Below, in pieces: positions 1-64,000 of a stretch of 64,000 bases of DNA. The stretch covers positions 1-64,000 of the forward strand of contig JAICQQ010000008.1 in NCBI GenBank assembly GCA_025937785.1. The letters run 5' to 3'. The DNA comes from Polyangiaceae bacterium (GTDB taxonomy: Bacteria; Myxococcota_A; Polyangia; Polyangiales; Polyangiaceae). Numbering within the stretch: position 1 is the stretch's first letter; every line of letters begins with the position of its first letter. The translations under genes and the position numbers were made by a program. The notes under the pieces are model-generated. The model had not been told where the DNA came from, searched no databases, and was given only the letters and a program-made list of their open reading frames with translations.

Positions 1-878
1 ACCTGGGGGATGAGCTTGAGCGCCTCGATCGCCGCTTTGACGAAGAACGACATGAAGCCGAGTTTGATCTCGTACTTTTTGACGAAGTCGTCCTGGTGCT
101 CTTTGCGGAGCTCGAGCACCGCGGTCATGTCGATTTCGTTGAAGGTGGTGAGCAGGGCGGCGGTTTGCTGGCTCTCGACCAGGCGCTCCGCGATGCGGCG
201 CCGCATCGGGCTCATCTTCACGACCTCTTCGCCACGCCCGGCCAACGGGAGCGCCGGCTCGGTGCGCGTCGGGTCCGCCGGCGTCGGGGCAGGAGCTGCC
301 GGAGACTTTTCGGCCCTGAGCGCGTCTTCCTTCAGGACGCGGCCGCCGGGGCCGCTGGCTTCGACGTCACTCTCTTTCAGCCCTCGCTCGGCCATCACGC
401 GACGCGCGGAAGGCATCACGCGCGCGAAGGCGTGGGGAGGCAACGACTCCCGCACCGAACTCGTGCGATCACTCGGGGGCGGAGGCGGCGACGTGGGTCG
501 CTTGTCCGCTGCGGGTGCTGCGGCGCCCGATGCTGCGGCGCCCGATGCTGCGGCGGGCGGAGGCGCCTTCTTGGCGGCTTCCTTGGCTGGGGCCTGCGCC
601 TTCGCGGAGGCGGCGGAAGGCTTCGGGTCTTGCGCGGGCGCGCCCTCTTCCATGTAGCCGATCACGTCGCCCACCTGCGCCTCCGAACCGGCGGCGACGG
701 TGATTTTGGTGACGACGCCGGTGACCGGAGCGGGCAGCTCGACCGTCACCTTGTCGGTTTCGATCATCACAATCACCTCATCGCGGCTGGCCGAGTCGCC
801 CTCCTTTTTCAGCCACTCACCGATCTGCACCTCGGTGATGGATTCGCCCACGGGTGGGACTTTCAGTTCAACGGACAT
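1..878 (-). CDS. sucB: Dihydrolipoamide succinyltransferase (2-oxoglutarate dehydrogenase E2), N-terminal part; runs off the left edge
   Basis: Reverse-strand translation from ATG at 878: MSVELKVPPVGESITEVQIGEWLKKEGDSASRDEVIVMIETDKVTVELPAPVTG... The lipoyl domain with the ETDKV lysine is followed by an Ala/Pro linker, an E3-binding domain and MSPMRRRIAERLVES. Adjacent to sucA. Confidence 0.93.
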   Translation of the reverse strand, partial: MSVELKVPPVGESITEVQIGEWLKKEGDSASRDEVIVMIETDKVTVELPAPVTGVVTKITVAAGSEAQVGDVIGYMEEGAPAQDPKPSAASAKAQAPAKEAAKKAPPPAAASGAAASGAAAPAADKRPTSPPPPPSDRTSSVRESLPPHAFARVMPSARRVMAERGLKESDVEASGPGGRVLKEDALRAEKSPAAPAPTPADPTRTEPALPLAGRGEEVVKMSPMRRRIAERLVESQQTAALLTTFNEIDMTAVLELRKEHQDDFVKKYEIKLGFMSFFVKAAIEALKLIPQ

Positions 879-945
879 AGCTGGATGCTCCTCGTGCGGG
901 CCGTTTCAGTGACAGGCCGGTGACCAAGATTCGTGGCCCGGCACC

Positions 946-3867
<2,922 letters not shown>

Positions 3868-4170
3868 AGAGCGAACAGACGTGCTTTCAGTGAAAGATCG
3901 CCAAGTGGCGCCGCAGGGCCGCCGATCGGTGTGTGAAATGAGGAGGAGAAGCGGGATAACGTCGCGACAGGGCGTCCCGTTTAGGTAGCGCCTTGGCCAG
4001 GGCCTGTCGACTGCGCTCCGCAGCAAAACAATTTGAATAATCCTGCAGAGCTACAGTTGTGTAGGGCTCACCAGCCAGCGCCGGAGCGTGTGTTTCGTGA
4101 GAGTGTCGGACTGCATCGATTTTCCGTGACAACCGAAAGGCCGGCCCGCACAGATTCGTCGCTCGAGGGC

Positions 4171-4857
4171 TCATGGGCGCCCCCTGGCAAGCTTGCGCTT
4201 GCGCACCTTGTCGGGGTCCTCGCCGACGCGCAGGTAACCCTCGGAAAGGAATGTGTACATCTGCTGGGTCAGGACGTCGGCGCTTTCCTCGGAGAGTCCT
4301 AGAGTGACAGCCTGGTACAAAAGTTCTTTGAGGGCGCCCAGCGACAGGAACGCCATCACCCGCGGCTCACCGTCAGCCACGATCCCCAGGTTCTGACCGT
4401 CCTTCAGGCTCTCGATCAACAGCTGCATCACCGTGTCGTAGAAGGACACGATGCGGGTCTGAAATTCGTGATCCACGCCGTGAGCGTCCGTGAACAAGAT
4501 CTTGGTCATGACCCGCTCGGCCAGACACACGCCGATGATCGCACGAATGTTCTGCCGGACTTGATCTGCGACCGGGCGCTCGGGATCGTCGGTGGAGATC
4601 CTCTCGATTTTCGTGGCCAGTTGCGCCGCGAAACGATCGACGAGCTCGGCGAAGGCAGCACGCTTGTCGTCGAAATACAGGTAGAAGGTTCCGCGCGCGA
4701 CCCCTGCCTGCGCGACGATGTCATCGACCGTCGTTTGGGCGTACCCGCGCTTCGAAAACACGTCGCGCGCAGCATCCAGGATCTGCTGCCGTCGTTCGGC
4801 TTTGGCGATCGCCCCCTTTTTGGGGGCACCCACCTTCTTCTTGCGCGGCGTGGCCAT
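4171..4857 (-). CDS. TetR/AcrR family transcriptional regulator
   Basis: N-terminal HTH RRQQILDAARDVFSKRGYAQTTVDDIVAQAGVARGTFYLYFDDK. ATG at 4857 is preferred over 4887. Confidence 0.9.
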   Translation of the reverse strand: MATPRKKKVGAPKKGAIAKAERRQQILDAARDVFSKRGYAQTTVDDIVAQAGVARGTFYLYFDDKRAAFAELVDRFAAQLATKIERISTDDPERPVADQVRQNIRAIIGVCLAERVMTKILFTDAHGVDHEFQTRIVSFYDTVMQLLIESLKDGQNLGIVADGEPRVMAFLSLGALKELLYQAVTLGLSEESADVLTQQMYTFLSEGYLRVGEDPDKVRKRKLARGRP

Positions 4858-4893
4858 GAAAATGCGTAGTTCAGAGACTACCTGCACTCGCGA

Positions 4894-4910
4894 AAAGTCA
4901 CAGCGACTTT
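4894..4910. promoter_or_regulatory. Short inverted repeat AAAGTC-ACAGC-GACTTT just upstream of the TetR gene
   Basis: Read directly: aaagtcacagcgacttt. Perfect 6-bp arms, 5-bp spacer. Confidence 0.35.
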
Positions 4911-5082
4911 ACCGTTCGACCGCGCGGCCGACACGAGGGTCGGGAAGCAGCGACGAATCCCCCTGCGTCGACCGTTTCGCGGCTCGGTCGAACGGCACTC
5001 TGGCGCGTCAAGCCGGCGTAATATTTGCGCCGGCCGGTGTTCGTTGTGCTTGCCCGGCGCCGGAGGTTGCGGCACCCTCCGT

Positions 5083-5098
5083 ACGCTGACGTCAGCGT
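5083..5098. promoter_or_regulatory. 16-bp perfect palindrome ACGCTGACGTCAGCGT between the TetR gene and the activase gene; candidate operator
   Basis: Read directly. It is its own reverse complement and lies 48 bp upstream of the proposed GTG start at 5146. Confidence 0.45.
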
Positions 5099-5145
5099 CA
5101 GTCTACCGCGGGCCTGCCCGCGACTATCCACCAAACGAGGCGCGA

Positions 5146-8802
<3,657 letters not shown>

Positions 8803-8833
8803 GTCGTACAGCCACCCTACGGAGACAAGAACC

Positions 8834-10750
8834 ATGACGCAGCAAGTAGCCTTTGATGCCCCCAAGAAACGCAACCTGCCCATCGCGGGTCAGGCCAGCG
8901 CGCCTTCAGTCGACGCGATGGATATCGACGCAGAGCTAGCCAAGTTCGAGGCGGAGGAACGCGCGCGGCTAGGGCTCGAGAAAGAGGAGCATTGGGTCGA
9001 AGACATGGCGAACCTGATGTTCACCAAGTCCGAGAAGTCGAAGATCACGCTGCTCATCGGCGGGTTGACGATGGCGCAGGACTACCTGATCGGCGCGTCC
9101 TTCACCCGCCTGGGCTACAGTACCGTGAACCTCGACGTGCCCAACGAAGACGCCCTGCGCGTAGGCAAAGAGTTCGGCAATCGCGGCCAGTGCAACCCGA
9201 CGTATTTCACCGTGGACAACCTGGTCAAGGCGCTCATCACCTTGCGCGACGAGAAGGGGATGTCGACCAAGGACATCATCGACAAGTACGTGTTCCTCAC
9301 GGCGGGCGCCTGCGGTCCCTGTCGCTTCGGCATGTACGTGACCGAGTACCGCAAGGCCCTCCGTGACGCGGGCTTCGACGGTTTCCGCGTGATGCTGTTC
9401 CAGCAGCAGGGCGGCCTGAGCCAGGCGAGCGGCGAAGAGAGCGGGCTCGAGCTCAACCCCAAGTTCTTCATCGGCCTCTTGAAGGGCCTGATCGCCGGCG
9501 ACGTGCTGAACGGCATCGGTTATCGCCTGCGGCCGTTCGAGGTCGAAGCGGGCGCCACCGACAAGGCCATGGAGCAGGCCAAAAAGAACTGCCACGACGC
9601 GCTGCTGGAGGGCAGGAGCATCCTGAAGGCGCTCTACGACAGCAAGAAACTGTTCGCCGCGGTCAAGGTCGATCGCACCATGGTCAAGCCCAAGACCGCC
9701 ATCATCGGGGAGTTCTGGGCCATGACCACGGAAGGCGCGGGCAACTACGCGCTGCAGCGCTTCCTCGAGCAGGAAGGTTCCGAGGCTGACATTCAGTTCG
9801 TCTCGGCCTGGCTCCTGTATAACGTGTGGGAGCTCCGCCACGACACCAAGAACCGCGCCACCTTGCGCGGCGAAGACGCAGGCAAGCAGAGCCTGGCCGG
9901 CGCCGGCGAGTACGGCGTGTTCACACGCCAGATCGGGCTGTGGGCCGCAGACAAGGCGATTCGCGCTGGTTTTCAGGTATTCGCCAACGCGGCCGGTTTT
10001 CATGGCTACCACCTGCCCGACATGGACGCGATCGCCGACCTGGCGGCTCCCTACTACAACAACGACCTGCGCGGCGGCGAAGGCCACATGGAAGTGGGCA
10101 AGCTGATCGTGAACGTCGCCAAGAACAAGGCCAACATGACCTTGAGCGTCAAGCCCTTTGGCTGCATGCCGAGTTCCGGCGTCAGCGACGGTGTGCAATC
10201 GCTCATCACCGAGAAGTTCCCGGGGACGATCTTCTGCGCAGTAGAAACCAGCGGCGACGGCGCGGTGAACTTCTACAGCCGCGTGCAGATGTACCTGTTC
10301 AAGGCCAAGCAGGCCGCCCAGGCCGAGTTCGACAAAGCGCTCGAAGAAACCGGCGTCACCCTCGAGCAGGTAAGAAAATACCTCGCCGAGCACCCGAAGT
10401 ACGCGAACGCGCTGCACCACCCGGAGCACCGCGCGGGCAGCACCTCGGCCGACACTGTCTACGAAGTGGCTGAGCTCATCACCAGCACCAAGAGCCAGCG
10501 CGCGGTGCGCCGTGCCAAGCGCTTCTTCCAGGGCGCCAAGGCTGCCTTCGGCAAGGCCATCAGCGATGCCCCCGAGACCGCTCGCACCACGGCTGCCTTC
10601 ACGCAGCAGGGCGCGAAGGAACTGCTCGAGATCGCGAAAGAGCAAGGCCCCGGTCTGGCTCAAAAGGGCATCGAAGCGGCCAAGAGCAAGGCAGCCCAGG
10701 TGCTCCCCTTCAAGCGAGAAACCAGCGCCGAAGTCCGCAAAGCCAGCTAG
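8834..10750 (+). CDS. HgdB-like / COG3581-like protein (2-hydroxyacyl-CoA dehydratase D-component-related), predicted partner of the upstream activase
   Basis: 638 aa. Conserved cysteine segments GQCNPTYFT, TAGACGPCRFGMY and KPFGCMPSSGVSDG. 31 bp downstream of the activase, same strand. Confidence 0.75.
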   Translation: MTQQVAFDAPKKRNLPIAGQASAPSVDAMDIDAELAKFEAEERARLGLEKEEHWVEDMANLMFTKSEKSKITLLIGGLTMAQDYLIGASFTRLGYSTVNLDVPNEDALRVGKEFGNRGQCNPTYFTVDNLVKALITLRDEKGMSTKDIIDKYVFLTAGACGPCRFGMYVTEYRKALRDAGFDGFRVMLFQQQGGLSQASGEESGLELNPKFFIGLLKGLIAGDVLNGIGYRLRPFEVEAGATDKAMEQAKKNCHDALLEGRSILKALYDSKKLFAAVKVDRTMVKPKTAIIGEFWAMTTEGAGNYALQRFLEQEGSEADIQFVSAWLLYNVWELRHDTKNRATLRGEDAGKQSLAGAGEYGVFTRQIGLWAADKAIRAGFQVFANAAGFHGYHLPDMDAIADLAAPYYNNDLRGGEGHMEVGKLIVNVAKNKANMTLSVKPFGCMPSSGVSDGVQSLITEKFPGTIFCAVETSGDGAVNFYSRVQMYLFKAKQAAQAEFDKALEETGVTLEQVRKYLAEHPKYANALHHPEHRAGSTSADTVYEVAELITSTKSQRAVRRAKRFFQGAKAAFGKAISDAPETARTTAAFTQQGAKELLEIAKEQGPGLAQKGIEAAKSKAAQVLPFKRETSAEVRKAS

Positions 10751-10777
10751 TCTCGTCTAAGCCAAGCAATCAGCAAA

Positions 10778-10811
10778 GCGCCCGCCTCACCCCCAAGGTG
10801 ACGGCGGGCGC
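10778..10811 (+). terminator. Strong stem-loop downstream of the HgdB-like gene; probable terminator
   Basis: gcgcccgcctcacccccaaggtgacggcgggcgc: near-perfect inverted repeat (one bulge) 27 bp after the stop codon, followed by gctcgtcttt. Confidence 0.6.
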
Positions 10812-10949
10812 GCTCGTCTTTGCCCGCCGAACTGCTCGCGCCTTCCGACCAGCAACTCTTGGCGCCCTTAGGACAGTGATCGAAGTAACTTTGCCAACTT
10901 GCTGAAGTGGGCTGACTCACCGCAGAGTTCGCAGAGCACGCCGAAGGGT

Positions 10950-11231
10950 TTACTCGGGAAGCTCGTTGACAAGATCCAAGACGCTCTCGCCGAACCGGAG
11001 CGCCATCGTGGTTTCACGAGCAGAATTGACAGCGTCTTCGAGGCGGGAGGTACGCTTTCCTGCTCTGGCAAACAGGCCTTCGCTACCATTGAGCGCCGTG
11101 GACGAACTGGACCGCTTCATCTGCTGAGCCAAGTCACGGTCGTGGCGAGCGACCTTGCGTGCGAGACCATGAACCATCTGCACCATGTCGACCAGGGAAT
11201 CGAGAATCTTCATGCGTGACTCCTTCTGCAA
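10950..11231 (-). CDS. S23/IVP-like four-helix-bundle protein (23S rRNA-intervening-sequence protein family), possibly C-terminally truncated
   Basis: 93 aa: MKILDSLVDMVQMVHGLARKVARHDRDLAQQMKRSSSSTALNGSEGLFARAGKRTSRLEDAVNSARETTMAL matches the pattern R.DRDLA.Q..R...S..LN..EG..R..G.R...A..SA.E. Confidence 0.7.
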   Translation of the reverse strand: MQKESRMKILDSLVDMVQMVHGLARKVARHDRDLAQQMKRSSSSTALNGSEGLFARAGKRTSRLEDAVNSARETTMALRFGESVLDLVNELPE

Positions 11232-11250
11232 TCGCTTCGACTGCGAGGGC

Positions 11251-11351
11251 GTCCCTCCTCCGCACGGAGCGCCTGTCCAGGGCGAAGCCGGCGCGTAGCG
11301 CCGTGCGCTCGCGAAGCGGGCGACCCTGGACTGGCGAGAGTACGGAGGGAC
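11251..11351. repeat. ~100-nt branched inverted repeat adjacent to the S23-like gene
   Basis: Outer stem gtccctcc (11251-11258) / ggagggac (11344-11351). Second stem gtccaggg (11275-11282) / ccctggac (11324-11331). Inner hairpins ggcgc-gta-gcgcc (11290-11302) and cgct-cgcga-agcg (11306-11318). Confidence 0.7.
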
Positions 11352-11553
11352 ACTCCCGATTGAAGACGAGGAGATTGAATTGCCGCCCGTCAGGTCCGAG
11401 CCGGTACCCGACTCCTGGTGCTGTCCCTGTCCCCGTCCCTGCTTCAGGCTCCAGGACCTGATCCTGATCCTGCCATCCAGAACGTCACATCAGGGCCAAG
11501 ACTCTCGCCATGCGGTCCGCGCCTTCCGCAGCTCCCCCGCGAGGAGGCGCGGG

Positions 11554-12123
11554 TTAGTCGGATTCTAGGACTTGGCGGACGCGCGCGACGAGATCGCTGG
11601 GGCGGAAGGGCTTCTCGAGCGTGGTGACGCCGCCGAGCTCGCGCAGCTGGTCGATGAGAGGACCGCCGGAGTAGCCCGACATGAACACGATTTTCAAGTC
11701 GGGGCGGAGCGCCCGTGCCCGGCGAGCCAACTCGAGGCCGCTGATTTTGGGCATCACGACGTCGCTGAGCAGCACATCGACTCGCTCACCGGCGTCGAGC
11801 AACGTCAGCGCTTCCTCGGAGGAGCCGGTGGCGAACACCGTAAAGCCCGATCGCGTGAGCGCTCGCTCGGTGACACGCAGCACCTGCTCTTGATCCTCGA
11901 CCACGAGCACGGTGGCAGCGTGGGGCTGCTGAGAAGAATCGGACGGATCACCGTGGCCCGCCGGGCGAGACCCGTCGCTGGGGGGACCCGCCAACGGGCC
12001 GGCGAGTAAGGCTCCGCTGCCTCGCCTGCAGAATTCAACCGACGCGCTCGACTGCTGAACGATTCCGGCACTCACGGATTTCACCTCGCGCTTCAGGATC
12101 GCGGCAACGACGGTGCACAGCAA
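11554..12123 (-). CDS. Response-regulator receiver domain protein (orphan REC; N-terminal extent uncertain)
   Basis: TVLVVEDQEQVLRVTERALTRSGFTVF...VDVLLSDVVMPKISGLELARR...KIVFMSGYSG...LEKPFRPSDLVARVRQVL. Confidence 0.8.
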   Translation of the reverse strand: MLCTVVAAILKREVKSVSAGIVQQSSASVEFCRRGSGALLAGPLAGPPSDGSRPAGHGDPSDSSQQPHAATVLVVEDQEQVLRVTERALTRSGFTVFATGSSEEALTLLDAGERVDVLLSDVVMPKISGLELARRARALRPDLKIVFMSGYSGGPLIDQLRELGGVTTLEKPFRPSDLVARVRQVLESD

Positions 12124-12192
12124 GCGGTTTTGTCGAGCCGCGCGGCCGCGGCGACCGATGGCTTCGAAATCAGCGAGTTTCGCGGCGTGAGC

Positions 12193-13521
12193 TCAGTGGT
12201 AGGTGGCGGTGAAGTTCAGGGCAGGCAGCAGCAGCCACTGCTTGGTGTCCGTCTGCGAGTGCTGCACCGCGCCAAAACCGAAGCGCCCGAACAGTCCCAA
12301 GCTCCAGCTGTCGGAAACCCACCAATCGTAGCCCAGCCCCGCGGCGACGAGCAGGCCTTGGGTGGTCAGCGAATCGATGTCGGAGCCGGTGGTTTCGATC
12401 TGGACGTAGCCGAGCTCACCCAAGAGGTGAAACCCGCTCGCCGGGGCCGTGTAGTAGTCGATGAACGCGCCGATGTGGAACGGGTTCAGATCGACGCCCT
12501 CGAGATCGCCCCCTTCGATTTTGGGATTCGGGTGCGTGCCGCCGCCCAGTATCACGCCCAGGGTCAGGCCCTCCGTGAGCGCGCCCCCCAGCAGCACGTC
12601 CAAACCGAAGCCGAACCCCTGGACCTTCGCGGCCGAGTCGCGGTCATCGAGGATGAGGTAACTGCCGCCGGGGTGGAACGCCAAGAAGAACCCGTCGCGC
12701 GTCTCTGGAGCTTGAACTACCTTTTCTTCGCCCGCAGCAGTCTCCTCGACGGAATCGACGAACTCGCTGGGCTCTTGGGCGGTCACCTCGTCGAACTCGG
12801 GCTCCTCATCCGCGGGCGCGGCAGGTGCGAGGGCGACCCGCTCCGTCGCACCACCCGCGGCAGCGGCGGGCAGCTCGAGCTTGCAGCGCTGCTTGGTGTC
12901 GCCAATGGCACCGCCGAACGGGCTCCCCGGCTCCGCAGCAACGACGTAGACCTGGCCCCCGGCGATCGGGCGCGGGATGACCGCGCCGCTGGTGACCGGC
13001 CGTCCTTCGTGGGCACGTTCGACCATCACCACCACGTCGTTGCCCGGCGTCTGGTAGCCTTTGTACGAAGCTCCGAGCCCGACGTTTTCGCTGCACGACA
13101 CGCCCTCGGAGCTGAGGCCGATGACGAGCTGCCGGCTCCCATCGACGATCGGCGGCCCGTGCTCCCAAGAAAAAGCGCTGTTGCTCGGCGCGCCGACCGC
13201 AACGGCCAGGCAAGAACAGGTCGCCTGCTTCGCCCCCTGGTACTTGAGATCGCGACGGGCACCCAAAAGCGCGGGTCCCGTGGCTGCGGCGATCGTGGCC
13301 TCCGCATCCGGCCCCGCGGCTACCGCCTTGGGCTTAGCGAAGTCGTCAGCCCGAGCGGCCCCCTCCCCCTCCGCGGACGCTTCGAAGCTAGCGTCCGCGT
13401 CGGCAGAGCTGCCGCTGGCACCCGCTTTTGCCTCCGCATTTACCGAGGCTTTGCAGCCAACCGCGCCCGCCAACAGCAGGAAAGAGAGACCGACTCGCTT
13501 CACGATAACCGAGCGTGCCAC
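12193..13521 (-). CDS. Putative lipoprotein with C-terminal outer-membrane beta-barrel-like region
   Basis: Lipobox LLLAGAVGC. Low-complexity Ala/Ser/Glu segment. C-terminal Gly/aromatic alternation: GFGFGLDVLLGGALTEGLTLGVILGGG...FGRFGFGAVQHS. Confidence 0.6.
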   Translation of the reverse strand: MARSVIVKRVGLSFLLLAGAVGCKASVNAEAKAGASGSSADADASFEASAEGEGAARADDFAKPKAVAAGPDAEATIAAATGPALLGARRDLKYQGAKQATCSCLAVAVGAPSNSAFSWEHGPPIVDGSRQLVIGLSSEGVSCSENVGLGASYKGYQTPGNDVVVMVERAHEGRPVTSGAVIPRPIAGGQVYVVAAEPGSPFGGAIGDTKQRCKLELPAAAAGGATERVALAPAAPADEEPEFDEVTAQEPSEFVDSVEETAAGEEKVVQAPETRDGFFLAFHPGGSYLILDDRDSAAKVQGFGFGLDVLLGGALTEGLTLGVILGGGTHPNPKIEGGDLEGVDLNPFHIGAFIDYYTAPASGFHLLGELGYVQIETTGSDIDSLTTQGLLVAAGLGYDWWVSDSWSLGLFGRFGFGAVQHSQTDTKQWLLLPALNFTATYH

Positions 13522-13563
13522 TGGTCCGCGAAGTTGGGCAAATCTTGTTGAACGCGCCGGCCC

Positions 13564-14016
13564 CTATTGAAGTGGGAGACGACTCGCCGGCTCGTCATGA
13601 TCGGGGCTCGGCTCCGCACGAAGTGGGGGGTGTCCCAAGCGCTCGCGCATCGAGTTGATGACCTTGAACAGACTCGGCCGGCTGAGCACGCGCTTGATCC
13701 ATTCACGCTTCTTCGGGAAGTCGAGCAGCGTCAGGCCCACGAAGATGGTCAAGAGGCCCTGCCCCGGCAGCACCAACATCAAAACTCCGAGCAGCACGAG
13801 CACGCCGCCCAGCGTGTTGCGAAACACGCGTTTCGCGAGGCCGTGCCGCTCGGCGGGCTCGTCGACGAGATAACCTTCTGGCAAGCGACACAAAAGCCAG
13901 GGGATCGCCACCAAGCTCACCAAAAGCAGCGCCAGCGAGGTGCCGCCGATGATGGCTGCTAGCTCGGGCGAGAGGAAGGGATCGAGGGCGGTCCGTAAGC
14001 CGCTGGGCAGCGCCAC
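13564..14016 (-). CDS. PGPGW-type small integral membrane protein
   Basis: GGVLVLLGVLMLVLPGQGLLTIFVGLTLLDFPKKREWIKRVLSRPSLFKVINSMRERLGHPPL. Confidence 0.6.
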   Translation of the reverse strand: MALPSGLRTALDPFLSPELAAIIGGTSLALLLVSLVAIPWLLCRLPEGYLVDEPAERHGLAKRVFRNTLGGVLVLLGVLMLVLPGQGLLTIFVGLTLLDFPKKREWIKRVLSRPSLFKVINSMRERLGHPPLRAEPSPDHDEPASRLPLQ

Positions 14017-14033
14017 GGGTTACAGCGTGACCC

Positions 14034-15113
14034 CTAGTGGACCCCCGAGGCAAACACGTGGCCGAGCAAAAAGTTGATGGTGAACCCGGCCGAGTTGGGG
14101 CGTTCTTCTACGCGCCCCGAGTCGGTCTGGTAGCTACCACCGAATCCGTACAGCATCGCGAAGTCGAAACCGATGCGAAAGCCGCTTCTGCCCAGCCACT
14201 CGAAGGGAACGTGGATGCCGAGCGTGTGGCCGTAGTCACCACCCACCATGCCCAGATACTGCAGGCTGGGTGACAATAGGAAGCCGGTCTGGCGCTCGGC
14301 GGCGACCCCGAGCGACATCCCCCAGAGCCAGACCGATGCGTCGTCGTCCGTGGCCTGGTCGCGCGCCTCGGACACCGGCACCAGCGCGCGCACGGAAGCG
14401 CGCAGTCGGTCGTAGGCAAAGCCGCCGACCTCGCCGCCGAACGCAATCCCGCTGCTCACCCGCTCGCGCAGATGGAACGCGCCCGAGAGCATCTGCACGA
14501 AGGCGCTCCGGTGGTAGCCGTCGCTCCACAGGTCTTCGCAATCGACCCCGCTGTGGCAGTCATACGTCGGTCGCTCGCGACCGGCGCTGGCGGGTCCCGC
14601 CGCAGGGCCACGATACGGGTTCGCTCCCACCACGCCGGGTGCACCCTGGTGCGGCTGCGGGATGGGCTTGGCCTCGGAGATGGCGTAGGGGTCCGCCATG
14701 GGCGGCGCGGAGGCTCGAGGCGCGGCGGGGGCCACGGCGGGCGGCGCCTCAGCCGGGGCCGGCATCACACCGCCCGGCGGGCTGTCACCGGGAGCCGCTC
14801 CCGCCGGCGAAGAGGGGAGCGCGGGGGCCTCCGGAGGCGGCAGCGGCGGAGGCACGGGTGGGGGCGGTGCTGGGGCCGGCGGTGCTGGGGCCGGCGGTGC
14901 TGGGACTGGCGGGGCTGGGGCCGGCGGGGCTGGGGCCGGCGGTGCTGGCGGTGCTGGGACCGGCGGTGGGGGAGCCGGCGGATTCGCCGGGGGGGCGGGC
15001 GCAGGTGGCGTCGCCGGTGGCGCGGACGGCGGGAGCTGGGCTCGAGCGACGCCCAGCGCGCCCAGGCACCCCACCACCCCGCTGCGAACCACTAACGAAA
15101 GACGCCCCAACAC
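14034..15113 (-). CDS. Secreted/outer-membrane protein with long Pro/Ala repeat region at the N-terminus
   Basis: N-terminal APPAPAPPAPAPPVPAPP repeats. C-terminal beta-rich region FGGEVGGFAYDRLRASVRALVPV...GFDFAMLYGFGGSYQTDSG. Confidence 0.6.
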   Translation of the reverse strand: MLGRLSLVVRSGVVGCLGALGVARAQLPPSAPPATPPAPAPPANPPAPPPPVPAPPAPPAPAPPAPAPPVPAPPAPAPPAPAPPPPVPPPLPPPEAPALPSSPAGAAPGDSPPGGVMPAPAEAPPAVAPAAPRASAPPMADPYAISEAKPIPQPHQGAPGVVGANPYRGPAAGPASAGRERPTYDCHSGVDCEDLWSDGYHRSAFVQMLSGAFHLRERVSSGIAFGGEVGGFAYDRLRASVRALVPVSEARDQATDDDASVWLWGMSLGVAAERQTGFLLSPSLQYLGMVGGDYGHTLGIHVPFEWLGRSGFRIGFDFAMLYGFGGSYQTDSGRVEERPNSAGFTINFLLGHVFASGVH

Positions 15114-15150
15114 GACCCCGCCTCACTGTACTCTCGAAGCACAGGCAGCG

Positions 15151-17157
15151 CTAGCTTCCAGACCACCAGGCCGACTCGAGTTCATCGACCAAGGCGCGAA
15201 TCACGGCTCGGGGTGAGTCGTGCTGCTTCACCGCCCGACGGACCGTCGCCTCCCAGTTCGCCAGATCGACCGCGCCCCGCACGCTCTTGTGCGTCGCCCG
15301 TACCAGATCTGCCAGCTCGGCGCGCTGCTTCGCGCTGAATGCGGGAACCTCGACCGGTTCGAGGCGCAGCAGCCGGCGGCGGAACATGGTGGCGTCCTCC
15401 GCCTCGAGGGTACCGCTCTGGTCGTCGACCTCGTCGAGGAGCTCGCGCGCCTCTTTGCGAAGCTGCTTCAAAGCCGGCGGCGTGATCGCCATCACGACGC
15501 ATGCGTTGGGCAACGCTCCGCCGCAGTAGAACGCCAGCGAGCGCAACGCCGAACGCCGCGCGGCGCGGCTGGTCGTGTACAGGTTCTCGGCCTCGTCGAT
15601 CAGCACCACGGGCCCCGCGCAGTCTTCCATGCGGGCGAGCAGCTCCAACCACAACAGCAAACGGCGATAGGCGTCGTGTCGATACGACTTCGCGGCGCTG
15701 CGCGCGTACAGATCGCGACCATGCAGGAAGCTCTCCAGCGCAGCCCCGGGGTTCTTCGCACTCTCGGCGATCTGAGTCGCCTTGCGCGCCGCAACGGCTG
15801 CCTCGCCACCTTCTGCGGCGATCGCTCGCAAGCTATCGTTGAGGGCGCGCATGCGCACCGGGGAACGCGTCCACTGCGTGGCGCGTTCGAGCGCGCTCGG
15901 GCGACGGCGCGCGGGCAGCACGGAGTGCTCCAGCAAGCGTTGTAGGTGGCGAGCGGGGTTGCCTAGATCCAGATTCAGCCGCTCGAGATTCAGCCAGAAC
16001 ACCGGGTGAGCATCGTCGAGCGCCCGTTCGGCGAGGTGCATGAGCAGATGCGTCTTGCCGCTGCCGTAGTCACCGACGATCGTGGTGAACACGCTGCCCG
16101 ATGCGTCGGCGTGCTCGAACAAGGTGTCGATGCTGCGATCGATGCGCTCGTGCCCCACGCTCATCGAGGTGACCGCCTCCAGCGGGGGCAGCCCCTGCGA
16201 GATCCGGATAAGCGTCCGCAACGCGGCCCGCTTCGTGTCGGGCGCGCGGGACACGCGCCGGTGCACGTACTCGTACGGGTCGCGCACGAGCGACGTCCAG
16301 GAGCGGTGGGGCGGCGGCGGTTCCGCAGGTGACGCGATCTCGAGCCGCGCGAGCAGCGGGGCCAGGGTGCCGAGGGAACGCGGGCCCTCGAACAGGCGTT
16401 CGGTGCCCGTGATCAGGATCCGGGTGGCCATGGCACCGTTGCCAGTGTCGAAGTTGTCGACGAGCTCCCGCAACACCGTGTAGGCCTTCTCGCGCTGGCG
16501 ACTGGTGCGCTTCGTCAGCGCAGCTCCGTCGTGCAGGTAAACGGCGAGCCCGGTGCCCCCGAGCGCCTGGGCGATGCGGCTCAACTCGCCGAGGGCGCGG
16601 TGTGCCGTGTGCGCGTTGAGCGCGGCTCGCACATTGGGGTTTTTGCTGCTTCGCCCCGGCTCGGTCCCGTCCAACCACGCCTGATACGCGCGGATCTCGG
16701 CGCGGGCTTCCTCATCCGACTCCAGATACGCCAAGCACAGCGCCGTGAGATCGCCGTGCGCGCCCGCTTCGGCGGCTGCCTCGCTGAAACGCTGCGCCGC
16801 GCGCGTGCCCCGGCGTTCGAAGTAGCGATCCAAGAGCTGCAGGAGCCCGCCCGCGCGGGAAGCCCCGGGCGCAAACAGGTTCTCGACGATGACTCGCACG
16901 AGCTCTTCGAAGGTGTCGAGAGGAGCTTCGAGGAGCGAGACCTGGGCTGTCGCGAAACCCTGGCTGCGGGCCCGCTGAGCGAGCTTTCTCACCAGCGCTG
17001 CCTCGTGGTTCTCGGTCGGGCAATGCACTAGTGAAACCGCGACGGCGCCCGAGTGCGACAGATCGACGAGCGCCTGATCCTGTCGGCTGAGCTCGTCCTC
17101 GAGCGTCGTTACCGAGCGCGCGCCGGGGGCGCTTTCCTGGGAACTGGCCGATGCCAT
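15151..17157 (-). CDS. Tandem BREX/BrxD-like (DUF2791-like) P-loop ATPase; N-terminal module lacks Walker motifs, C-terminal module has them. Start 17157 or 17220
   Basis: C-terminal Walker A GDYGSGKT and Walker B VVLIDEAENLY. N-terminal half has a BrxD-like order (VLRELVDNFDTG...ILITGTERLFEGPRSLGTLAPLLARL) but no GxGKT, and GLAVYLHDGAAL where the DE box should be. Confidence 0.65.
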   Translation of the reverse strand: MASASSQESAPGARSVTTLEDELSRQDQALVDLSHSGAVAVSLVHCPTENHEAALVRKLAQRARSQGFATAQVSLLEAPLDTFEELVRVIVENLFAPGASRAGGLLQLLDRYFERRGTRAAQRFSEAAAEAGAHGDLTALCLAYLESDEEARAEIRAYQAWLDGTEPGRSSKNPNVRAALNAHTAHRALGELSRIAQALGGTGLAVYLHDGAALTKRTSRQREKAYTVLRELVDNFDTGNGAMATRILITGTERLFEGPRSLGTLAPLLARLEIASPAEPPPPHRSWTSLVRDPYEYVHRRVSRAPDTKRAALRTLIRISQGLPPLEAVTSMSVGHERIDRSIDTLFEHADASGSVFTTIVGDYGSGKTHLLMHLAERALDDAHPVFWLNLERLNLDLGNPARHLQRLLEHSVLPARRRPSALERATQWTRSPVRMRALNDSLRAIAAEGGEAAVAARKATQIAESAKNPGAALESFLHGRDLYARSAAKSYRHDAYRRLLLWLELLARMEDCAGPVVLIDEAENLYTTSRAARRSALRSLAFYCGGALPNACVVMAITPPALKQLRKEARELLDEVDDQSGTLEAEDATMFRRRLLRLEPVEVPAFSAKQRAELADLVRATHKSVRGAVDLANWEATVRRAVKQHDSPRAVIRALVDELESAWWSGS

Positions 17158-17265
17158 GACCCCGTGGTTACCTTTGTTCGGCCCTGGATCGGTAGAAAAT
17201 CTAGCGTGAGCGGCCCCCACGCGCGATCCCCGGCCAAAGGCCCGAACCCAGCGTGGCCGCAGACG

Positions 17266-20200
17266 TCAGCGACTCGATTCCGGCGCCCGTCGCGGCAGTC
17301 CGGGGACCTGGGGCTGGTTCAGGTTGCCGTAGCGATGGTAGCTGACGCTCACGGACTGCTCGTTGAGGTAGCACTTGAGCTCGACGTAGCCATCGTCGTG
17401 GGCGGGGCCGGCGGCGATCGACAGCGCGAGCTCTGCCGGCAGCGTCCACAGCGCCTTGGGCGGAGCTCCCGGACAACGGAGCCGCTGGCTCCTGCGGCGG
17501 CGTGCGACCTCGCTCACGACACCGGCCGACTCGCAGATCTGCGCACGCTCGGCGAGTTCGCGAAACACCGGGCGCGTGCTGAGCTCAGCGCTCATCAGTA
17601 CGACGGGTTCGGCGTTGGCGATGCGAGCCGCCGCGAGACAGCTCAAGGCGTCGAGCGCCGCGCATTTGGAGGGCAGGTACAGGATCACACGGCCCGCTTG
17701 GTAGCGGAGCAGGTTGTGCACGCCCAAGACTTCGTCCTGCGGATGGATCCGGGCGAACTCGAGTTCGAACACCTCGCGGTAGTTGCGCAGCCGCTTCTCG
17801 AAGACCTCGAACTCGGTGGGTGCCAACGCGCCTGCCAGTTCGCGGAGCTCGTCGACCGGAGCTCTCGCGACGTCGACGTGCCGCAGCGATGCGGCTCCCA
17901 TTTGCCGCGGACCGCGGCTCAGCGCTGGCGCCTGAACGTGCTGCCGGCGCGCGCCGATGTGGCAGAACTGCGCGACGTAATTGGGGCCGCCTGCCTTGCC
18001 GCCGGGTCCGAATCCGGAGGCGTTCCGGCCACCGAAAGGTTGCCGGCCCACCACGGCACCGGTCACGCCTTGGTTGATGTAAACGTTCCCCGCGTCGACG
18101 CCGTCTGCGAACGCAGCGCATTCGCTCGGGTCCAGCGATTGCACGCCGCTCGTGAGCCCGTAAGGGGTTTGGTGGATCAGCTCCAGCGCCTGCGCCACGT
18201 TGTTGGCGACCATGACCGAGAGCACGGGGCCGAACAGCTCCGTGCGGTGTGCAAAGCTCCCCGGAGCGACGTTCCAGCGAATGCCAGGGCTCACGAGCCG
18301 CGGGTTGTCTGCATCGACCTGCGGTTCTAGCGCCCACTCTTCCCGCCGCTCCAGCTCGCTGATCCCGGCCGCGAGCGCTCCCGACGCCGGACGGATCAGC
18401 GGCGTCACGAAGTTCTCGAGCACCCACGCCGAACCGACGAGCAAGCTGCGACTGGCGTCGACCAGCTGTGCTCGGAAGCCCGCGTCGTGAAACAGCTCGC
18501 GTTCCAGGATCAAGAGACTGCAGGCGCTGCACTTCTGCCCCGCGTGGCTGAATGCGGAATGCACCACCTGGCGACACGCCTGATCGTGGTCACTCATTGC
18601 GGAAACGTAGATCGCATTCTTGCCGCCCGTTTCCGCGATCAAGTCCAGCCCCGGGCGCAGCCGGTAGAAGAGCTGCGCGGTTGCGGTGGCGCCCGTCAGC
18701 ACCACGCTGGCGACGCGGCGATCGATGATCAGGGCGCTGGCGACTTCGTCTTCGGCACACGCGAACTGAAGCACCGCTTCGGGCACGCCGGCGCGGTGAC
18801 AGAGCCGCACCAGCGTGGCCGCGACCAGAACCGTTTCCGGTGCCGGCTTCAAGATCACGCTGTTGCCGGCCACCAGCGCGGCCGCGACTCCCCCCAGCGG
18901 GATCGCCAAGGGAAAGTTCCAGGGTGGCGTCACCACCACCACCCCCTTGGGGCGTGTCTCGAAACATTCGTCGAGGCGTTCGAACTGGCGCGCGTAGTAC
19001 TCGGCAAAGTCGATCGCCTCCGAGACCTCCGCGTCGGCCTCTTCGACGCGCTTGCCCGCGTCGAGCAGCATGTGGGCCACGAGCTCCGCGCGTGCGCCAC
19101 GTAAGGCGTCGGCTATCGCGAGCACGATCTGGCACCGCTCTCGAACACCGGCCTTCGCCCACTGAGCCGCGCCTTCGACCGCGCGCTCGATCACCCGTTC
19201 CAGCCGCGCCCGATCGAGCAAGGGGTAAGTGTACGGGACGTGGCCCGGGCGCGAAGGGTCGAAGCCGCTCACTCGGGCGAGGCTGCCCAGAGCTTCGGCG
19301 CTGCCAGGAAGCTCGAGCTCCAGCTGCAGGGCGTGGACGCGCGCGAGCTCCGCTTCGATCCAGCCGCGATTGCCGGAGCTCGTGAAGTCGGTGTCGGGTT
19401 CGTTGACGAACGTCGGCCGGGGCGCGGAAAGCTCGAGCTCGCGACGACCGTTACCCCTTGCCGGCGCTGTCGACGTGCGTTCGATGACCTCGAAGGCGCG
19501 CGCGAACGCGTCGGCTTGCTCCGTAAAGCGCTGATCGCCTGCTTGCATTCCGAAGCTGTGACGCAGGAAGTTGTCCTCACCCGTGTTCTCGTCCAGGCGA
19601 CGCACCAAATAGGCAACGGCCGCGGGGAAATTCTTCTCGTCGACGCTGGGCGCGTAGACCAGCACGCTACCAGCCACCAGCTGCAATGCACGCCGGAGGG
19701 ACTGCGCCATGCCTTCGAGCATCTCGAGCTCGACCCAATCGGTCACGCCCCGGCACTGGCGCAGCACCAGCGCGAATGCCAGATCGAAGAGGTTGTGACT
19801 CGCCACACCGAGGCGCACTGCTGCGGCGTGCTCGGGGTCGCAGGCGTACGTCAACAGGCGCTTGTAGTTGGCGTCCACCTCGAGCTTGCTCGAGTAGGTA
19901 CACAGCGGCCAGCCGCGGTGCGACGCCTCGAGCCGCTCCATCGCGAGGTTCGCGCCTTTCACGATGCGGACTCGAATCGGCGCGTGGCCGCGGGCAACCC
20001 GCGCGCGCGCCCATTCGGTCAGCTGCCGCTGGTACCAAAAGGAGTCGGGAACGTAGGCCTGCAGCACGATGCCGGCGGTGAGGCGCTCGAACTCGCCGTC
20101 TTCGAGCACGCGCGTGAACAAGTGGACGGTCATCGCCAGGTCTCGGTACGATTCCATGTCCAGATACACGAGCTTGGGCTCGTCAGCTGCGACGGCCTTC

Positions 20201-20883
20201 CGGTAGATCAGCCGGAGGCGGGCCTCGAGCACGCGCAAACAATGCTCCCAAGCGAGCGGGCGCAGCTGACTGTACAGCGACGATATCTTCACGCTGATCG
20301 TGCTGACCTCCGGCCGCTCCAAGAGGTCGAGGTATGCCGCCAGGTGGCGCTCGGCTTCGCGCTCACCGAGCACCTCTTCCCCCAAATGGTTCACGTTGAC
20401 ACGCACGTTCTGCCCCGCCATGCGCTGCAGGTACTGCCCGAGCACCTCTGCGTCCGCAGGCACGATGTAGGGGCTCGCGTCGTGATAGATGCGCTGGCGC
20501 ACCGCCGCCGCGGTGAGCTCTGGCAACGATGAACCGAAACTCATCAGCGCCCGGAGTTCGAGGCGATCGAGCTGCTCCAGGGAGCGGGGGATGCCGAACT
20601 CCGATACCAGCGACCTGACTTGCCGCACGAGCTGAGCGCCGCTCTTGCTTCGGTGCACTCTGTCGGTGATCGCCGTCGCGAACATCTGCCCCCGCTCATC
20701 GTCCATCAGCGCCTGCAAACGAGCTGCCTTGGCTTGCTCGGCGCGCGTCGCGAGCAGTTGGCTCGCCTGCAGCAGCGCATGCGCCAACTCTATGGCGAGC
20801 TCGACTTGCGCGCGCTCGCTGAGACCGGGCACCGCGCGCCGAAGCAAAGCGCGAGCCTGGGACACTTCTTTGGCTTCACTCAC
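17266..20883 (-). CDS. putA: Bifunctional proline dehydrogenase / delta-1-pyrroline-5-carboxylate dehydrogenase with C-terminal extension
   Basis: PRODH segment (VNVNHLGEEVLGEREAERHL, VRIVKGANLAMER, ASHNLFDLAFA). ALDH segment (VVTPPWNFPLAIPLGGVAAALVAGNSVILKPAPET, FSHAGQKCSACS, FGGRNASGFGPGGKAGG). Confidence 0.95.
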   Translation of the reverse strand: MSEAKEVSQARALLRRAVPGLSERAQVELAIELAHALLQASQLLATRAEQAKAARLQALMDDERGQMFATAITDRVHRSKSGAQLVRQVRSLVSEFGIPRSLEQLDRLELRALMSFGSSLPELTAAAVRQRIYHDASPYIVPADAEVLGQYLQRMAGQNVRVNVNHLGEEVLGEREAERHLAAYLDLLERPEVSTISVKISSLYSQLRPLAWEHCLRVLEARLRLIYRKAVAADEPKLVYLDMESYRDLAMTVHLFTRVLEDGEFERLTAGIVLQAYVPDSFWYQRQLTEWARARVARGHAPIRVRIVKGANLAMERLEASHRGWPLCTYSSKLEVDANYKRLLTYACDPEHAAAVRLGVASHNLFDLAFALVLRQCRGVTDWVELEMLEGMAQSLRRALQLVAGSVLVYAPSVDEKNFPAAVAYLVRRLDENTGEDNFLRHSFGMQAGDQRFTEQADAFARAFEVIERTSTAPARGNGRRELELSAPRPTFVNEPDTDFTSSGNRGWIEAELARVHALQLELELPGSAEALGSLARVSGFDPSRPGHVPYTYPLLDRARLERVIERAVEGAAQWAKAGVRERCQIVLAIADALRGARAELVAHMLLDAGKRVEEADAEVSEAIDFAEYYARQFERLDECFETRPKGVVVVTPPWNFPLAIPLGGVAAALVAGNSVILKPAPETVLVAATLVRLCHRAGVPEAVLQFACAEDEVASALIIDRRVASVVLTGATATAQLFYRLRPGLDLIAETGGKNAIYVSAMSDHDQACRQVVHSAFSHAGQKCSACSLLILERELFHDAGFRAQLVDASRSLLVGSAWVLENFVTPLIRPASGALAAGISELERREEWALEPQVDADNPRLVSPGIRWNVAPGSFAHRTELFGPVLSVMVANNVAQALELIHQTPYGLTSGVQSLDPSECAAFADGVDAGNVYINQGVTGAVVGRQPFGGRNASGFGPGGKAGGPNYVAQFCHIGARRQHVQAPALSRGPRQMGAASLRHVDVARAPVDELRELAGALAPTEFEVFEKRLRNYREVFELEFARIHPQDEVLGVHNLLRYQAGRVILYLPSKCAALDALSCLAAARIANAEPVVLMSAELSTRPVFRELAERAQICESAGVVSEVARRRRSQRLRCPGAPPKALWTLPAELALSIAAGPAHDDGYVELKCYLNEQSVSVSYHRYGNLNQPQVPGLPRRAPESSR

Positions 20884-21020
20884 CCCTCGATTCTGTCACG
20901 AATCCCCCGCCGCGGCCCGCCGCCGCACGCCGCTCTACTGCATTCCGAGCAGCTCACCGGTCCGTGGTACGACAGAAGAGCCGGTCGCCTTCTGACCCAT
21001 TTCGAGGTAGAGAGTGTTCT

Positions 21021-21974
21021 ATGAAGGCGAACCCGACGAAGCGCAGTTCGTTTCGCTCCTTGCTCGTACCCGTGGACCTGACACCGAACTCGGATCGCGT
21101 GCTAGGCCGTGTCCCATTGCTGCCGCTGGCCGAGGACGCGCGGGTGACGATTTTGCACGTGGTTCCCGAGGGCCTACCAGCACCCGCCAGGAAGGATGCC
21201 GAACGCGACGCTTACAAAGCAATAGCCAGCGAGGTGCGACACTTGCGCAAATCGCTCCCCAAGAACGTCAGCATCCAACCGCTAGTAGAGGTCGGCACAC
21301 CGGTGAAGGGAATCAGTGCTCGTGCCCAGAAGGTGAAGGCAGAGTTGATCGTCATGGGTCGAGGCGGCGGACGCATCCTGCGGGAGGCGTTCCTGGGTGC
21401 CACTGCCGAGCGCGTCGTTCGGCAAGCGCGACTGCCCGTGCTCGTGGTGCGGCAACCGCCGCGGCTGGCCTATAGCCGACCGGCGCTCGCGCTCGACTTC
21501 GATCGGGCAGCCCAAGAGGTCATACGACTGATGCTGCTCACGATTCCGCCGCCGCGCCCGCGGGTCGCTGTGGTCCACGCCTACGACCTTCCGTATGGGG
21601 GGCTAGTGTATCCGAGCCTCGCCGAAGACGAAGCGGCGGGGGAAAAGAGCGAACTTCAGGTCGAGACTGCCGAGAGGTTGGCGAAGCTCCTCGCCACGAG
21701 CTTGAGCAAGTTGGGGGTCCCGCAGAAAGACGCACCTGCCTGGAAAATGCACGTCCGCTATGGCTCGCCTCACGTCGTCGTCGAGCGGGTCATGAAGAAG
21801 TCCGAGACCGATCTGCTGCTCTTGGGCACCCGTGCCTTTTCCCGCGCCGCCCACGTCTTTCTAGGGACCATCGCCGGCGACCTGCTGCGCGATGCGAAGT
21901 GCGACGTGCTCGTCGTGCCGCCGGCCGTTGCCCGCGGCGCCGATGCATCCTTCAGGAGGCCCGGGGCCGAGTGA
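21021..21974 (+). CDS. Universal stress protein with tandem UspA domains
   Basis: First domain: FRSLLVPVDLTPNSDRVL...AELIVMGRGGG...ATAERVVRQARLPVLVVR. Second domain: TDLLLLGTRAFSRAAHVFLGTIAGDLLRDAKCDVLVVPP. Confidence 0.85.
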   Translation: MKANPTKRSSFRSLLVPVDLTPNSDRVLGRVPLLPLAEDARVTILHVVPEGLPAPARKDAERDAYKAIASEVRHLRKSLPKNVSIQPLVEVGTPVKGISARAQKVKAELIVMGRGGGRILREAFLGATAERVVRQARLPVLVVRQPPRLAYSRPALALDFDRAAQEVIRLMLLTIPPPRPRVAVVHAYDLPYGGLVYPSLAEDEAAGEKSELQVETAERLAKLLATSLSKLGVPQKDAPAWKMHVRYGSPHVVVERVMKKSETDLLLLGTRAFSRAAHVFLGTIAGDLLRDAKCDVLVVPPAVARGADASFRRPGAE

Positions 21975-22308
21975 GGGGTGACGGCGTGTCGGCGACCCGC
22001 GCGGAACGACGGCGAAACAGCGCCACGCGCGCCAGCAGCACCGTGGTCACGGGCACCGTCACACCGAGCAGTGCGGTGATCAGCAAGGGGTAGAGGGCCA
22101 GCTTGCCTTCCAGCATCGAGAAGTACAAGACGACCGCTAGGGTCACACACCAGCTCCCCACCGTGTAAGCAAGCGCCGGCGGGTGCATCCTCAGGAAAAA
22201 GTCCTGTAGCCGCGCGAATCCGACGGCGGAGATCAGGACGAACACCCCGCTGAGCACGAGCAACACGGCGACCGTGGCCTCGACCCAGCCCGCAACCTCT
22301 GCAGTCAT
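21952..22308 (-). CDS. mnhG: Na+/H+ antiporter subunit G
   Basis: VLLVLSGVFVLISAVGFARLQDFFLRMHPPALAYTVGSWCV; MnhG-type position and topology, last gene of the mrp operon. Confidence 0.85.
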   Translation of the reverse strand: MTAEVAGWVEATVAVLLVLSGVFVLISAVGFARLQDFFLRMHPPALAYTVGSWCVTLAVVLYFSMLEGKLALYPLLITALLGVTVPVTTVLLARVALFRRRSARVADTPSPLTRPRAS

Positions 22309-22583
22309 TCGATCACCTCACCTCGCAGCACGAACTTCGCCATCGCGGACGAGCTCACGAAGCTGAACAGCGCGATCAACAGCGCGACGTCGAAGTACAC
22401 GTCACTTCGATGTCGTATGCCCAACACCAGCATCACCAAGAGCGCGTGGAGATAGAGAAGATCGAGAGCAAACACGCGATCTTGCGCGCGCGGGCCTCGG
22501 ATCAACCTCGCTAGAACCAACACCGACGCCACGGAGTAGCACCCGAGGGCAAAATCGATGGCACCAGAGAGCAGTGCGCTCAT
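22305..22583 (-). CDS. mnhF: Na+/H+ antiporter subunit F
   Basis: ASVLVLARLIRGPRAQDRVFALDLLYLHALLVMLVLGIRHRSDVYFDVALLIALFSFVSSSAMAKFV. Confidence 0.85.
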   Translation of the reverse strand: MSALLSGAIDFALGCYSVASVLVLARLIRGPRAQDRVFALDLLYLHALLVMLVLGIRHRSDVYFDVALLIALFSFVSSSAMAKFVLRGEVIE

Positions 22584-23077
22584 TCGAAGATCTCCTTGAG
22601 AGGTTTCTCGTAGCGAGCCTTGAAGCGCGCGACGAACGCTTGCTCTTCACCAACGTTCCACACATGGAGCAGCAAGGCGCCGCGATCGAGCGCAAGCTCG
22701 GACCACACGGTGCCCGGAACGATCGTGGTCACCATGGCCAGCGCTGCCAGCCCCACCGGATCGCGCAGCTCGAGCGGCACGACCACGAACTTCGATCGAG
22801 GGCGCCGCCAGCGCCACGTTACGACGCCCGACGCGACCACGACGTTCGAGACCAGCACGTCGTACGCCACGGTAATCACGAACCGCGCGATGGTGAGCGG
22901 CTTTTGCGCGTGCACACTCGTGGCGCGCAGCTTCGAGGTGAGCCATGGAACCACGAGCGCCAAGCCGAGGCCCAAGAGCACGTGGGCCACGCTGACGGAA
23001 CGCGCGAGCGCCAGCCACGACGCCAGCAGAACCACAGAGGCGAGCGGCGCGGGCACGAGCCTTCGCAAGCGGCTCAC
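22580..23077 (-). CDS. mnhE: Na+/H+ antiporter subunit E (GTG start VSRLRRLVPAP)
   Basis: LLGLGLALVVPWLTSKLR...TIARFVITVAYDVLVSNVVVAS...VTTIVPGTVWSELALDRGALLLHVW. Confidence 0.85.
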   Translation of the reverse strand: MSRLRRLVPAPLASVVLLASWLALARSVSVAHVLLGLGLALVVPWLTSKLRATSVHAQKPLTIARFVITVAYDVLVSNVVVASGVVTWRWRRPRSKFVVVPLELRDPVGLAALAMVTTIVPGTVWSELALDRGALLLHVWNVGEEQAFVARFKARYEKPLKEIFE

Positions 23078-24714
23078 GGTGAGCCTCCCGCGTCGACCAA
23101 GGCGCGCGTCGGCCCTACGCGAGCCTTCTTGGACAGCACGCTGGTGATGTACCCGGTCGGCGCGTGCAAGCCGGCCGCGGTAGCGCTGGTATAGCGCAGG
23201 ACGGGCTCTGCAAAGACCGTGAGCAGCACGCATGAAAAGACCAGCATCAAGACCGAAGCAGCCTCGACGTCTTTCATGTGGGGTGCTTGGCGCCTGCCCG
23301 TCGCCCAAAAGTGGCGAATGCCCGTTCTCGAGAGTGCAATGACGGCGCTGAGTCCCGAGAGCAGCAAGAGCCCGATGATCCACCAGGGAGCGGACGCGAA
23401 CGCGCCTGCTGCGCCGCCGGCCCCCAGAACGGCAGTCAGCAACGATACCTTGGCGACGAATCCCGACAACGGCGGCAAACCTGCGACGAGCAAGGCGCAC
23501 ACCATGAAGGTTAGGCCGAGCAGCGCAGTCGAGACCGGCAACGCCCTGCCGACGAGTGGCCCCTCCTCGTCGTCCAGGTTCGTGTCCGGGTCCAGCTCGA
23601 TGTCACGTTCCGGCAACTCTGATGGCCCGTCGTTCCCGATCCGCTCCACCAGCTCGACCAGCAGAAACAGTGCACTCACCGCCAGCGTAGCGCTCAGCAT
23701 ATAGAAGAGCGCGGCCGACGTCACCGAGGCAACGCCCATGCCGAGCGCCGCCAGCAGGGTGCCGGAAGAAACCAGCACGGAGAAGCCGGCGACGCGGCCC
23801 AGCCGGAGCGAGGACAAGAGACCCAAAGCTCCGACTGCGATCGTCGCGAGGCCCATGTAGAGGAACACGGGGGCGCCGAAGTGCGCGGACGGGCTGCCCT
23901 CCGCGAAGAACAACGTCCACAGTCGGATGAGCACGTAGATGCCCACCTTGGTCATCAGCGCAAAAAGAGCCGCGACCGGCGCGCTCGCAGCAGCATAGGC
24001 CGGCACCAGCCACGCATTCAGCGGCCAGATCGCCGCCTTGATCAGAAAGGCAACCGCGAGGATGGCCGTACCGACGTGCAGCAGCCCGCGGTCACCCGCC
24101 GGCACCAGCGCAAACTTCGCGGCGACGTCCGCCATCGAGAGCGTGCCCACGACACCGTAGAGCACCGCCAGGCCGATCAAGAACAGCGACGAGGCCAGCA
24201 GGTTCACGGCGATGTAGTGCAGGCCGGCGCTCACCCGCGGCCTACCGGACCCGTGCAGCTGCAGACCGTAGGACGCCGCGAGCATCACCTCGAAGAACAC
24301 GAACAGGTTGAAGAGGTCTCCGGTAAGAAAGGCGCCGTTCAGACCCATGAGCTGGATTTGAAATAGCGGGTGAAAGTACACCCCGACGCGTGCCCACGCT
24401 GCCTCGCCGTACAGCGCCGCGCAGAAGCTCACGACGCCTACCAGCACCAGCATCAGCGCAGACAGTCGATCCGCGACGAGCACGATGCCGAAGGGAGCAT
24501 CCCAGTTCGACCCGAGGTAGACGCCCGCCGTGTCCGGCGCAGCGTTGGCATTTCGCAGTATGGCGATGGCCGCTACTAGGCAGAGCAAGGTGGCGCACAA
24601 GTTGACCAGTGACTTGGCGCGTGGACGCTTGTCCCCCAGCACCAAGAGCAGGGCCGCGCTCACGAGCGGCAACACGATCGGAACGATGATCAGGTGAGCG
24701 AGGAGCTGACTCAC
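23074..24714 (-). CDS. mnhD: Na+/H+ antiporter subunit D (NuoN-like); start GTG at 24714 within the over-long ORF 23074..26757
   Basis: MSQLLAHLIIVPIVLPLVSAALLLVLGDKRPRAKS...GDLFNLFVFFEVMLAASYGL...KAAIWPLNAWLVPAYAAASAPVAALFALMTKVGIYVLIRL. Confidence 0.92.
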   Translation of the reverse strand: MSQLLAHLIIVPIVLPLVSAALLLVLGDKRPRAKSLVNLCATLLCLVAAIAILRNANAAPDTAGVYLGSNWDAPFGIVLVADRLSALMLVLVGVVSFCAALYGEAAWARVGVYFHPLFQIQLMGLNGAFLTGDLFNLFVFFEVMLAASYGLQLHGSGRPRVSAGLHYIAVNLLASSLFLIGLAVLYGVVGTLSMADVAAKFALVPAGDRGLLHVGTAILAVAFLIKAAIWPLNAWLVPAYAAASAPVAALFALMTKVGIYVLIRLWTLFFAEGSPSAHFGAPVFLYMGLATIAVGALGLLSSLRLGRVAGFSVLVSSGTLLAALGMGVASVTSAALFYMLSATLAVSALFLLVELVERIGNDGPSELPERDIELDPDTNLDDEEGPLVGRALPVSTALLGLTFMVCALLVAGLPPLSGFVAKVSLLTAVLGAGGAAGAFASAPWWIIGLLLLSGLSAVIALSRTGIRHFWATGRRQAPHMKDVEAASVLMLVFSCVLLTVFAEPVLRYTSATAAGLHAPTGYITSVLSKKARVGPTRALVDAGGSP

Positions 24715-25055
24715 GGATCCTCCCGACTGCCGTCGACGTGGTCGTTGCCGCTGAGGCCGCGCGAGGCGAGCAACACGACGAGGAAAAGCGCCGTGGTGGC
24801 GAACCCGATGACGATGGCGGTGAGGACGAGAGATTGTGGCATCGGATCGGTATAGTGCTCGAGGTCCGCCGGAACGCCCGGGCGCACGATCGGCGGCTTG
24901 TCGAGAAACAGGCTGCCGACACTGAAGATGAAAAGATTCACCGCGTAGGAGAGCAACGTGAGCCCCATGACCACCTGGAAAGTGCGCGGGCGCAGCACGA
25001 GCCAAACTGCGGCGCCCGCGAGCACTCCGATGACGAGCGCGAGGACGGCCTCCAC
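24711..25055 (-). CDS. mnhC: Na+/H+ antiporter subunit C (NuoK-like)
   Basis: MGLTLLSYAVNLFIFSVGSL...DPMPQSLVLTAIVIGFATTALFLVVLL. Confidence 0.9.
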   Translation of the reverse strand: MEAVLALVIGVLAGAAVWLVLRPRTFQVVMGLTLLSYAVNLFIFSVGSLFLDKPPIVRPGVPADLEHYTDPMPQSLVLTAIVIGFATTALFLVVLLASRGLSGNDHVDGSREDP

Positions 25056-27971
25056 TCAGTCCGCCCTCGCGCTGCCCGCCGCAGGGGAACTCTGCGGTGG
25101 TCGCCGGTGAGCTCGGATCGACTGATGCGCGAGCGCCGTCAGGATCAGGAGGGTCGCCCCCACCACCACCGCGAACACGCCGAGGTCGAAGAAGGTAGCG
25201 CTCGGTAGATGCGCCTCTCCTACGAGCGGCAGGGTGACGTGCGCCGTGTGGGTGGTGAGGAACGGGTAGCCGAGCGCGACCGCGCCCAGGCCCGTCACAG
25301 AAGCCAGCAGCAGCCCGACGGCGATCCAGAGCGGCGGGCGCAGCCGCGCGCGCCCCTCGACCCAGCGCGTCCCGGAGAAGATGTACTGGCTGAGGAAACC
25401 GATCGCGACGACCAGCCCGGCAACGAAACCACCACCCGGCTGGTTGTGCCCGCGAAAGAAGAAGTGCGCGGCCACGACGAACGAAAAGGGTAGCAGCAGT
25501 CGCGCGATCATCGACGGCACCATCATGTACCCGCCTGCCGCGGCGGCGGTCGCGCGCGGCTTCACGAGATCGGTGCTGACGTCGGGCGGCAACGAGGCCT
25601 GTTGCTGGGGCGGCGCGATACTCTCGGTCGGCGGCCGAAACCGGCGCAAGAGCGCGTACACGGTGAGGGCGACGGCGCCCAGCACGGTGATTTCGCCGAT
25701 GGTGTCGAGGGCACGAAAGTCGACGAGCATGACGTTGACGACATTGGAGCCGCCCCCCTCCGGCAGCGCGCGGCTGAGGAAAAACGGCGAAATGCTGTGG
25801 GGTGCGGGTCGGGTCAGCATCGCGTACGACAGCGTCGCCAGCCCGCCGCCGGCGGCCACGGCGAGGAGCAGGTCGCGTGCGCGCCTGGCCCTGTCGCCCA
25901 GCGTGACTCGTCTCGGAGCTTCTTCGTAGCGCATGGGGAGCCAACGCAGCCCCAACAGGAAGAGGATGGTGGTCACCACTTCCACCACGATCTGCGTCAA
26001 CGCCAGATCCGGTGCCGAGAACCACACGAAGGTGAGGCTGGTGACCAGGCCCGCGCCTCCCATCAACGTGATCGCCACCATCCGGTGAAACTTCGCCATC
26101 ACCGCCGCGCCGACGGCGCAGGCCATTCCAATGCACCAGAAGCTCAGGAACGCGTACGAGGCCGGTAGCCGCTGTCGATCGCCCCACTCGAGAGGGACAC
26201 CCCGCGCCGCGAAGAGACCGAGCACGAACGCGACCGCGACGATGGAGCTCATCTGTAGCTGTAAGGACCGCGCGCTGATGCGCCGGAGGATGCTTCGAGA
26301 GAAGCGCGTGAGCCCGATGAGCCCGCTCTCGAACCTGCGTCTGGTGTCGAACCGATCGATGAAAGGAGCCGTCTGGAGGCGCCCCAGGGCCTGCTGCCGT
26401 CGCAGCCAGAGGTAGCCTGCGATACCCCCTACGATGGCGACCAGGCTCATCACGAGCGGTGCGTTCACGCCGTGCCACACGGCAAGGTCGTAGTCCGGGA
26501 GCACTCCACCGACGACGGGACGGGCCGCCGCCGCGAGCGCAGGCCCTATCGCAAGCCCTGGAGCGACGCCGACGACCAAGCAAGCGAGCACCAAAAGCTC
26601 GACGGGCGTCCGCATCCAGCGCGGGGGCTCTTCCGGTTGCCGAGGCAGGTCGGTCGAAGGCGGGCCGAAGAAGATGTCGTAGCCGAAACGCAGCGAGTAG
26701 ACGACAGCGAAGATCGCAGCGACGGTCGCCAGCAGCGGCAGCCCCCGCTCCACCCAACGGTGCGAAGACAGAAATACCGTCTCGGCGAAGAACATCTCCT
26801 TCGACAGGAAGCCGTTGAGCAAGGGCACCCCGGCCATGGCGCCGCTCGCTACCAGCGCCAGCATGCCCGTGCGGGGCATGCTGCGCATCAGACCGTTCAG
26901 GCGGCGGATGTCACGCGTGCCGGTCTCATGATCGACGATACCCGCGGCCATGAACAACGACGCCTTGAAGGTCGCGTGATTCATGATGTGGAACACCCCG
27001 GCGACCGCTGCGAGCGCGCTGTTTAGACCGAACAGCAGCGTGATGAGACCGAGGTGACTCAGCGTCGAATAGGCAAGCACGCGCTTGAGATCGTTCTGGA
27101 ACATCGCGGTGTAAGCGCTGAACAACAGCGTCGTCACCCCGGCGCCGCTGACCAGCCAGAACCACGCCTCCGTCCCGGAAAGAACCGGCCAGAGCCGCGC
27201 GAGCAAGAAGACGCCTGCCTTCACCATGGTCGCCGAATGCAGGTACGCGGACACTGGAGTCGGTGCTGCCATTGCCTGGGGCAACCAGAAGTGAAACGGG
27301 AACTGCGCGCTCTTGGTGAACACTCCGAGCACGATGAGCACGAGCGCGAGCGGGTAGAGCGGATGACTTCGGACCAGGTCACCGGAGGCCAGCACCACGT
27401 CGAGGTCATGGCTGCCGACGATGTGTCCCAAAACGACGACCCCCCCGAGCAGCGACAGGCCGCCCGCCCCGGTCACGGCCAGCGCCATCCGCGCGGCCCG
27501 TTGCGCGTCGCTCCTGTGATGCCAGTAACCAATGAGCAAAAACGAAACCAGGCTCGTCAGCTCCCAGAAGATCACGAGCTGAATCAGATTCCCCGCGACG
27601 ACGACGCCGAGCATCGCCCCCATGAACGCGAGAAAGTACGCATAGAAGCGGGCGACCGGATCCTCGGGCGACATGTAGTAGCGGGCGTAGAGGCAAACCA
27701 GCGCGCCGATGCTGGTCACGAGTAGGGCGAACATCCACGCGAGGCCGTCGATGCGTATGACGAGCTCGAGCTGAAGGGACGGAACCCAAGACACTGTCTC
27801 GCGGATCGCGCCGCCCGCGCTCACACGCGGGAACAGGCTGACGACCCAGATCGCCAACACTGTCGCCACCGACCCCGCACAGCCCGCCAGCACGGTTCGT
27901 GCTCGCGTCGACAGCACTGCAGTGACCAGGCTGCCCACGAACGGCAACAGCAGCAGAACGACGAGCGACAT
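25056..27971 (-). CDS. mnhA: Na+/H+ antiporter subunits A and B fused
   Basis: 971 aa. NuoL/MnhA core (KSAQFPFHFWLPQAMAAPTPVSAYLHSATMVKAGVFLLARL). MnhB-type C-terminus (FFFRGHNQPGGGFVAGLVVAIGFLSQYI...FFDLGVFAVVVGATLLILTAL). Confidence 0.92.
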   Translation of the reverse strand: MSLVVLLLLPFVGSLVTAVLSTRARTVLAGCAGSVATVLAIWVVSLFPRVSAGGAIRETVSWVPSLQLELVIRIDGLAWMFALLVTSIGALVCLYARYYMSPEDPVARFYAYFLAFMGAMLGVVVAGNLIQLVIFWELTSLVSFLLIGYWHHRSDAQRAARMALAVTGAGGLSLLGGVVVLGHIVGSHDLDVVLASGDLVRSHPLYPLALVLIVLGVFTKSAQFPFHFWLPQAMAAPTPVSAYLHSATMVKAGVFLLARLWPVLSGTEAWFWLVSGAGVTTLLFSAYTAMFQNDLKRVLAYSTLSHLGLITLLFGLNSALAAVAGVFHIMNHATFKASLFMAAGIVDHETGTRDIRRLNGLMRSMPRTGMLALVASGAMAGVPLLNGFLSKEMFFAETVFLSSHRWVERGLPLLATVAAIFAVVYSLRFGYDIFFGPPSTDLPRQPEEPPRWMRTPVELLVLACLVVGVAPGLAIGPALAAAARPVVGGVLPDYDLAVWHGVNAPLVMSLVAIVGGIAGYLWLRRQQALGRLQTAPFIDRFDTRRRFESGLIGLTRFSRSILRRISARSLQLQMSSIVAVAFVLGLFAARGVPLEWGDRQRLPASYAFLSFWCIGMACAVGAAVMAKFHRMVAITLMGGAGLVTSLTFVWFSAPDLALTQIVVEVVTTILFLLGLRWLPMRYEEAPRRVTLGDRARRARDLLLAVAAGGGLATLSYAMLTRPAPHSISPFFLSRALPEGGGSNVVNVMLVDFRALDTIGEITVLGAVALTVYALLRRFRPPTESIAPPQQQASLPPDVSTDLVKPRATAAAAGGYMMVPSMIARLLLPFSFVVAAHFFFRGHNQPGGGFVAGLVVAIGFLSQYIFSGTRWVEGRARLRPPLWIAVGLLLASVTGLGAVALGYPFLTTHTAHVTLPLVGEAHLPSATFFDLGVFAVVVGATLLILTALAHQSIRAHRRPPQSSPAAGSARAD

Positions 27972-28061
27972 GCAGCGGCCACTCTAGACAGCCTCGGGGC
28001 ACAGCTCAAGCGTGCGCTCCGCGACGGGGAACGGTCGAAGGACGCTCAGCCTGTCAGTCCG

Positions 28062-29213
28062 TCAGTGGTGGAAAGCGCGAATATGCGTGTGGGCCATCGA
28101 AATGTCGTATTCGCGGCAGGCCTCGAGGATGTCCGCGTCACGAGTCGAACCGCCTGGTTGCGCAATGTACTTCACGCCATGGCGCTGGGCGTGATCGATG
28201 TTGTCGCGGAACGGGATGAACCCGTCCGACACCATGCACACCTCACTCACGCTCGCGAGGAACTCGCTCTTCTCTCGCTCCGTGAGCGCTTCGGCTGGCG
28301 TCTCCAGCGCATCCTGGAATGCGCTGGCTTCGTAGCGTGTGAGGTCCCCCTCGATGTAACGGATGCGCCAGTTGATGCGGTCCTGCTTCTTTAGACCGGC
28401 CTTGAAGCGCAGCCCCAGCACCTTGGGGTGACGTCCGAGCTGCCAGGTATCCGCTTTTTGACCAGCGAGCTTGGTGCAGTCGACGCGCGACTGCTGCCCG
28501 GCACCGATGCCGATCATCTGGCCACCCACGGCGTAGCCCACCGAGTTCGACTGAGTGTACTTCAGGGTCGTGTAGCCGAGTACCAAGTCACGCCGCGCCG
28601 CTTCGCTCAGCGACCCGACGACGACGTCATTCAGATCGTCGAGCGTGAACACCCGATTGTTGCGCGACTGGGTCAGCCGTACGCCGAAGATCTCGCGGGT
28701 CTCGCGCGCAGGCGGCATGAAACCGGGGTCCGCCTGCATCACGATGAACGCGCCCTGCTTTTTTGCAGCCAGCGTGGCGCGCGCGCTCGCGGAGTAGTCC
28801 GGCGCGATGATACCGTCTGAAACCACGCCTTTCAGGAACTCCGCCGTAGCGTCGTCCACGGGCTCTGAAAGCGCAACGAAGTCACCGAACGAGCTCTTCG
28901 GGTCAGCGCCACGGGCGCGCACGTAGGCGAGAGCCGCTGGGCTGAGCTTCGCGGGATCCACCTCGTACGCGCTGACGAGCTCCGCATCGAGCGGCACCGC
29001 AACCGCGGCACCCGCCGGCGACACGTGCTTGAAGCTGGCCGCCGCAGGCGTGTTCAACGCTTGACGCACCTCGCTCACGAGCTGCCAAGCATTGAGCGCG
29101 TCGAGCAGGTTGATGATCGAGGGCGTGCCGTTCAAGAGCGCGACCGGCGCTTCGCCGATGGGCTCGAGGCTGGCGAATGTTTGATGCGGGTTACAACCGT
29201 ATTTGAGCTGCAT
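28062..29213 (-). CDS. Stand-alone AICAR transformylase (phosphoribosylaminoimidazolecarboxamide formyltransferase), no IMP cyclohydrolase domain
   Basis: Begins directly at the PurH C-domain: MQLKYGCNPHQTFAS...SFKHVSPAGAAVA...LGYTTLKYTQSNSVGYAVGGQMIGIGAGQQSRVDC...QPGGSTRDADILEACREYDISMAHTHIRAFHH. Confidence 0.88.
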   Translation of the reverse strand: MQLKYGCNPHQTFASLEPIGEAPVALLNGTPSIINLLDALNAWQLVSEVRQALNTPAAASFKHVSPAGAAVAVPLDAELVSAYEVDPAKLSPAALAYVRARGADPKSSFGDFVALSEPVDDATAEFLKGVVSDGIIAPDYSASARATLAAKKQGAFIVMQADPGFMPPARETREIFGVRLTQSRNNRVFTLDDLNDVVVGSLSEAARRDLVLGYTTLKYTQSNSVGYAVGGQMIGIGAGQQSRVDCTKLAGQKADTWQLGRHPKVLGLRFKAGLKKQDRINWRIRYIEGDLTRYEASAFQDALETPAEALTEREKSEFLASVSEVCMVSDGFIPFRDNIDHAQRHGVKYIAQPGGSTRDADILEACREYDISMAHTHIRAFHH

Positions 29214-29292
29214 GACCGGAGCCTCATACACGCTCTCACCCGCGAGCGAAATGCGGAGCGAAAGCCAGCCGAATTTCGCCTCCGGGCCCGGG

Positions 29293-31779
29293 CTAGCGCT
29301 GCCCGTCCGGAGGTGTGGTCGCGCGCGTCTTCCAGATCTCGCTCGAATATCCCAAGATCGTGCGATCACTCGAGAATGGGCCCATTTTGGCCACATTCAA
29401 GATGGATTTTCGCGTCCAGGAATCGACGTCCCCGTAGGCCGTCAACACCGCGTCGTGGCAGCTCTTGTAGCTGAGAAAATCCGCCAAAATCAGGTAGTGA
29501 TCCCCGTTCAATAGGCTGTTCACGATCGGCTGGAAGCGATCGGTCAGCTCAGGCAGGAAGAAACCTGCGCGGATGGCGTCCACGGCTTCGCGCACGGGTC
29601 GCTCGGAGTGATAGATGTACTGCGGGTCGTAGCCCGCCGCGCGCGTGGCGAGCACTTGTTCCGTGGTGAGCCCGAACAGGAAGAAGTTCTCGGCGCCGAC
29701 CGCTTCGCGAATTTCGACGTTGGCACCGTCGAGGGTACCGATGGTCAGGGCCCCGTTCAGCGCAAACTTCATGTTCCCGGTCCCGGAGGCCTCCATGCCC
29801 GCGGTCGAGATCTGTTCGGAGACTTCGGTCGCCGGCATGATGAGCTCGGCCCACGTCACATTGTAGTTGGGCACGAACACCACCTGCAGCTTGTCACGCA
29901 CCGCAGGATCCGAATTCACGACCCGCGCGACCGTGTTGATCAGGTGAATGACACGCTTGGCGGCTTCGTACCCGGGCGCCGCCTTGCCTGCGAACAAGAA
30001 CGTGCGCGGCGTCACCTTCCGGCCGGGGTCTTGGCGGTAGGTAAGGTAGAGCGAGACGACGTGCAGGATGTTCAGAAGCTGCCGCTTGTACTCGTGGAGC
30101 CGCTTCACCTGCGAATCCAGGATGAACTCCGGGTTCAGCTCGATGCCGTGCTGGCGAGCCAACTCGGCGGCCAAGCGCTGCTTGTTACGCTGCTTGATGG
30201 CGCGAAAATCGCGCTGAAACTGTGGATCAGTAGCGTAGGGGATGAGCCCCTCGAGGTCGTCCAGGCGGCGCACCCAGCCCGAGCCAATCTTGTCGCTGAT
30301 GAGCGCCGCGAGCTCGGGATTGCATTTCAAGAGCCAGCGGCGCGGCGTGACCCCGTTCGTCTGGTTGGTGAACTTGCCGGGCTCGAAATCGTTGAAGTCC
30401 TTGAACAGCATATCGCGCAGCAAGCGGGAATGCAGCGCCGAGACGCCGTTGACTTTGCCGCTGCCCATCACCGCGAGGTTACCCATGCGAACGGCCTTCT
30501 CGTCTTCTTCGCCGATCACGCTCATCCGACGGATACGCGCTTCGTCGCCTGGGAAGCTGGCGCGCACCTGCTCGAGGTATAGGTGATTGATCTGATAGAT
30601 GATCTGCAAGTGACGAGGCAGCACTCGCTCGAGCAACCAGACCGGCCACTTCTCGAGAGCTTCGGGCATCAGCGTGTGGTTGGTGTAGTTGATCGAACCG
30701 CGCACGATCTCCCAGGCCTTGCCCCAGCCGTAACCGTACTGATCGCACAAAAGCCGCATCAACTCGGCCACGGCCAACGCCGGGTGCGTATCGTTCAGCT
30801 GGAACGCGATTTTGTCTGGAATCGAGTCGAGGCTCTCGAACAACTCCAAGTGGCGTCGTAGCGCATCCTGAAGCGTCGCCGACACCAGGAAGTACTGCTG
30901 CTTCAGCCGCAGCTCTTTGCCCTGCACCAAGTGGTCGTTCGGGTACAGCACGCGCGTGATGTTCTCGACCGAGCTCTGCCGCTCGACGGCTTTCTGGTAG
31001 TCGCCGGCGTTGAAGTAGTGGATGTCGAAGTCGCGCGTAGCCTTGGCTCCCCACAAACGCAGCGTGTTCACCTGATCGTTGCCGTAGCCCGGGAGCGGGT
31101 AGTCGTAGGCCATCGCCCGCACGGGCACGGTGTCCACCCACTCGTGCACGGGGCGACCGCTCGAGTCGGTGTACTGAATGACGCGGCCGCCGAAGTGGAT
31201 GTCGTAAATGCGCTCGGGGCGGCCCACTTCCCACGGCGTACCGAACTGCAACCAGAGATCGGGGTTCTCGTGTTGCTCGCCGCCGATGATATCCTGGCGG
31301 AAGATGCCGTAGTCGTAGCGCATGCCGTAGCCCATCGCCGGAATCCCCAGCGTCGCCATCGAGTCCATGAAGCACGCGGCGAGCCGGCCCAAACCGCCGT
31401 TGCCGAGTCCGGGGTCACGCTCTTCGGCGAGCACCTCTTCGATGTCGATGCCGAGCTCGCTGAGCGCTTGCGCGGCTTCCCGGTAGACGCCCAGGCTGTG
31501 CAAGCTGTCCGACATCAAGCGACCGAGCAGATACTCGAGGGACAGGTAGTAGACGTGCTTGGGCTTGGTCTGGATACGTTCTTGCCACGTGCGCGTCCAG
31601 CGATCGAACAGGCGGTCGCGCGTCGTGCGAGCCAGGCTGTAGAACTTGTCGAGTTTGGTAGCGACCTTCGGGTGTTTGCCCTGGGTATGTTGAACGTGGT
31701 GAACGAAGCTGTCTCGAAAGGCGTCCTTGTCGAGGCTGAGTTCTGAGACCGGGATGCTTAGCTGCTGGAGTGGAGGCAC
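29293..31779 (-). CDS. glgP: Glycogen/starch/alpha-glucan phosphorylase
   Basis: YYLSLEYLLGRLMSDSL, LGNGGLGRLAACFMDSMAT, NDTHPALAVAELMRLL, and PLP site region EASGTGNMKFALNGALTIGTLDGANVEI. Confidence 0.97.
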   Translation of the reverse strand: MPPLQQLSIPVSELSLDKDAFRDSFVHHVQHTQGKHPKVATKLDKFYSLARTTRDRLFDRWTRTWQERIQTKPKHVYYLSLEYLLGRLMSDSLHSLGVYREAAQALSELGIDIEEVLAEERDPGLGNGGLGRLAACFMDSMATLGIPAMGYGMRYDYGIFRQDIIGGEQHENPDLWLQFGTPWEVGRPERIYDIHFGGRVIQYTDSSGRPVHEWVDTVPVRAMAYDYPLPGYGNDQVNTLRLWGAKATRDFDIHYFNAGDYQKAVERQSSVENITRVLYPNDHLVQGKELRLKQQYFLVSATLQDALRRHLELFESLDSIPDKIAFQLNDTHPALAVAELMRLLCDQYGYGWGKAWEIVRGSINYTNHTLMPEALEKWPVWLLERVLPRHLQIIYQINHLYLEQVRASFPGDEARIRRMSVIGEEDEKAVRMGNLAVMGSGKVNGVSALHSRLLRDMLFKDFNDFEPGKFTNQTNGVTPRRWLLKCNPELAALISDKIGSGWVRRLDDLEGLIPYATDPQFQRDFRAIKQRNKQRLAAELARQHGIELNPEFILDSQVKRLHEYKRQLLNILHVVSLYLTYRQDPGRKVTPRTFLFAGKAAPGYEAAKRVIHLINTVARVVNSDPAVRDKLQVVFVPNYNVTWAELIMPATEVSEQISTAGMEASGTGNMKFALNGALTIGTLDGANVEIREAVGAENFFLFGLTTEQVLATRAAGYDPQYIYHSERPVREAVDAIRAGFFLPELTDRFQPIVNSLLNGDHYLILADFLSYKSCHDAVLTAYGDVDSWTRKSILNVAKMGPFSSDRTILGYSSEIWKTRATTPPDGQR

Positions 31780-32001
31780 GCGGCGAGTCTAATACCAATG
31801 GCGCCGGCTTCGGCAGCGGTCGCGCGGGATTTTTCGGATCGATGGAAGCTTTTCGACGGCCCCTCCGGCCCCCCTGCCAAGTCCTCGTAGAATTTAATCA
31901 TTTGGAAACCTTGCCGGCATGATTTCGGCACGAGCAGTTGCAGTGCGCTGCACCCATCGTCTACGCTGCGGGCCTTCAACAACACAGGAGGAGGTTCCGT
32001 C

Positions 32002-33276
32002 ATGACGGAGACGCGTTCTATTGGTTTCGTGGTTCGCGAGCGGTTGCTCGCCGCTACGCTTGGTATCTGCTGGGTGGTCGGGTGTGCGCCCGCCGAGCCC
32101 CCGGCACCGCCACCTTCGGCACCACCTCCACCCGCTCCAATCGCTGCGCCCACCCCCGCGGAGGAGCAAGCCCCAGCACCCGTCGCCGAAGCGCCGCAGC
32201 TGCCGCCGCCGGTGATCGTCAAGGACGTGGGCCTGAAGACCCCTGAATCCGTGTTGTACGTGGCTGACGAGGATGTGTACTTGGTGAGCAACGTCAACGG
32301 ACCGCCAGGAGCCGCGGACGGCAACGGCTTCATCTCGAAGGTCTCTCCCGAGGGCACCGTGCTCGAGCTGAAATGGATTGACGGCACCAAACAGGGCACG
32401 AAGCTGGACGCGCCCAAGGGCATGGCGATCGCCGGGAACGTGCTCTACGTCGCCGACATCAAATGGGTGCGGCTCTTCGATCGTAAGACCGGCAAATCAC
32501 TGGGCAACGTCGGCGTCGGGGGGGCCACGTTCCTGAACGACGTGAGTCCCAACGCCAACGGCAAAGGCGTGTGGATCTCCGACAGCGGCCTGAAGTTCGG
32601 CGATAATGGCGCCGAGCCCACCAATAGCGACGGCGTGTTCGTCGTCACCAACATGCAAGCCAAGGCCGTCAAGAAGGACAAGGGCATGGGTTGGCCCAAC
32701 GGGCTGTTGGCTGACGAAAACGGCACCTGGGTCATCAACTACGGGAACAACGAGCTCTACTACCTCACGAAGGACGGCAAGAAAGAGCAGGCGCAGAACC
32801 TGCCCAAAGGCTCGCTCGACGGCATCGTCAAAGCTCAGGACGGCTCCGTCTTGGTGTCCAGCTGGGAGGCGAAGGCGATCTATCAGGGCAAGCCCGGCGC
32901 CGAGTTCAAAGAAGTGGTGAGCGGCGTCGAATCGCCGGCAGACATCGGCTACGACTCGAAGCGCAACCGTGTGCTCGTGCCGCTTTTCATGAAGGACGAG
33001 CTGCAGTTCCACAGCCTGCCGGGAGGCGTGGCTGCCGCGCCGACGCCCGCCCCCGTCACGACGCCGCCTGCCGCGCCCGGCGCCGCTCCGCACGCCCCCA
33101 CCCCGGTGATGCAAGACAAACCAGCATCACCCGCCGCCATGCCGGCGCCGCAAAGCAAAGGGCCGACACCGGCACCCGCGACGCCGGGCGCCAAACCAGC
33201 GCCGCAGAGCAAAGGGGTGATGCCACCGGTGCCGCCAGCGACACCGGCACCCGCCCCCGCGCCGGCGAAGCCGTAG
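32002..33276 (+). CDS. Lipoprotein with SMP-30/NHL-like beta-propeller and Pro/Ala-rich C-terminal tail
   Basis: Lipobox-like GICWVVGCAP. Propeller segments LYVADEDVYLVSNVNG, LDAPKGMAIAGNVLYVADIKWVRLFDRKTGK and GMGWPNGLLADENGTWVINYG. Tail PAPQSKGPTPAPATPGAKPAPQSKG. Confidence 0.7.
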   Translation: MTETRSIGFVVRERLLAATLGICWVVGCAPAEPPAPPPSAPPPPAPIAAPTPAEEQAPAPVAEAPQLPPPVIVKDVGLKTPESVLYVADEDVYLVSNVNGPPGAADGNGFISKVSPEGTVLELKWIDGTKQGTKLDAPKGMAIAGNVLYVADIKWVRLFDRKTGKSLGNVGVGGATFLNDVSPNANGKGVWISDSGLKFGDNGAEPTNSDGVFVVTNMQAKAVKKDKGMGWPNGLLADENGTWVINYGNNELYYLTKDGKKEQAQNLPKGSLDGIVKAQDGSVLVSSWEAKAIYQGKPGAEFKEVVSGVESPADIGYDSKRNRVLVPLFMKDELQFHSLPGGVAAAPTPAPVTTPPAAPGAAPHAPTPVMQDKPASPAAMPAPQSKGPTPAPATPGAKPAPQSKGVMPPVPPATPAPAPAPAKP

Positions 33277-33347
33277 GGCACGTCCACGCCGGGGTCGGTA
33301 CCGCCGGCCCCGGTCCGTGTTGCTGCTCTCGGATCCGGTGGCAGCCC

Positions 33348-34094
33348 TCAGAACTGGGCTTGCCAGAGCGCCCACAGCACTAGCACGACGGCGCTCACGG
33401 CGATCGGCCGTAGCGCCCCCCCCCAGCGCGCGGGGCGAACGGGGCCGAGCTCGTGCCCCAGCAAGGCCGTCACGAGCCCGAATTCGTGCTCCGTGAACGC
33501 GACCCGCGGCAAGATCAAGAGCTCCGACTCTGTCACGATCACGACCAGGGCTTCTGGGGTCGGGTAGTAGGCACGGAGCTCCTGCCAGCGGTGCCGCGAC
33601 GTGCTGGGCTCGCGATATCCTCCGCAAAATCCGCGATCGACCACCAGCTCTTCGGGCGAAACGCTGACGCGCACGAGTCCGCCGGGCCCTTCCAGATCGG
33701 CGCGCTGCTCGCGCAACGACAGCCAAGGCAGCAAGCGCTCCACGACGTGGTAGAGGCCGAGCAGGTGCAGCAGCCCCGTCGGCCACCCGAAGAAGCCCGA
33801 CACGAACCCACCCAGCACACACGCTGCGGCGCACGGAACAGCGAGTCGCGTGCCCAGCCGGCGTTCGGGGGCGAAGCTTCGCGCGTCGGCCCAGTCTCGC
33901 AGAGACGGGTGGACCCAGCGTACGACGGGCCACGCGGGCAAGCTGAGGGGCAGCGAGAGCCCCGGCCCGGGCGCGTCCACCACGCTCGAGACGGCGTCGG
34001 CGTTGCTCGGGGACAGCGCCACGCTGCGCGAGCCCTCTGGACCCGAGTCCGGGTTGTGTGGCCCAACGCCATCTGAAACACTGTCGTCATGCAC
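33348..34094 (-). CDS. Hypothetical membrane protein (start uncertain; may begin downstream of 34094)
   Basis: Long ORF with hydrophobic segments (RLAVPCAAACVLGGFVSGFFGWPTGLLHLLGLYHVV; LRPIAVSAVVLVLWALWQAQF). No recognised domain. Confidence 0.5.
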   Translation of the reverse strand: MHDDSVSDGVGPHNPDSGPEGSRSVALSPSNADAVSSVVDAPGPGLSLPLSLPAWPVVRWVHPSLRDWADARSFAPERRLGTRLAVPCAAACVLGGFVSGFFGWPTGLLHLLGLYHVVERLLPWLSLREQRADLEGPGGLVRVSVSPEELVVDRGFCGGYREPSTSRHRWQELRAYYPTPEALVVIVTESELLILPRVAFTEHEFGLVTALLGHELGPVRPARWGGALRPIAVSAVVLVLWALWQAQF

Positions 34095-34562
34095 TGGGTG
34101 TTTGCTTACGGTTCCAACATGGACCTCGAGGATCTCGGTCTCTGGCTGACGAAGCGCAATTTACCACCTGCCAGAATTGTGCAAGCCCAGGCGGCGAAAC
34201 TCGTCGGGTATCGGCTGGTTTGGAACCATTTTTCCAAAACGCGCGGCGGCGGAGTGGCCAACATCGAACCAGCGGACAGCGACCTGCCGGGCGTTGCGTT
34301 ATGCGTCGATCACCCCACGTTGTCGGCGCTGGACCGCAAGGAGGGCTATCCGAGCCGTTATGGCCGCGCGCTCTCCGAGGCCGTGCTCGGCACGGGCACG
34401 CGTATCCAAGCGTGGGCCTATCGGGTCCAGGCAGAACATTGGCTCGACGGAATCGTGCACCCTTCGCGGCACTACAAGGGCATCTTGGTCCGCGGGGCAA
34501 CGCGCTTCGGGCTTCCGCCTGAGTACATCAGCCACCTGAACGCGCTGGAGACGTGCGATTGA
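34089..34562 (+). CDS. Gamma-glutamylcyclotransferase-like (AIG2/GGCT fold) protein
   Basis: MHWVFAYGSNMDLEDLGLWL...GYRLVWNHFSKTRGGGVANIEPADSDLPGVALCV...LDRKEGYPSRY. Confidence 0.8.
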   Translation: MHWVFAYGSNMDLEDLGLWLTKRNLPPARIVQAQAAKLVGYRLVWNHFSKTRGGGVANIEPADSDLPGVALCVDHPTLSALDRKEGYPSRYGRALSEAVLGTGTRIQAWAYRVQAEHWLDGIVHPSRHYKGILVRGATRFGLPPEYISHLNALETCD

Positions 34563-34574
34563 CTCGCGCGAGCC

Positions 34575-36173
34575 TCATTCACCAGTACCGGGACCGAAGC
34601 CCTTGGCCTTGAGCGCCTCGTCCAGCTTGGACAGGAGCGTCTTGGCATCGAAGGGCTTCTGCACGAAGCCCGCGAGCCCCTTGCCCACGAAGCGGTTCGT
34701 AGCGTCTTGTTCGTTGTAGCCACTGGAAAGAATGACCTGCACGCTGGGGTGGATCTGCCGCAGCTCGCGAAACGCTTCCTCGCCGCCCATGACTGGCATC
34801 GTCATGTCGAGCAAGACCAACGCGATCTCGTGCTGGCGGCGCGTGAAGATGTCGACGGCGTCGCGCCCGTCGCTGGCCATCACCACGCGGTAACCAGCTC
34901 GCTCGAGGATCGCGCCCGTGACGATCCGCACGGTTTCATCGTCGTCCACCACCAGCACCAGCGTGTCGCGCCGCGCCGGCTGCTGATTCTCCACCGTGGC
35001 CTCGCGTTGCGCTTGGTCAGCGCGCTCGGCCGGCAGCAGCACCTTGATGCTCGTGCCACGCCCGGGCTCGCTGTAGACGCGCACCGCGCCGCGGTGCCCG
35101 CGCACGATGCCGATCACCGCAGCCAAGCCCAGGCCGCGGCCAGTGAACTTGGTGGTGAAAAATGGCTCGAAGATCCGGCTCTTCGCCGCCGCTTCTATGC
35201 CGCAACCATTGTCGGAGATCTCCAGGTACACGTAACGACCCGCGCTGAGCTCCCAGTCGCCGTAGCATTCCTTCAGGTAGGCTTCGCTGCACTCGACCGC
35301 GCCGGTCACGATGGTGATGACACCGGGCTCGTCTCCGATCGCTTCGGAGGCGTTGGTCACCAAATTCATGGTGAGCTGGCGGATTTGAGTCACGTCCACT
35401 TCGACCAGCGGCAAATTCTTCTCGAGATCGTACTTCAACGCGGCGCGTTTGCTGACGGACACTTCGAGCAAGTGAACGGTGTCGCGGAGCACGTCCGACA
35501 GACTGACCTTCTTGAGCAGGAACTGCCCCTTTCCCGAGTACGCGAGCATCTGCTTGCTGAGCTCGGACGCTCGCACCGCCGACTCACGGATGATTTCCAG
35601 GTGTTCACACGCGGGCGAGGTGGGCGGCAAGCTGAGCAGCGCTAGATCGGCGCCCCCCAGAATCCCCACGAGAAGGTTGTTGAAGTCGTGCGCGATACCG
35701 CCAGCGAGCACGGCCAGGCTCTCCATTTTCTGGGCGTCTTGAATCTTTCGATCGAGCCTGGCTTGTTCCGGATCGGCTTCGGTCCGCGTCACCAAGCAAG
35801 GATCCGCGGAGACGGCCACGGCGCAGATGGGTTCACCTTCGGCATCGAGCACGCGGCTCAACGTCCACTGGATGATTCTTTCCTCGCCCGCCTGGCGCAA
35901 CCAAGTTTCGAGCGGCTTGCTTTCGCCGCTCGACAGCATACGCGTGAGCTCGGCACGCACGAGCTCGCGATCGGAAACGGGCACGAATTCGAGAAATGAC
36001 TTACCCAACACCGCGTCGCGGCGGTGACCGTAAAGGCGCTCCGCTGCCGAGTTGAACTCGAGCACGGTCAGCTCCACGGAGAGCACGATGACGGCGCTTT
36101 CCTTCTCCTGTGGCGCAAGCCGCCACTTTTCGCTGCGCTCTGGGTGAGGACCCTTCTGGCCTGATTGATTCAT
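34575..36173 (-). CDS. Hybrid sensor histidine kinase (PAS-HisKA-HATPase-REC)
   Basis: ERLYGHRRDAVLGKSFLEFVP (PAS). GIAHDFNNLLVGILGGADLAL (HisKA). NLVTNASEAIGDEPG, ISDNGCGIEAAAKSRIFEPFFTTKFTGRGLGLAAVIGIVRGHRG (HATPase). TLVLVVDDDETVRIVTGAIL...LVLLDMTMPVMGGEEAF (REC). Confidence 0.93.
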   Translation of the reverse strand: MNQSGQKGPHPERSEKWRLAPQEKESAVIVLSVELTVLEFNSAAERLYGHRRDAVLGKSFLEFVPVSDRELVRAELTRMLSSGESKPLETWLRQAGEERIIQWTLSRVLDAEGEPICAVAVSADPCLVTRTEADPEQARLDRKIQDAQKMESLAVLAGGIAHDFNNLLVGILGGADLALLSLPPTSPACEHLEIIRESAVRASELSKQMLAYSGKGQFLLKKVSLSDVLRDTVHLLEVSVSKRAALKYDLEKNLPLVEVDVTQIRQLTMNLVTNASEAIGDEPGVITIVTGAVECSEAYLKECYGDWELSAGRYVYLEISDNGCGIEAAAKSRIFEPFFTTKFTGRGLGLAAVIGIVRGHRGAVRVYSEPGRGTSIKVLLPAERADQAQREATVENQQPARRDTLVLVVDDDETVRIVTGAILERAGYRVVMASDGRDAVDIFTRRQHEIALVLLDMTMPVMGGEEAFRELRQIHPSVQVILSSGYNEQDATNRFVGKGLAGFVQKPFDAKTLLSKLDEALKAKGFGPGTGE

Positions 36174-36287
36174 GAACCCCCGAACGAACTGCTGTCGCTA
36201 TTTCGCCTGGCTGAGGGCGAGACACCAAGGCTCCGTGACCCTGGCTAACATATTTCCGCTAGAACGCGCAGCGCTCGCTGGTGCCTC

Positions 36288-37073
36288 TCAGTCGTTCTCA
36301 CCGGATAGGCATTCGCAACCTGCTCTGCGCACGCGTTCGCCTGCCGCAACTACCCGCTCGGTCGCAGCCTGGCAGCGCGGGCCAGGGCCCGCGATGTCGC
36401 AAATCCGAGCTCGAGCGCGCTGCATGGACGCGAGCGCCCGACACCCGAGATCGCAGGGGCTGCCTCGCTCCCCCGCCTCAGGGCTCGCCGGTGAAGGGCG
36501 AGACTCCGGCGTGGGGCCGCGCGGGCGGCGCTCGGGCGCGCCGGCGGAGCCGCTGTTCGCCGTGCCCGCCCGCGCCCCGGCACCGACGGAATCCGCCGAC
36601 TTCTTCGGCTCGGAACCCGGGGTTGCCGCCGGATCCTCGGGCGGTGGTGCTTGGGATGCCAGCCGCTGCTTGCGCGCAAGTTCTGCGTCCAAGCGCTGTT
36701 CGCTCTGCTCGAGATCGTGCTCGAGGGATTCCAGCTCGGTCAGATTCAGCCCCGGAGGGAGCGCTGGCGCGGCGCTGATGGCGGGCGTGGGAGAGGCCGC
36801 GGGTGGCTCTGCGGGGCGCTTGGCACGAGCGCACCCAGCGAGCGACTCTCCAGCGAGCAGCAAACCGACGAGCCCGGGTAGCAGCAGGCGGTGAGCAGGG
36901 CGACGTCGGTGCCTGACGGGGGAGGTCTTGATCGGGAGAGGTAAGCCCTTCAGCACCAAAATCCACGATAGCCCAGCGTCCGCGGAAAAACATCCCTTGC
37001 CCGGCATTTCGTGCGCGTGTGACCCCACCGCTCTTGCCTCGAGAGCGGGGACAGCTCCCTTTTGCCGGACCAA
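36288..37073 (-). CDS. Hypothetical lipoprotein with coiled-coil/low-complexity region (start uncertain)
   Basis: LLLPGLVGLLLAGESLAGC lipobox-like segment, then NLTELESLEHDLEQSEQRLDAELARKQRL and a Cys-containing C-terminus. Confidence 0.45.
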   Translation of the reverse strand: MVRQKGAVPALEARAVGSHAHEMPGKGCFSADAGLSWILVLKGLPLPIKTSPVRHRRRPAHRLLLPGLVGLLLAGESLAGCARAKRPAEPPAASPTPAISAAPALPPGLNLTELESLEHDLEQSEQRLDAELARKQRLASQAPPPEDPAATPGSEPKKSADSVGAGARAGTANSGSAGAPERRPRGPTPESRPSPASPEAGERGSPCDLGCRALASMQRARARICDIAGPGPRCQAATERVVAAGERVRRAGCECLSGEND

Positions 37074-37133
37074 GCTTTCTGGAACAATCCGCTGCCGATT
37101 CAGACTCCGCTGGCCGATTCACACGGGGGGACC

Positions 37134-37520
37134 ATGACTGGGCTGTTGAAAGCTACCGACGGGCCGTTGAAGGGCTCCAGATTCGTGCTCGGAGAGCGCA
37201 CGATCTTGGGCCGTGCGGTGGACTGTGACATTCAGGTTCTGGCGCAGGGCGTGTCGCGCCAGCACGCTGCCATCATCGTCAACGACGAGGGGGAGCCCTA
37301 CCTGATGGACCTGGCCAGCAAGAACGGCACGTTCGTCGACGGCCTCCCCATCTTGCGCGTGCGGCTGGAGCCGGGGATGTCGTTTCGGATCTCCACCAGC
37401 GAGTTCACCTTCGAAACGACCTCGCGGCTCGCAGCGACCGAGACGGATGACCCGGCCGCCCCCAACGAAAGCGCCGTCCCCCCCAGCTACGGCGGAGACG
37501 ACCTCGAAGAGAAATCGTAG
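37134..37520 (+). CDS. FHA domain protein
   Basis: [59 protein letters not shown]. Confidence 0.9.
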
Positions 37521-37533
37521 AAAGGAAGCTCGT

Positions 37534-37860
37534 ATGCTCGTCGTTCAGGTCCACGTCCACGTCAAACCCGAGTCCGTCGCCGAGTTTCTGCGTGCCACGC
37601 TCGAAAACGCCCGGGCCAGCCTGACAGAACCGGGCGTCGCACGCTTCGACGTCCTGCAAGCTCAGAGCGACCCCACGCAGTTCGTGCTGCTCGAAGCCTA
37701 CAAAACCAGCGAAGCGCCGCTCGCGCACAAAGAGACCGCACACTATCGCAGCTGGCGCGACACGGTGGCCGACATGATGGCCGAGCCGCGTCGGAGTGAA
37801 CGGTACGAGACCCTGTACCCCGAAGAACCCCGCTGGCAGACCCCGCCGAGTGCACTGTGA
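37534..37860 (+). CDS. Antibiotic biosynthesis monooxygenase (ABM)-domain protein
   Basis: [78 protein letters not shown]. Confidence 0.88.
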
Positions 37861-39020
37861 ACTTCGAGTTTTCGAGCGCCAACCGCATCGTGTTCGGTCC
37901 AGGCAGCCTGCGAGCCGCGCTCGGCGATGCTCGCCGCTTCGGCACGCGCACGCTGGTCGTCACGGGCCGGCGCACCGAACGCGCGGCGCCCCTCGTCGAT
38001 CGCCTGACAGAGCTGGGCATGGCGAGCAGTGTAGCGAGCGTGGCTGGCGAGCCCAGCGTGGCGACGGCGATCGACTTGGTCGCTCGCGGGCGTGAGTTCG
38101 CTGCGGATTTGATCGTCGGCTTCGGCGGCGGCAGCGCCCTCGACGCCGCCAAAGCGGTGGCGCTGCTGCTGGCGAATCCCGGTAACCCGCTCGACTACCT
38201 CGAGGTCGTGGGGCGCGGGCTGCCCGTAGCCGCACCCGCGTTGCCGAGCGTCGCCATCCCGACGACGGCGGGTACGGGCTCGGAGGTGACCCGAAACGCG
38301 GTGCTCGCGTCCACGGAGCACCGCGTCAAGGTCAGCCTGCGCGACGCTTCCATGCTGCCGCGGCTCGCCGTCATCGACAGCGAGCTCACGCTGAGCGTTC
38401 CGCCGGCCACGACGGCAGCCACTGGGCTCGACGCCCTCACTCAGTGCATCGAACCGTATCTATCGTGCGCGGCGAATCCGTTGACCGACGGTATCGCGCT
38501 CGAAGGCATGCGGCACGGCGCTCGCTGCCTCCGGCGCGCCCACGCCGACGGCAGCGATCTCGACGCCAGAACCGGCATGGCGCTGACCAGCCTGTTCGGC
38601 GGCCTCAGCCTGGCGAACGCGAAGCTGGGCGCGGTGCATGGGTTCGCCGGCCCCATCGGCGGCATGTGCGACGCGCCTCACGGCGCCGTATGCGCACGGC
38701 TGTTGCCCCTGGTGTTTGCCGCGAACCTTGCGGCGCTCCGAAAGCGCGACGCCGCGAACCCCAGCCTGGCGCGCATGGGGCGGGTGGCTCAGGTCTTGCT
38801 CGACGACCCCACTGCCACGGCGGAGGCCGCCATCGACTGGCTCGGAGCACTGGTGCGCGACCTCGGCATCCCGGGGCTCACGCACTACGGCCTCGCCGAA
38901 TCCGAATTGCCCGATCTGGTCGACAAAGCCCAACGCGCGAGCAGCATGAAGGGCAACCCCCTGCCCCTCACACCCGACGAGCTCTACGCCATCGCGGAAC
39001 GAGCGCTGCAGGCGCCTTGA
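37857..39020 (+). CDS. Iron-containing (group III) alcohol dehydrogenase
   Basis: [75 protein letters not shown]. Start overlaps the previous stop (gtga). Confidence 0.92.
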
Positions 39021-39124
39021 AGGCTCACGCTCTTCCGCAAGCTTCGGGCTTACGAACTTGGCGAGCAACGCTGCGCGTGATTGTCGGGCGGCGCGGGCTC
39101 ACGCTGGAGCAGTGCCGCTGCGGC

Positions 39125-39691
39125 TCAGGGCGCGCAAAATGCTGGCCCCCCCGCCAGCGGACAATCGCACGCCTCCGCGCCTCCACCGGCGCAGATGCCG
39201 ACCGGGGACGCTGGGCAGTCGGGGAAACCGTCCATCGTGAGCTCGTAGATTGCATTGGAGCAATAGCCGAAAGCGCAATCCCGCGGCGCGTCGCACGGAC
39301 AGCCAGGGGCGCGCGAGAGGGGGTTGCAGTCCGCGTACTGTGAGGCGCAAGTCGCTTCACAGGCGGCCGCGGTCGCGAAGTTGTTGTCGTTCCCTCCGCA
39401 ACCTCCGTACACGAACTGTTCGCATTCGAGCGTGCCGGGATTGAAGGCCCAGCGTTCGACGTACGCCTGACAAGATCCAGTCTCCGCGGGCATGAGGCAT
39501 GTCGGCAAGGCCGCTTGCGCCTTGCCGGTGCTGCCGCCGGTCGTCCCCCCTGCCGCCGTGCCGCCGCTGCCGCCGCTGCCGCCGCTGCCGCCGGTCGTGA
39601 TCTCGCTGTCGCTCCCAGGAGACGTCGTTTCCGAGCGGCCCGCGCAACCGACCCCACAAACGAGGGCAACCACCAACCACGAGCGCTGCAT
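39125..39691 (-). CDS. Kunitz/BPTI-domain lipoprotein
   Basis: Lipobox LVCGVGC, GGSGGSGGSGG linker, then CLMPAETGSCQAYVERWAFNPGTLECEQFVYGGCGGNDNNFATAAACEATC (six-Cys Kunitz pattern), followed by a further Cys-rich segment. Confidence 0.85.
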   Translation of the reverse strand: MQRSWLVVALVCGVGCAGRSETTSPGSDSEITTGGSGGSGGSGGTAAGGTTGGSTGKAQAALPTCLMPAETGSCQAYVERWAFNPGTLECEQFVYGGCGGNDNNFATAAACEATCASQYADCNPLSRAPGCPCDAPRDCAFGYCSNAIYELTMDGFPDCPASPVGICAGGGAEACDCPLAGGPAFCAP

Positions 39692-39783
39692 GAGTCACCC
39701 AAGTATGCCCGAAACGGGGCAGAAGCGCTGCAGTTGAGTGAACGTGACCAACGGCTTTCATTTCAAAACTGCCGTGCTACGCG

Positions 39784-40389
39784 ATGCCCATGGTTTCTAG
39801 CCGCGAAAATGCGTTCCTCGACCTCATCGTCACGCGTCGCAGCGCGTCCATGCTCGGCGAGCCCGGTCCGAGCGACGCAGAGCTCGCGCAGCTGCTTGCG
39901 GCCGCGGTAACCGTCCCCGATCACGGTCAGCTGCGCCCATTTCGCTTCGCGGTCGTCTCCGGCGAGGGCCGCTCTCGCTTCGGGGCAGCGCTGGCCGCCG
40001 CCGCGCTGGAGCGCAAGCCCGAGCTGAACGAACACGCACTCGAGAACATTCGGGGGAAAGCGCTGCGCTCGCCGACGCTGATCGTCCTCATCGCGTCGCC
40101 CAAGACGGCCAAGATCGAGCTCTGGGAGCAGAACGCTACCGCGGCGTGTACTGGTTACGCGATCGTGCTGGCGGCGCACGCGCTGGGAATCGGCGCCGTG
40201 TGGAAGAGCGTTCCCTTCACCCGCGGCGCGAGCCTGGCCGAATTGTTCTCGCTCGGCTCCACCGAAGAGCTGATCGGCTGGATCCACCTCGGCACCGCAA
40301 TCCACACGGCGCCGCCGCGAGAACCCTTCGACGTATCCTCGATCACGACCGTCATCGACGGCGGCAGGCCCCGCCCGTTTCGAGCGTAG
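39784..40389 (+). CDS. Nitroreductase family protein (YdjA-like)
   Basis: LDLIVTRRSASMLGEPGPSDAELAQLLAAAVTVPDHGQLRPFRFAVVSG...ACTGYAIVLAAHALGIGAVWKS. Confidence 0.85.
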   Translation: MPMVSSRENAFLDLIVTRRSASMLGEPGPSDAELAQLLAAAVTVPDHGQLRPFRFAVVSGEGRSRFGAALAAAALERKPELNEHALENIRGKALRSPTLIVLIASPKTAKIELWEQNATAACTGYAIVLAAHALGIGAVWKSVPFTRGASLAELFSLGSTEELIGWIHLGTAIHTAPPREPFDVSSITTVIDGGRPRPFRA

Positions 40390-40411
40390 CTGCACGGGCG
40401 GAGCCTCGAGG

Positions 40412-41548
40412 CTAGAAGTAGCGCGTGATGAGGTTCGGGCGCTTCAGCTTCTTCCTGGCGTACCAGGCGCACGGCCAGGCCATGACGAGCAACAGACATG
40501 CCCAGACGAAGTAGGTACCGGGTAGCAAGAACTTCGTGCGCAGCAGCGCTGCAGCGATGCCGAGCACGTAGAAGTGAACCACGTAGAAGAAGAATGGGAC
40601 TTTACCGAAGATCGCGAAGCAGCGGAGCGCGCCGGGAATGCCCGCTCGCGTGACAACGCGGAGCAGCGCAAGCCCCGCGAAGGTGAGAGCGAAGGACCAG
40701 CTGAGGAACGCGAGATCGGGGGGATACTTCGCGAACTGCCAGAAATCGAGGGCTGCCAGGCCGTCGTGTGGAAAAGCGTTGCCGTAGCCGCCCCCGACAC
40801 GCACCGCGAAGAACGCGAGGAGTGAGGCAGCGGACCACAGGAGCCAGGCGCGTTCCGGTGTCTCTCGCGTGAGACTGTCGCGACCGACCACGAAGCCGAG
40901 CACGGCGATCGCTGACCAGGGGATCAACGGATACAGCGAGCGAAAAGCGCCGGTACGGACGGGCTCGTGCAGGACCGCCTGAAGTGGAACGGGCAAGGCG
41001 GAGACGTCGAGCAGCGGGTGCAGCAGCAGCACGCCGAGCGCGCCCGGGAACAGCCATCGGTTCGAGACGCGTCGCAGCCAGGCGAGCAGCATCAGGCTGA
41101 CACCGATGCAGCTCAGCACCATGAACGAGTAGAACCCGTTCGCGGCGCGGGGCAACCCGAGGATCAGCGCGTCCACGAGCACCAGCACCAGGCCGCGCGT
41201 GACGAGCCTTCGAGTGACGTCGGACGCTGGCACACCGCGTTCTTCGCGAGCGCTGCTGGTGAGCGCGACCATGAAGCCCGCGATGAAGCAAAAGCCCGGT
41301 GCGACCGAGACTCCGGTGAAGCGTGTCAGGAACTGCAAGATGTCGCTCGGGAGCTCGGGGCGGGCGGCGGCGATCTCTTCGGCGGGACGCTGCGCGTTGA
41401 ACATCAGCGAAGCGTGGTCGAGCGCCATGTGCGTGATCAGGACGCCGCGAAAAACGTCGATGTAGGCGGCGCGGCTCGTCGAAGCCGTCGCCGGTAGCGC
41501 TGGGATCGCAGCAGGAGCGCTCCAACGAGACCACCCGAGCGTGCTCAT
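40412..41548 (-). CDS. DUF1624 / heparan-alpha-glucosaminide N-acetyltransferase-like membrane protein
   Basis: RAAYIDVFRGVLITHMALDHASLMFN...GFCFIAGFMVAL; about 10 TM segments. Confidence 0.75.
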   Translation of the reverse strand: MSTLGWSRWSAPAAIPALPATASTSRAAYIDVFRGVLITHMALDHASLMFNAQRPAEEIAAARPELPSDILQFLTRFTGVSVAPGFCFIAGFMVALTSSAREERGVPASDVTRRLVTRGLVLVLVDALILGLPRAANGFYSFMVLSCIGVSLMLLAWLRRVSNRWLFPGALGVLLLHPLLDVSALPVPLQAVLHEPVRTGAFRSLYPLIPWSAIAVLGFVVGRDSLTRETPERAWLLWSAASLLAFFAVRVGGGYGNAFPHDGLAALDFWQFAKYPPDLAFLSWSFALTFAGLALLRVVTRAGIPGALRCFAIFGKVPFFFYVVHFYVLGIAAALLRTKFLLPGTYFVWACLLLVMAWPCAWYARKKLKRPNLITRYF

Positions 41549-42099
41549 CCTGCGAACCCGCCTTCGTCGAGGAAGCGCTGTTCATCGGGGCGCATCCGGC
41601 GACCCAGGATCGGGTTTCGATGCGGGAAGCGGCCGAAGCGTGCCACGATCGCGCGGTGACCCAAGGCGTGGGCGAGGGAGTCGTCACCGAGGCGACGGGC
41701 AAGCTCGACGGAGCGATCTTGGTCGGCGATCCGCTCTGAATGCCCGAACGGCAGATAGGCGAAAAGCACGAGCGCCGGATCGAGCGCGCGATCGTACCCT
41801 GCGCTAACGACTGCGTCTGCCAGCTCGAGCGCGAGCCTGTCCGTCGCGTACATGTGGGCGGTTCCGCGAAATGCGTTGCGCGGAAACTGGTCGAGCAGCA
41901 GGCAGAGCGCGAGCGCACCCTCCGGAAACTCGAGCCAGCGGCTGAGTTTGCCCCGCGCAGCCTCGAGGTGCAGCTCCAAGAACTGCTCGCGGAAGCGGCG
42001 ATCGAAGTCGGGATCCTTCGCGAACCACTGCTTCTCCCCGGCCTCTTTCCAGAACGTCACCACGGCGGCGCTTTGCTGCGCTGCATTGCTTTCGAACAT
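41545..42099 (-). CDS. DUF924 family protein
   Basis: VVTFWKEAGEKQWFAKDPDFDRRFREQF...LALCLLLDQFPRNAFRGTAHMYATD...RFGRFPHRNPILGR. Confidence 0.88.
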   Translation of the reverse strand: MFESNAAQQSAAVVTFWKEAGEKQWFAKDPDFDRRFREQFLELHLEAARGKLSRWLEFPEGALALCLLLDQFPRNAFRGTAHMYATDRLALELADAVVSAGYDRALDPALVLFAYLPFGHSERIADQDRSVELARRLGDDSLAHALGHRAIVARFGRFPHRNPILGRRMRPDEQRFLDEGGFAG

Positions 42100-42196
42100 G
42101 CGTACCTCCTTGCCGGGCTCACACAGCGCGTGCCCGGGTCACGCACTAGAATTGCCAGCCGCAATGTACTGAATCAAATGATACAATTTCACCGAC

Positions 42197-43218
42197 ATGC
42201 TGAACGATATTGATTTGAGCCGAGTCGACCTGAACTTGCTCGTGGTCTTCGAAGCGGTATTTCGCGAGCGACACGTCGCGAACGCCGCCAAGCGCCTGCA
42301 CGTCTCGCCGTCGGCTGTCAGTCACGCTCTAGGACGCTTGCGCGATCTGTTCGACGACCCGCTCTTCCTGCGCAACCCCAAGGGCGTGCTGCCCACGGCG
42401 CGCGCGGCTGCCATTTCCGAGTCCGTGTCCGAAATCCTTTCGCGCGTTCGCGGCGTCGTTGGGTCGGTCGCACCGTTCGACCCTCGCTCTCTTCACGACG
42501 GTTCGTGGTCGGGGCCCCGGACGCGATCGCGGCGGTCGTGTGGCCGCTCCTGATCCCGCTCTTGCGACACGAGGCCCCGCGCATCGATCTCGGCTTCCGG
42601 CACATCTTCCCGCAATCGGTGATTGCCGAGCTCGACGCGGGCGCGATCGACGTGGCGCTGAGTCCATTCGACGCGAGTATTCCCGCGCGCTTCGTCAGCC
42701 GGGCCATGTTCGACGAAGAGTTCGTCGTGGCCGCTCGTAGGGGTCACCCTTTCTTCGCCGCCCCCTCCTTGCGTCGCTATTGCCAGGAGCTCCACCTGTT
42801 GGTGTCCATCAGCGCGGACACCAGCGGCTACGTCGACGGCGTGCTCGCCGAGAAGGGACTCTCCCGACGCGTGGCGTTCAGCGTGCCGAGCTTCATGCTG
42901 GCGCTCGCTGTCTTGGCGGAGACCGATCTGCTCGGCGCCTTACCGTCGACGCTGGTGGCCTCCCAAGGAGCACGTTTCGGCATCAGCAGCGTGAGGGCGC
43001 CGTTCGCAGGCCGGCGCTGGGAGGTGGGCGCGGTGATCCCGAAGGTGGCGCTGGCGGATCCGGCGATCGCATGGCTCGCTGATACTCTTGCGCGGGCGAC
43101 TTCGCAGGGGTTGGACCACCACGCCCTAGGCCCGAGGTCCCGCTCGCCCGCGCGCGCTCTGCCGAAGCGCGCACCAGCGAAGCATCGACGACGAGCGGCT
43201 CGGCGCGGTCGCGGCTGA
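42197..43218 (+). pseudogene. LysR-type regulator split by a frameshift (HTH in ORF 42197..42553, substrate-binding domain in ORF 42505..43218)
   Basis: Frame 1 part: VDLNLLVVFEAVFRERHVANAAKRLHVSPSAVSHALGRLRDLFDDPLFLRNPKGVLPT. Frame 2 part: MVGAPDAIAAVVWPLLIPLLRHEAPRIDLGFRHI... Continuity is restored by removing one CT from cgctctcttcacg at ~42487-42493. Confidence 0.7.
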
Positions 43219-43236
43219 CCGAGCGCCTCGCTCGAC

Positions 43237-44010
43237 TCAGCGTTCGACGAACGCCCGCTCGATGGTGTAGTCGCCAGGTGCGTGGGTCGCGCCTTCGACG
43301 AAGCCGCGCTCCTCGAGCTCGTGCCCGAGCTCGTCCAACATGCTGGGGTTGCCGCAGATCATCACGCGATCGTGTTCGGGGTGTAGATCGGGCAAGCCCA
43401 GATCGCGACACATCTTGCCCGTGCGAAGCAGATCGGTCAGGCGCCCTCGGTTCGTGAAGGCTTCGCGGGTGACGCTGGGGTAGTAACGCAGCTTCTCTCG
43501 CACCTGCTCGCCGAGGTACTCGTGCTGCGGCAGCACGTGCTGGATGTATTCGGAGTAGCCGAGCTCATCCACCGTGCGCACGCCATGCGCGAGCACCACC
43601 TGCTCGTAAGCCTCGTACGTCTCCGGATCGCGGATGATACTCAGGAAGGGCGCGAGGCCAGTGCCCGTGCTGAGCAGGTAGAGGCGCTTGCCGGGGCGCA
43701 GGGTGCTGGTGACCAGCGTACCCGTGGCCTTGGTACCCACCAGGACCTCGTCGCCGGGCTTGAGGTGTTGCAGGCGCGAGGTGAGCGGCCCGTTGGGCAC
43801 CTTGATGCTGTAGAACTCCAGGTGCTCCTCGTAGTTCGCGCTCGCCAGGCTGTACGCCCGCAGCAGCGGTTTGCCCTCGATCTCCAGGCCGATCATGATG
43901 AAGTGCCCGTTCTTGAAGCGCAGTCCGCGGTTACGCGTGGTGGTGAAACTGAAGAGCGACTCGTTCCAGTGCTGAACCTGGAGGACCGTTTCCCGGTTGG
44001 TGCTGCCCAT
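43237..44010 (-). CDS. fpr: Ferredoxin--NADP+ reductase
   Basis: LRFKNGHFIMIGLEIEGKPLLRAYSLASANYEEHLEFYSIKVPNGPLTSRLQHLKPGDEVLVG...LLSTGTGLAPFLSIIRDPETYE...MICGNPSMLDEL. Confidence 0.93.
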   Translation of the reverse strand: MGSTNRETVLQVQHWNESLFSFTTTRNRGLRFKNGHFIMIGLEIEGKPLLRAYSLASANYEEHLEFYSIKVPNGPLTSRLQHLKPGDEVLVGTKATGTLVTSTLRPGKRLYLLSTGTGLAPFLSIIRDPETYEAYEQVVLAHGVRTVDELGYSEYIQHVLPQHEYLGEQVREKLRYYPSVTREAFTNRGRLTDLLRTGKMCRDLGLPDLHPEHDRVMICGNPSMLDELGHELEERGFVEGATHAPGDYTIERAFVER

Positions 44011-44083
44011 GCCGGTCGATTTAGCGCCGGGACATTATCCGGTAAAACTGGTAATTCAGGAGAGAATAATCGGATCTACCGAT

Positions 44084-44965
44084 ATGCGCTTCACCCTCCG
44101 ACAGCTCCAGGTATTCACCGCCATCGCCCGTGTAGAGAACGTCAGCCGCGCCGCCCGAACGCTGGCCATGTCCCAATCGGCGGTCAGTGGGGCGCTCCTC
44201 GATCTCGAGCGACAGTTCGACGTGCGCCTGTTCGAGCGCGTCGGTAGACGCTTGACATTGAGCGAGCTGGGACGCGCGCTCTGGCCCCAGGCCGAAGCGC
44301 TTTGCGAACAGGCGCGCGAGCTGGAGCGCAACCTGGCACGGCAACACTCCGGCGAGCTGCGCGTCGGCGCTACGCTCACGATCGGTAGTCACGTGTGCCC
44401 GCCGCTCATGGCCAGGTTCATGCGCGAGAACGCGGACGCGCGCCTCACGTTGCACATCGCCAACACGGCCGAGGTGGCGCGCGCGGTGAAGGCATTCGCG
44501 ATCGACGTAGGCTTGATCGAGGGCGAGTTGTCCGACCCGGAGCTGGTGGTCACGCCATGGCGCGGCGACCAGCTCTGCGTGTTCTGCGCGCCTTCGCATC
44601 CCTTGGCCAAGAAGCGCCAACTGTCCGACGCTGACCTGAAGAGCAGCCGCTGGATCGTACGCGAGCCAGGCTCCGGGACGCGACAAGCTTTCGAACGGGC
44701 GCTGCATGGCCTGCTCCCCGAGCTGCGCATGGCGCTGGAACTGACTCAAACCGAGGCGATACTGGGCGCGGTCGAAGCTGGGCTAGGCCTCGGCTGCGTT
44801 TCCAAGCTCGCCCTCGAGGACGCTTTCCGTCGACGGACGCTGGTGCGGTGCCGGGTACCACACCGTGACTTCCGCCGCTCGTTTTTCTTCGTGACGCATG
44901 GGCGCAAGTTCAGGAGCCCAGCGCTCGAGCGTTGGCTCGAGCTGTGCCGGCAAGCCGGCGCGTGA
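44084..44965 (+). CDS. LysR-type regulator divergent from fpr (FinR-like arrangement)
   Basis: MRFTLRQLQVFTAIARVENVSRAARTLAMSQSAVSGALLDLERQFDVRLFERVGRRLTLSELGRAL. Confidence 0.9.
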   Translation: MRFTLRQLQVFTAIARVENVSRAARTLAMSQSAVSGALLDLERQFDVRLFERVGRRLTLSELGRALWPQAEALCEQARELERNLARQHSGELRVGATLTIGSHVCPPLMARFMRENADARLTLHIANTAEVARAVKAFAIDVGLIEGELSDPELVVTPWRGDQLCVFCAPSHPLAKKRQLSDADLKSSRWIVREPGSGTRQAFERALHGLLPELRMALELTQTEAILGAVEAGLGLGCVSKLALEDAFRRRTLVRCRVPHRDFRRSFFFVTHGRKFRSPALERWLELCRQAGA

Positions 44966-44981
44966 CGTACGGGCGGCTCGG

Positions 44982-46001
44982 CTAGCAGGAAGAGTCATCC
45001 CCCGATTGCTTCGGCTTCGTCAGGTACTCTTTCGGGGTGACGCCGAGCTCTTGGCGGAAGACGCGATGAAACTGCGCGTAGCTGCCGAAACCGGCGTCGA
45101 GCGCGGCCTCGAGCAGGTTTCGTCCCTCTTGCGCGAACACCAAGAAGCGCTCGATGCGCAGGCGGTTGCGGTAGTCCACCAGAGACACGCCCACCTCGTC
45201 GCGAAAATGCCTGGCCAAGGCGCGCGGCGTGACGCAGGTGGCTTTGGCGAGCGCGCTCGTGGAGACCGACGGCTCTTCGCGCATGCGCTGGATGGCGCTG
45301 CGCACATCCGGCGAGAGCACGGCCGCACGCAGCGAATGCGCGGAGCGCCCCACGGAGGGCAGCATCGGCGTCCACGGAAGCTGGCCTGTGTCGAGCCCCT
45401 TCAGCTCGAACAAGTTCCCCAGAATCGTCGCCAGCACCGCGAGCTCGGCTTGCTTGGCTTCGTCGATCGCGGAACGCGAGAGCGCCGCGTCGTTGGCGAA
45501 CAGACCGACCATTTGCTCCCGCGATCGGATCGGCGTGAGCGCGTTCCAACCCGTGCCGATGACTTCGGTGCGCCCCTCGCGCTGGGTGACGAGCGGCACT
45601 CCGTCGAGCACGAGCCAGCGCCCCGTCCCCGACAACAGCCGTGAGATCGCGTCGCGGTGGGCGTCACCCGGTGAAAACACGATGTCCCGCTCGTCGGTGG
45701 TCTCGCCCATCATGCCGGTCCCGAACGAGCCGTACAGTTGCTCGTCGTCCCCCAGGATGAAGAGCGCGACTCGCTCGAGCCCCAGGCGGTCACGCGCCAC
45801 CTCGACACTGCGGCGCGTGATGGTTTCGAGGTCACGATAGCTGAGCAGCTCGTCGGCGGCGGACAAGACCGAGACGGTGCCTTGCGCGGGGCGACGCTGG
45901 AAATTGGCGGCCGCCCGCTGCCCGATGACGTCGGGCCAATCGACTCGTCGCATTCCCCTGGGTGCACTCGGCGGCGTCACGATGTTTACTGTACCACGCA
46001 T
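44982..46001 (-). CDS. GAF-like sensor domain plus AraC-type HTH regulator
   Basis: C-terminal SAIQRMREEPSVSTSALAKATCVTPRALARHFRDEVGVSLVDYRNRLRIERFLVF...LLEAALDAGFGSYAQFHRVFRQELGVTPKEYL. N-terminal GAF-like VARDRLGLERVALFILGDDEQLYGSFGTG. Confidence 0.85.
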   Translation of the reverse strand: MRGTVNIVTPPSAPRGMRRVDWPDVIGQRAAANFQRRPAQGTVSVLSAADELLSYRDLETITRRSVEVARDRLGLERVALFILGDDEQLYGSFGTGMMGETTDERDIVFSPGDAHRDAISRLLSGTGRWLVLDGVPLVTQREGRTEVIGTGWNALTPIRSREQMVGLFANDAALSRSAIDEAKQAELAVLATILGNLFELKGLDTGQLPWTPMLPSVGRSAHSLRAAVLSPDVRSAIQRMREEPSVSTSALAKATCVTPRALARHFRDEVGVSLVDYRNRLRIERFLVFAQEGRNLLEAALDAGFGSYAQFHRVFRQELGVTPKEYLTKPKQSGDDSSC

Positions 46002-46223
46002 CTCGAGCACGGAGTGTACCGCGCGTTTCCGGGTTTCCCCGGGCGGGACCGCGCACGGTCCAAAGTGAGCACCGATTGGACCACAACGAGAAGGGTGACT
46101 CGCGTCTCGCGCCGGGAGCGCGGCCAAGCGTACCCTTCACGGCGAAAGTGACAGCACGAAAGCCCTCGGCGAGATGCATCGCGACCAGCGAAGCGACGAT
46201 AGTGATCCCACAAGGAGATCATC

Positions 46224-47465
46224 ATGCCTCACAGCTCTCGAATACTCATTTGCTCGCTGCTTTCGACTCTGGCTGGCTGTTCCACCTCGCTCGATCCGAG
46301 CCTGGAAGGGAACAGCCCCACGCCGGAGCACCAGCCGTCGGCAGCAGCGGCCAAGGCCCTGGCTGTCAAACCCGCGACGGGGCCCGCGGCCCCCTCGCAG
46401 AACCCGTTCGCGGGCGCGTCGTTCTTCGTGAACCCGAGTTACGCCGAGCGGGTGCTCACCAGCATCGACGACGCTCCCGACAAGGAAGCGGCCCTGCGTG
46501 AAGTCGCCAAACAGCCCACCGCCATCTGGCTGGATCGCATCGCCGCCGTCGACCGAGTTCCCCCCGCGCTCGCCGCAGCCGCGCAGCAAGCAGCCGCGCA
46601 GGGCCAGCCGCGGGTTCCCGTATTCGTCGTATACGATCTGCCGAACCGGGACTGCGCGGCCCACGCTTCTGCGGGCGAACTGCGTGCCGAAGCCGAGGGC
46701 GAACAACGTTATCGGAGTGAGTTCATCGACGTCATCGCGGGCGAGTTCGCGCGCCACCCGGAGCAACGCATCGTCGCGATTCTCGAACCGGACTCGCTGG
46801 CGAACCTGGCCACCAACATGAACGTGCCGAAGTGCGCGGAATCTGCCGACCTCTACAAACGCTCCATCGCCTATGCGATCGCGACGCTGTCACTGCCGAA
46901 CGTCTACCTGTACATCGACGCGGCGCACACCGGCTGGCTCGGGTGGGACGGCAACCGCAGCGCCATGGCCGCAATCTACCACGAGGTGCTGGAGCTCGCG
47001 GGTGGCACCGACCGCATTCGCGGCTTCGCCACCAACGTCTCGAACTACAACGCGCTCGACGGCAACTGGGGCTGGAAGCTCGAGTCGAGCAACCCGTGCC
47101 CGAGCGAATACTGCTACGTCGAGAAGCTGAACGAAACCCTGGAGGCGGCCGGCATTCGCGGGAAGGGCTTTCTGGTGGATACCAGCCGCAACGGCGTCGC
47201 CGAGGCGCGCACCCAGTGGGGACACTGGTGCAACATCAAGGGCGCCGGGCTGGGCGAGCGCCCCGCGATAGCTCCGCGGCCGCTGGTCGACGCCTACTAT
47301 TGGGTGAAGCCCCCCGGTGAATCCGATGGCGTCTCGGATCCAAAGGCGCCCAGATTCGACGAGTACTGCGTCTCGCAGGACAGCGCCCCCGACGCGCCGC
47401 AAGCCGGCGAGTGGTTCTCGAGCTACTTCTTGGAGTTGGTCGACAACGCCAACCCCCCGCTGTGA
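46224..47465 (+). CDS. Glycoside hydrolase family 6 (beta-1,4-endoglucanase/cellobiohydrolase) lipoprotein
   Basis: Lipobox STLAGC. Core motifs FVVYDLPNRDCAAHASAGEL, RIVAILEPDSLANL, NVYLYIDAAHTGWLGW, GFATNVSNYNAL, FLVDTSRNGVAEARTQWGHWCNIKGAGLGERP. Confidence 0.93.
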   Translation: MPHSSRILICSLLSTLAGCSTSLDPSLEGNSPTPEHQPSAAAAKALAVKPATGPAAPSQNPFAGASFFVNPSYAERVLTSIDDAPDKEAALREVAKQPTAIWLDRIAAVDRVPPALAAAAQQAAAQGQPRVPVFVVYDLPNRDCAAHASAGELRAEAEGEQRYRSEFIDVIAGEFARHPEQRIVAILEPDSLANLATNMNVPKCAESADLYKRSIAYAIATLSLPNVYLYIDAAHTGWLGWDGNRSAMAAIYHEVLELAGGTDRIRGFATNVSNYNALDGNWGWKLESSNPCPSEYCYVEKLNETLEAAGIRGKGFLVDTSRNGVAEARTQWGHWCNIKGAGLGERPAIAPRPLVDAYYWVKPPGESDGVSDPKAPRFDEYCVSQDSAPDAPQAGEWFSSYFLELVDNANPPL

Positions 47466-47472
47466 GCTCGGG

Positions 47473-47775
47473 TCAGATTTGCTCGAAGTGATAGACGTGG
47501 ATGGTCTCGAGCATAGGCTTCAGGAAGACGTCCGCATAGGCGCGGTGTACCGGGTCCTTCCGGTACACCTGGGTATCTTGCATCGAGTGGAAGCGCACGA
47601 TCAAGCAGATGTCCCAGGCATCTTCGGTGCGGGCGTCGCAGGCGAGCTGGATGTCGACGCTGACCACGCGGGCGGCGTGGGGCAGTACTTCGCGGGTCTT
47701 CTTGGCAATCAGCCGCCGCTCCTTGTCGCTTTGAAACTGCGACTTTAGCCGAATCAGCACGACACGCACGATCAT
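47473..47775 (-). CDS. Dabb (stress-responsive A/B barrel) domain protein
   Basis: MIVRVVLIRLKSQFQSDKERRLIAKKTREVLPHAARVVSVDIQLACDARTEDAWDICLIVRFHSMQDTQVYRKDPVHRAYADVFLKPML. Confidence 0.8.
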   Translation of the reverse strand: MIVRVVLIRLKSQFQSDKERRLIAKKTREVLPHAARVVSVDIQLACDARTEDAWDICLIVRFHSMQDTQVYRKDPVHRAYADVFLKPMLETIHVYHFEQI

Positions 47776-50129
47776 GAGGCCTCCGAAATCGAGAAGCGTG
47801 GGATCTTCCAGACGCGGAGCGGGCTGCCCGCGAAACGAAAACGTGCCGGACGCGGCGCGTGGCGCACGACGCCGTTCGGCGTGCGCAGCGTCACCTGCCT
47901 GAAGGCGGCGTACAGCACGAGCCTCACGCGGAATGGGCCCACACCCAGTGGGCCCACCGCGAAGTCGACGCCGAGCTCGCTGCCGCGAACCCGCGCCTGA
48001 GCGTACAAACGACTGGTCACGCCTGCACGATAGGCGAACGAAGCGCCGTCGTCACTTTCGTACTCGAGGCTCGCCTGGCCGTGGCCCCGCGCGCGCAAAA
48101 AGACGTGGAGCTCGAGCTCGTTCATGGGGCTTTCGGTGTGCCGCCCGACGCGGGCCAGCATCGGAACGATCTGGCCCTCGCGCACGTAGAGCGGGGTGCC
48201 GTGCACCGAATCGCGCGCGGTCACGCTGCCACCGCCCTCGCGCCAGCGACCGGTGTGCGCTTCGTACCAGGCGCCCCGAGGCAGGCGCACCTTGCGAGAC
48301 TTCGCCTTCCGCGACAACAGCGGAGCTTGCATCAGCGCAGGCCCCACCAAAAACTGGTCATCGACCGTGAACAGCGCTGGATCGTCCTGAAAGTCGTAGA
48401 ACAGAGGCCGCAAGATGGCAGCCCCGGTCCGTTCCTGACGCTGGAACAGCGAGTAGAGGTAGGGCAGCAGCCGATAGCGCAGCGCGATGAAGTGACGCGC
48501 CACGCGGCGCGCGCGCGCTGAGAACGCCCAGGGCTCCTGCCTTTGGGTGCCCGCGCAGGAATGGTTCCTGAGGAATGGGAACAAGAAGCCCGCCTTGTAC
48601 CAGCGCGCGAGCAGGTCGGAGTCGGCGTCGTCTCCGAACCCGGGCACGTCGGGGCCGTTGAAGGGCACCCCGGATAGCGCCAGGTTCAGCGTGGTGGGGA
48701 TCGATTGCTTCAGATGGAGCTCGTTCGAGTAGTTGTCGCCCGTCCACACCGCCGCGAAGCGGCTGATGGAAGCTGCACAAGCGCGGGTCACGAGCAGCGG
48801 CCGCGAGTCGGGCGCGAACTCGAGCATACCGGCGTGGCTGGCCTGTGCCATGCCGAGCGCATAGTGATTGTGGTAACTCGCGTGACTCTGGCGCCCGCCG
48901 TCGAACAACATGGCGCTCGTGTCGACACCACCGGTGGCAGGCTCGTTCATGTCGAGCCAGAACCCACTGAAGCCGTATGCAGCGAACCGCGCCACGTGCC
49001 CAGCCCACCAAGCACGCGCCGTTGCCTTGGCGAAATCGGGGAACACGGTCTCGCCAGGCCACACCAAGCCCACGAACGGTCGTCCCTCGGGCGTCACGCA
49101 GAAGTGCCCGCCGGAAATGCCCTCGTCGTGGACGGAGAAGCCCGCCTCGCGCTTGACGCCCGGATCGAGGATCGCGACGACGCGACGGCCCCGGCGCTTC
49201 AGCGCGGAGAAGCACTCGGCCGGGCGCGGCAGATGCGCCGGATCGAGCGTGAAGACGCGGTAACCCCGCATGTAGTCGATGTCGAGCCACAGCCCATCGC
49301 AGGGAATACGATGCCGATTGAAGGCTCGATCCAGCGCTCGGAGATCGGCGGCGCCACGATAGCCCCATCGGCATTGGTGATGGCCGAGTGCCCAAAGCGG
49401 CGGCCGAGGCGTGGTGCCCACCAAGCGCTGGAGCCTTTCGGTCAACTCGGCGAGGCTCGCGCCCGCCAGCACGTACACGCTCGGGGCACCGTCGAACGCT
49501 CCGACGTCGAGCCACCCCGGGCCGCTGCGCGCGCTCGAAGTGCCCGCTTTCGAGCCGGGGATCTGCATGAACACGGGGCAAGCGCTATCCACGAGAATGC
49601 CGACGAAGTACCCACGCCTCTCGATGATCAGGTACGGGATGCTGCCGTAGAGCGGGTCACAGTCGCCACGGCGAACTTGTGCGCGATCGAACGCGCCCCA
49701 GACGTCGGTGTTGTAAAATACAGTCTTCGTCCCGGACTTTTCCAGCGGGCCCCATTTCTCGCCGAGGCCGAAATAGTGCTCATCGCCGTGCATGCGAAAG
49801 CGGAGCACCCACGCGGACCCGGAAACACCGAAGCACTGCCCTCGGACGCTTTCGAGCAGGCGCGCGCCACGCGGCCCCGCCACCAGCTCCAAACTGGCGC
49901 CAGGGGCCCATCGCAGGCGGGCGCTGCCTGACGGCTTCGAGCCTGGCGTCAACTTCGCCGAGGCTTGCGTCTCTTTCCACCCATCACAGAGGATTGCAAG
50001 GTGGAAGGTATCGTCGCTGAAGCGCCGCACCGCGGTACGGTAGTGTCGCCCGTGCACGCGAGCCACGTTCCGGCGCCACGCGCTCACGTAGGCGAAGTTC
50101 GCCGCGTGCGGAATGTTCAGCTTGGCCAT
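47772..50129 (-). CDS. Glycoside hydrolase family 31 (alpha-glucosidase-like)
   Basis: PPLWALGHHQCRWGYRG, IPCDGLWLDIDYMRGYRVFTLDP, YGFSGFWLDMNEPA (nucleophile region), WTGDNYSNELHLKQSIPTTLNLALSGVPFNGPDVPGFGDD. Confidence 0.95.
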   Translation of the reverse strand: MAKLNIPHAANFAYVSAWRRNVARVHGRHYRTAVRRFSDDTFHLAILCDGWKETQASAKLTPGSKPSGSARLRWAPGASLELVAGPRGARLLESVRGQCFGVSGSAWVLRFRMHGDEHYFGLGEKWGPLEKSGTKTVFYNTDVWGAFDRAQVRRGDCDPLYGSIPYLIIERRGYFVGILVDSACPVFMQIPGSKAGTSSARSGPGWLDVGAFDGAPSVYVLAGASLAELTERLQRLVGTTPRPPLWALGHHQCRWGYRGAADLRALDRAFNRHRIPCDGLWLDIDYMRGYRVFTLDPAHLPRPAECFSALKRRGRRVVAILDPGVKREAGFSVHDEGISGGHFCVTPEGRPFVGLVWPGETVFPDFAKATARAWWAGHVARFAAYGFSGFWLDMNEPATGGVDTSAMLFDGGRQSHASYHNHYALGMAQASHAGMLEFAPDSRPLLVTRACAASISRFAAVWTGDNYSNELHLKQSIPTTLNLALSGVPFNGPDVPGFGDDADSDLLARWYKAGFLFPFLRNHSCAGTQRQEPWAFSARARRVARHFIALRYRLLPYLYSLFQRQERTGAAILRPLFYDFQDDPALFTVDDQFLVGPALMQAPLLSRKAKSRKVRLPRGAWYEAHTGRWREGGGSVTARDSVHGTPLYVREGQIVPMLARVGRHTESPMNELELHVFLRARGHGQASLEYESDDGASFAYRAGVTSRLYAQARVRGSELGVDFAVGPLGVGPFRVRLVLYAAFRQVTLRTPNGVVRHAPRPARFRFAGSPLRVWKIPRFSISEAS

Positions 50130-50356
50130 GCCTGCGAGCTTAGACGCGTCGCGGCGCGAACTGTGCGGCAACTCGCCTCGTGGGGCAGTTGCAAATGCCG
50201 CGTGGCACGCACCAGACGTCGAACTCCACTGTCAGCCGACTTCGGCATTGCTCGAAATCGCCCGTGCATTGTCCGGAAGTGCCCGCGCGATTGAGCTTCC
50301 CTCGGGTTTGGTTCGGCCTGTATGCTGGAGCTCCCTCGTCCTTTTGGAGGATACCT

Positions 50357-51262
50357 ATGCTTACCAGGAACTCTGCTCGACCGTTCTCGTCGTTTGGCCC
50401 GCTGTTGCACGTCGGTATGGCGTTCGGCTTGGCCGTCGCCTGTAGTGACGATGGCGGCGGTGGCGACGACGATGACGACAGCCCTGGAACGAACACCACG
50501 ATGACGGCGATCACCGCCACTCCAACCGTGACCAGCGCGACCATCGGCTCCGTCACTGCAGCCACGAACCAAGCGGCCACCTCGTCTACGGGCAGCGGCG
50601 GCTCGACGACGGGGTCCGCAGGTGCCGGCGGTGGCGGTGGCGCAGCCGGCGCGTGCGAGCCAGATCCCGCGTCCGGGCTTCCCTTGGGGAGCGCGGGCGC
50701 AGCCGGCGGTGCGGGTGCCCCCGGCGTGAGCTACGACGACGGCTTCCATTTCACCGATCCGGACTCGGTGGCTGCGTGGCGCATCAAGCCGGTGGCAGAC
50801 TGCCCCGAGTGCATCCCCGACGCGACGCTCGAGGCAGGCTGCGGCACGTTGCTCATGACCGCGAACTGGCCAGAAGCGGCCAACGCCGGCACACTCAAGT
50901 CGACGGCCGAGCTCAACGCGACGGGCGACGAGCGCTGGGATCTGACGGGGCGCACCGTGACGGTTCGGCTGCGCTGGACCGAGGGGGCCGACGTCGACAA
51001 CAACGGCTTCGACATCTACTTGGAGCTACTCGACGACGACTACAGCTTCTTCGGCCCAACACTGGGTGAGACATTCGTCAGCGGGCCAGACTACCTGGAG
51101 TTCACCGCGACGGTACCCAGCGCGCCCGAAGGCGACTTCGACCCGGCAACCGTGCGACAAATCAACGTCCGCTTCGACACCAAGTTCTGGACCGACGCAG
51201 AGGACCCGCCCAGCTTCAGCTACGACACTACGATCTTCGAGATCGATGCCGTCGTCTGGTGA
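50357..51262 (+). CDS. Hypothetical lipoprotein with Ser/Thr/Gly-rich linker and C-terminal beta-sandwich-like domain
   Basis: MLTRNSARPFSSFGPLLHVGMAFGLAVACSDDGGGGDDDDD lipobox, Thr/Gly-rich linker, then SYDDGFHFTDPDSVAAWRIKPVADCPEC...FEIDAVVW. Confidence 0.6.
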   Translation: MLTRNSARPFSSFGPLLHVGMAFGLAVACSDDGGGGDDDDDSPGTNTTMTAITATPTVTSATIGSVTAATNQAATSSTGSGGSTTGSAGAGGGGGAAGACEPDPASGLPLGSAGAAGGAGAPGVSYDDGFHFTDPDSVAAWRIKPVADCPECIPDATLEAGCGTLLMTANWPEAANAGTLKSTAELNATGDERWDLTGRTVTVRLRWTEGADVDNNGFDIYLELLDDDYSFFGPTLGETFVSGPDYLEFTATVPSAPEGDFDPATVRQINVRFDTKFWTDAEDPPSFSYDTTIFEIDAVVW

Positions 51263-51389
51263 ACGGGTAGCCCACAAGATTTTCGGCCGATTTTCAACCG
51301 GTTGTCCACAGCTCGGACATTGAGCGTCCGAGCTCGGGCGTTACGGCGCTTGCTCGCCGAGGGAGAGCGGCCTACACCCAAGCCAAACG

Positions 51390-54300
51390 ATGCAGGTCCA
51401 CCGCAGCCATCGGATGGAGCGGCTGGTCGACGTGCTGGCAGAGGTCGTGCGCGCACCAGTGGGTGACGCGCTCGAGCCAGAGACCATCCTGATTCAAAGC
51501 AAAGGCATGGAGCGCTGGTTGTCCAATCAACTGGCGCTGCGGCATGGCGTGTTCGCCAACGCGCGCTTCCCGTTCCCACGCGGCTTCATCGACGAGGTCT
51601 TCGATGCCGTAGTCCCGGATCTCGAGCCCGCGGCGGGCTCGGCCACCTACAGCCGCGAGGTGCTGACGTTCGCCATCCTCACGCTGTTGCCCGGGCTGTT
51701 GGCAGACCCGGCATTCGCACCGCTCCACGGCTATCTCGAGGACGACGCCGAGGCCGTCAAGCGAGTCGAACTCGCCGAACGCATTGCCCACGTCTTCGAC
51801 CAGTACCTGGTGTACCGCCCGCGCTTGCTGCTCAAGTGGGAGAAAGGTCAGGGCGCGGACTGGCAAGCCAAGTTGTGGCGAGCACTTCGCAAACACCTGG
51901 GCGGCCAGCACTTCGCCAGCCGCGCGCAACGCTTCTTCCAAGAATGGTCACCGCTGCTCGTGGCGCCGGGTGTGCTCCCCCGGCGCGTGAGCATCGTGGG
52001 CGTGAGCGCGCTGCCACCGATTTACCTCAAGATCCTCGATCGCATTTCCGAGCGCTGCGACATCCAGCTGTTCCTGCTCAGTCCCTCGCCCGAGTACTTC
52101 GCGCAACTGCGCAGTCTGCGCGAGGTGGGGCGCGGACGCAAAGGCCCCGCCGAACTCGCCTTCGACGATCCTGCCTTCGACGATTTTCAGGGTAATCCGC
52201 TGCTCGCATCGTTCGGGCGCACGGGTCGCGAGTTCCAGTTCACCCTGGAACGCGACACACTCTACCGCGAAACCGAGCGAGACCTGTTCGCCAGCGAGCC
52301 CGGCGCGACCCTGCTCGAGGTGTTGCAGCAAGACATCGTGGCGCTCCACGACCGCAGCGGGCCCGATGCCGTCAAACACGAGCTCGCCGCCGGCGACCGC
52401 TCGTTGCAGGTGGTGAGCTGCCACAGCCCCATGCGCGAAGTAGAGGTCTTGCGCGATCAGCTGCTCGGCATGCTCGACGACGACCCCACGCTGGAGCCCG
52501 GCGACATCCTGGTGATGAGCCCCAATATCGAGGCTTACGCGCCGTTGATCGATGCCGTCTTCGGAGTCGACCCGCGCGATCCGTTGCAAATCCCGTATCG
52601 CATCACCGACAAGAGCGAACGCGCCAGCAATCTCTACGCCAAAGCCCTGCTCCAGCTGCTGGCGGTGGTGTCCGGACGGGTCACCGCCAGCGAGGTGCTC
52701 GACCTGTTGCAGCAGGGTCCCGTGCAGCGGCAGCTCGGCATCGATGCTTCCGAGGTCCCTGATCTCGGGCTCTTGATTCATCAGGCGGGGATCCGCTGGG
52801 GCATCGACGCCACGCATCGCGAGCGCTTCGCTCAGCCAGCGCGAGCCAAGAACACCTGGCGCTTCGGACTCGAACGACTGCTGCTCGGCGTTGCGCTGCC
52901 GGCCGACGGTGACACGCTGTTCGCAGGCGCGGCCCCCGCCGAAGACGTCGAGGGCGACAGCGCGGCGCTGGTCGGCAAGTTGGCCGCGCTGCTCGAGACA
53001 CTGACCTGGGCGTGTGCAGAGGTCGTGCGCCAGCGGAGCGTAGCGGATTGGGTCGGCTTCGTGCGCGAGCTTTGCCGCCGCGCGCTCGCCATCGAGGACC
53101 GCGAGGCTTGGCAAGAGCGCGCAGTGTTCGAGCTGACGCAAGCGCTGGCCGAGAGCGCTGCGCGAGCGGGCTTCCACGAAGCCATCTCGCTCGCTCCCAT
53201 CGTCGATCGGCTCACCGCACACTTCGAAACCGAACGCGTGAGCCACCAGTTCTTGGCGGGAGGCATCACCTTCTGCGCCCTGCTCCCGATGCGATCGATT
53301 CCCTTTCGCGTCATCGCACTTCTGGGCATGAACGACGGCGAGTTCCCGCGCACGCAAACGGCGCTCAGCTTCGATCTCATGGCCGAAGACCCGGAACCTG
53401 GAGATCGCTCGCTCAAGGACGAAGATCGCTATCTCTTTCTCGAAGCGATTCTGTCGGCGCGGCAGTGCTTGCTCGTCAGCTACGTCGGGCGGGGCGTGCA
53501 AGACAACGCCGAGCTGCCGCCGTCACCCGTCGTTTCCGAACTGGTCGACTACGCCACCGCCGCATTTCTACGGAACGGCACGCGTGTGAACCTGGTGACG
53601 GAGCACCCGCTGCAGCCGTTCAATCCGCACTACTTCAGGCCTGATTCCGCGCCGTTGTTCAGCTTCTCGAGCGCCGACGCCCGAGGGGCGGAAGCTCTGA
53701 GCCGCTACCGGAGCGCCCCAGAACCGTTCCTGCAGGCGCCCCTGAACCCCATCGAGCAGCGCGCGAGCGTCGATCTCGAAGAACTGATCCGCTTCTACCA
53801 GAACCCCGCCCGGGGCTTTCTACAGAACCGACTGGGCGTATTCTTGGAGGGTGATCCGCGCCTGGTCGAAGATCGGGAACCGATCGAGCTCGACCCCCTC
53901 GAACAGCACGAGCTCGGGATGCTGCTGCTCGACCGCGCCTTGAAGGAGCCTGACGACACGTCGCTGCAGGCGTTCGTGGAGGCGACCGGGGTACTGCCGG
54001 ACGGCACGGTCGGGTCGCTTCTGTACCAAGACACCTGGCGCGCGGTACGCCACATCGCCGACCGGGCTCGCCCCTGGCTCGTCGGACCTAGAAAAAAGCC
54101 GCACCCAGTGTCGGTCGATTGCAACGGCACGCGCGTCACCGGGCACCTCAGGCAGCTGTACGCGAGCGCTCAGCTTTACTGGCAATACGCGCGCGTGAAG
54201 CCGAAGAACGAGCTCGCCCTGTGGCTGCGTCACCTGGCGTGGATGGCCGGCATCCGCAGTTCCGGTGTCCCCAGCGCAGGTCACCCCGGCGTCTGCAGCG

Positions 54301-54722
54301 TGCTCGTGGGCAGACGCCTGGAAGAGGCGTTGCCCGGCAGCGCCACCTGCGTCTTCGATCCGCTGCCGAGCGCCGAGGCACGAGCCGAGCTCGCCGAGCT
54401 AGTGGCCCTCTACCACGTCGGACACGAAACGCCGCTCCCGCTGTTTCCCGCTGCTTCGAAGGTGTACGTCGAGCAGCTCCTGAGCGCCAACGGGAACGCC
54501 GATGCCACGAAGGCCTTGACCAAGGCCCGGGACGAGTTCCTGCCCAGCTACGGGGCCGCCTTCTCCGAGGGCAGCGACCCATACGTGGTGCGCGCCTTCC
54601 AGGGCACCGATCCGCTAGCGAGCGCTGCGGGTATGCTCCAAACCCGCGTAGACTTCAGCTCGGCGAGCCTCCGAGTCTTCGAACCGATGTTGAAGAGCCG
54701 CCGCAGCGAGGTGAACGCATGA
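51390..54722 (+). CDS. recC: Exodeoxyribonuclease V gamma subunit
   Basis: MERLVDVLAEVVRAPVGDALEPETILIQSKGMERWLSNQLALRHGVFANARFPFPRGFID; FLLSPSPEYF; LGMNDGEFPR; upstream of recB and recD. Confidence 0.95.
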   Translation: MQVHRSHRMERLVDVLAEVVRAPVGDALEPETILIQSKGMERWLSNQLALRHGVFANARFPFPRGFIDEVFDAVVPDLEPAAGSATYSREVLTFAILTLLPGLLADPAFAPLHGYLEDDAEAVKRVELAERIAHVFDQYLVYRPRLLLKWEKGQGADWQAKLWRALRKHLGGQHFASRAQRFFQEWSPLLVAPGVLPRRVSIVGVSALPPIYLKILDRISERCDIQLFLLSPSPEYFAQLRSLREVGRGRKGPAELAFDDPAFDDFQGNPLLASFGRTGREFQFTLERDTLYRETERDLFASEPGATLLEVLQQDIVALHDRSGPDAVKHELAAGDRSLQVVSCHSPMREVEVLRDQLLGMLDDDPTLEPGDILVMSPNIEAYAPLIDAVFGVDPRDPLQIPYRITDKSERASNLYAKALLQLLAVVSGRVTASEVLDLLQQGPVQRQLGIDASEVPDLGLLIHQAGIRWGIDATHRERFAQPARAKNTWRFGLERLLLGVALPADGDTLFAGAAPAEDVEGDSAALVGKLAALLETLTWACAEVVRQRSVADWVGFVRELCRRALAIEDREAWQERAVFELTQALAESAARAGFHEAISLAPIVDRLTAHFETERVSHQFLAGGITFCALLPMRSIPFRVIALLGMNDGEFPRTQTALSFDLMAEDPEPGDRSLKDEDRYLFLEAILSARQCLLVSYVGRGVQDNAELPPSPVVSELVDYATAAFLRNGTRVNLVTEHPLQPFNPHYFRPDSAPLFSFSSADARGAEALSRYRSAPEPFLQAPLNPIEQRASVDLEELIRFYQNPARGFLQNRLGVFLEGDPRLVEDREPIELDPLEQHELGMLLLDRALKEPDDTSLQAFVEATGVLPDGTVGSLLYQDTWRAVRHIADRARPWLVGPRKKPHPVSVDCNGTRVTGHLRQLYASAQLYWQYARVKPKNELALWLRHLAWMAGIRSSGVPSAGHPGVCSVLVGRRLEEALPGSATCVFDPLPSAEARAELAELVALYHVGHETPLPLFPAASKVYVEQLLSANGNADATKALTKARDEFLPSYGAAFSEGSDPYVVRAFQGTDPLASAAGMLQTRVDFSSASLRVFEPMLKSRRSEVNA

Positions 54723-57700
54723 AGCCGCTCGACCCACTCGCGCTGCCGCTGAGCGGCGTTCACCTGATCGAGGCCAGCGCGGGCACGGGCAAGACCTACA
54801 CGATCACGTCCCTGTTCCTGCGGCTGCTCCTGGAACGCCAGCTGACGCTGGACCAGATCGTGGTGGTGACCTTCACGAAAGCGGCGACCGCAGAGCTATC
54901 ACACCGGATCCGCGCGCGCTTGCGCGAGGCTCTCTCTGTGCTCGACGAACAGCACGTGCTCGACGAACAGCACGTGCTCGACGAACAGCACGCGCTCGAC
55001 GAACAGCAGCTCGACGAACAGCGGCTGCTCGACGAACAGCAGGCACCCGACGCTGGCGCCTCCGGCCGGACCCTGGACCCCGCGCTGGTGGAGATCTTGG
55101 CGCGCTGCTCGAACAAGACCGCTGCACGGCGCCAGCTCGTGAGCTCCCTGCAGCAGATGGACCAGGCCAGTATCTTCACGATTCACGGGTTCTGCCAGCG
55201 CATGCTGCTCGAGTACGCCTTCGAAAGCAGGATTTGCTTCGACGTCGACCTGGTGATCGACCAGCGCCCGCTGATTCAACAGATCGTGCAAGATTTCTGG
55301 GCGAAAGAGGTCACGGTCCTCGACGAGGCCCGCGTCCGCTTCTTACAGCGCACGGGTACCGGGCTCAGCGATTTCGTCTCACTCGCCTTCGCCGCGATCC
55401 AATGGCCTGACATGCCGTTGGTGGACGCACCCGCGGAACTCGACACCGGGGCAGCGCTCGAGCGCTACCTGATGACTCGCAGTCAGGCTCAGGCGATCTG
55501 GCACAAGTCGGGGGAAGAAGTGCGCCAGATGCTCTTGGGAACCACGGCGTTGAACCGGCGTTCGTACAAGCCGGAGACGCTCGAACGCTGGTTCGACGAT
55601 CTCGATGAGTTGTTCCGTACCGACGGGCGCAGCATGCACAACTTCACCGACGCGGTGCAGCGCCTCAGCCGCTCGACCCTCGCGGAGTTCACGAATTCGG
55701 GCAGGCCCACGCCGGAGCACAGATTCTTCGAAGCCTGCGAATGGCTGTGTGCGGCGCATGCCCAAGCCTCCGCAGCCTTCGACCACTGGCTCACGCATTT
55801 CAAGGGGCGCCTGGTCGCCTATGCCCGCAGCGAGGCCCGGCGTCGCAAGCTCGAGGGGCGCCTGGTGTCGTTCGACGACCTCCTGCAAAAAATGTCCGAG
55901 GCGCTCGCCGGCCCTCAGGGCGAAGTGCTCGCCAAACGCATCCGCAAGAAGTATCCGGCAGCGCTGATCGACGAGTTCCAGGACACCGACCCGATTCAGT
56001 ATGCGGTGTTTTCCAGGATCTACGGCAAGCAGCAGAGCTCGCTATTTCTGATCGGCGATCCGAAGCAGGCGATCTATGCCTTTCGCGGCGCTGACATTTT
56101 CGCCTATCTGAGGGCCGCCGCCGACGCGGGCGCGAACACCTGGACCCTGGCCACCAACTACCGGTCTGACGTGTCGTTGGTCCGGGCACTCAATGCGCTA
56201 TTTCGGCGACCCTGGCGCCCCTTTCTGCTCGACGGCATCTCGTACGTCGAGGTCGCGCCGCGACCGGGGGCCAGCGACGCCTTGCACCAGCCGGGCGTAC
56301 CGGACTCACAGCGGCGGCTCGAGGTTCTCTTCCTCGAGCGGTCGACGCTGGGTATCGGGCAGCGCGCCATCAGCCGGCGCTTCAGCGAGCAGTCCCTCCC
56401 CGACTGGGTCGCAGCGGACATCGCTCGGTTGCTCGCGAGCGGTGCCACCATCGGCGATGAACCGATTCGACCCAACGACATAGCCATCCTGACGCGGACG
56501 AACCAGCAGGCCCACGAAATGGGGCACGCCCTCCGGCGCTTGAGGATTCCCAGCGCGCTGATCGGCGACACCAGCGTCTTCGACAGCAAAGAGTCGACCG
56601 AAATGCGGCTCTTGCTGCGAGCCATGGCGGACCCCCAGAGCGGCGGCGCGCTGCGAAGCGCGCTCTGCACACCCTCGATGGGCGTCAGCGCCGCCGAGCT
56701 CGCCGAACTCGCGAGCAACGAGGCGGGCTGGGAGCATTGGGTGGACGCGTTCCGCCGCCTGCACGAGCTCTGGGAGACCCGCGGCTTCGTCCACGCGATG
56801 CAGACGCTGATGCGCGAACGCGAGGTGAGCGCACGTGCGCTCGCCCTGCTCGACGGCGAGCGTCGCATGACCAACCTGCGCCATCTTACCGAGCTCTTGC
56901 ACCAGGCCGAATCGGACCAACACCTCGGGGTGAGCGGGCTTTCGTCGTGGTTCGACGAGGTCGTCTTCAACCCTGCCGCACGTGAAGGTTTGGCGCCCGA
57001 CACGCTGCAGATCCGGCTCGAAAGCGACGACCACGCCGTGCGCTTGACGACGATGCACAAGAGCAAGGGCCTCGAGTACCCCATCGTCTACTGCCCTTAC
57101 CTCTGGCGCGACGCCAGCCTCTTCAAGCAAGAAACCAAGCACCTCAAGGTGCACGACGACGATGGCTCGCACCAACTCAGGCTCGATCTGCGCCCGGTCG
57201 AGGCCAAGACGGCAGCGCTGGCCGCAGCCCAGCGTGAGGCGCTCGCCGAACATCTCCGGCTGGCGTACGTGGCGCTCACCCGCGCGAAGCACCGGACCGT
57301 CGTGGTCTGGGGCGCCTTCGGTCACGCCGAGAACTCTCCGCTCGGTTACCTGTTGTATCAAGCCGCGGGTGAGCTGGGGGCGCTGTCGGAAACTCCCGCG
57401 GGCCGCGTCGCCAAGATGACGGACAGCGAGCTCTTGCGTGGCCTCGCAGAGCTGGAGAAGAGCTCCGAGGGCGCCATCTCGGTGCGACCGCTCGAGCCGG
57501 AACCCGCTCCGCCATACCTGAAAGAAGCCGCTGAGGTAGAGCGGTTCGCCGCGCGACCGCTGACCCGAGTCATCGATCGCAGCCAACGAACCACGAGCTT
57601 TTCGCAGCTCACGCAGCACCACGCGCGCGAAACCCTGGTGGCGAGCCTTGGCAAAGACGTCGACGACGTGCTGCCGCAGATCCCCCCGAACTCGGCCGAA

Positions 57701-58564
57701 CCGCTCGGTGAGCCGGTCGCGCTCGCAGAGTTTCCGAAGGGAGCCCGCACTGGTGAGCTGCTTCACGCCATCCTCGAGCACGCGGATTTCACGAGCCCGG
57801 CCTCGCTCGAGGCACAGGTGACCGTCGAACTGCAGCGCTACGGCTTGGCGGCGGACGAGTGGTCGAACATGGTGTTAAGTGCGCTCTCGAACGTGCTCGC
57901 GACCCGCCTTTCGAGCACGTCCGAGCTCGAGCTTTCGAAGCTGACACCGAGGCAGCGCGTGAGCGAAATGGAGTTCACGCTGCCGCTCGGGGCGCAGCGA
58001 GGCTCGCGCGCTCGGGGGGCGCTCTTGAGCGCCGCCCGCTTGGCGTCCGTATTCGAACACCACGCGCCGGAGCTCGGCTCCGCTTACCTCGAACGCGTCA
58101 AAAGCCTGGGGTTCAGCCCGCTTTCCGGCTTCATGCGCGGCTTCATCGACCTCGTCTTCGAGTACGACGGCCGATTCTTCGTGGTGGACTACAAGTCGAA
58201 TCATCTCGGCGCGCATGCCTCGGACTACGCGCCCGCGTTGCTCCGGGCGCCCATGGCAGAGCACCACTACTACTTGCAGTATCACCTCTACGTGACGGCG
58301 CTGCACCGTCACCTCGGCGCGCGGCGCCCGGGCTACGACTACGATCGCGACTTTGGCGGGGTGTACTACTTGTTCCTGCGCGGCATGGCGCCCCAGCATC
58401 CCAGCGGGAGTGGCGTGTTCTTCGATCGCCCGGCGCGCGGGCTGATCGAAGCGCTGTCGGCGCTGTTCGAAGCCGAGCCAGAGGCCGAGACACGCGCGGC
58501 CGCCGCCTCGAACACCGCAGCCTCGTCCGAAACCATGAGCTTCACGCCGGGGGGCCTCGCATGA
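54719..58564 (+). CDS. recB: Exodeoxyribonuclease V beta subunit, with an in-frame DEQ-rich repeat insertion
   Basis: MKPLDPLALPLSGVHLIEASAGTGKTYTITSLFLRLLL; VVVTFTKAATAELSHRIRARL; LIDEFQDTDPIQYAVF; LIGDPKQAIYAFRGADIFAYL; TMHKSKGLEYPIVYCPYLW; nuclease FFVVDYKSNHLG. Start overlaps recC stop. Confidence 0.97.
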   Translation: MKPLDPLALPLSGVHLIEASAGTGKTYTITSLFLRLLLERQLTLDQIVVVTFTKAATAELSHRIRARLREALSVLDEQHVLDEQHVLDEQHALDEQQLDEQRLLDEQQAPDAGASGRTLDPALVEILARCSNKTAARRQLVSSLQQMDQASIFTIHGFCQRMLLEYAFESRICFDVDLVIDQRPLIQQIVQDFWAKEVTVLDEARVRFLQRTGTGLSDFVSLAFAAIQWPDMPLVDAPAELDTGAALERYLMTRSQAQAIWHKSGEEVRQMLLGTTALNRRSYKPETLERWFDDLDELFRTDGRSMHNFTDAVQRLSRSTLAEFTNSGRPTPEHRFFEACEWLCAAHAQASAAFDHWLTHFKGRLVAYARSEARRRKLEGRLVSFDDLLQKMSEALAGPQGEVLAKRIRKKYPAALIDEFQDTDPIQYAVFSRIYGKQQSSLFLIGDPKQAIYAFRGADIFAYLRAAADAGANTWTLATNYRSDVSLVRALNALFRRPWRPFLLDGISYVEVAPRPGASDALHQPGVPDSQRRLEVLFLERSTLGIGQRAISRRFSEQSLPDWVAADIARLLASGATIGDEPIRPNDIAILTRTNQQAHEMGHALRRLRIPSALIGDTSVFDSKESTEMRLLLRAMADPQSGGALRSALCTPSMGVSAAELAELASNEAGWEHWVDAFRRLHELWETRGFVHAMQTLMREREVSARALALLDGERRMTNLRHLTELLHQAESDQHLGVSGLSSWFDEVVFNPAAREGLAPDTLQIRLESDDHAVRLTTMHKSKGLEYPIVYCPYLWRDASLFKQETKHLKVHDDDGSHQLRLDLRPVEAKTAALAAAQREALAEHLRLAYVALTRAKHRTVVVWGAFGHAENSPLGYLLYQAAGELGALSETPAGRVAKMTDSELLRGLAELEKSSEGAISVRPLEPEPAPPYLKEAAEVERFAARPLTRVIDRSQRTTSFSQLTQHHARETLVASLGKDVDDVLPQIPPNSAEPLGEPVALAEFPKGARTGELLHAILEHADFTSPASLEAQVTVELQRYGLAADEWSNMVLSALSNVLATRLSSTSELELSKLTPRQRVSEMEFTLPLGAQRGSRARGALLSAARLASVFEHHAPELGSAYLERVKSLGFSPLSGFMRGFIDLVFEYDGRFFVVDYKSNHLGAHASDYAPALLRAPMAEHHYYLQYHLYVTALHRHLGARRPGYDYDRDFGGVYYLFLRGMAPQHPSGSGVFFDRPARGLIEALSALFEAEPEAETRAAAASNTAASSETMSFTPGGLA
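54938..55042 (+). repeat. 18-bp (one 15-bp unit) tandem repeat inside recB encoding VLDEQH-type units
   Basis: gtgctcgacgaacagcac x3 (54938, 54956, 54974), gcgctcgacgaacagcag (54992), ctcgacgaacagcgg (55010), ctgctcgacgaacagcag (55025-55042). Confidence 0.97.
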
Positions 58565-60405
58565 CTGCCGCGCTCGCCTCGCTGTGGAAAGCCGGCATTC
58601 TGAGTGAGCTCGACTACCAGTTTTCCTCCGGCGTGGCGCGTCTCGCCGGCGAGACGAACCTGGACGTGCTGATGGGGCTCGCGCTGGCTAGTCGCCAGAC
58701 CGCAGCGGGGCACGTGTGCGTCGATCTCGCCGTCTTCGCCGGCGCGCCCGGCACTACCGAGACGGGCGACCCCGCCGAGCTCGCTTTCCACTGGCCCGAC
58801 CTCGAGCGCTGGGCCGAGAGCCTGCAACAGAGCCCGCTAGTGTCGCGCGGCGACGCACGCGCGCCGCTCGTGCTCGATCAGCATCGGCGTCTGTACCTAT
58901 ACCGCTACTGGGAGCACGAGCGGCGCATCGCCGAGCTCTTGCGCCAACGTCTAGGCCTCGCCTCCGAGCCGATCGATCGCGCCCTCTTGCGCGACGGCCT
59001 GCGGCGGTTGTTCGAGCCGATGGGCTCGGCGGACACACAACGGGACGCTGCGTTGCTCGCGCTGACCGAGCGCACCTGCACGATCGTCGGCGGTCCAGGC
59101 ACCGGCAAGACCTCGACCGTGGCGAGGATCCTGGCCCTGCTCACCGAGCAGTCGCTGGCGCAGCGTGGTGCCGGCCTCGAATGCCTCTTGTTGGCGCCCA
59201 CGGGCAAAGCGGCGGCCCGCTTGGCCGACGCGATCAAGGCCGCCAAGGGCCGGCTGGCGTGCGCACCGGAGGTGCTGCAGGCGATCCCCGAAGAAGCGTC
59301 CACGATTCATCGGGCGCTAGGCAGCCGGCGCGGCTCCGTCACACGCTTCTATCACGACCAGGAGACGCCGCTGATCGCCGACCTAGTGCTGGTCGACGAG
59401 GCGTCGATGGTGGACGTCGCCCTCATGCGGCGCCTGCTCGAAGCAGTGCCGCCGGCCGCGCGCTTGGTCTTGCTCGGCGACCGTCACCAACTCGCGTCCG
59501 TCGAGGCAGGCTCGGTGCTCGCGGACATCTGCGGCGGCGAGCGACAGCCCGGCTACGCCACCCCGCTCGTAGCGCGCGTGGCCGAGCTTTCGGGGTTCGA
59601 GCTGCCTAGCCGCGGCGCCATGGATTTCCGCATCACCGACAGCGTCATCGAACTCACCAAAAGTTATCGGTTCAGCACCGATAGCCCGATCGCCACGTTC
59701 GCCAGCGCGGTGAACGGGGGCGAGGCCGCGCTTGCGGTGAGCGTGCTCGTCGCCGGTGCAGAAGGCAGCGCGCTGCGGCTCGAGAGCGTCGCCGACACCG
59801 ATGATCTGTTGCGGCGGTTGGAGCGTCACGTGGTGGCACGGCTCAGGTCGCACGCCGACTCACGCGACCCCGCCGTCGCGCTCCGCCGGCTCGATGAGTT
59901 TCGCGTGCTCTGCGCCCACAAGAAGGGCCCGCTCGGCGTCGAGAACGTGAACCAACGACTCGAAGCTGCTCTCGAGCACGCCGGCATCATCCAGGGCGGA
60001 GCTCGCTGGTACCCCGGACGACCGGTGCTCGTCACCGCCAACGACCACCAACTCAAGCTTTACAACGGTGACGTGGGGCTGGTCGCGCGGACGCGCGAGG
60101 GGGCCTTACGCGTGTTCTTTCCCGGCGGCGGCGGCGAGCTGCGCTCGCTGTCACCATCACAGTTGCCACCGCACGAAACCGTGTATGCCATGAGCATTCA
60201 CAAAAGCCAGGGCTCCGAGTTCAAGGAGGTGGCGATCGTGCTGCCCCGGCCCGAATCGCCCTTGCTCACCCGCGAGCTCCTGTACACCGCCGTGACCCGG
60301 GCGCGCGAACGCGCGGTGTTGTACGGCGATCCCGAGAGCGTGCGAGCGGCGGCGAAGAATCCCGTCGCCCGCGCTTCGGGGCTGGCTGCGTTGCTTCACG
60401 GCTGA
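58561..60405 (+). CDS. recD: Exodeoxyribonuclease V alpha subunit
   Basis: MTAALASLWKAGILSELDYQFSSGVARL; RTCTIVGGPGTGKTSTVARILALL; LVLVDEASMVDVALMRRLL; HETVYAMSIHKSQGSEFKEVAIVLP. ATGA overlap with recB. Confidence 0.96.
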   Translation: MTAALASLWKAGILSELDYQFSSGVARLAGETNLDVLMGLALASRQTAAGHVCVDLAVFAGAPGTTETGDPAELAFHWPDLERWAESLQQSPLVSRGDARAPLVLDQHRRLYLYRYWEHERRIAELLRQRLGLASEPIDRALLRDGLRRLFEPMGSADTQRDAALLALTERTCTIVGGPGTGKTSTVARILALLTEQSLAQRGAGLECLLLAPTGKAAARLADAIKAAKGRLACAPEVLQAIPEEASTIHRALGSRRGSVTRFYHDQETPLIADLVLVDEASMVDVALMRRLLEAVPPAARLVLLGDRHQLASVEAGSVLADICGGERQPGYATPLVARVAELSGFELPSRGAMDFRITDSVIELTKSYRFSTDSPIATFASAVNGGEAALAVSVLVAGAEGSALRLESVADTDDLLRRLERHVVARLRSHADSRDPAVALRRLDEFRVLCAHKKGPLGVENVNQRLEAALEHAGIIQGGARWYPGRPVLVTANDHQLKLYNGDVGLVARTREGALRVFFPGGGGELRSLSPSQLPPHETVYAMSIHKSQGSEFKEVAIVLPRPESPLLTRELLYTAVTRARERAVLYGDPESVRAAAKNPVARASGLAALLHG

Positions 60406-60503
60406 ACTGGGCCTCGGGCGACGAAAAAGCCGCCTACCCCGGCCCCGCCTGATACCGTAGCTTGTGTGTCGATGGATCGGCGTAGCCTGCGAGCGCTCGA
60501 ACG

Positions 60504-61544
60504 ATGAACTTGGAAATCTTGATCGGTTCCATCGTCCGCCAAACGACGGTGTTGATCGCCCAGCTGGCCACTTCCGGCGGCGCACGTGCGCCCCTGGCTC
60601 ATATTGCGAACCAGGTGTTCAGTGACCTGGCGCGAGAGCTCGAGCGGCAGGGCTTGAGCCGCGTCGTCACGGCGGATCTGTTCGGGATCTCGCTGCGCTC
60701 CTACCAGCGCAAAATGATCCGCCTGCGTGAGAGCTCCAGCGACCGGGGTCGGTCGATGTGGGACGCCGTGCTGCAGTACCTCGTGTCGCGCGGCGTGACG
60801 ACGCGTGCGGAGGTGCTGGAGCGGTTCAATCGCGACCCTGAGCCCATCGTGCGCGGCCTCTTGAGCGATCTGGTCCAGAGCGGGTTCGTCTTTTCGTCCG
60901 GATCGGGGGCCCACACGCTCTACCGAGCCACCAGCGAAGACGAGCTGACGGCCGTGCGCCAGAGCCAGGCCGCGCGCGGTCTCGACGAGTTCGTGTGGGC
61001 AGTCGTGTACCGGCACGGCCCGCTCGCTGGTGAGCGGCTGAGCGAGCTAGTCGCTGTCGACGACGAACAACTGGCCACCGTGCTCGAACGGCTGTGCCAG
61101 AACGGCCGAGTCACGGCGAACAGCGAGGGCGGTGTCACGCGCTATTCGAGCCAGGGGTTGTTCCTGCAACAGGGTGCCGGCGTCGGCTGGGAAGCGAGCA
61201 TCTACGACCACTTCCTGGCCCTGGTGCGGACCATCTGCAGCCGGCTGGAGGATGCGCCCGATGCGCGCGAGTACGCGCCGTACACGGGCGGCTCCACCTA
61301 TAGCTTCGACGTAGGACCGGGACACCCGATGCGGGAGGAAGTGCTGAGCACGCTGGCTCGGTTTCGCGAGCGTGCTAGCGACCTTCGGCAACGTGTCATG
61401 GCTCACAACGACGCGCACGGACCACCCGAAACGGTCGAGCGCGTCGTGGCCTACGCTGGACAATCGGTGATTCGCCAATTCGACGAGGCCCTCGAGCGGG
61501 AGAGGGCGGACAAGGAAAATGGAGAACCAGATGAAAGCTCTTAA
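60504..61544 (+). CDS. Winged-helix/HTH protein of unknown function (resembles DUF6502-type myxobacterial proteins; family tentative)
   Basis: LVTADLFGISLRSYQRKMIRLRES-like HTH (read as LSRVVTADLFGISLRSYQRKMIRLRES), then winged-helix-like repeats VLERFNRDPEPIVRGLLSDLVQSGFVFSSG and LSELVAVDDEQLATVLERLCQNGRVTA. Confidence 0.5.
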   Translation: MNLEILIGSIVRQTTVLIAQLATSGGARAPLAHIANQVFSDLARELERQGLSRVVTADLFGISLRSYQRKMIRLRESSSDRGRSMWDAVLQYLVSRGVTTRAEVLERFNRDPEPIVRGLLSDLVQSGFVFSSGSGAHTLYRATSEDELTAVRQSQAARGLDEFVWAVVYRHGPLAGERLSELVAVDDEQLATVLERLCQNGRVTANSEGGVTRYSSQGLFLQQGAGVGWEASIYDHFLALVRTICSRLEDAPDAREYAPYTGGSTYSFDVGPGHPMREEVLSTLARFRERASDLRQRVMAHNDAHGPPETVERVVAYAGQSVIRQFDEALERERADKENGEPDESS

Positions 61545-62781
61545 AACTTGGGTTCTGTGGGCGGGACTCATCGTGGCGGCTTGTGGCGGCGCCTCCTCGA
61601 GCGGCTCGTCCAACAGCGAAACGCACTTCCTCGGACTCTGCAGCGGCGATGACTGCGGAGACGGGCTCAGCTGCATCTGCGGGGTGTGCACGGTGACGTG
61701 CGACCCTGCCGCCAGCTGCGGCGCGCTGAACGCGAACGCCATCTGCGCCTCGTCGAGCTCGAGTTCATGCGGCGACGACACGGCTCCGTCGGTCTGCGAC
61801 GTCGACTGCGACCGCGACGGCGACTGCGCCTCCCTCGGGGCGGGCTTCGAGTGTCAGGCCGGTGTTTGCCGGCAGCCGGGTTGTGTGGCCGAAGGGCGCG
61901 TCTACGAAGAGGGCGCGACGTTCGAGGTGGACTGCAACACCTGCACCTGCGGCTCCGACGGTGAGGTGGCATGCACTCGAGCGGCTTGTGTCGACACCTG
62001 CGAGTACGACGGCAACACCTACGACATCGGCGAAGAGTTCTCGGCCACCGATGGCTGCAACACTTGCACGTGTTCCGTTGACGGCGTGCTGTGCACCGAG
62101 ATCGGATGCGGCGGCAACACCTGCGAGTACGACGGCAACACCTACGACATCGGCGAAGAGTTCCCCTCCTACGACGGCTGCAACACTTGCGGCTGCACCG
62201 CGGACGGCGTGGTCTGTACCGACGCCGCCTGCGTGGACGGCTGCACCATCGACGGGATACACTACGATCTCGGCGAGAATTTTCTTGCCGACGACGGTTG
62301 CAACACCTGCAGCTGCGGCGAAGACGGCGTGACCTGCACCGCCGTCGGCTGCCACGGCGTGAGGTGCGTGTACGACAACACGATCTATGACATCGGCGAG
62401 GAATTTCCTGCGGCGGACGGGTGCAATACCTGCGCTTGTACGGCGGACGGTGTGGCTTGCACCGACGCAGCTTGCGCCGGGTGCCAAGTGGGTGACCGCT
62501 TCTACGAGTACGGTGACAGGTTTCTTGCCGACGACGGTTGCAACACCTGCTCTTGCGAAGAGGACGGTGCCGGTTGCAGCCAGGGTGACTGCTCGAAACC
62601 CGAATGCATGATGCCCTTCGAAGCGGGCGAGTGCCTGGCGTTCGTGCCCGTCTTCTACTACGACGCCCAGGCGGCCCGGTGTCTCGAGCAGACGTACGGC
62701 GGCTGTGGGGGCAACGACAACCGCTTCGAAACGCTCGAGGCGTGCCAGCAGCGGTGCCAGGAGTTCGACAACGGCGATTGA
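61531..62781 (+). CDS. Cys-rich lipoprotein with six pacifastin/VWC-like modules and a C-terminal Kunitz/BPTI domain
   Basis: Signal/lipobox MKALKTWVLWAGLIVAAC. Six modules of the form C-x16-18-CNTCxC-xxDGxxC(T/S)xxxC. C-terminal CMMPFEAGECLAFVPVFYYDAQAARCLEQTYGGCGGNDNRFETLEACQQRC. Confidence 0.85.
   Translation: MKALKTWVLWAGLIVAACGGASSSGSSNSETHFLGLCSGDDCGDGLSCICGVCTVTCDPAASCGALNANAICASSSSSSCGDDTAPSVCDVDCDRDGDCASLGAGFECQAGVCRQPGCVAEGRVYEEGATFEVDCNTCTCGSDGEVACTRAACVDTCEYDGNTYDIGEEFSATDGCNTCTCSVDGVLCTEIGCGGNTCEYDGNTYDIGEEFPSYDGCNTCGCTADGVVCTDAACVDGCTIDGIHYDLGENFLADDGCNTCSCGEDGVTCTAVGCHGVRCVYDNTIYDIGEEFPAADGCNTCACTADGVACTDAACAGCQVGDRFYEYGDRFLADDGCNTCSCEEDGAGCSQGDCSKPECMMPFEAGECLAFVPVFYYDAQAARCLEQTYGGCGGNDNRFETLEACQQRCQEFDNGD
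61994..62580 (+). repeat. ~120-bp tandem domain repeat within the inhibitor-like gene
   Basis: 47-nt identical segment acacctgcgagtacgacggcaacacctacgacatcggcgaagagttc at 61994 and 62117 (123-bp spacing). tttcttgccgacgacggttgcaacacctgc identical at 62281 and 62521. Confidence 0.9.
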
Positions 62782-62798
62782 GTCCGGACAGCGCCGGC

Positions 62799-63797
62799 TC
62801 AGTCCCCCGTGCTCGGCGCCTCGAACTTCGGGAGCGAACGCGGGTCACAGCCGGCGCGAAATCCCTCCGCCGAAAACTCCACGCTCGCGCTGCCCGAACG
62901 CTCGTCGTCGGGAGCGCCCGCGCGCACTTCGAGCCGCAATAAGCGGGTGCCGCCACGCGCGGGTGAGCAGTACGAGAGCAGGTAGCCCTGACGCGAGTGA
63001 CGAACCACGGCGTGCCCCGCTTCTTCGAACGCCAGGGACACCGTGTCGGCTCCCACCGCGTCGAAGTAGCCGTCCTTGGCGAAGGCTTCGACGGCGTGGC
63101 TTTGCTCGCCGTAGCCGATGGCGAGCACGCGGTGGCGGGTGCTGCCGAGCCAGTCGTGCACACTGCCCTCGTCCGTGCGTCCCGCGAGGTCGGCCCCGGC
63201 CGCAAATACGACCAGCGTACCGATCCCCAAGGGCTTGCCGCTCTGTTGCAGCAGGCGGTCGAGCTCCGCGCCAGCCAGCAGCACCGCGCCGTTCAGGTTG
63301 CGCGAAACATCGCGCGGCTTCAAACGGGTCTGCGGGAGCACCGTGGCGCTGGGTTCGTTCACACGCGGGAACACGCTGACCGGTGTCAACCGAGTGCCGC
63401 CGTCGTAGGCATACACGGCCACGGCCTGTGTCTCGGTGACTTCTTCGGCGAACGCAGCGATCGCGTTCGCCAGTTCCGCGCGCACCCCGGCATCGGTCGC
63501 GAGGCTGTTGTCGACCAACAGCAGTGTGTGCCGGTGCACCACCTTGTCTGGGTCGAGCAGCGTTTGCCGCGTGATAGAGGAGTGGAGCTCGTGCCCGTCT
63601 TCGGACAGCGTGAAGTTCTCGGCGCTGAGCCGCGACTCGTCGTCGGACGCCACGTTCACGAACACGGCCACGTTCGCGGGAGGCCGCGTGGCGACCGCGT
63701 GCACGTCTGCTTCGAGCCCACCGAGGCCGGCGCAGCCCGCGAACGTACTCGCGAGCAGACAGCAAAGGCTCCATCTCGAGATCGCCGACCAGGGCAC
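62799..63797 (-). CDS. VWA-like domain lipoprotein
   Basis: LLASTFAGCAGL lipobox; HRHTLLLVDNSLATDAGVRAELANAIAAFAEEV; NLNGAVLLAGAELDRLL; GTLVVFAAGADLAGRT. Confidence 0.7.
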   Translation of the reverse strand: MPWSAISRWSLCCLLASTFAGCAGLGGLEADVHAVATRPPANVAVFVNVASDDESRLSAENFTLSEDGHELHSSITRQTLLDPDKVVHRHTLLLVDNSLATDAGVRAELANAIAAFAEEVTETQAVAVYAYDGGTRLTPVSVFPRVNEPSATVLPQTRLKPRDVSRNLNGAVLLAGAELDRLLQQSGKPLGIGTLVVFAAGADLAGRTDEGSVHDWLGSTRHRVLAIGYGEQSHAVEAFAKDGYFDAVGADTVSLAFEEAGHAVVRHSRQGYLLSYCSPARGGTRLLRLEVRAGAPDDERSGSASVEFSAEGFRAGCDPRSLPKFEAPSTGD

Positions 63798-63858
63798 GCG
63801 CGAGTCATAGGCCGCCTCGACGGGACTGCAAAGCCTTTCGTCGCTCGCGGCCGGCCGA

Positions 63859-64000
63859 TCAGCGCGGGCGCCCTTGCGCGATCCAGGTCTCCAGCAGCTG
63901 GACCTGCTCCGAACTCAACGAGGGAAGCCCGAGCGGCATGCCGCGCACTTCGGGGTTCACCTCGCCTCGCTCTTCGGCCTGCCGCGCCAGCACCGCCGCG
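63859..64000 (-). CDS. C-terminal fragment of a cytochrome-c-like protein (runs off the right edge)
   Basis: Reverse translation ends AAVLARQAEERGEVNPEVRGMPLGLPSLSSEQVQLLETWIAQGRPR*, resembling the end of PSCyt1-type cytochrome c domains (MPLGLPSLS..QV.LL..WI..G). Confidence 0.45.
   Translation of the reverse strand, partial: AAVLARQAEERGEVNPEVRGMPLGLPSLSSEQVQLLETWIAQGRPR

Follow-up and report, generated by a model that had tools for sequence, protein, structure and literature searches.

The gene at 61531-62781 of the analysed window (64,000 nucleotides of a Polyangiaceae bacterium, assembly GCA_025937785.1, contig JAICQQ010000008.1) is the variable half of a multi-copy, probably autoregulated regulator-lipoprotein cassette. 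In this family, a winged-helix regulator gene is followed by a lipoprotein gene whose product has a constant N-terminal domain and a variable C-terminal part, here named the payload. The best explanation for the window, which we hold to be moderately probable, is that of an autoregulated two-gene cassette (60416-62781) displaying a multi-headed, substrate-like serine-protease inhibitor.

The lipoprotein gene and its domains

The frame 61531-62781 (+) was open without any stop, encoding 416 aa with 57 Cys, in agreement with the coordinates given in the earlier note. A GGAG motif was found 7-10 nt 5′ of the start, with another possible ATG at 61519. The lipoprotein signal proposed in that note was recovered by regular expression only, as a VAAC lipobox ending in Cys18, while the two short Cys-rich segments described there turned out to be a single conserved domain of ~85 aa (residues 28-113), which is common to about 100 other lipoproteins according to the alignment (Table 1). 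In the Pfam search, the whole protein matched VWC (6.5e-20), Pacifastin_I (9.1e-19) and Kunitz (6.7e-15), each above its curated cut-off and thus far beyond chance, with six stretches each for VWC and Pacifastin_I, and residues 359-410 for Kunitz. All three profiles, whose joint absence had been named beforehand as grounds for abandoning the domain assignment, were therefore present. NCBIfam gave no family name for this protein, and a first contig scan with the single lipoprotein as query returned no matches. Moreover, eukaryotic contamination was considered and rejected, since the gene overlaps a bacterial regulator gene, its third-position GC is 0.82 and the regulator family appears in about 20% of the relatives.

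Regarding the surroundings, two long ORFs lie upstream (54119-60405, +), which resemble RecB- and RecD-type helicases by eye, and a convergent ORF follows (62799-63797, −), predicted to be lipoprotein-like and with no Pfam match over the cut-off.

Table 1. Features of the cassette in the window, and one related lipoprotein (positions in its own locus)
Feature	Position	Strand	Basis or remark
Operator-like palindrome, GGGCGACGAAAAAGCCGCCT	60416..60435	.	Best motif match; 98-bp gap upstream of the regulator
Winged-helix regulator gene, 346 aa	60504..61544	+	MarR/TrmB/Penicillinase_R-like, no curated family
Lipoprotein gene, 416 aa	61531..62781	+	Shares the last 14 bases of the regulator gene
Signal peptide and lipobox, predicted acylated Cys18	61531..61584	+	Pattern match
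Constant N-terminal Cys domain, residues 28-114, SETHFLxxC...CICGVCTxxC...	61612..61872	+	Alignment and genome hits
Module 1, residues 118-153, P1 = Arg	61882..61989	+	Pacifastin_I 9e-11, over cut-off
Module 2, residues 157-193, P1 = Glu	61999..62109	+	Cys pattern, Pfam
Module 3, residues 198-234, P1 = Asp	62122..62232	+	Cys pattern, Pfam; AlphaFold2 pLDDT 93.8
Module 4, residues 238-274, P1 = Ala	62242..62352	+	Cys pattern, Pfam
Module 5, residues 279-315, P1 = Asp	62365..62475	+	Cys pattern, Pfam
Module 6, residues 318-354, P1 = Gln, P2 = Ser	62482..62592	+	Cys pattern, Pfam
Kunitz/BPTI domain, residues 359-409, P1 = Leu369, P1′ = Ala370	62605..62757	+	Pfam, Cys spacing
L185 cassette lipoprotein, seven Cys5-less modules, P1 A, M, M, L, E, K, D	1306-3015	+

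VWC/pacifastin-type modules

The Cys pattern that had been proposed for all six modules was exact in five of them, as module 1 is one residue longer between Cys4 and Cys5 and has only 16 residues in the Cys1-Cys2 loop, compared to 18 in modules 2-6; the P1 series R, E, D, A, D, Q was the same as read before. When searched singly, the modules matched Pacifastin_I as well as VWC over its first two thirds, with only module 1 passing the cut-offs (PF05375, 41.8 vs. 27.9 bits). None of the six has the Cys1-Cys2 loop of 9-12 residues of classical pacifastins, and the two subdomains and ten Cys of VWC are not found either, as the profile reached position 42 out of 57 and each module has six Cys. Among the features of the 'ancestral' pacifastin-like class, the six-Cys core, a loop of 16-18 residues and an N-terminal beta-hairpin (predicted strands 2-5 and 8-11) were found; for this class, PMC13388995 gives the disulfides as Cys1-4, 2-6 and 3-5.

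In the window, Asn follows Cys2 in the six modules, and Thr follows Cys5 in five, with Ser in module 6. For a total of 390 modules in 107 ORFs, Asn after Cys2 appeared in 377, a count partly built in, as the search patterns contained Asn, and Thr or Ser after Cys5 (P2) appeared in 374, where Thr was absent from the patterns, yet ORFs were kept only with at least one Thr/Ser module. The most frequent P1 residue was E (125), followed by K (73), L (57), A (29), Q (24), T (18), D (16) and R (15), while P1′ was mostly K, M, I or R beside the variable P1. Thus, P1 was acidic in 141 modules (36%), and acidic or amide in 176 (45%).

The diversified specificity suggested in the earlier note is consistent with this variety of P1 residues. 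However, the entropy of P1 was 2.87 bits, compared to 3.2-3.7 bits at several other surface positions of the module, so the diversity alone is no evidence of inhibition or of diversifying selection, and P1 hypervariability was rejected as a proof of inhibition. On the other hand, the seven modules of the cassette relative L185 have lost Cys5 and have a new Cys before DGC, yet T-P1-P1′ was kept in them, which suggests that the Thr-P1 loop is maintained for its own sake.

Kunitz domains

The Cys spacing of the Kunitz domain in the window (8-15-7-12-3) is identical to that of BPTI, and the loop features of active Kunitz inhibitors (Gly12, Ala/Gly16 and Gly36-Gly37) are present in AGECLAF and YGGC. 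The P1 position is Leu369, as had been anticipated. A total of 36 bacterial Kunitz domains were found in the loci L001-L296, of which 20 (56%) had an acidic P1 (Asp 16, Glu 4) and nine had Arg/Lys, the usual residues at P1 of animal Kunitz domains. The acidic P1 residues, regarded as unusual for trypsin-like targets in the earlier note, are therefore no oddity of this protein, as they follow a trend of both inhibitor folds in these bacteria (141 of 390 modules and 20 of 36 Kunitz domains), and the targets may not be trypsin-like.

A second Kunitz lipoprotein was found in the window at 39344-39547 (−), in a frame of 189 aa with Gln at P1 (Kunitz, 2.1e-20), which is not adjacent to any cassette-family regulator. 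The source genome contains two more Kunitz genes (C135 and C361).

Fold of a single module

Module 3 was modelled with AlphaFold2 using 103 sequences, resulting in five strands with a pLDDT of 93.8, while the full-length lipoprotein gave a poor model (pLDDT 61.9). The Foldseek search with the module model returned no match at E 0.001 or better. The nearest structures by TM-score were VWF E-modules (0.78), the VWC domain of collagen IIA (0.72) and FnI, and pacifastins, which are shorter, had TM-scores of about 0.5-0.57 (0.5-0.66 by target length). As modelled, this fold would be common to inhibitor and adhesion modules, and the fold alone cannot decide the function.

Pairing of regulators and lipoproteins

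The regulator in the window matched Penicillinase_R in Pfam (2.3e-5; 25.2 vs. a cut-off of 22.6), followed by TrmB, which fell short (24.9 vs. 25.6). Among the members of the regulator family, the best match varied among TrmB, MarR, Penicillinase_R and other winged-helix models, MarR structures were matched weakly, and most members had no curated match in Pfam or NCBIfam. The family was found in 19 of the 97 relatives searched, with up to 21 copies scored per genome, and a later count gave 33 copies in one relative and nine in the source genome. Furthermore, its occurrence in the phylum was patchy (35 out of 379 genomes).

A model of the constant domain found 105 copies in 12 genomes, 89 of which were directly behind a regulator gene; conversely, 85 of the 110 full-length regulators in these genomes had a constant-domain match right behind them, adjacency being worked out from the search tables. 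In the source genome, with nine regulators, this was the case for all eight constant-domain copies. The gene had been treated as a stand-alone one in the earlier note, which is contradicted by these pairings. Moreover, 100 regulator loci were collected, 98 with a readable downstream gene, which was a predicted lipoprotein or signal-peptide protein in 89. Overlaps of 4-26 bp between both genes were common, many being of −4, −8 or −11 bp. The downstream proteins mostly begin with G-[SG]-[EQ]-[TS]-[HN]-[FW]-L-x2-C, and 13 positions of the constant domain were invariant in the alignment of 23 sequences. Among the background loci (L073-L151), only L103 and L146 had the constant domain, and both are members of the cassette family. 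In the closest relative (L172), a regulator 60% identical to that of the window was likewise paired with a lipoprotein carrying pacifastin and Kunitz domains.

A search 3′ of the lipoprotein for a third conserved gene, such as one for immunity or a receptor, found none, the largest cluster comprising four loci. A reading as anti-phage defence was also tried and gave no PADLOC match.

An operator-like palindrome upstream of the regulators

Simple k-mer enrichment upstream of the regulator genes was weak, so a palindromic EM model was needed, which was applied to the 150 bp upstream of 101 regulator genes. The resulting motif was a 20-bp dyad (gGTGaCaa..ttGtCACc) with a log-likelihood of 224, compared to 41-57 for shuffled sequences, although coding control windows of the same loci also reached 125-150. 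The symmetry still emerged without the palindrome constraint. Strong sites were found in 70 out of 101 upstream regions and in 39 out of 480 control windows, and the position was −50 to −95 in 68 of 79 sites. The dyad partners showed compensatory changes, the pair 4/17 being complementary in 65 of 79 sites (38 expected; T-A 45, G-C 11 and C-G 9), and the pair 7/14 in 58 of 79 (40 expected). With the source genome excluded from training, the sites of its nine copies gave a Fisher combined p of 5.5e-7, to which the site in the window contributed only p = 0.024 when taken alone. Its counterpart in L172 is GGGCGACGAAAATGTCGCCT. The operator-like site is enriched before the regulators, which would be expected to bind it.

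Variable payloads behind the constant domain

A total of 80 payloads fell into 48 sequence clusters. Pfam matches among 83 partners included Pacifastin (4), Kunitz (3) and Kazal (2), in addition to S74, Recep_L, RCC1, LRR and VWA, and the enzyme-type matches were xylanase-like, PHB depolymerase, endo-1,6-glucanase-like and pectate lyase; these names rest on profile matches, some of them weak. One cluster of the xylanase-like or enzyme type, with nine members, was conserved between genomes. A payload of ~555 aa with weak matches to glycoside hydrolase 30 and xylanase XynC was seen across several genomes (loci L171, L238, L243, L245, L252, L253, L254, L260 and L261).

Distribution and company of the modules

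Pacifastin_I matches were found in 70 of 145 relatives and in 70 out of a phylum-wide sample of 379 genomes, with none in 14 control genomes, and Kunitz matches in 27 of the 145 relatives. From a scan of named genomes (188 relatives), 79 loci were kept, mostly from Myxococcota (Polyangium, Sorangium, Minicystis and MAGs), while a few came from Patescibacteria and Woesearchaeota and from a single 'Nitrospirae' and a single Caldisericia MAG. The modules are therefore not confined to Myxococcota and reach archaeal MAGs, the loci from Patescibacteria and Woesearchaeota MAGs being L121, L126, L127, L130, L134, L135, L147, L149 and L151.

Out of 107 module proteins, 17 also had Kazal_1 and two had Kunitz. 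By pattern, Kazal appeared in 20 of 78 module ORFs and in none of 161 other Cys-rich ORFs from the same flanks (L073-L151), a comparison set that includes many spurious frames; with 25 other lipoprotein-like Cys-rich ORFs as the comparison, the difference was maintained (0 of 25, p = 0.003).

Proposed mechanism and alternative explanations

According to the preferred explanation, the regulator would bind the dyad just upstream of its own gene, near the promoter, and so control its own transcript. The overlap of both genes points to one shared transcript, from which the lipoprotein would be expressed, with its synthesis coupled through the overlap. The constant N-terminal Cys domain would present the variable payload outside the cell, in this case a seven-headed array with P1 residues R, E, D, A, D, Q and L. 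Each module would offer a loop C-T-P1-P1′-x-C, and the Kunitz domain GEC-L-AF, as substrate-like (canonical) loops occupying the active sites of extracellular serine proteases. The acidic P1 residues suggest that part of the array may be aimed at Glu/Asp-specific proteases.

The multi-headed inhibitor proposed in the earlier note stands as the best functional reading of the payload in the window, a reading favoured by how often related proteins also have Kazal and Kunitz domains. We infer inhibition from these accompanying domains, the loop signature and the Kunitz geometry, which make such a function likely, while the fold does not decide it. Several observations count against it: the module model was nearer to VWF E-modules, VWC and FnI (TM 0.7-0.78) than to pacifastins (TM 0.5-0.57), P1 is not hypervariable compared to other surface positions, enzymes of the trypsin, chymotrypsin or elastase type would hardly be expected to accept an acidic P1, and most of the other cassette payloads are not inhibitors. 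Alternatively, the modules could be structural or adhesive, VWC/FnI-like units contacting, for example, the matrix, the prey surface or other cells, with a non-inhibitory binding Kunitz domain such as some animal ones. The best structural matches (VWF E-modules, collagen IIA VWC and fibronectin type I), a whole-protein VWC score as good as that of Pacifastin, the share of acidic P1 (36% among the modules, 56% among the bacterial Kunitz domains) and the binding folds LRR and Recep_L among the other payloads would all suit adhesion. However, VWC was covered only at positions 1-42 out of 57, the second subdomain with the last four Cys being absent, Asn after Cys2 and Thr at P2 are nearly invariant, with Thr persisting in the Cys5-less modules of L185, and the domains accompanying the modules, Kazal and Kunitz, are both inhibitor folds. 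This alternative is considered rather unlikely.

Two other explanations were judged improbable. A lipoprotein with inhibitor domains could act, as pictured in the earlier note, as a stand-alone surface shield of a predator against its own or prey enzymes, unrelated to the upstream gene, and many Polyangia are indeed predators or saprophytes; nevertheless, the pairing with a regulator was conserved over about 100 loci, which argues that the lipoprotein gene is not stand-alone and leaves this explanation with little probability. Slightly less probable still is a system of surface variation or kin recognition, in which the payloads would be recognition tags with secondary biochemical activity. 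The many scattered paralogues per genome, the constant N-terminus with highly variable C-termini and the patchy distribution (35 out of 379 genomes) would be expected of it, but payloads resembling conserved enzymes (xylanase-like, PHB depolymerase and pectate lyase), including the cluster of nine conserved between genomes, suit activity rather than tags, and no conserved immunity or receptor gene was found downstream.

Taken more widely, the cassettes could belong to a so far undescribed surface-display system that Myxococcota carry in many copies, on a 'constant domain / variable payload' plan, with a regulator and a diverged operator for each copy, payloads comprising inhibitors, hydrolases and binding folds, and a multi-headed inhibitor directed in part against Glu/Asp-specific proteases as the payload in the window; we consider this broader proposal possible, a little short of probable. 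For a bacterial inhibitor of animal type, the cassette offers several points of access: besides the regulator and its candidate operator, there are the constant domain and some 100 parallel copies whose payloads differ. Should the operators diverge along with the regulators, the set would also serve as a natural experiment on the separation of paralogous regulators. Furthermore, P1 tends to be acidic in two folds unrelated to each other (pacifastin-type and Kunitz), which points to the Glu/Asp-specific proteases as a testable class of targets.

Comparison with known systems

Rodriguez-Aguilar et al. (2026, PMC13388995) have already described pacifastin-like domains from Myxobacteria and CPR bacteria, so their presence itself is not new. 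The cassette context is new to us as far as a limited literature search shows: no description of it was found in that search, which covered few subscription journals and is therefore weak evidence of novelty, nor was any tested function of animal-type protease inhibitors in bacteria found in the literature searched.

The regulators resemble the one-component regulators MarR, TrmB and Penicillinase_R in their winged-helix match, their dyad-symmetric upstream site and their position in their own operon, but differ from them in being about 346 aa long, with an N-terminal part that is conserved and helix-turn-helix-like and a C-terminal part belonging to no known family. The Kunitz domain shares with its nearest PDB structures (SmCI, boophilin and ShPI-1) the G-x-C-P1-A loop, YGGC and the conserved N and F. 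Unlike Kunitz/BPTI inhibitors, it is bacterial, lipoprotein-borne and fused to pacifastin-type modules, and its P1 is Leu, in contrast to its relatives, which mostly have Asp/Glu. As for VWC (PF00093), the modules share the first half (C-x-Y-x-G-x-x-Y-x-x-G-E-x-F) and the fold, but lack the second subdomain, and with it the last four Cys, and have the pacifastin CNTC and CT signature.

With arthropod pacifastins (PMP-C, SGCI; MEROPS I19), the modules share C-N-x-C-x-C and the C-T-P1-P1′-x-C loop, with P1′ often K/M. In contrast to the classical consensus C-x9-12-C-N-x-C-x-C-x2-3-G-x3-6-C-T-x3-C (PMC2689174), their Cys1-Cys2 loop has 16-18 residues, and the C4-C5 loop is one residue short in five modules. 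Moreover, acidic or amide P1 residues account for 45% of the modules (176 of 390) and for 13% of metazoan pacifastins (PMC2689174); according to the same source, what an acidic P1 does in pacifastins is not known.

Finally, the 'ancestral' class of PMC13388995 agrees with the modules in the six-Cys core, a Cys1-Cys2 loop of 13-20 residues, the N-terminal hairpin, a reactive site two residues after Cys5, the occurrence in Myxobacteria and the multi-domain company, including Kunitz and Kazal. That study reports 24 bacterial proteins and no archaeal ones, with the ±5 neighbouring genes examined only for eukaryotic contamination; in the sections consulted, neither a cassette with a regulator nor a constant domain of lipoproteins nor an operator is mentioned. 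Here, such a cassette, a constant domain and an operator-like site were found, the modules were far more numerous (390 in 107 ORFs) and archaeal MAGs were among their carriers.
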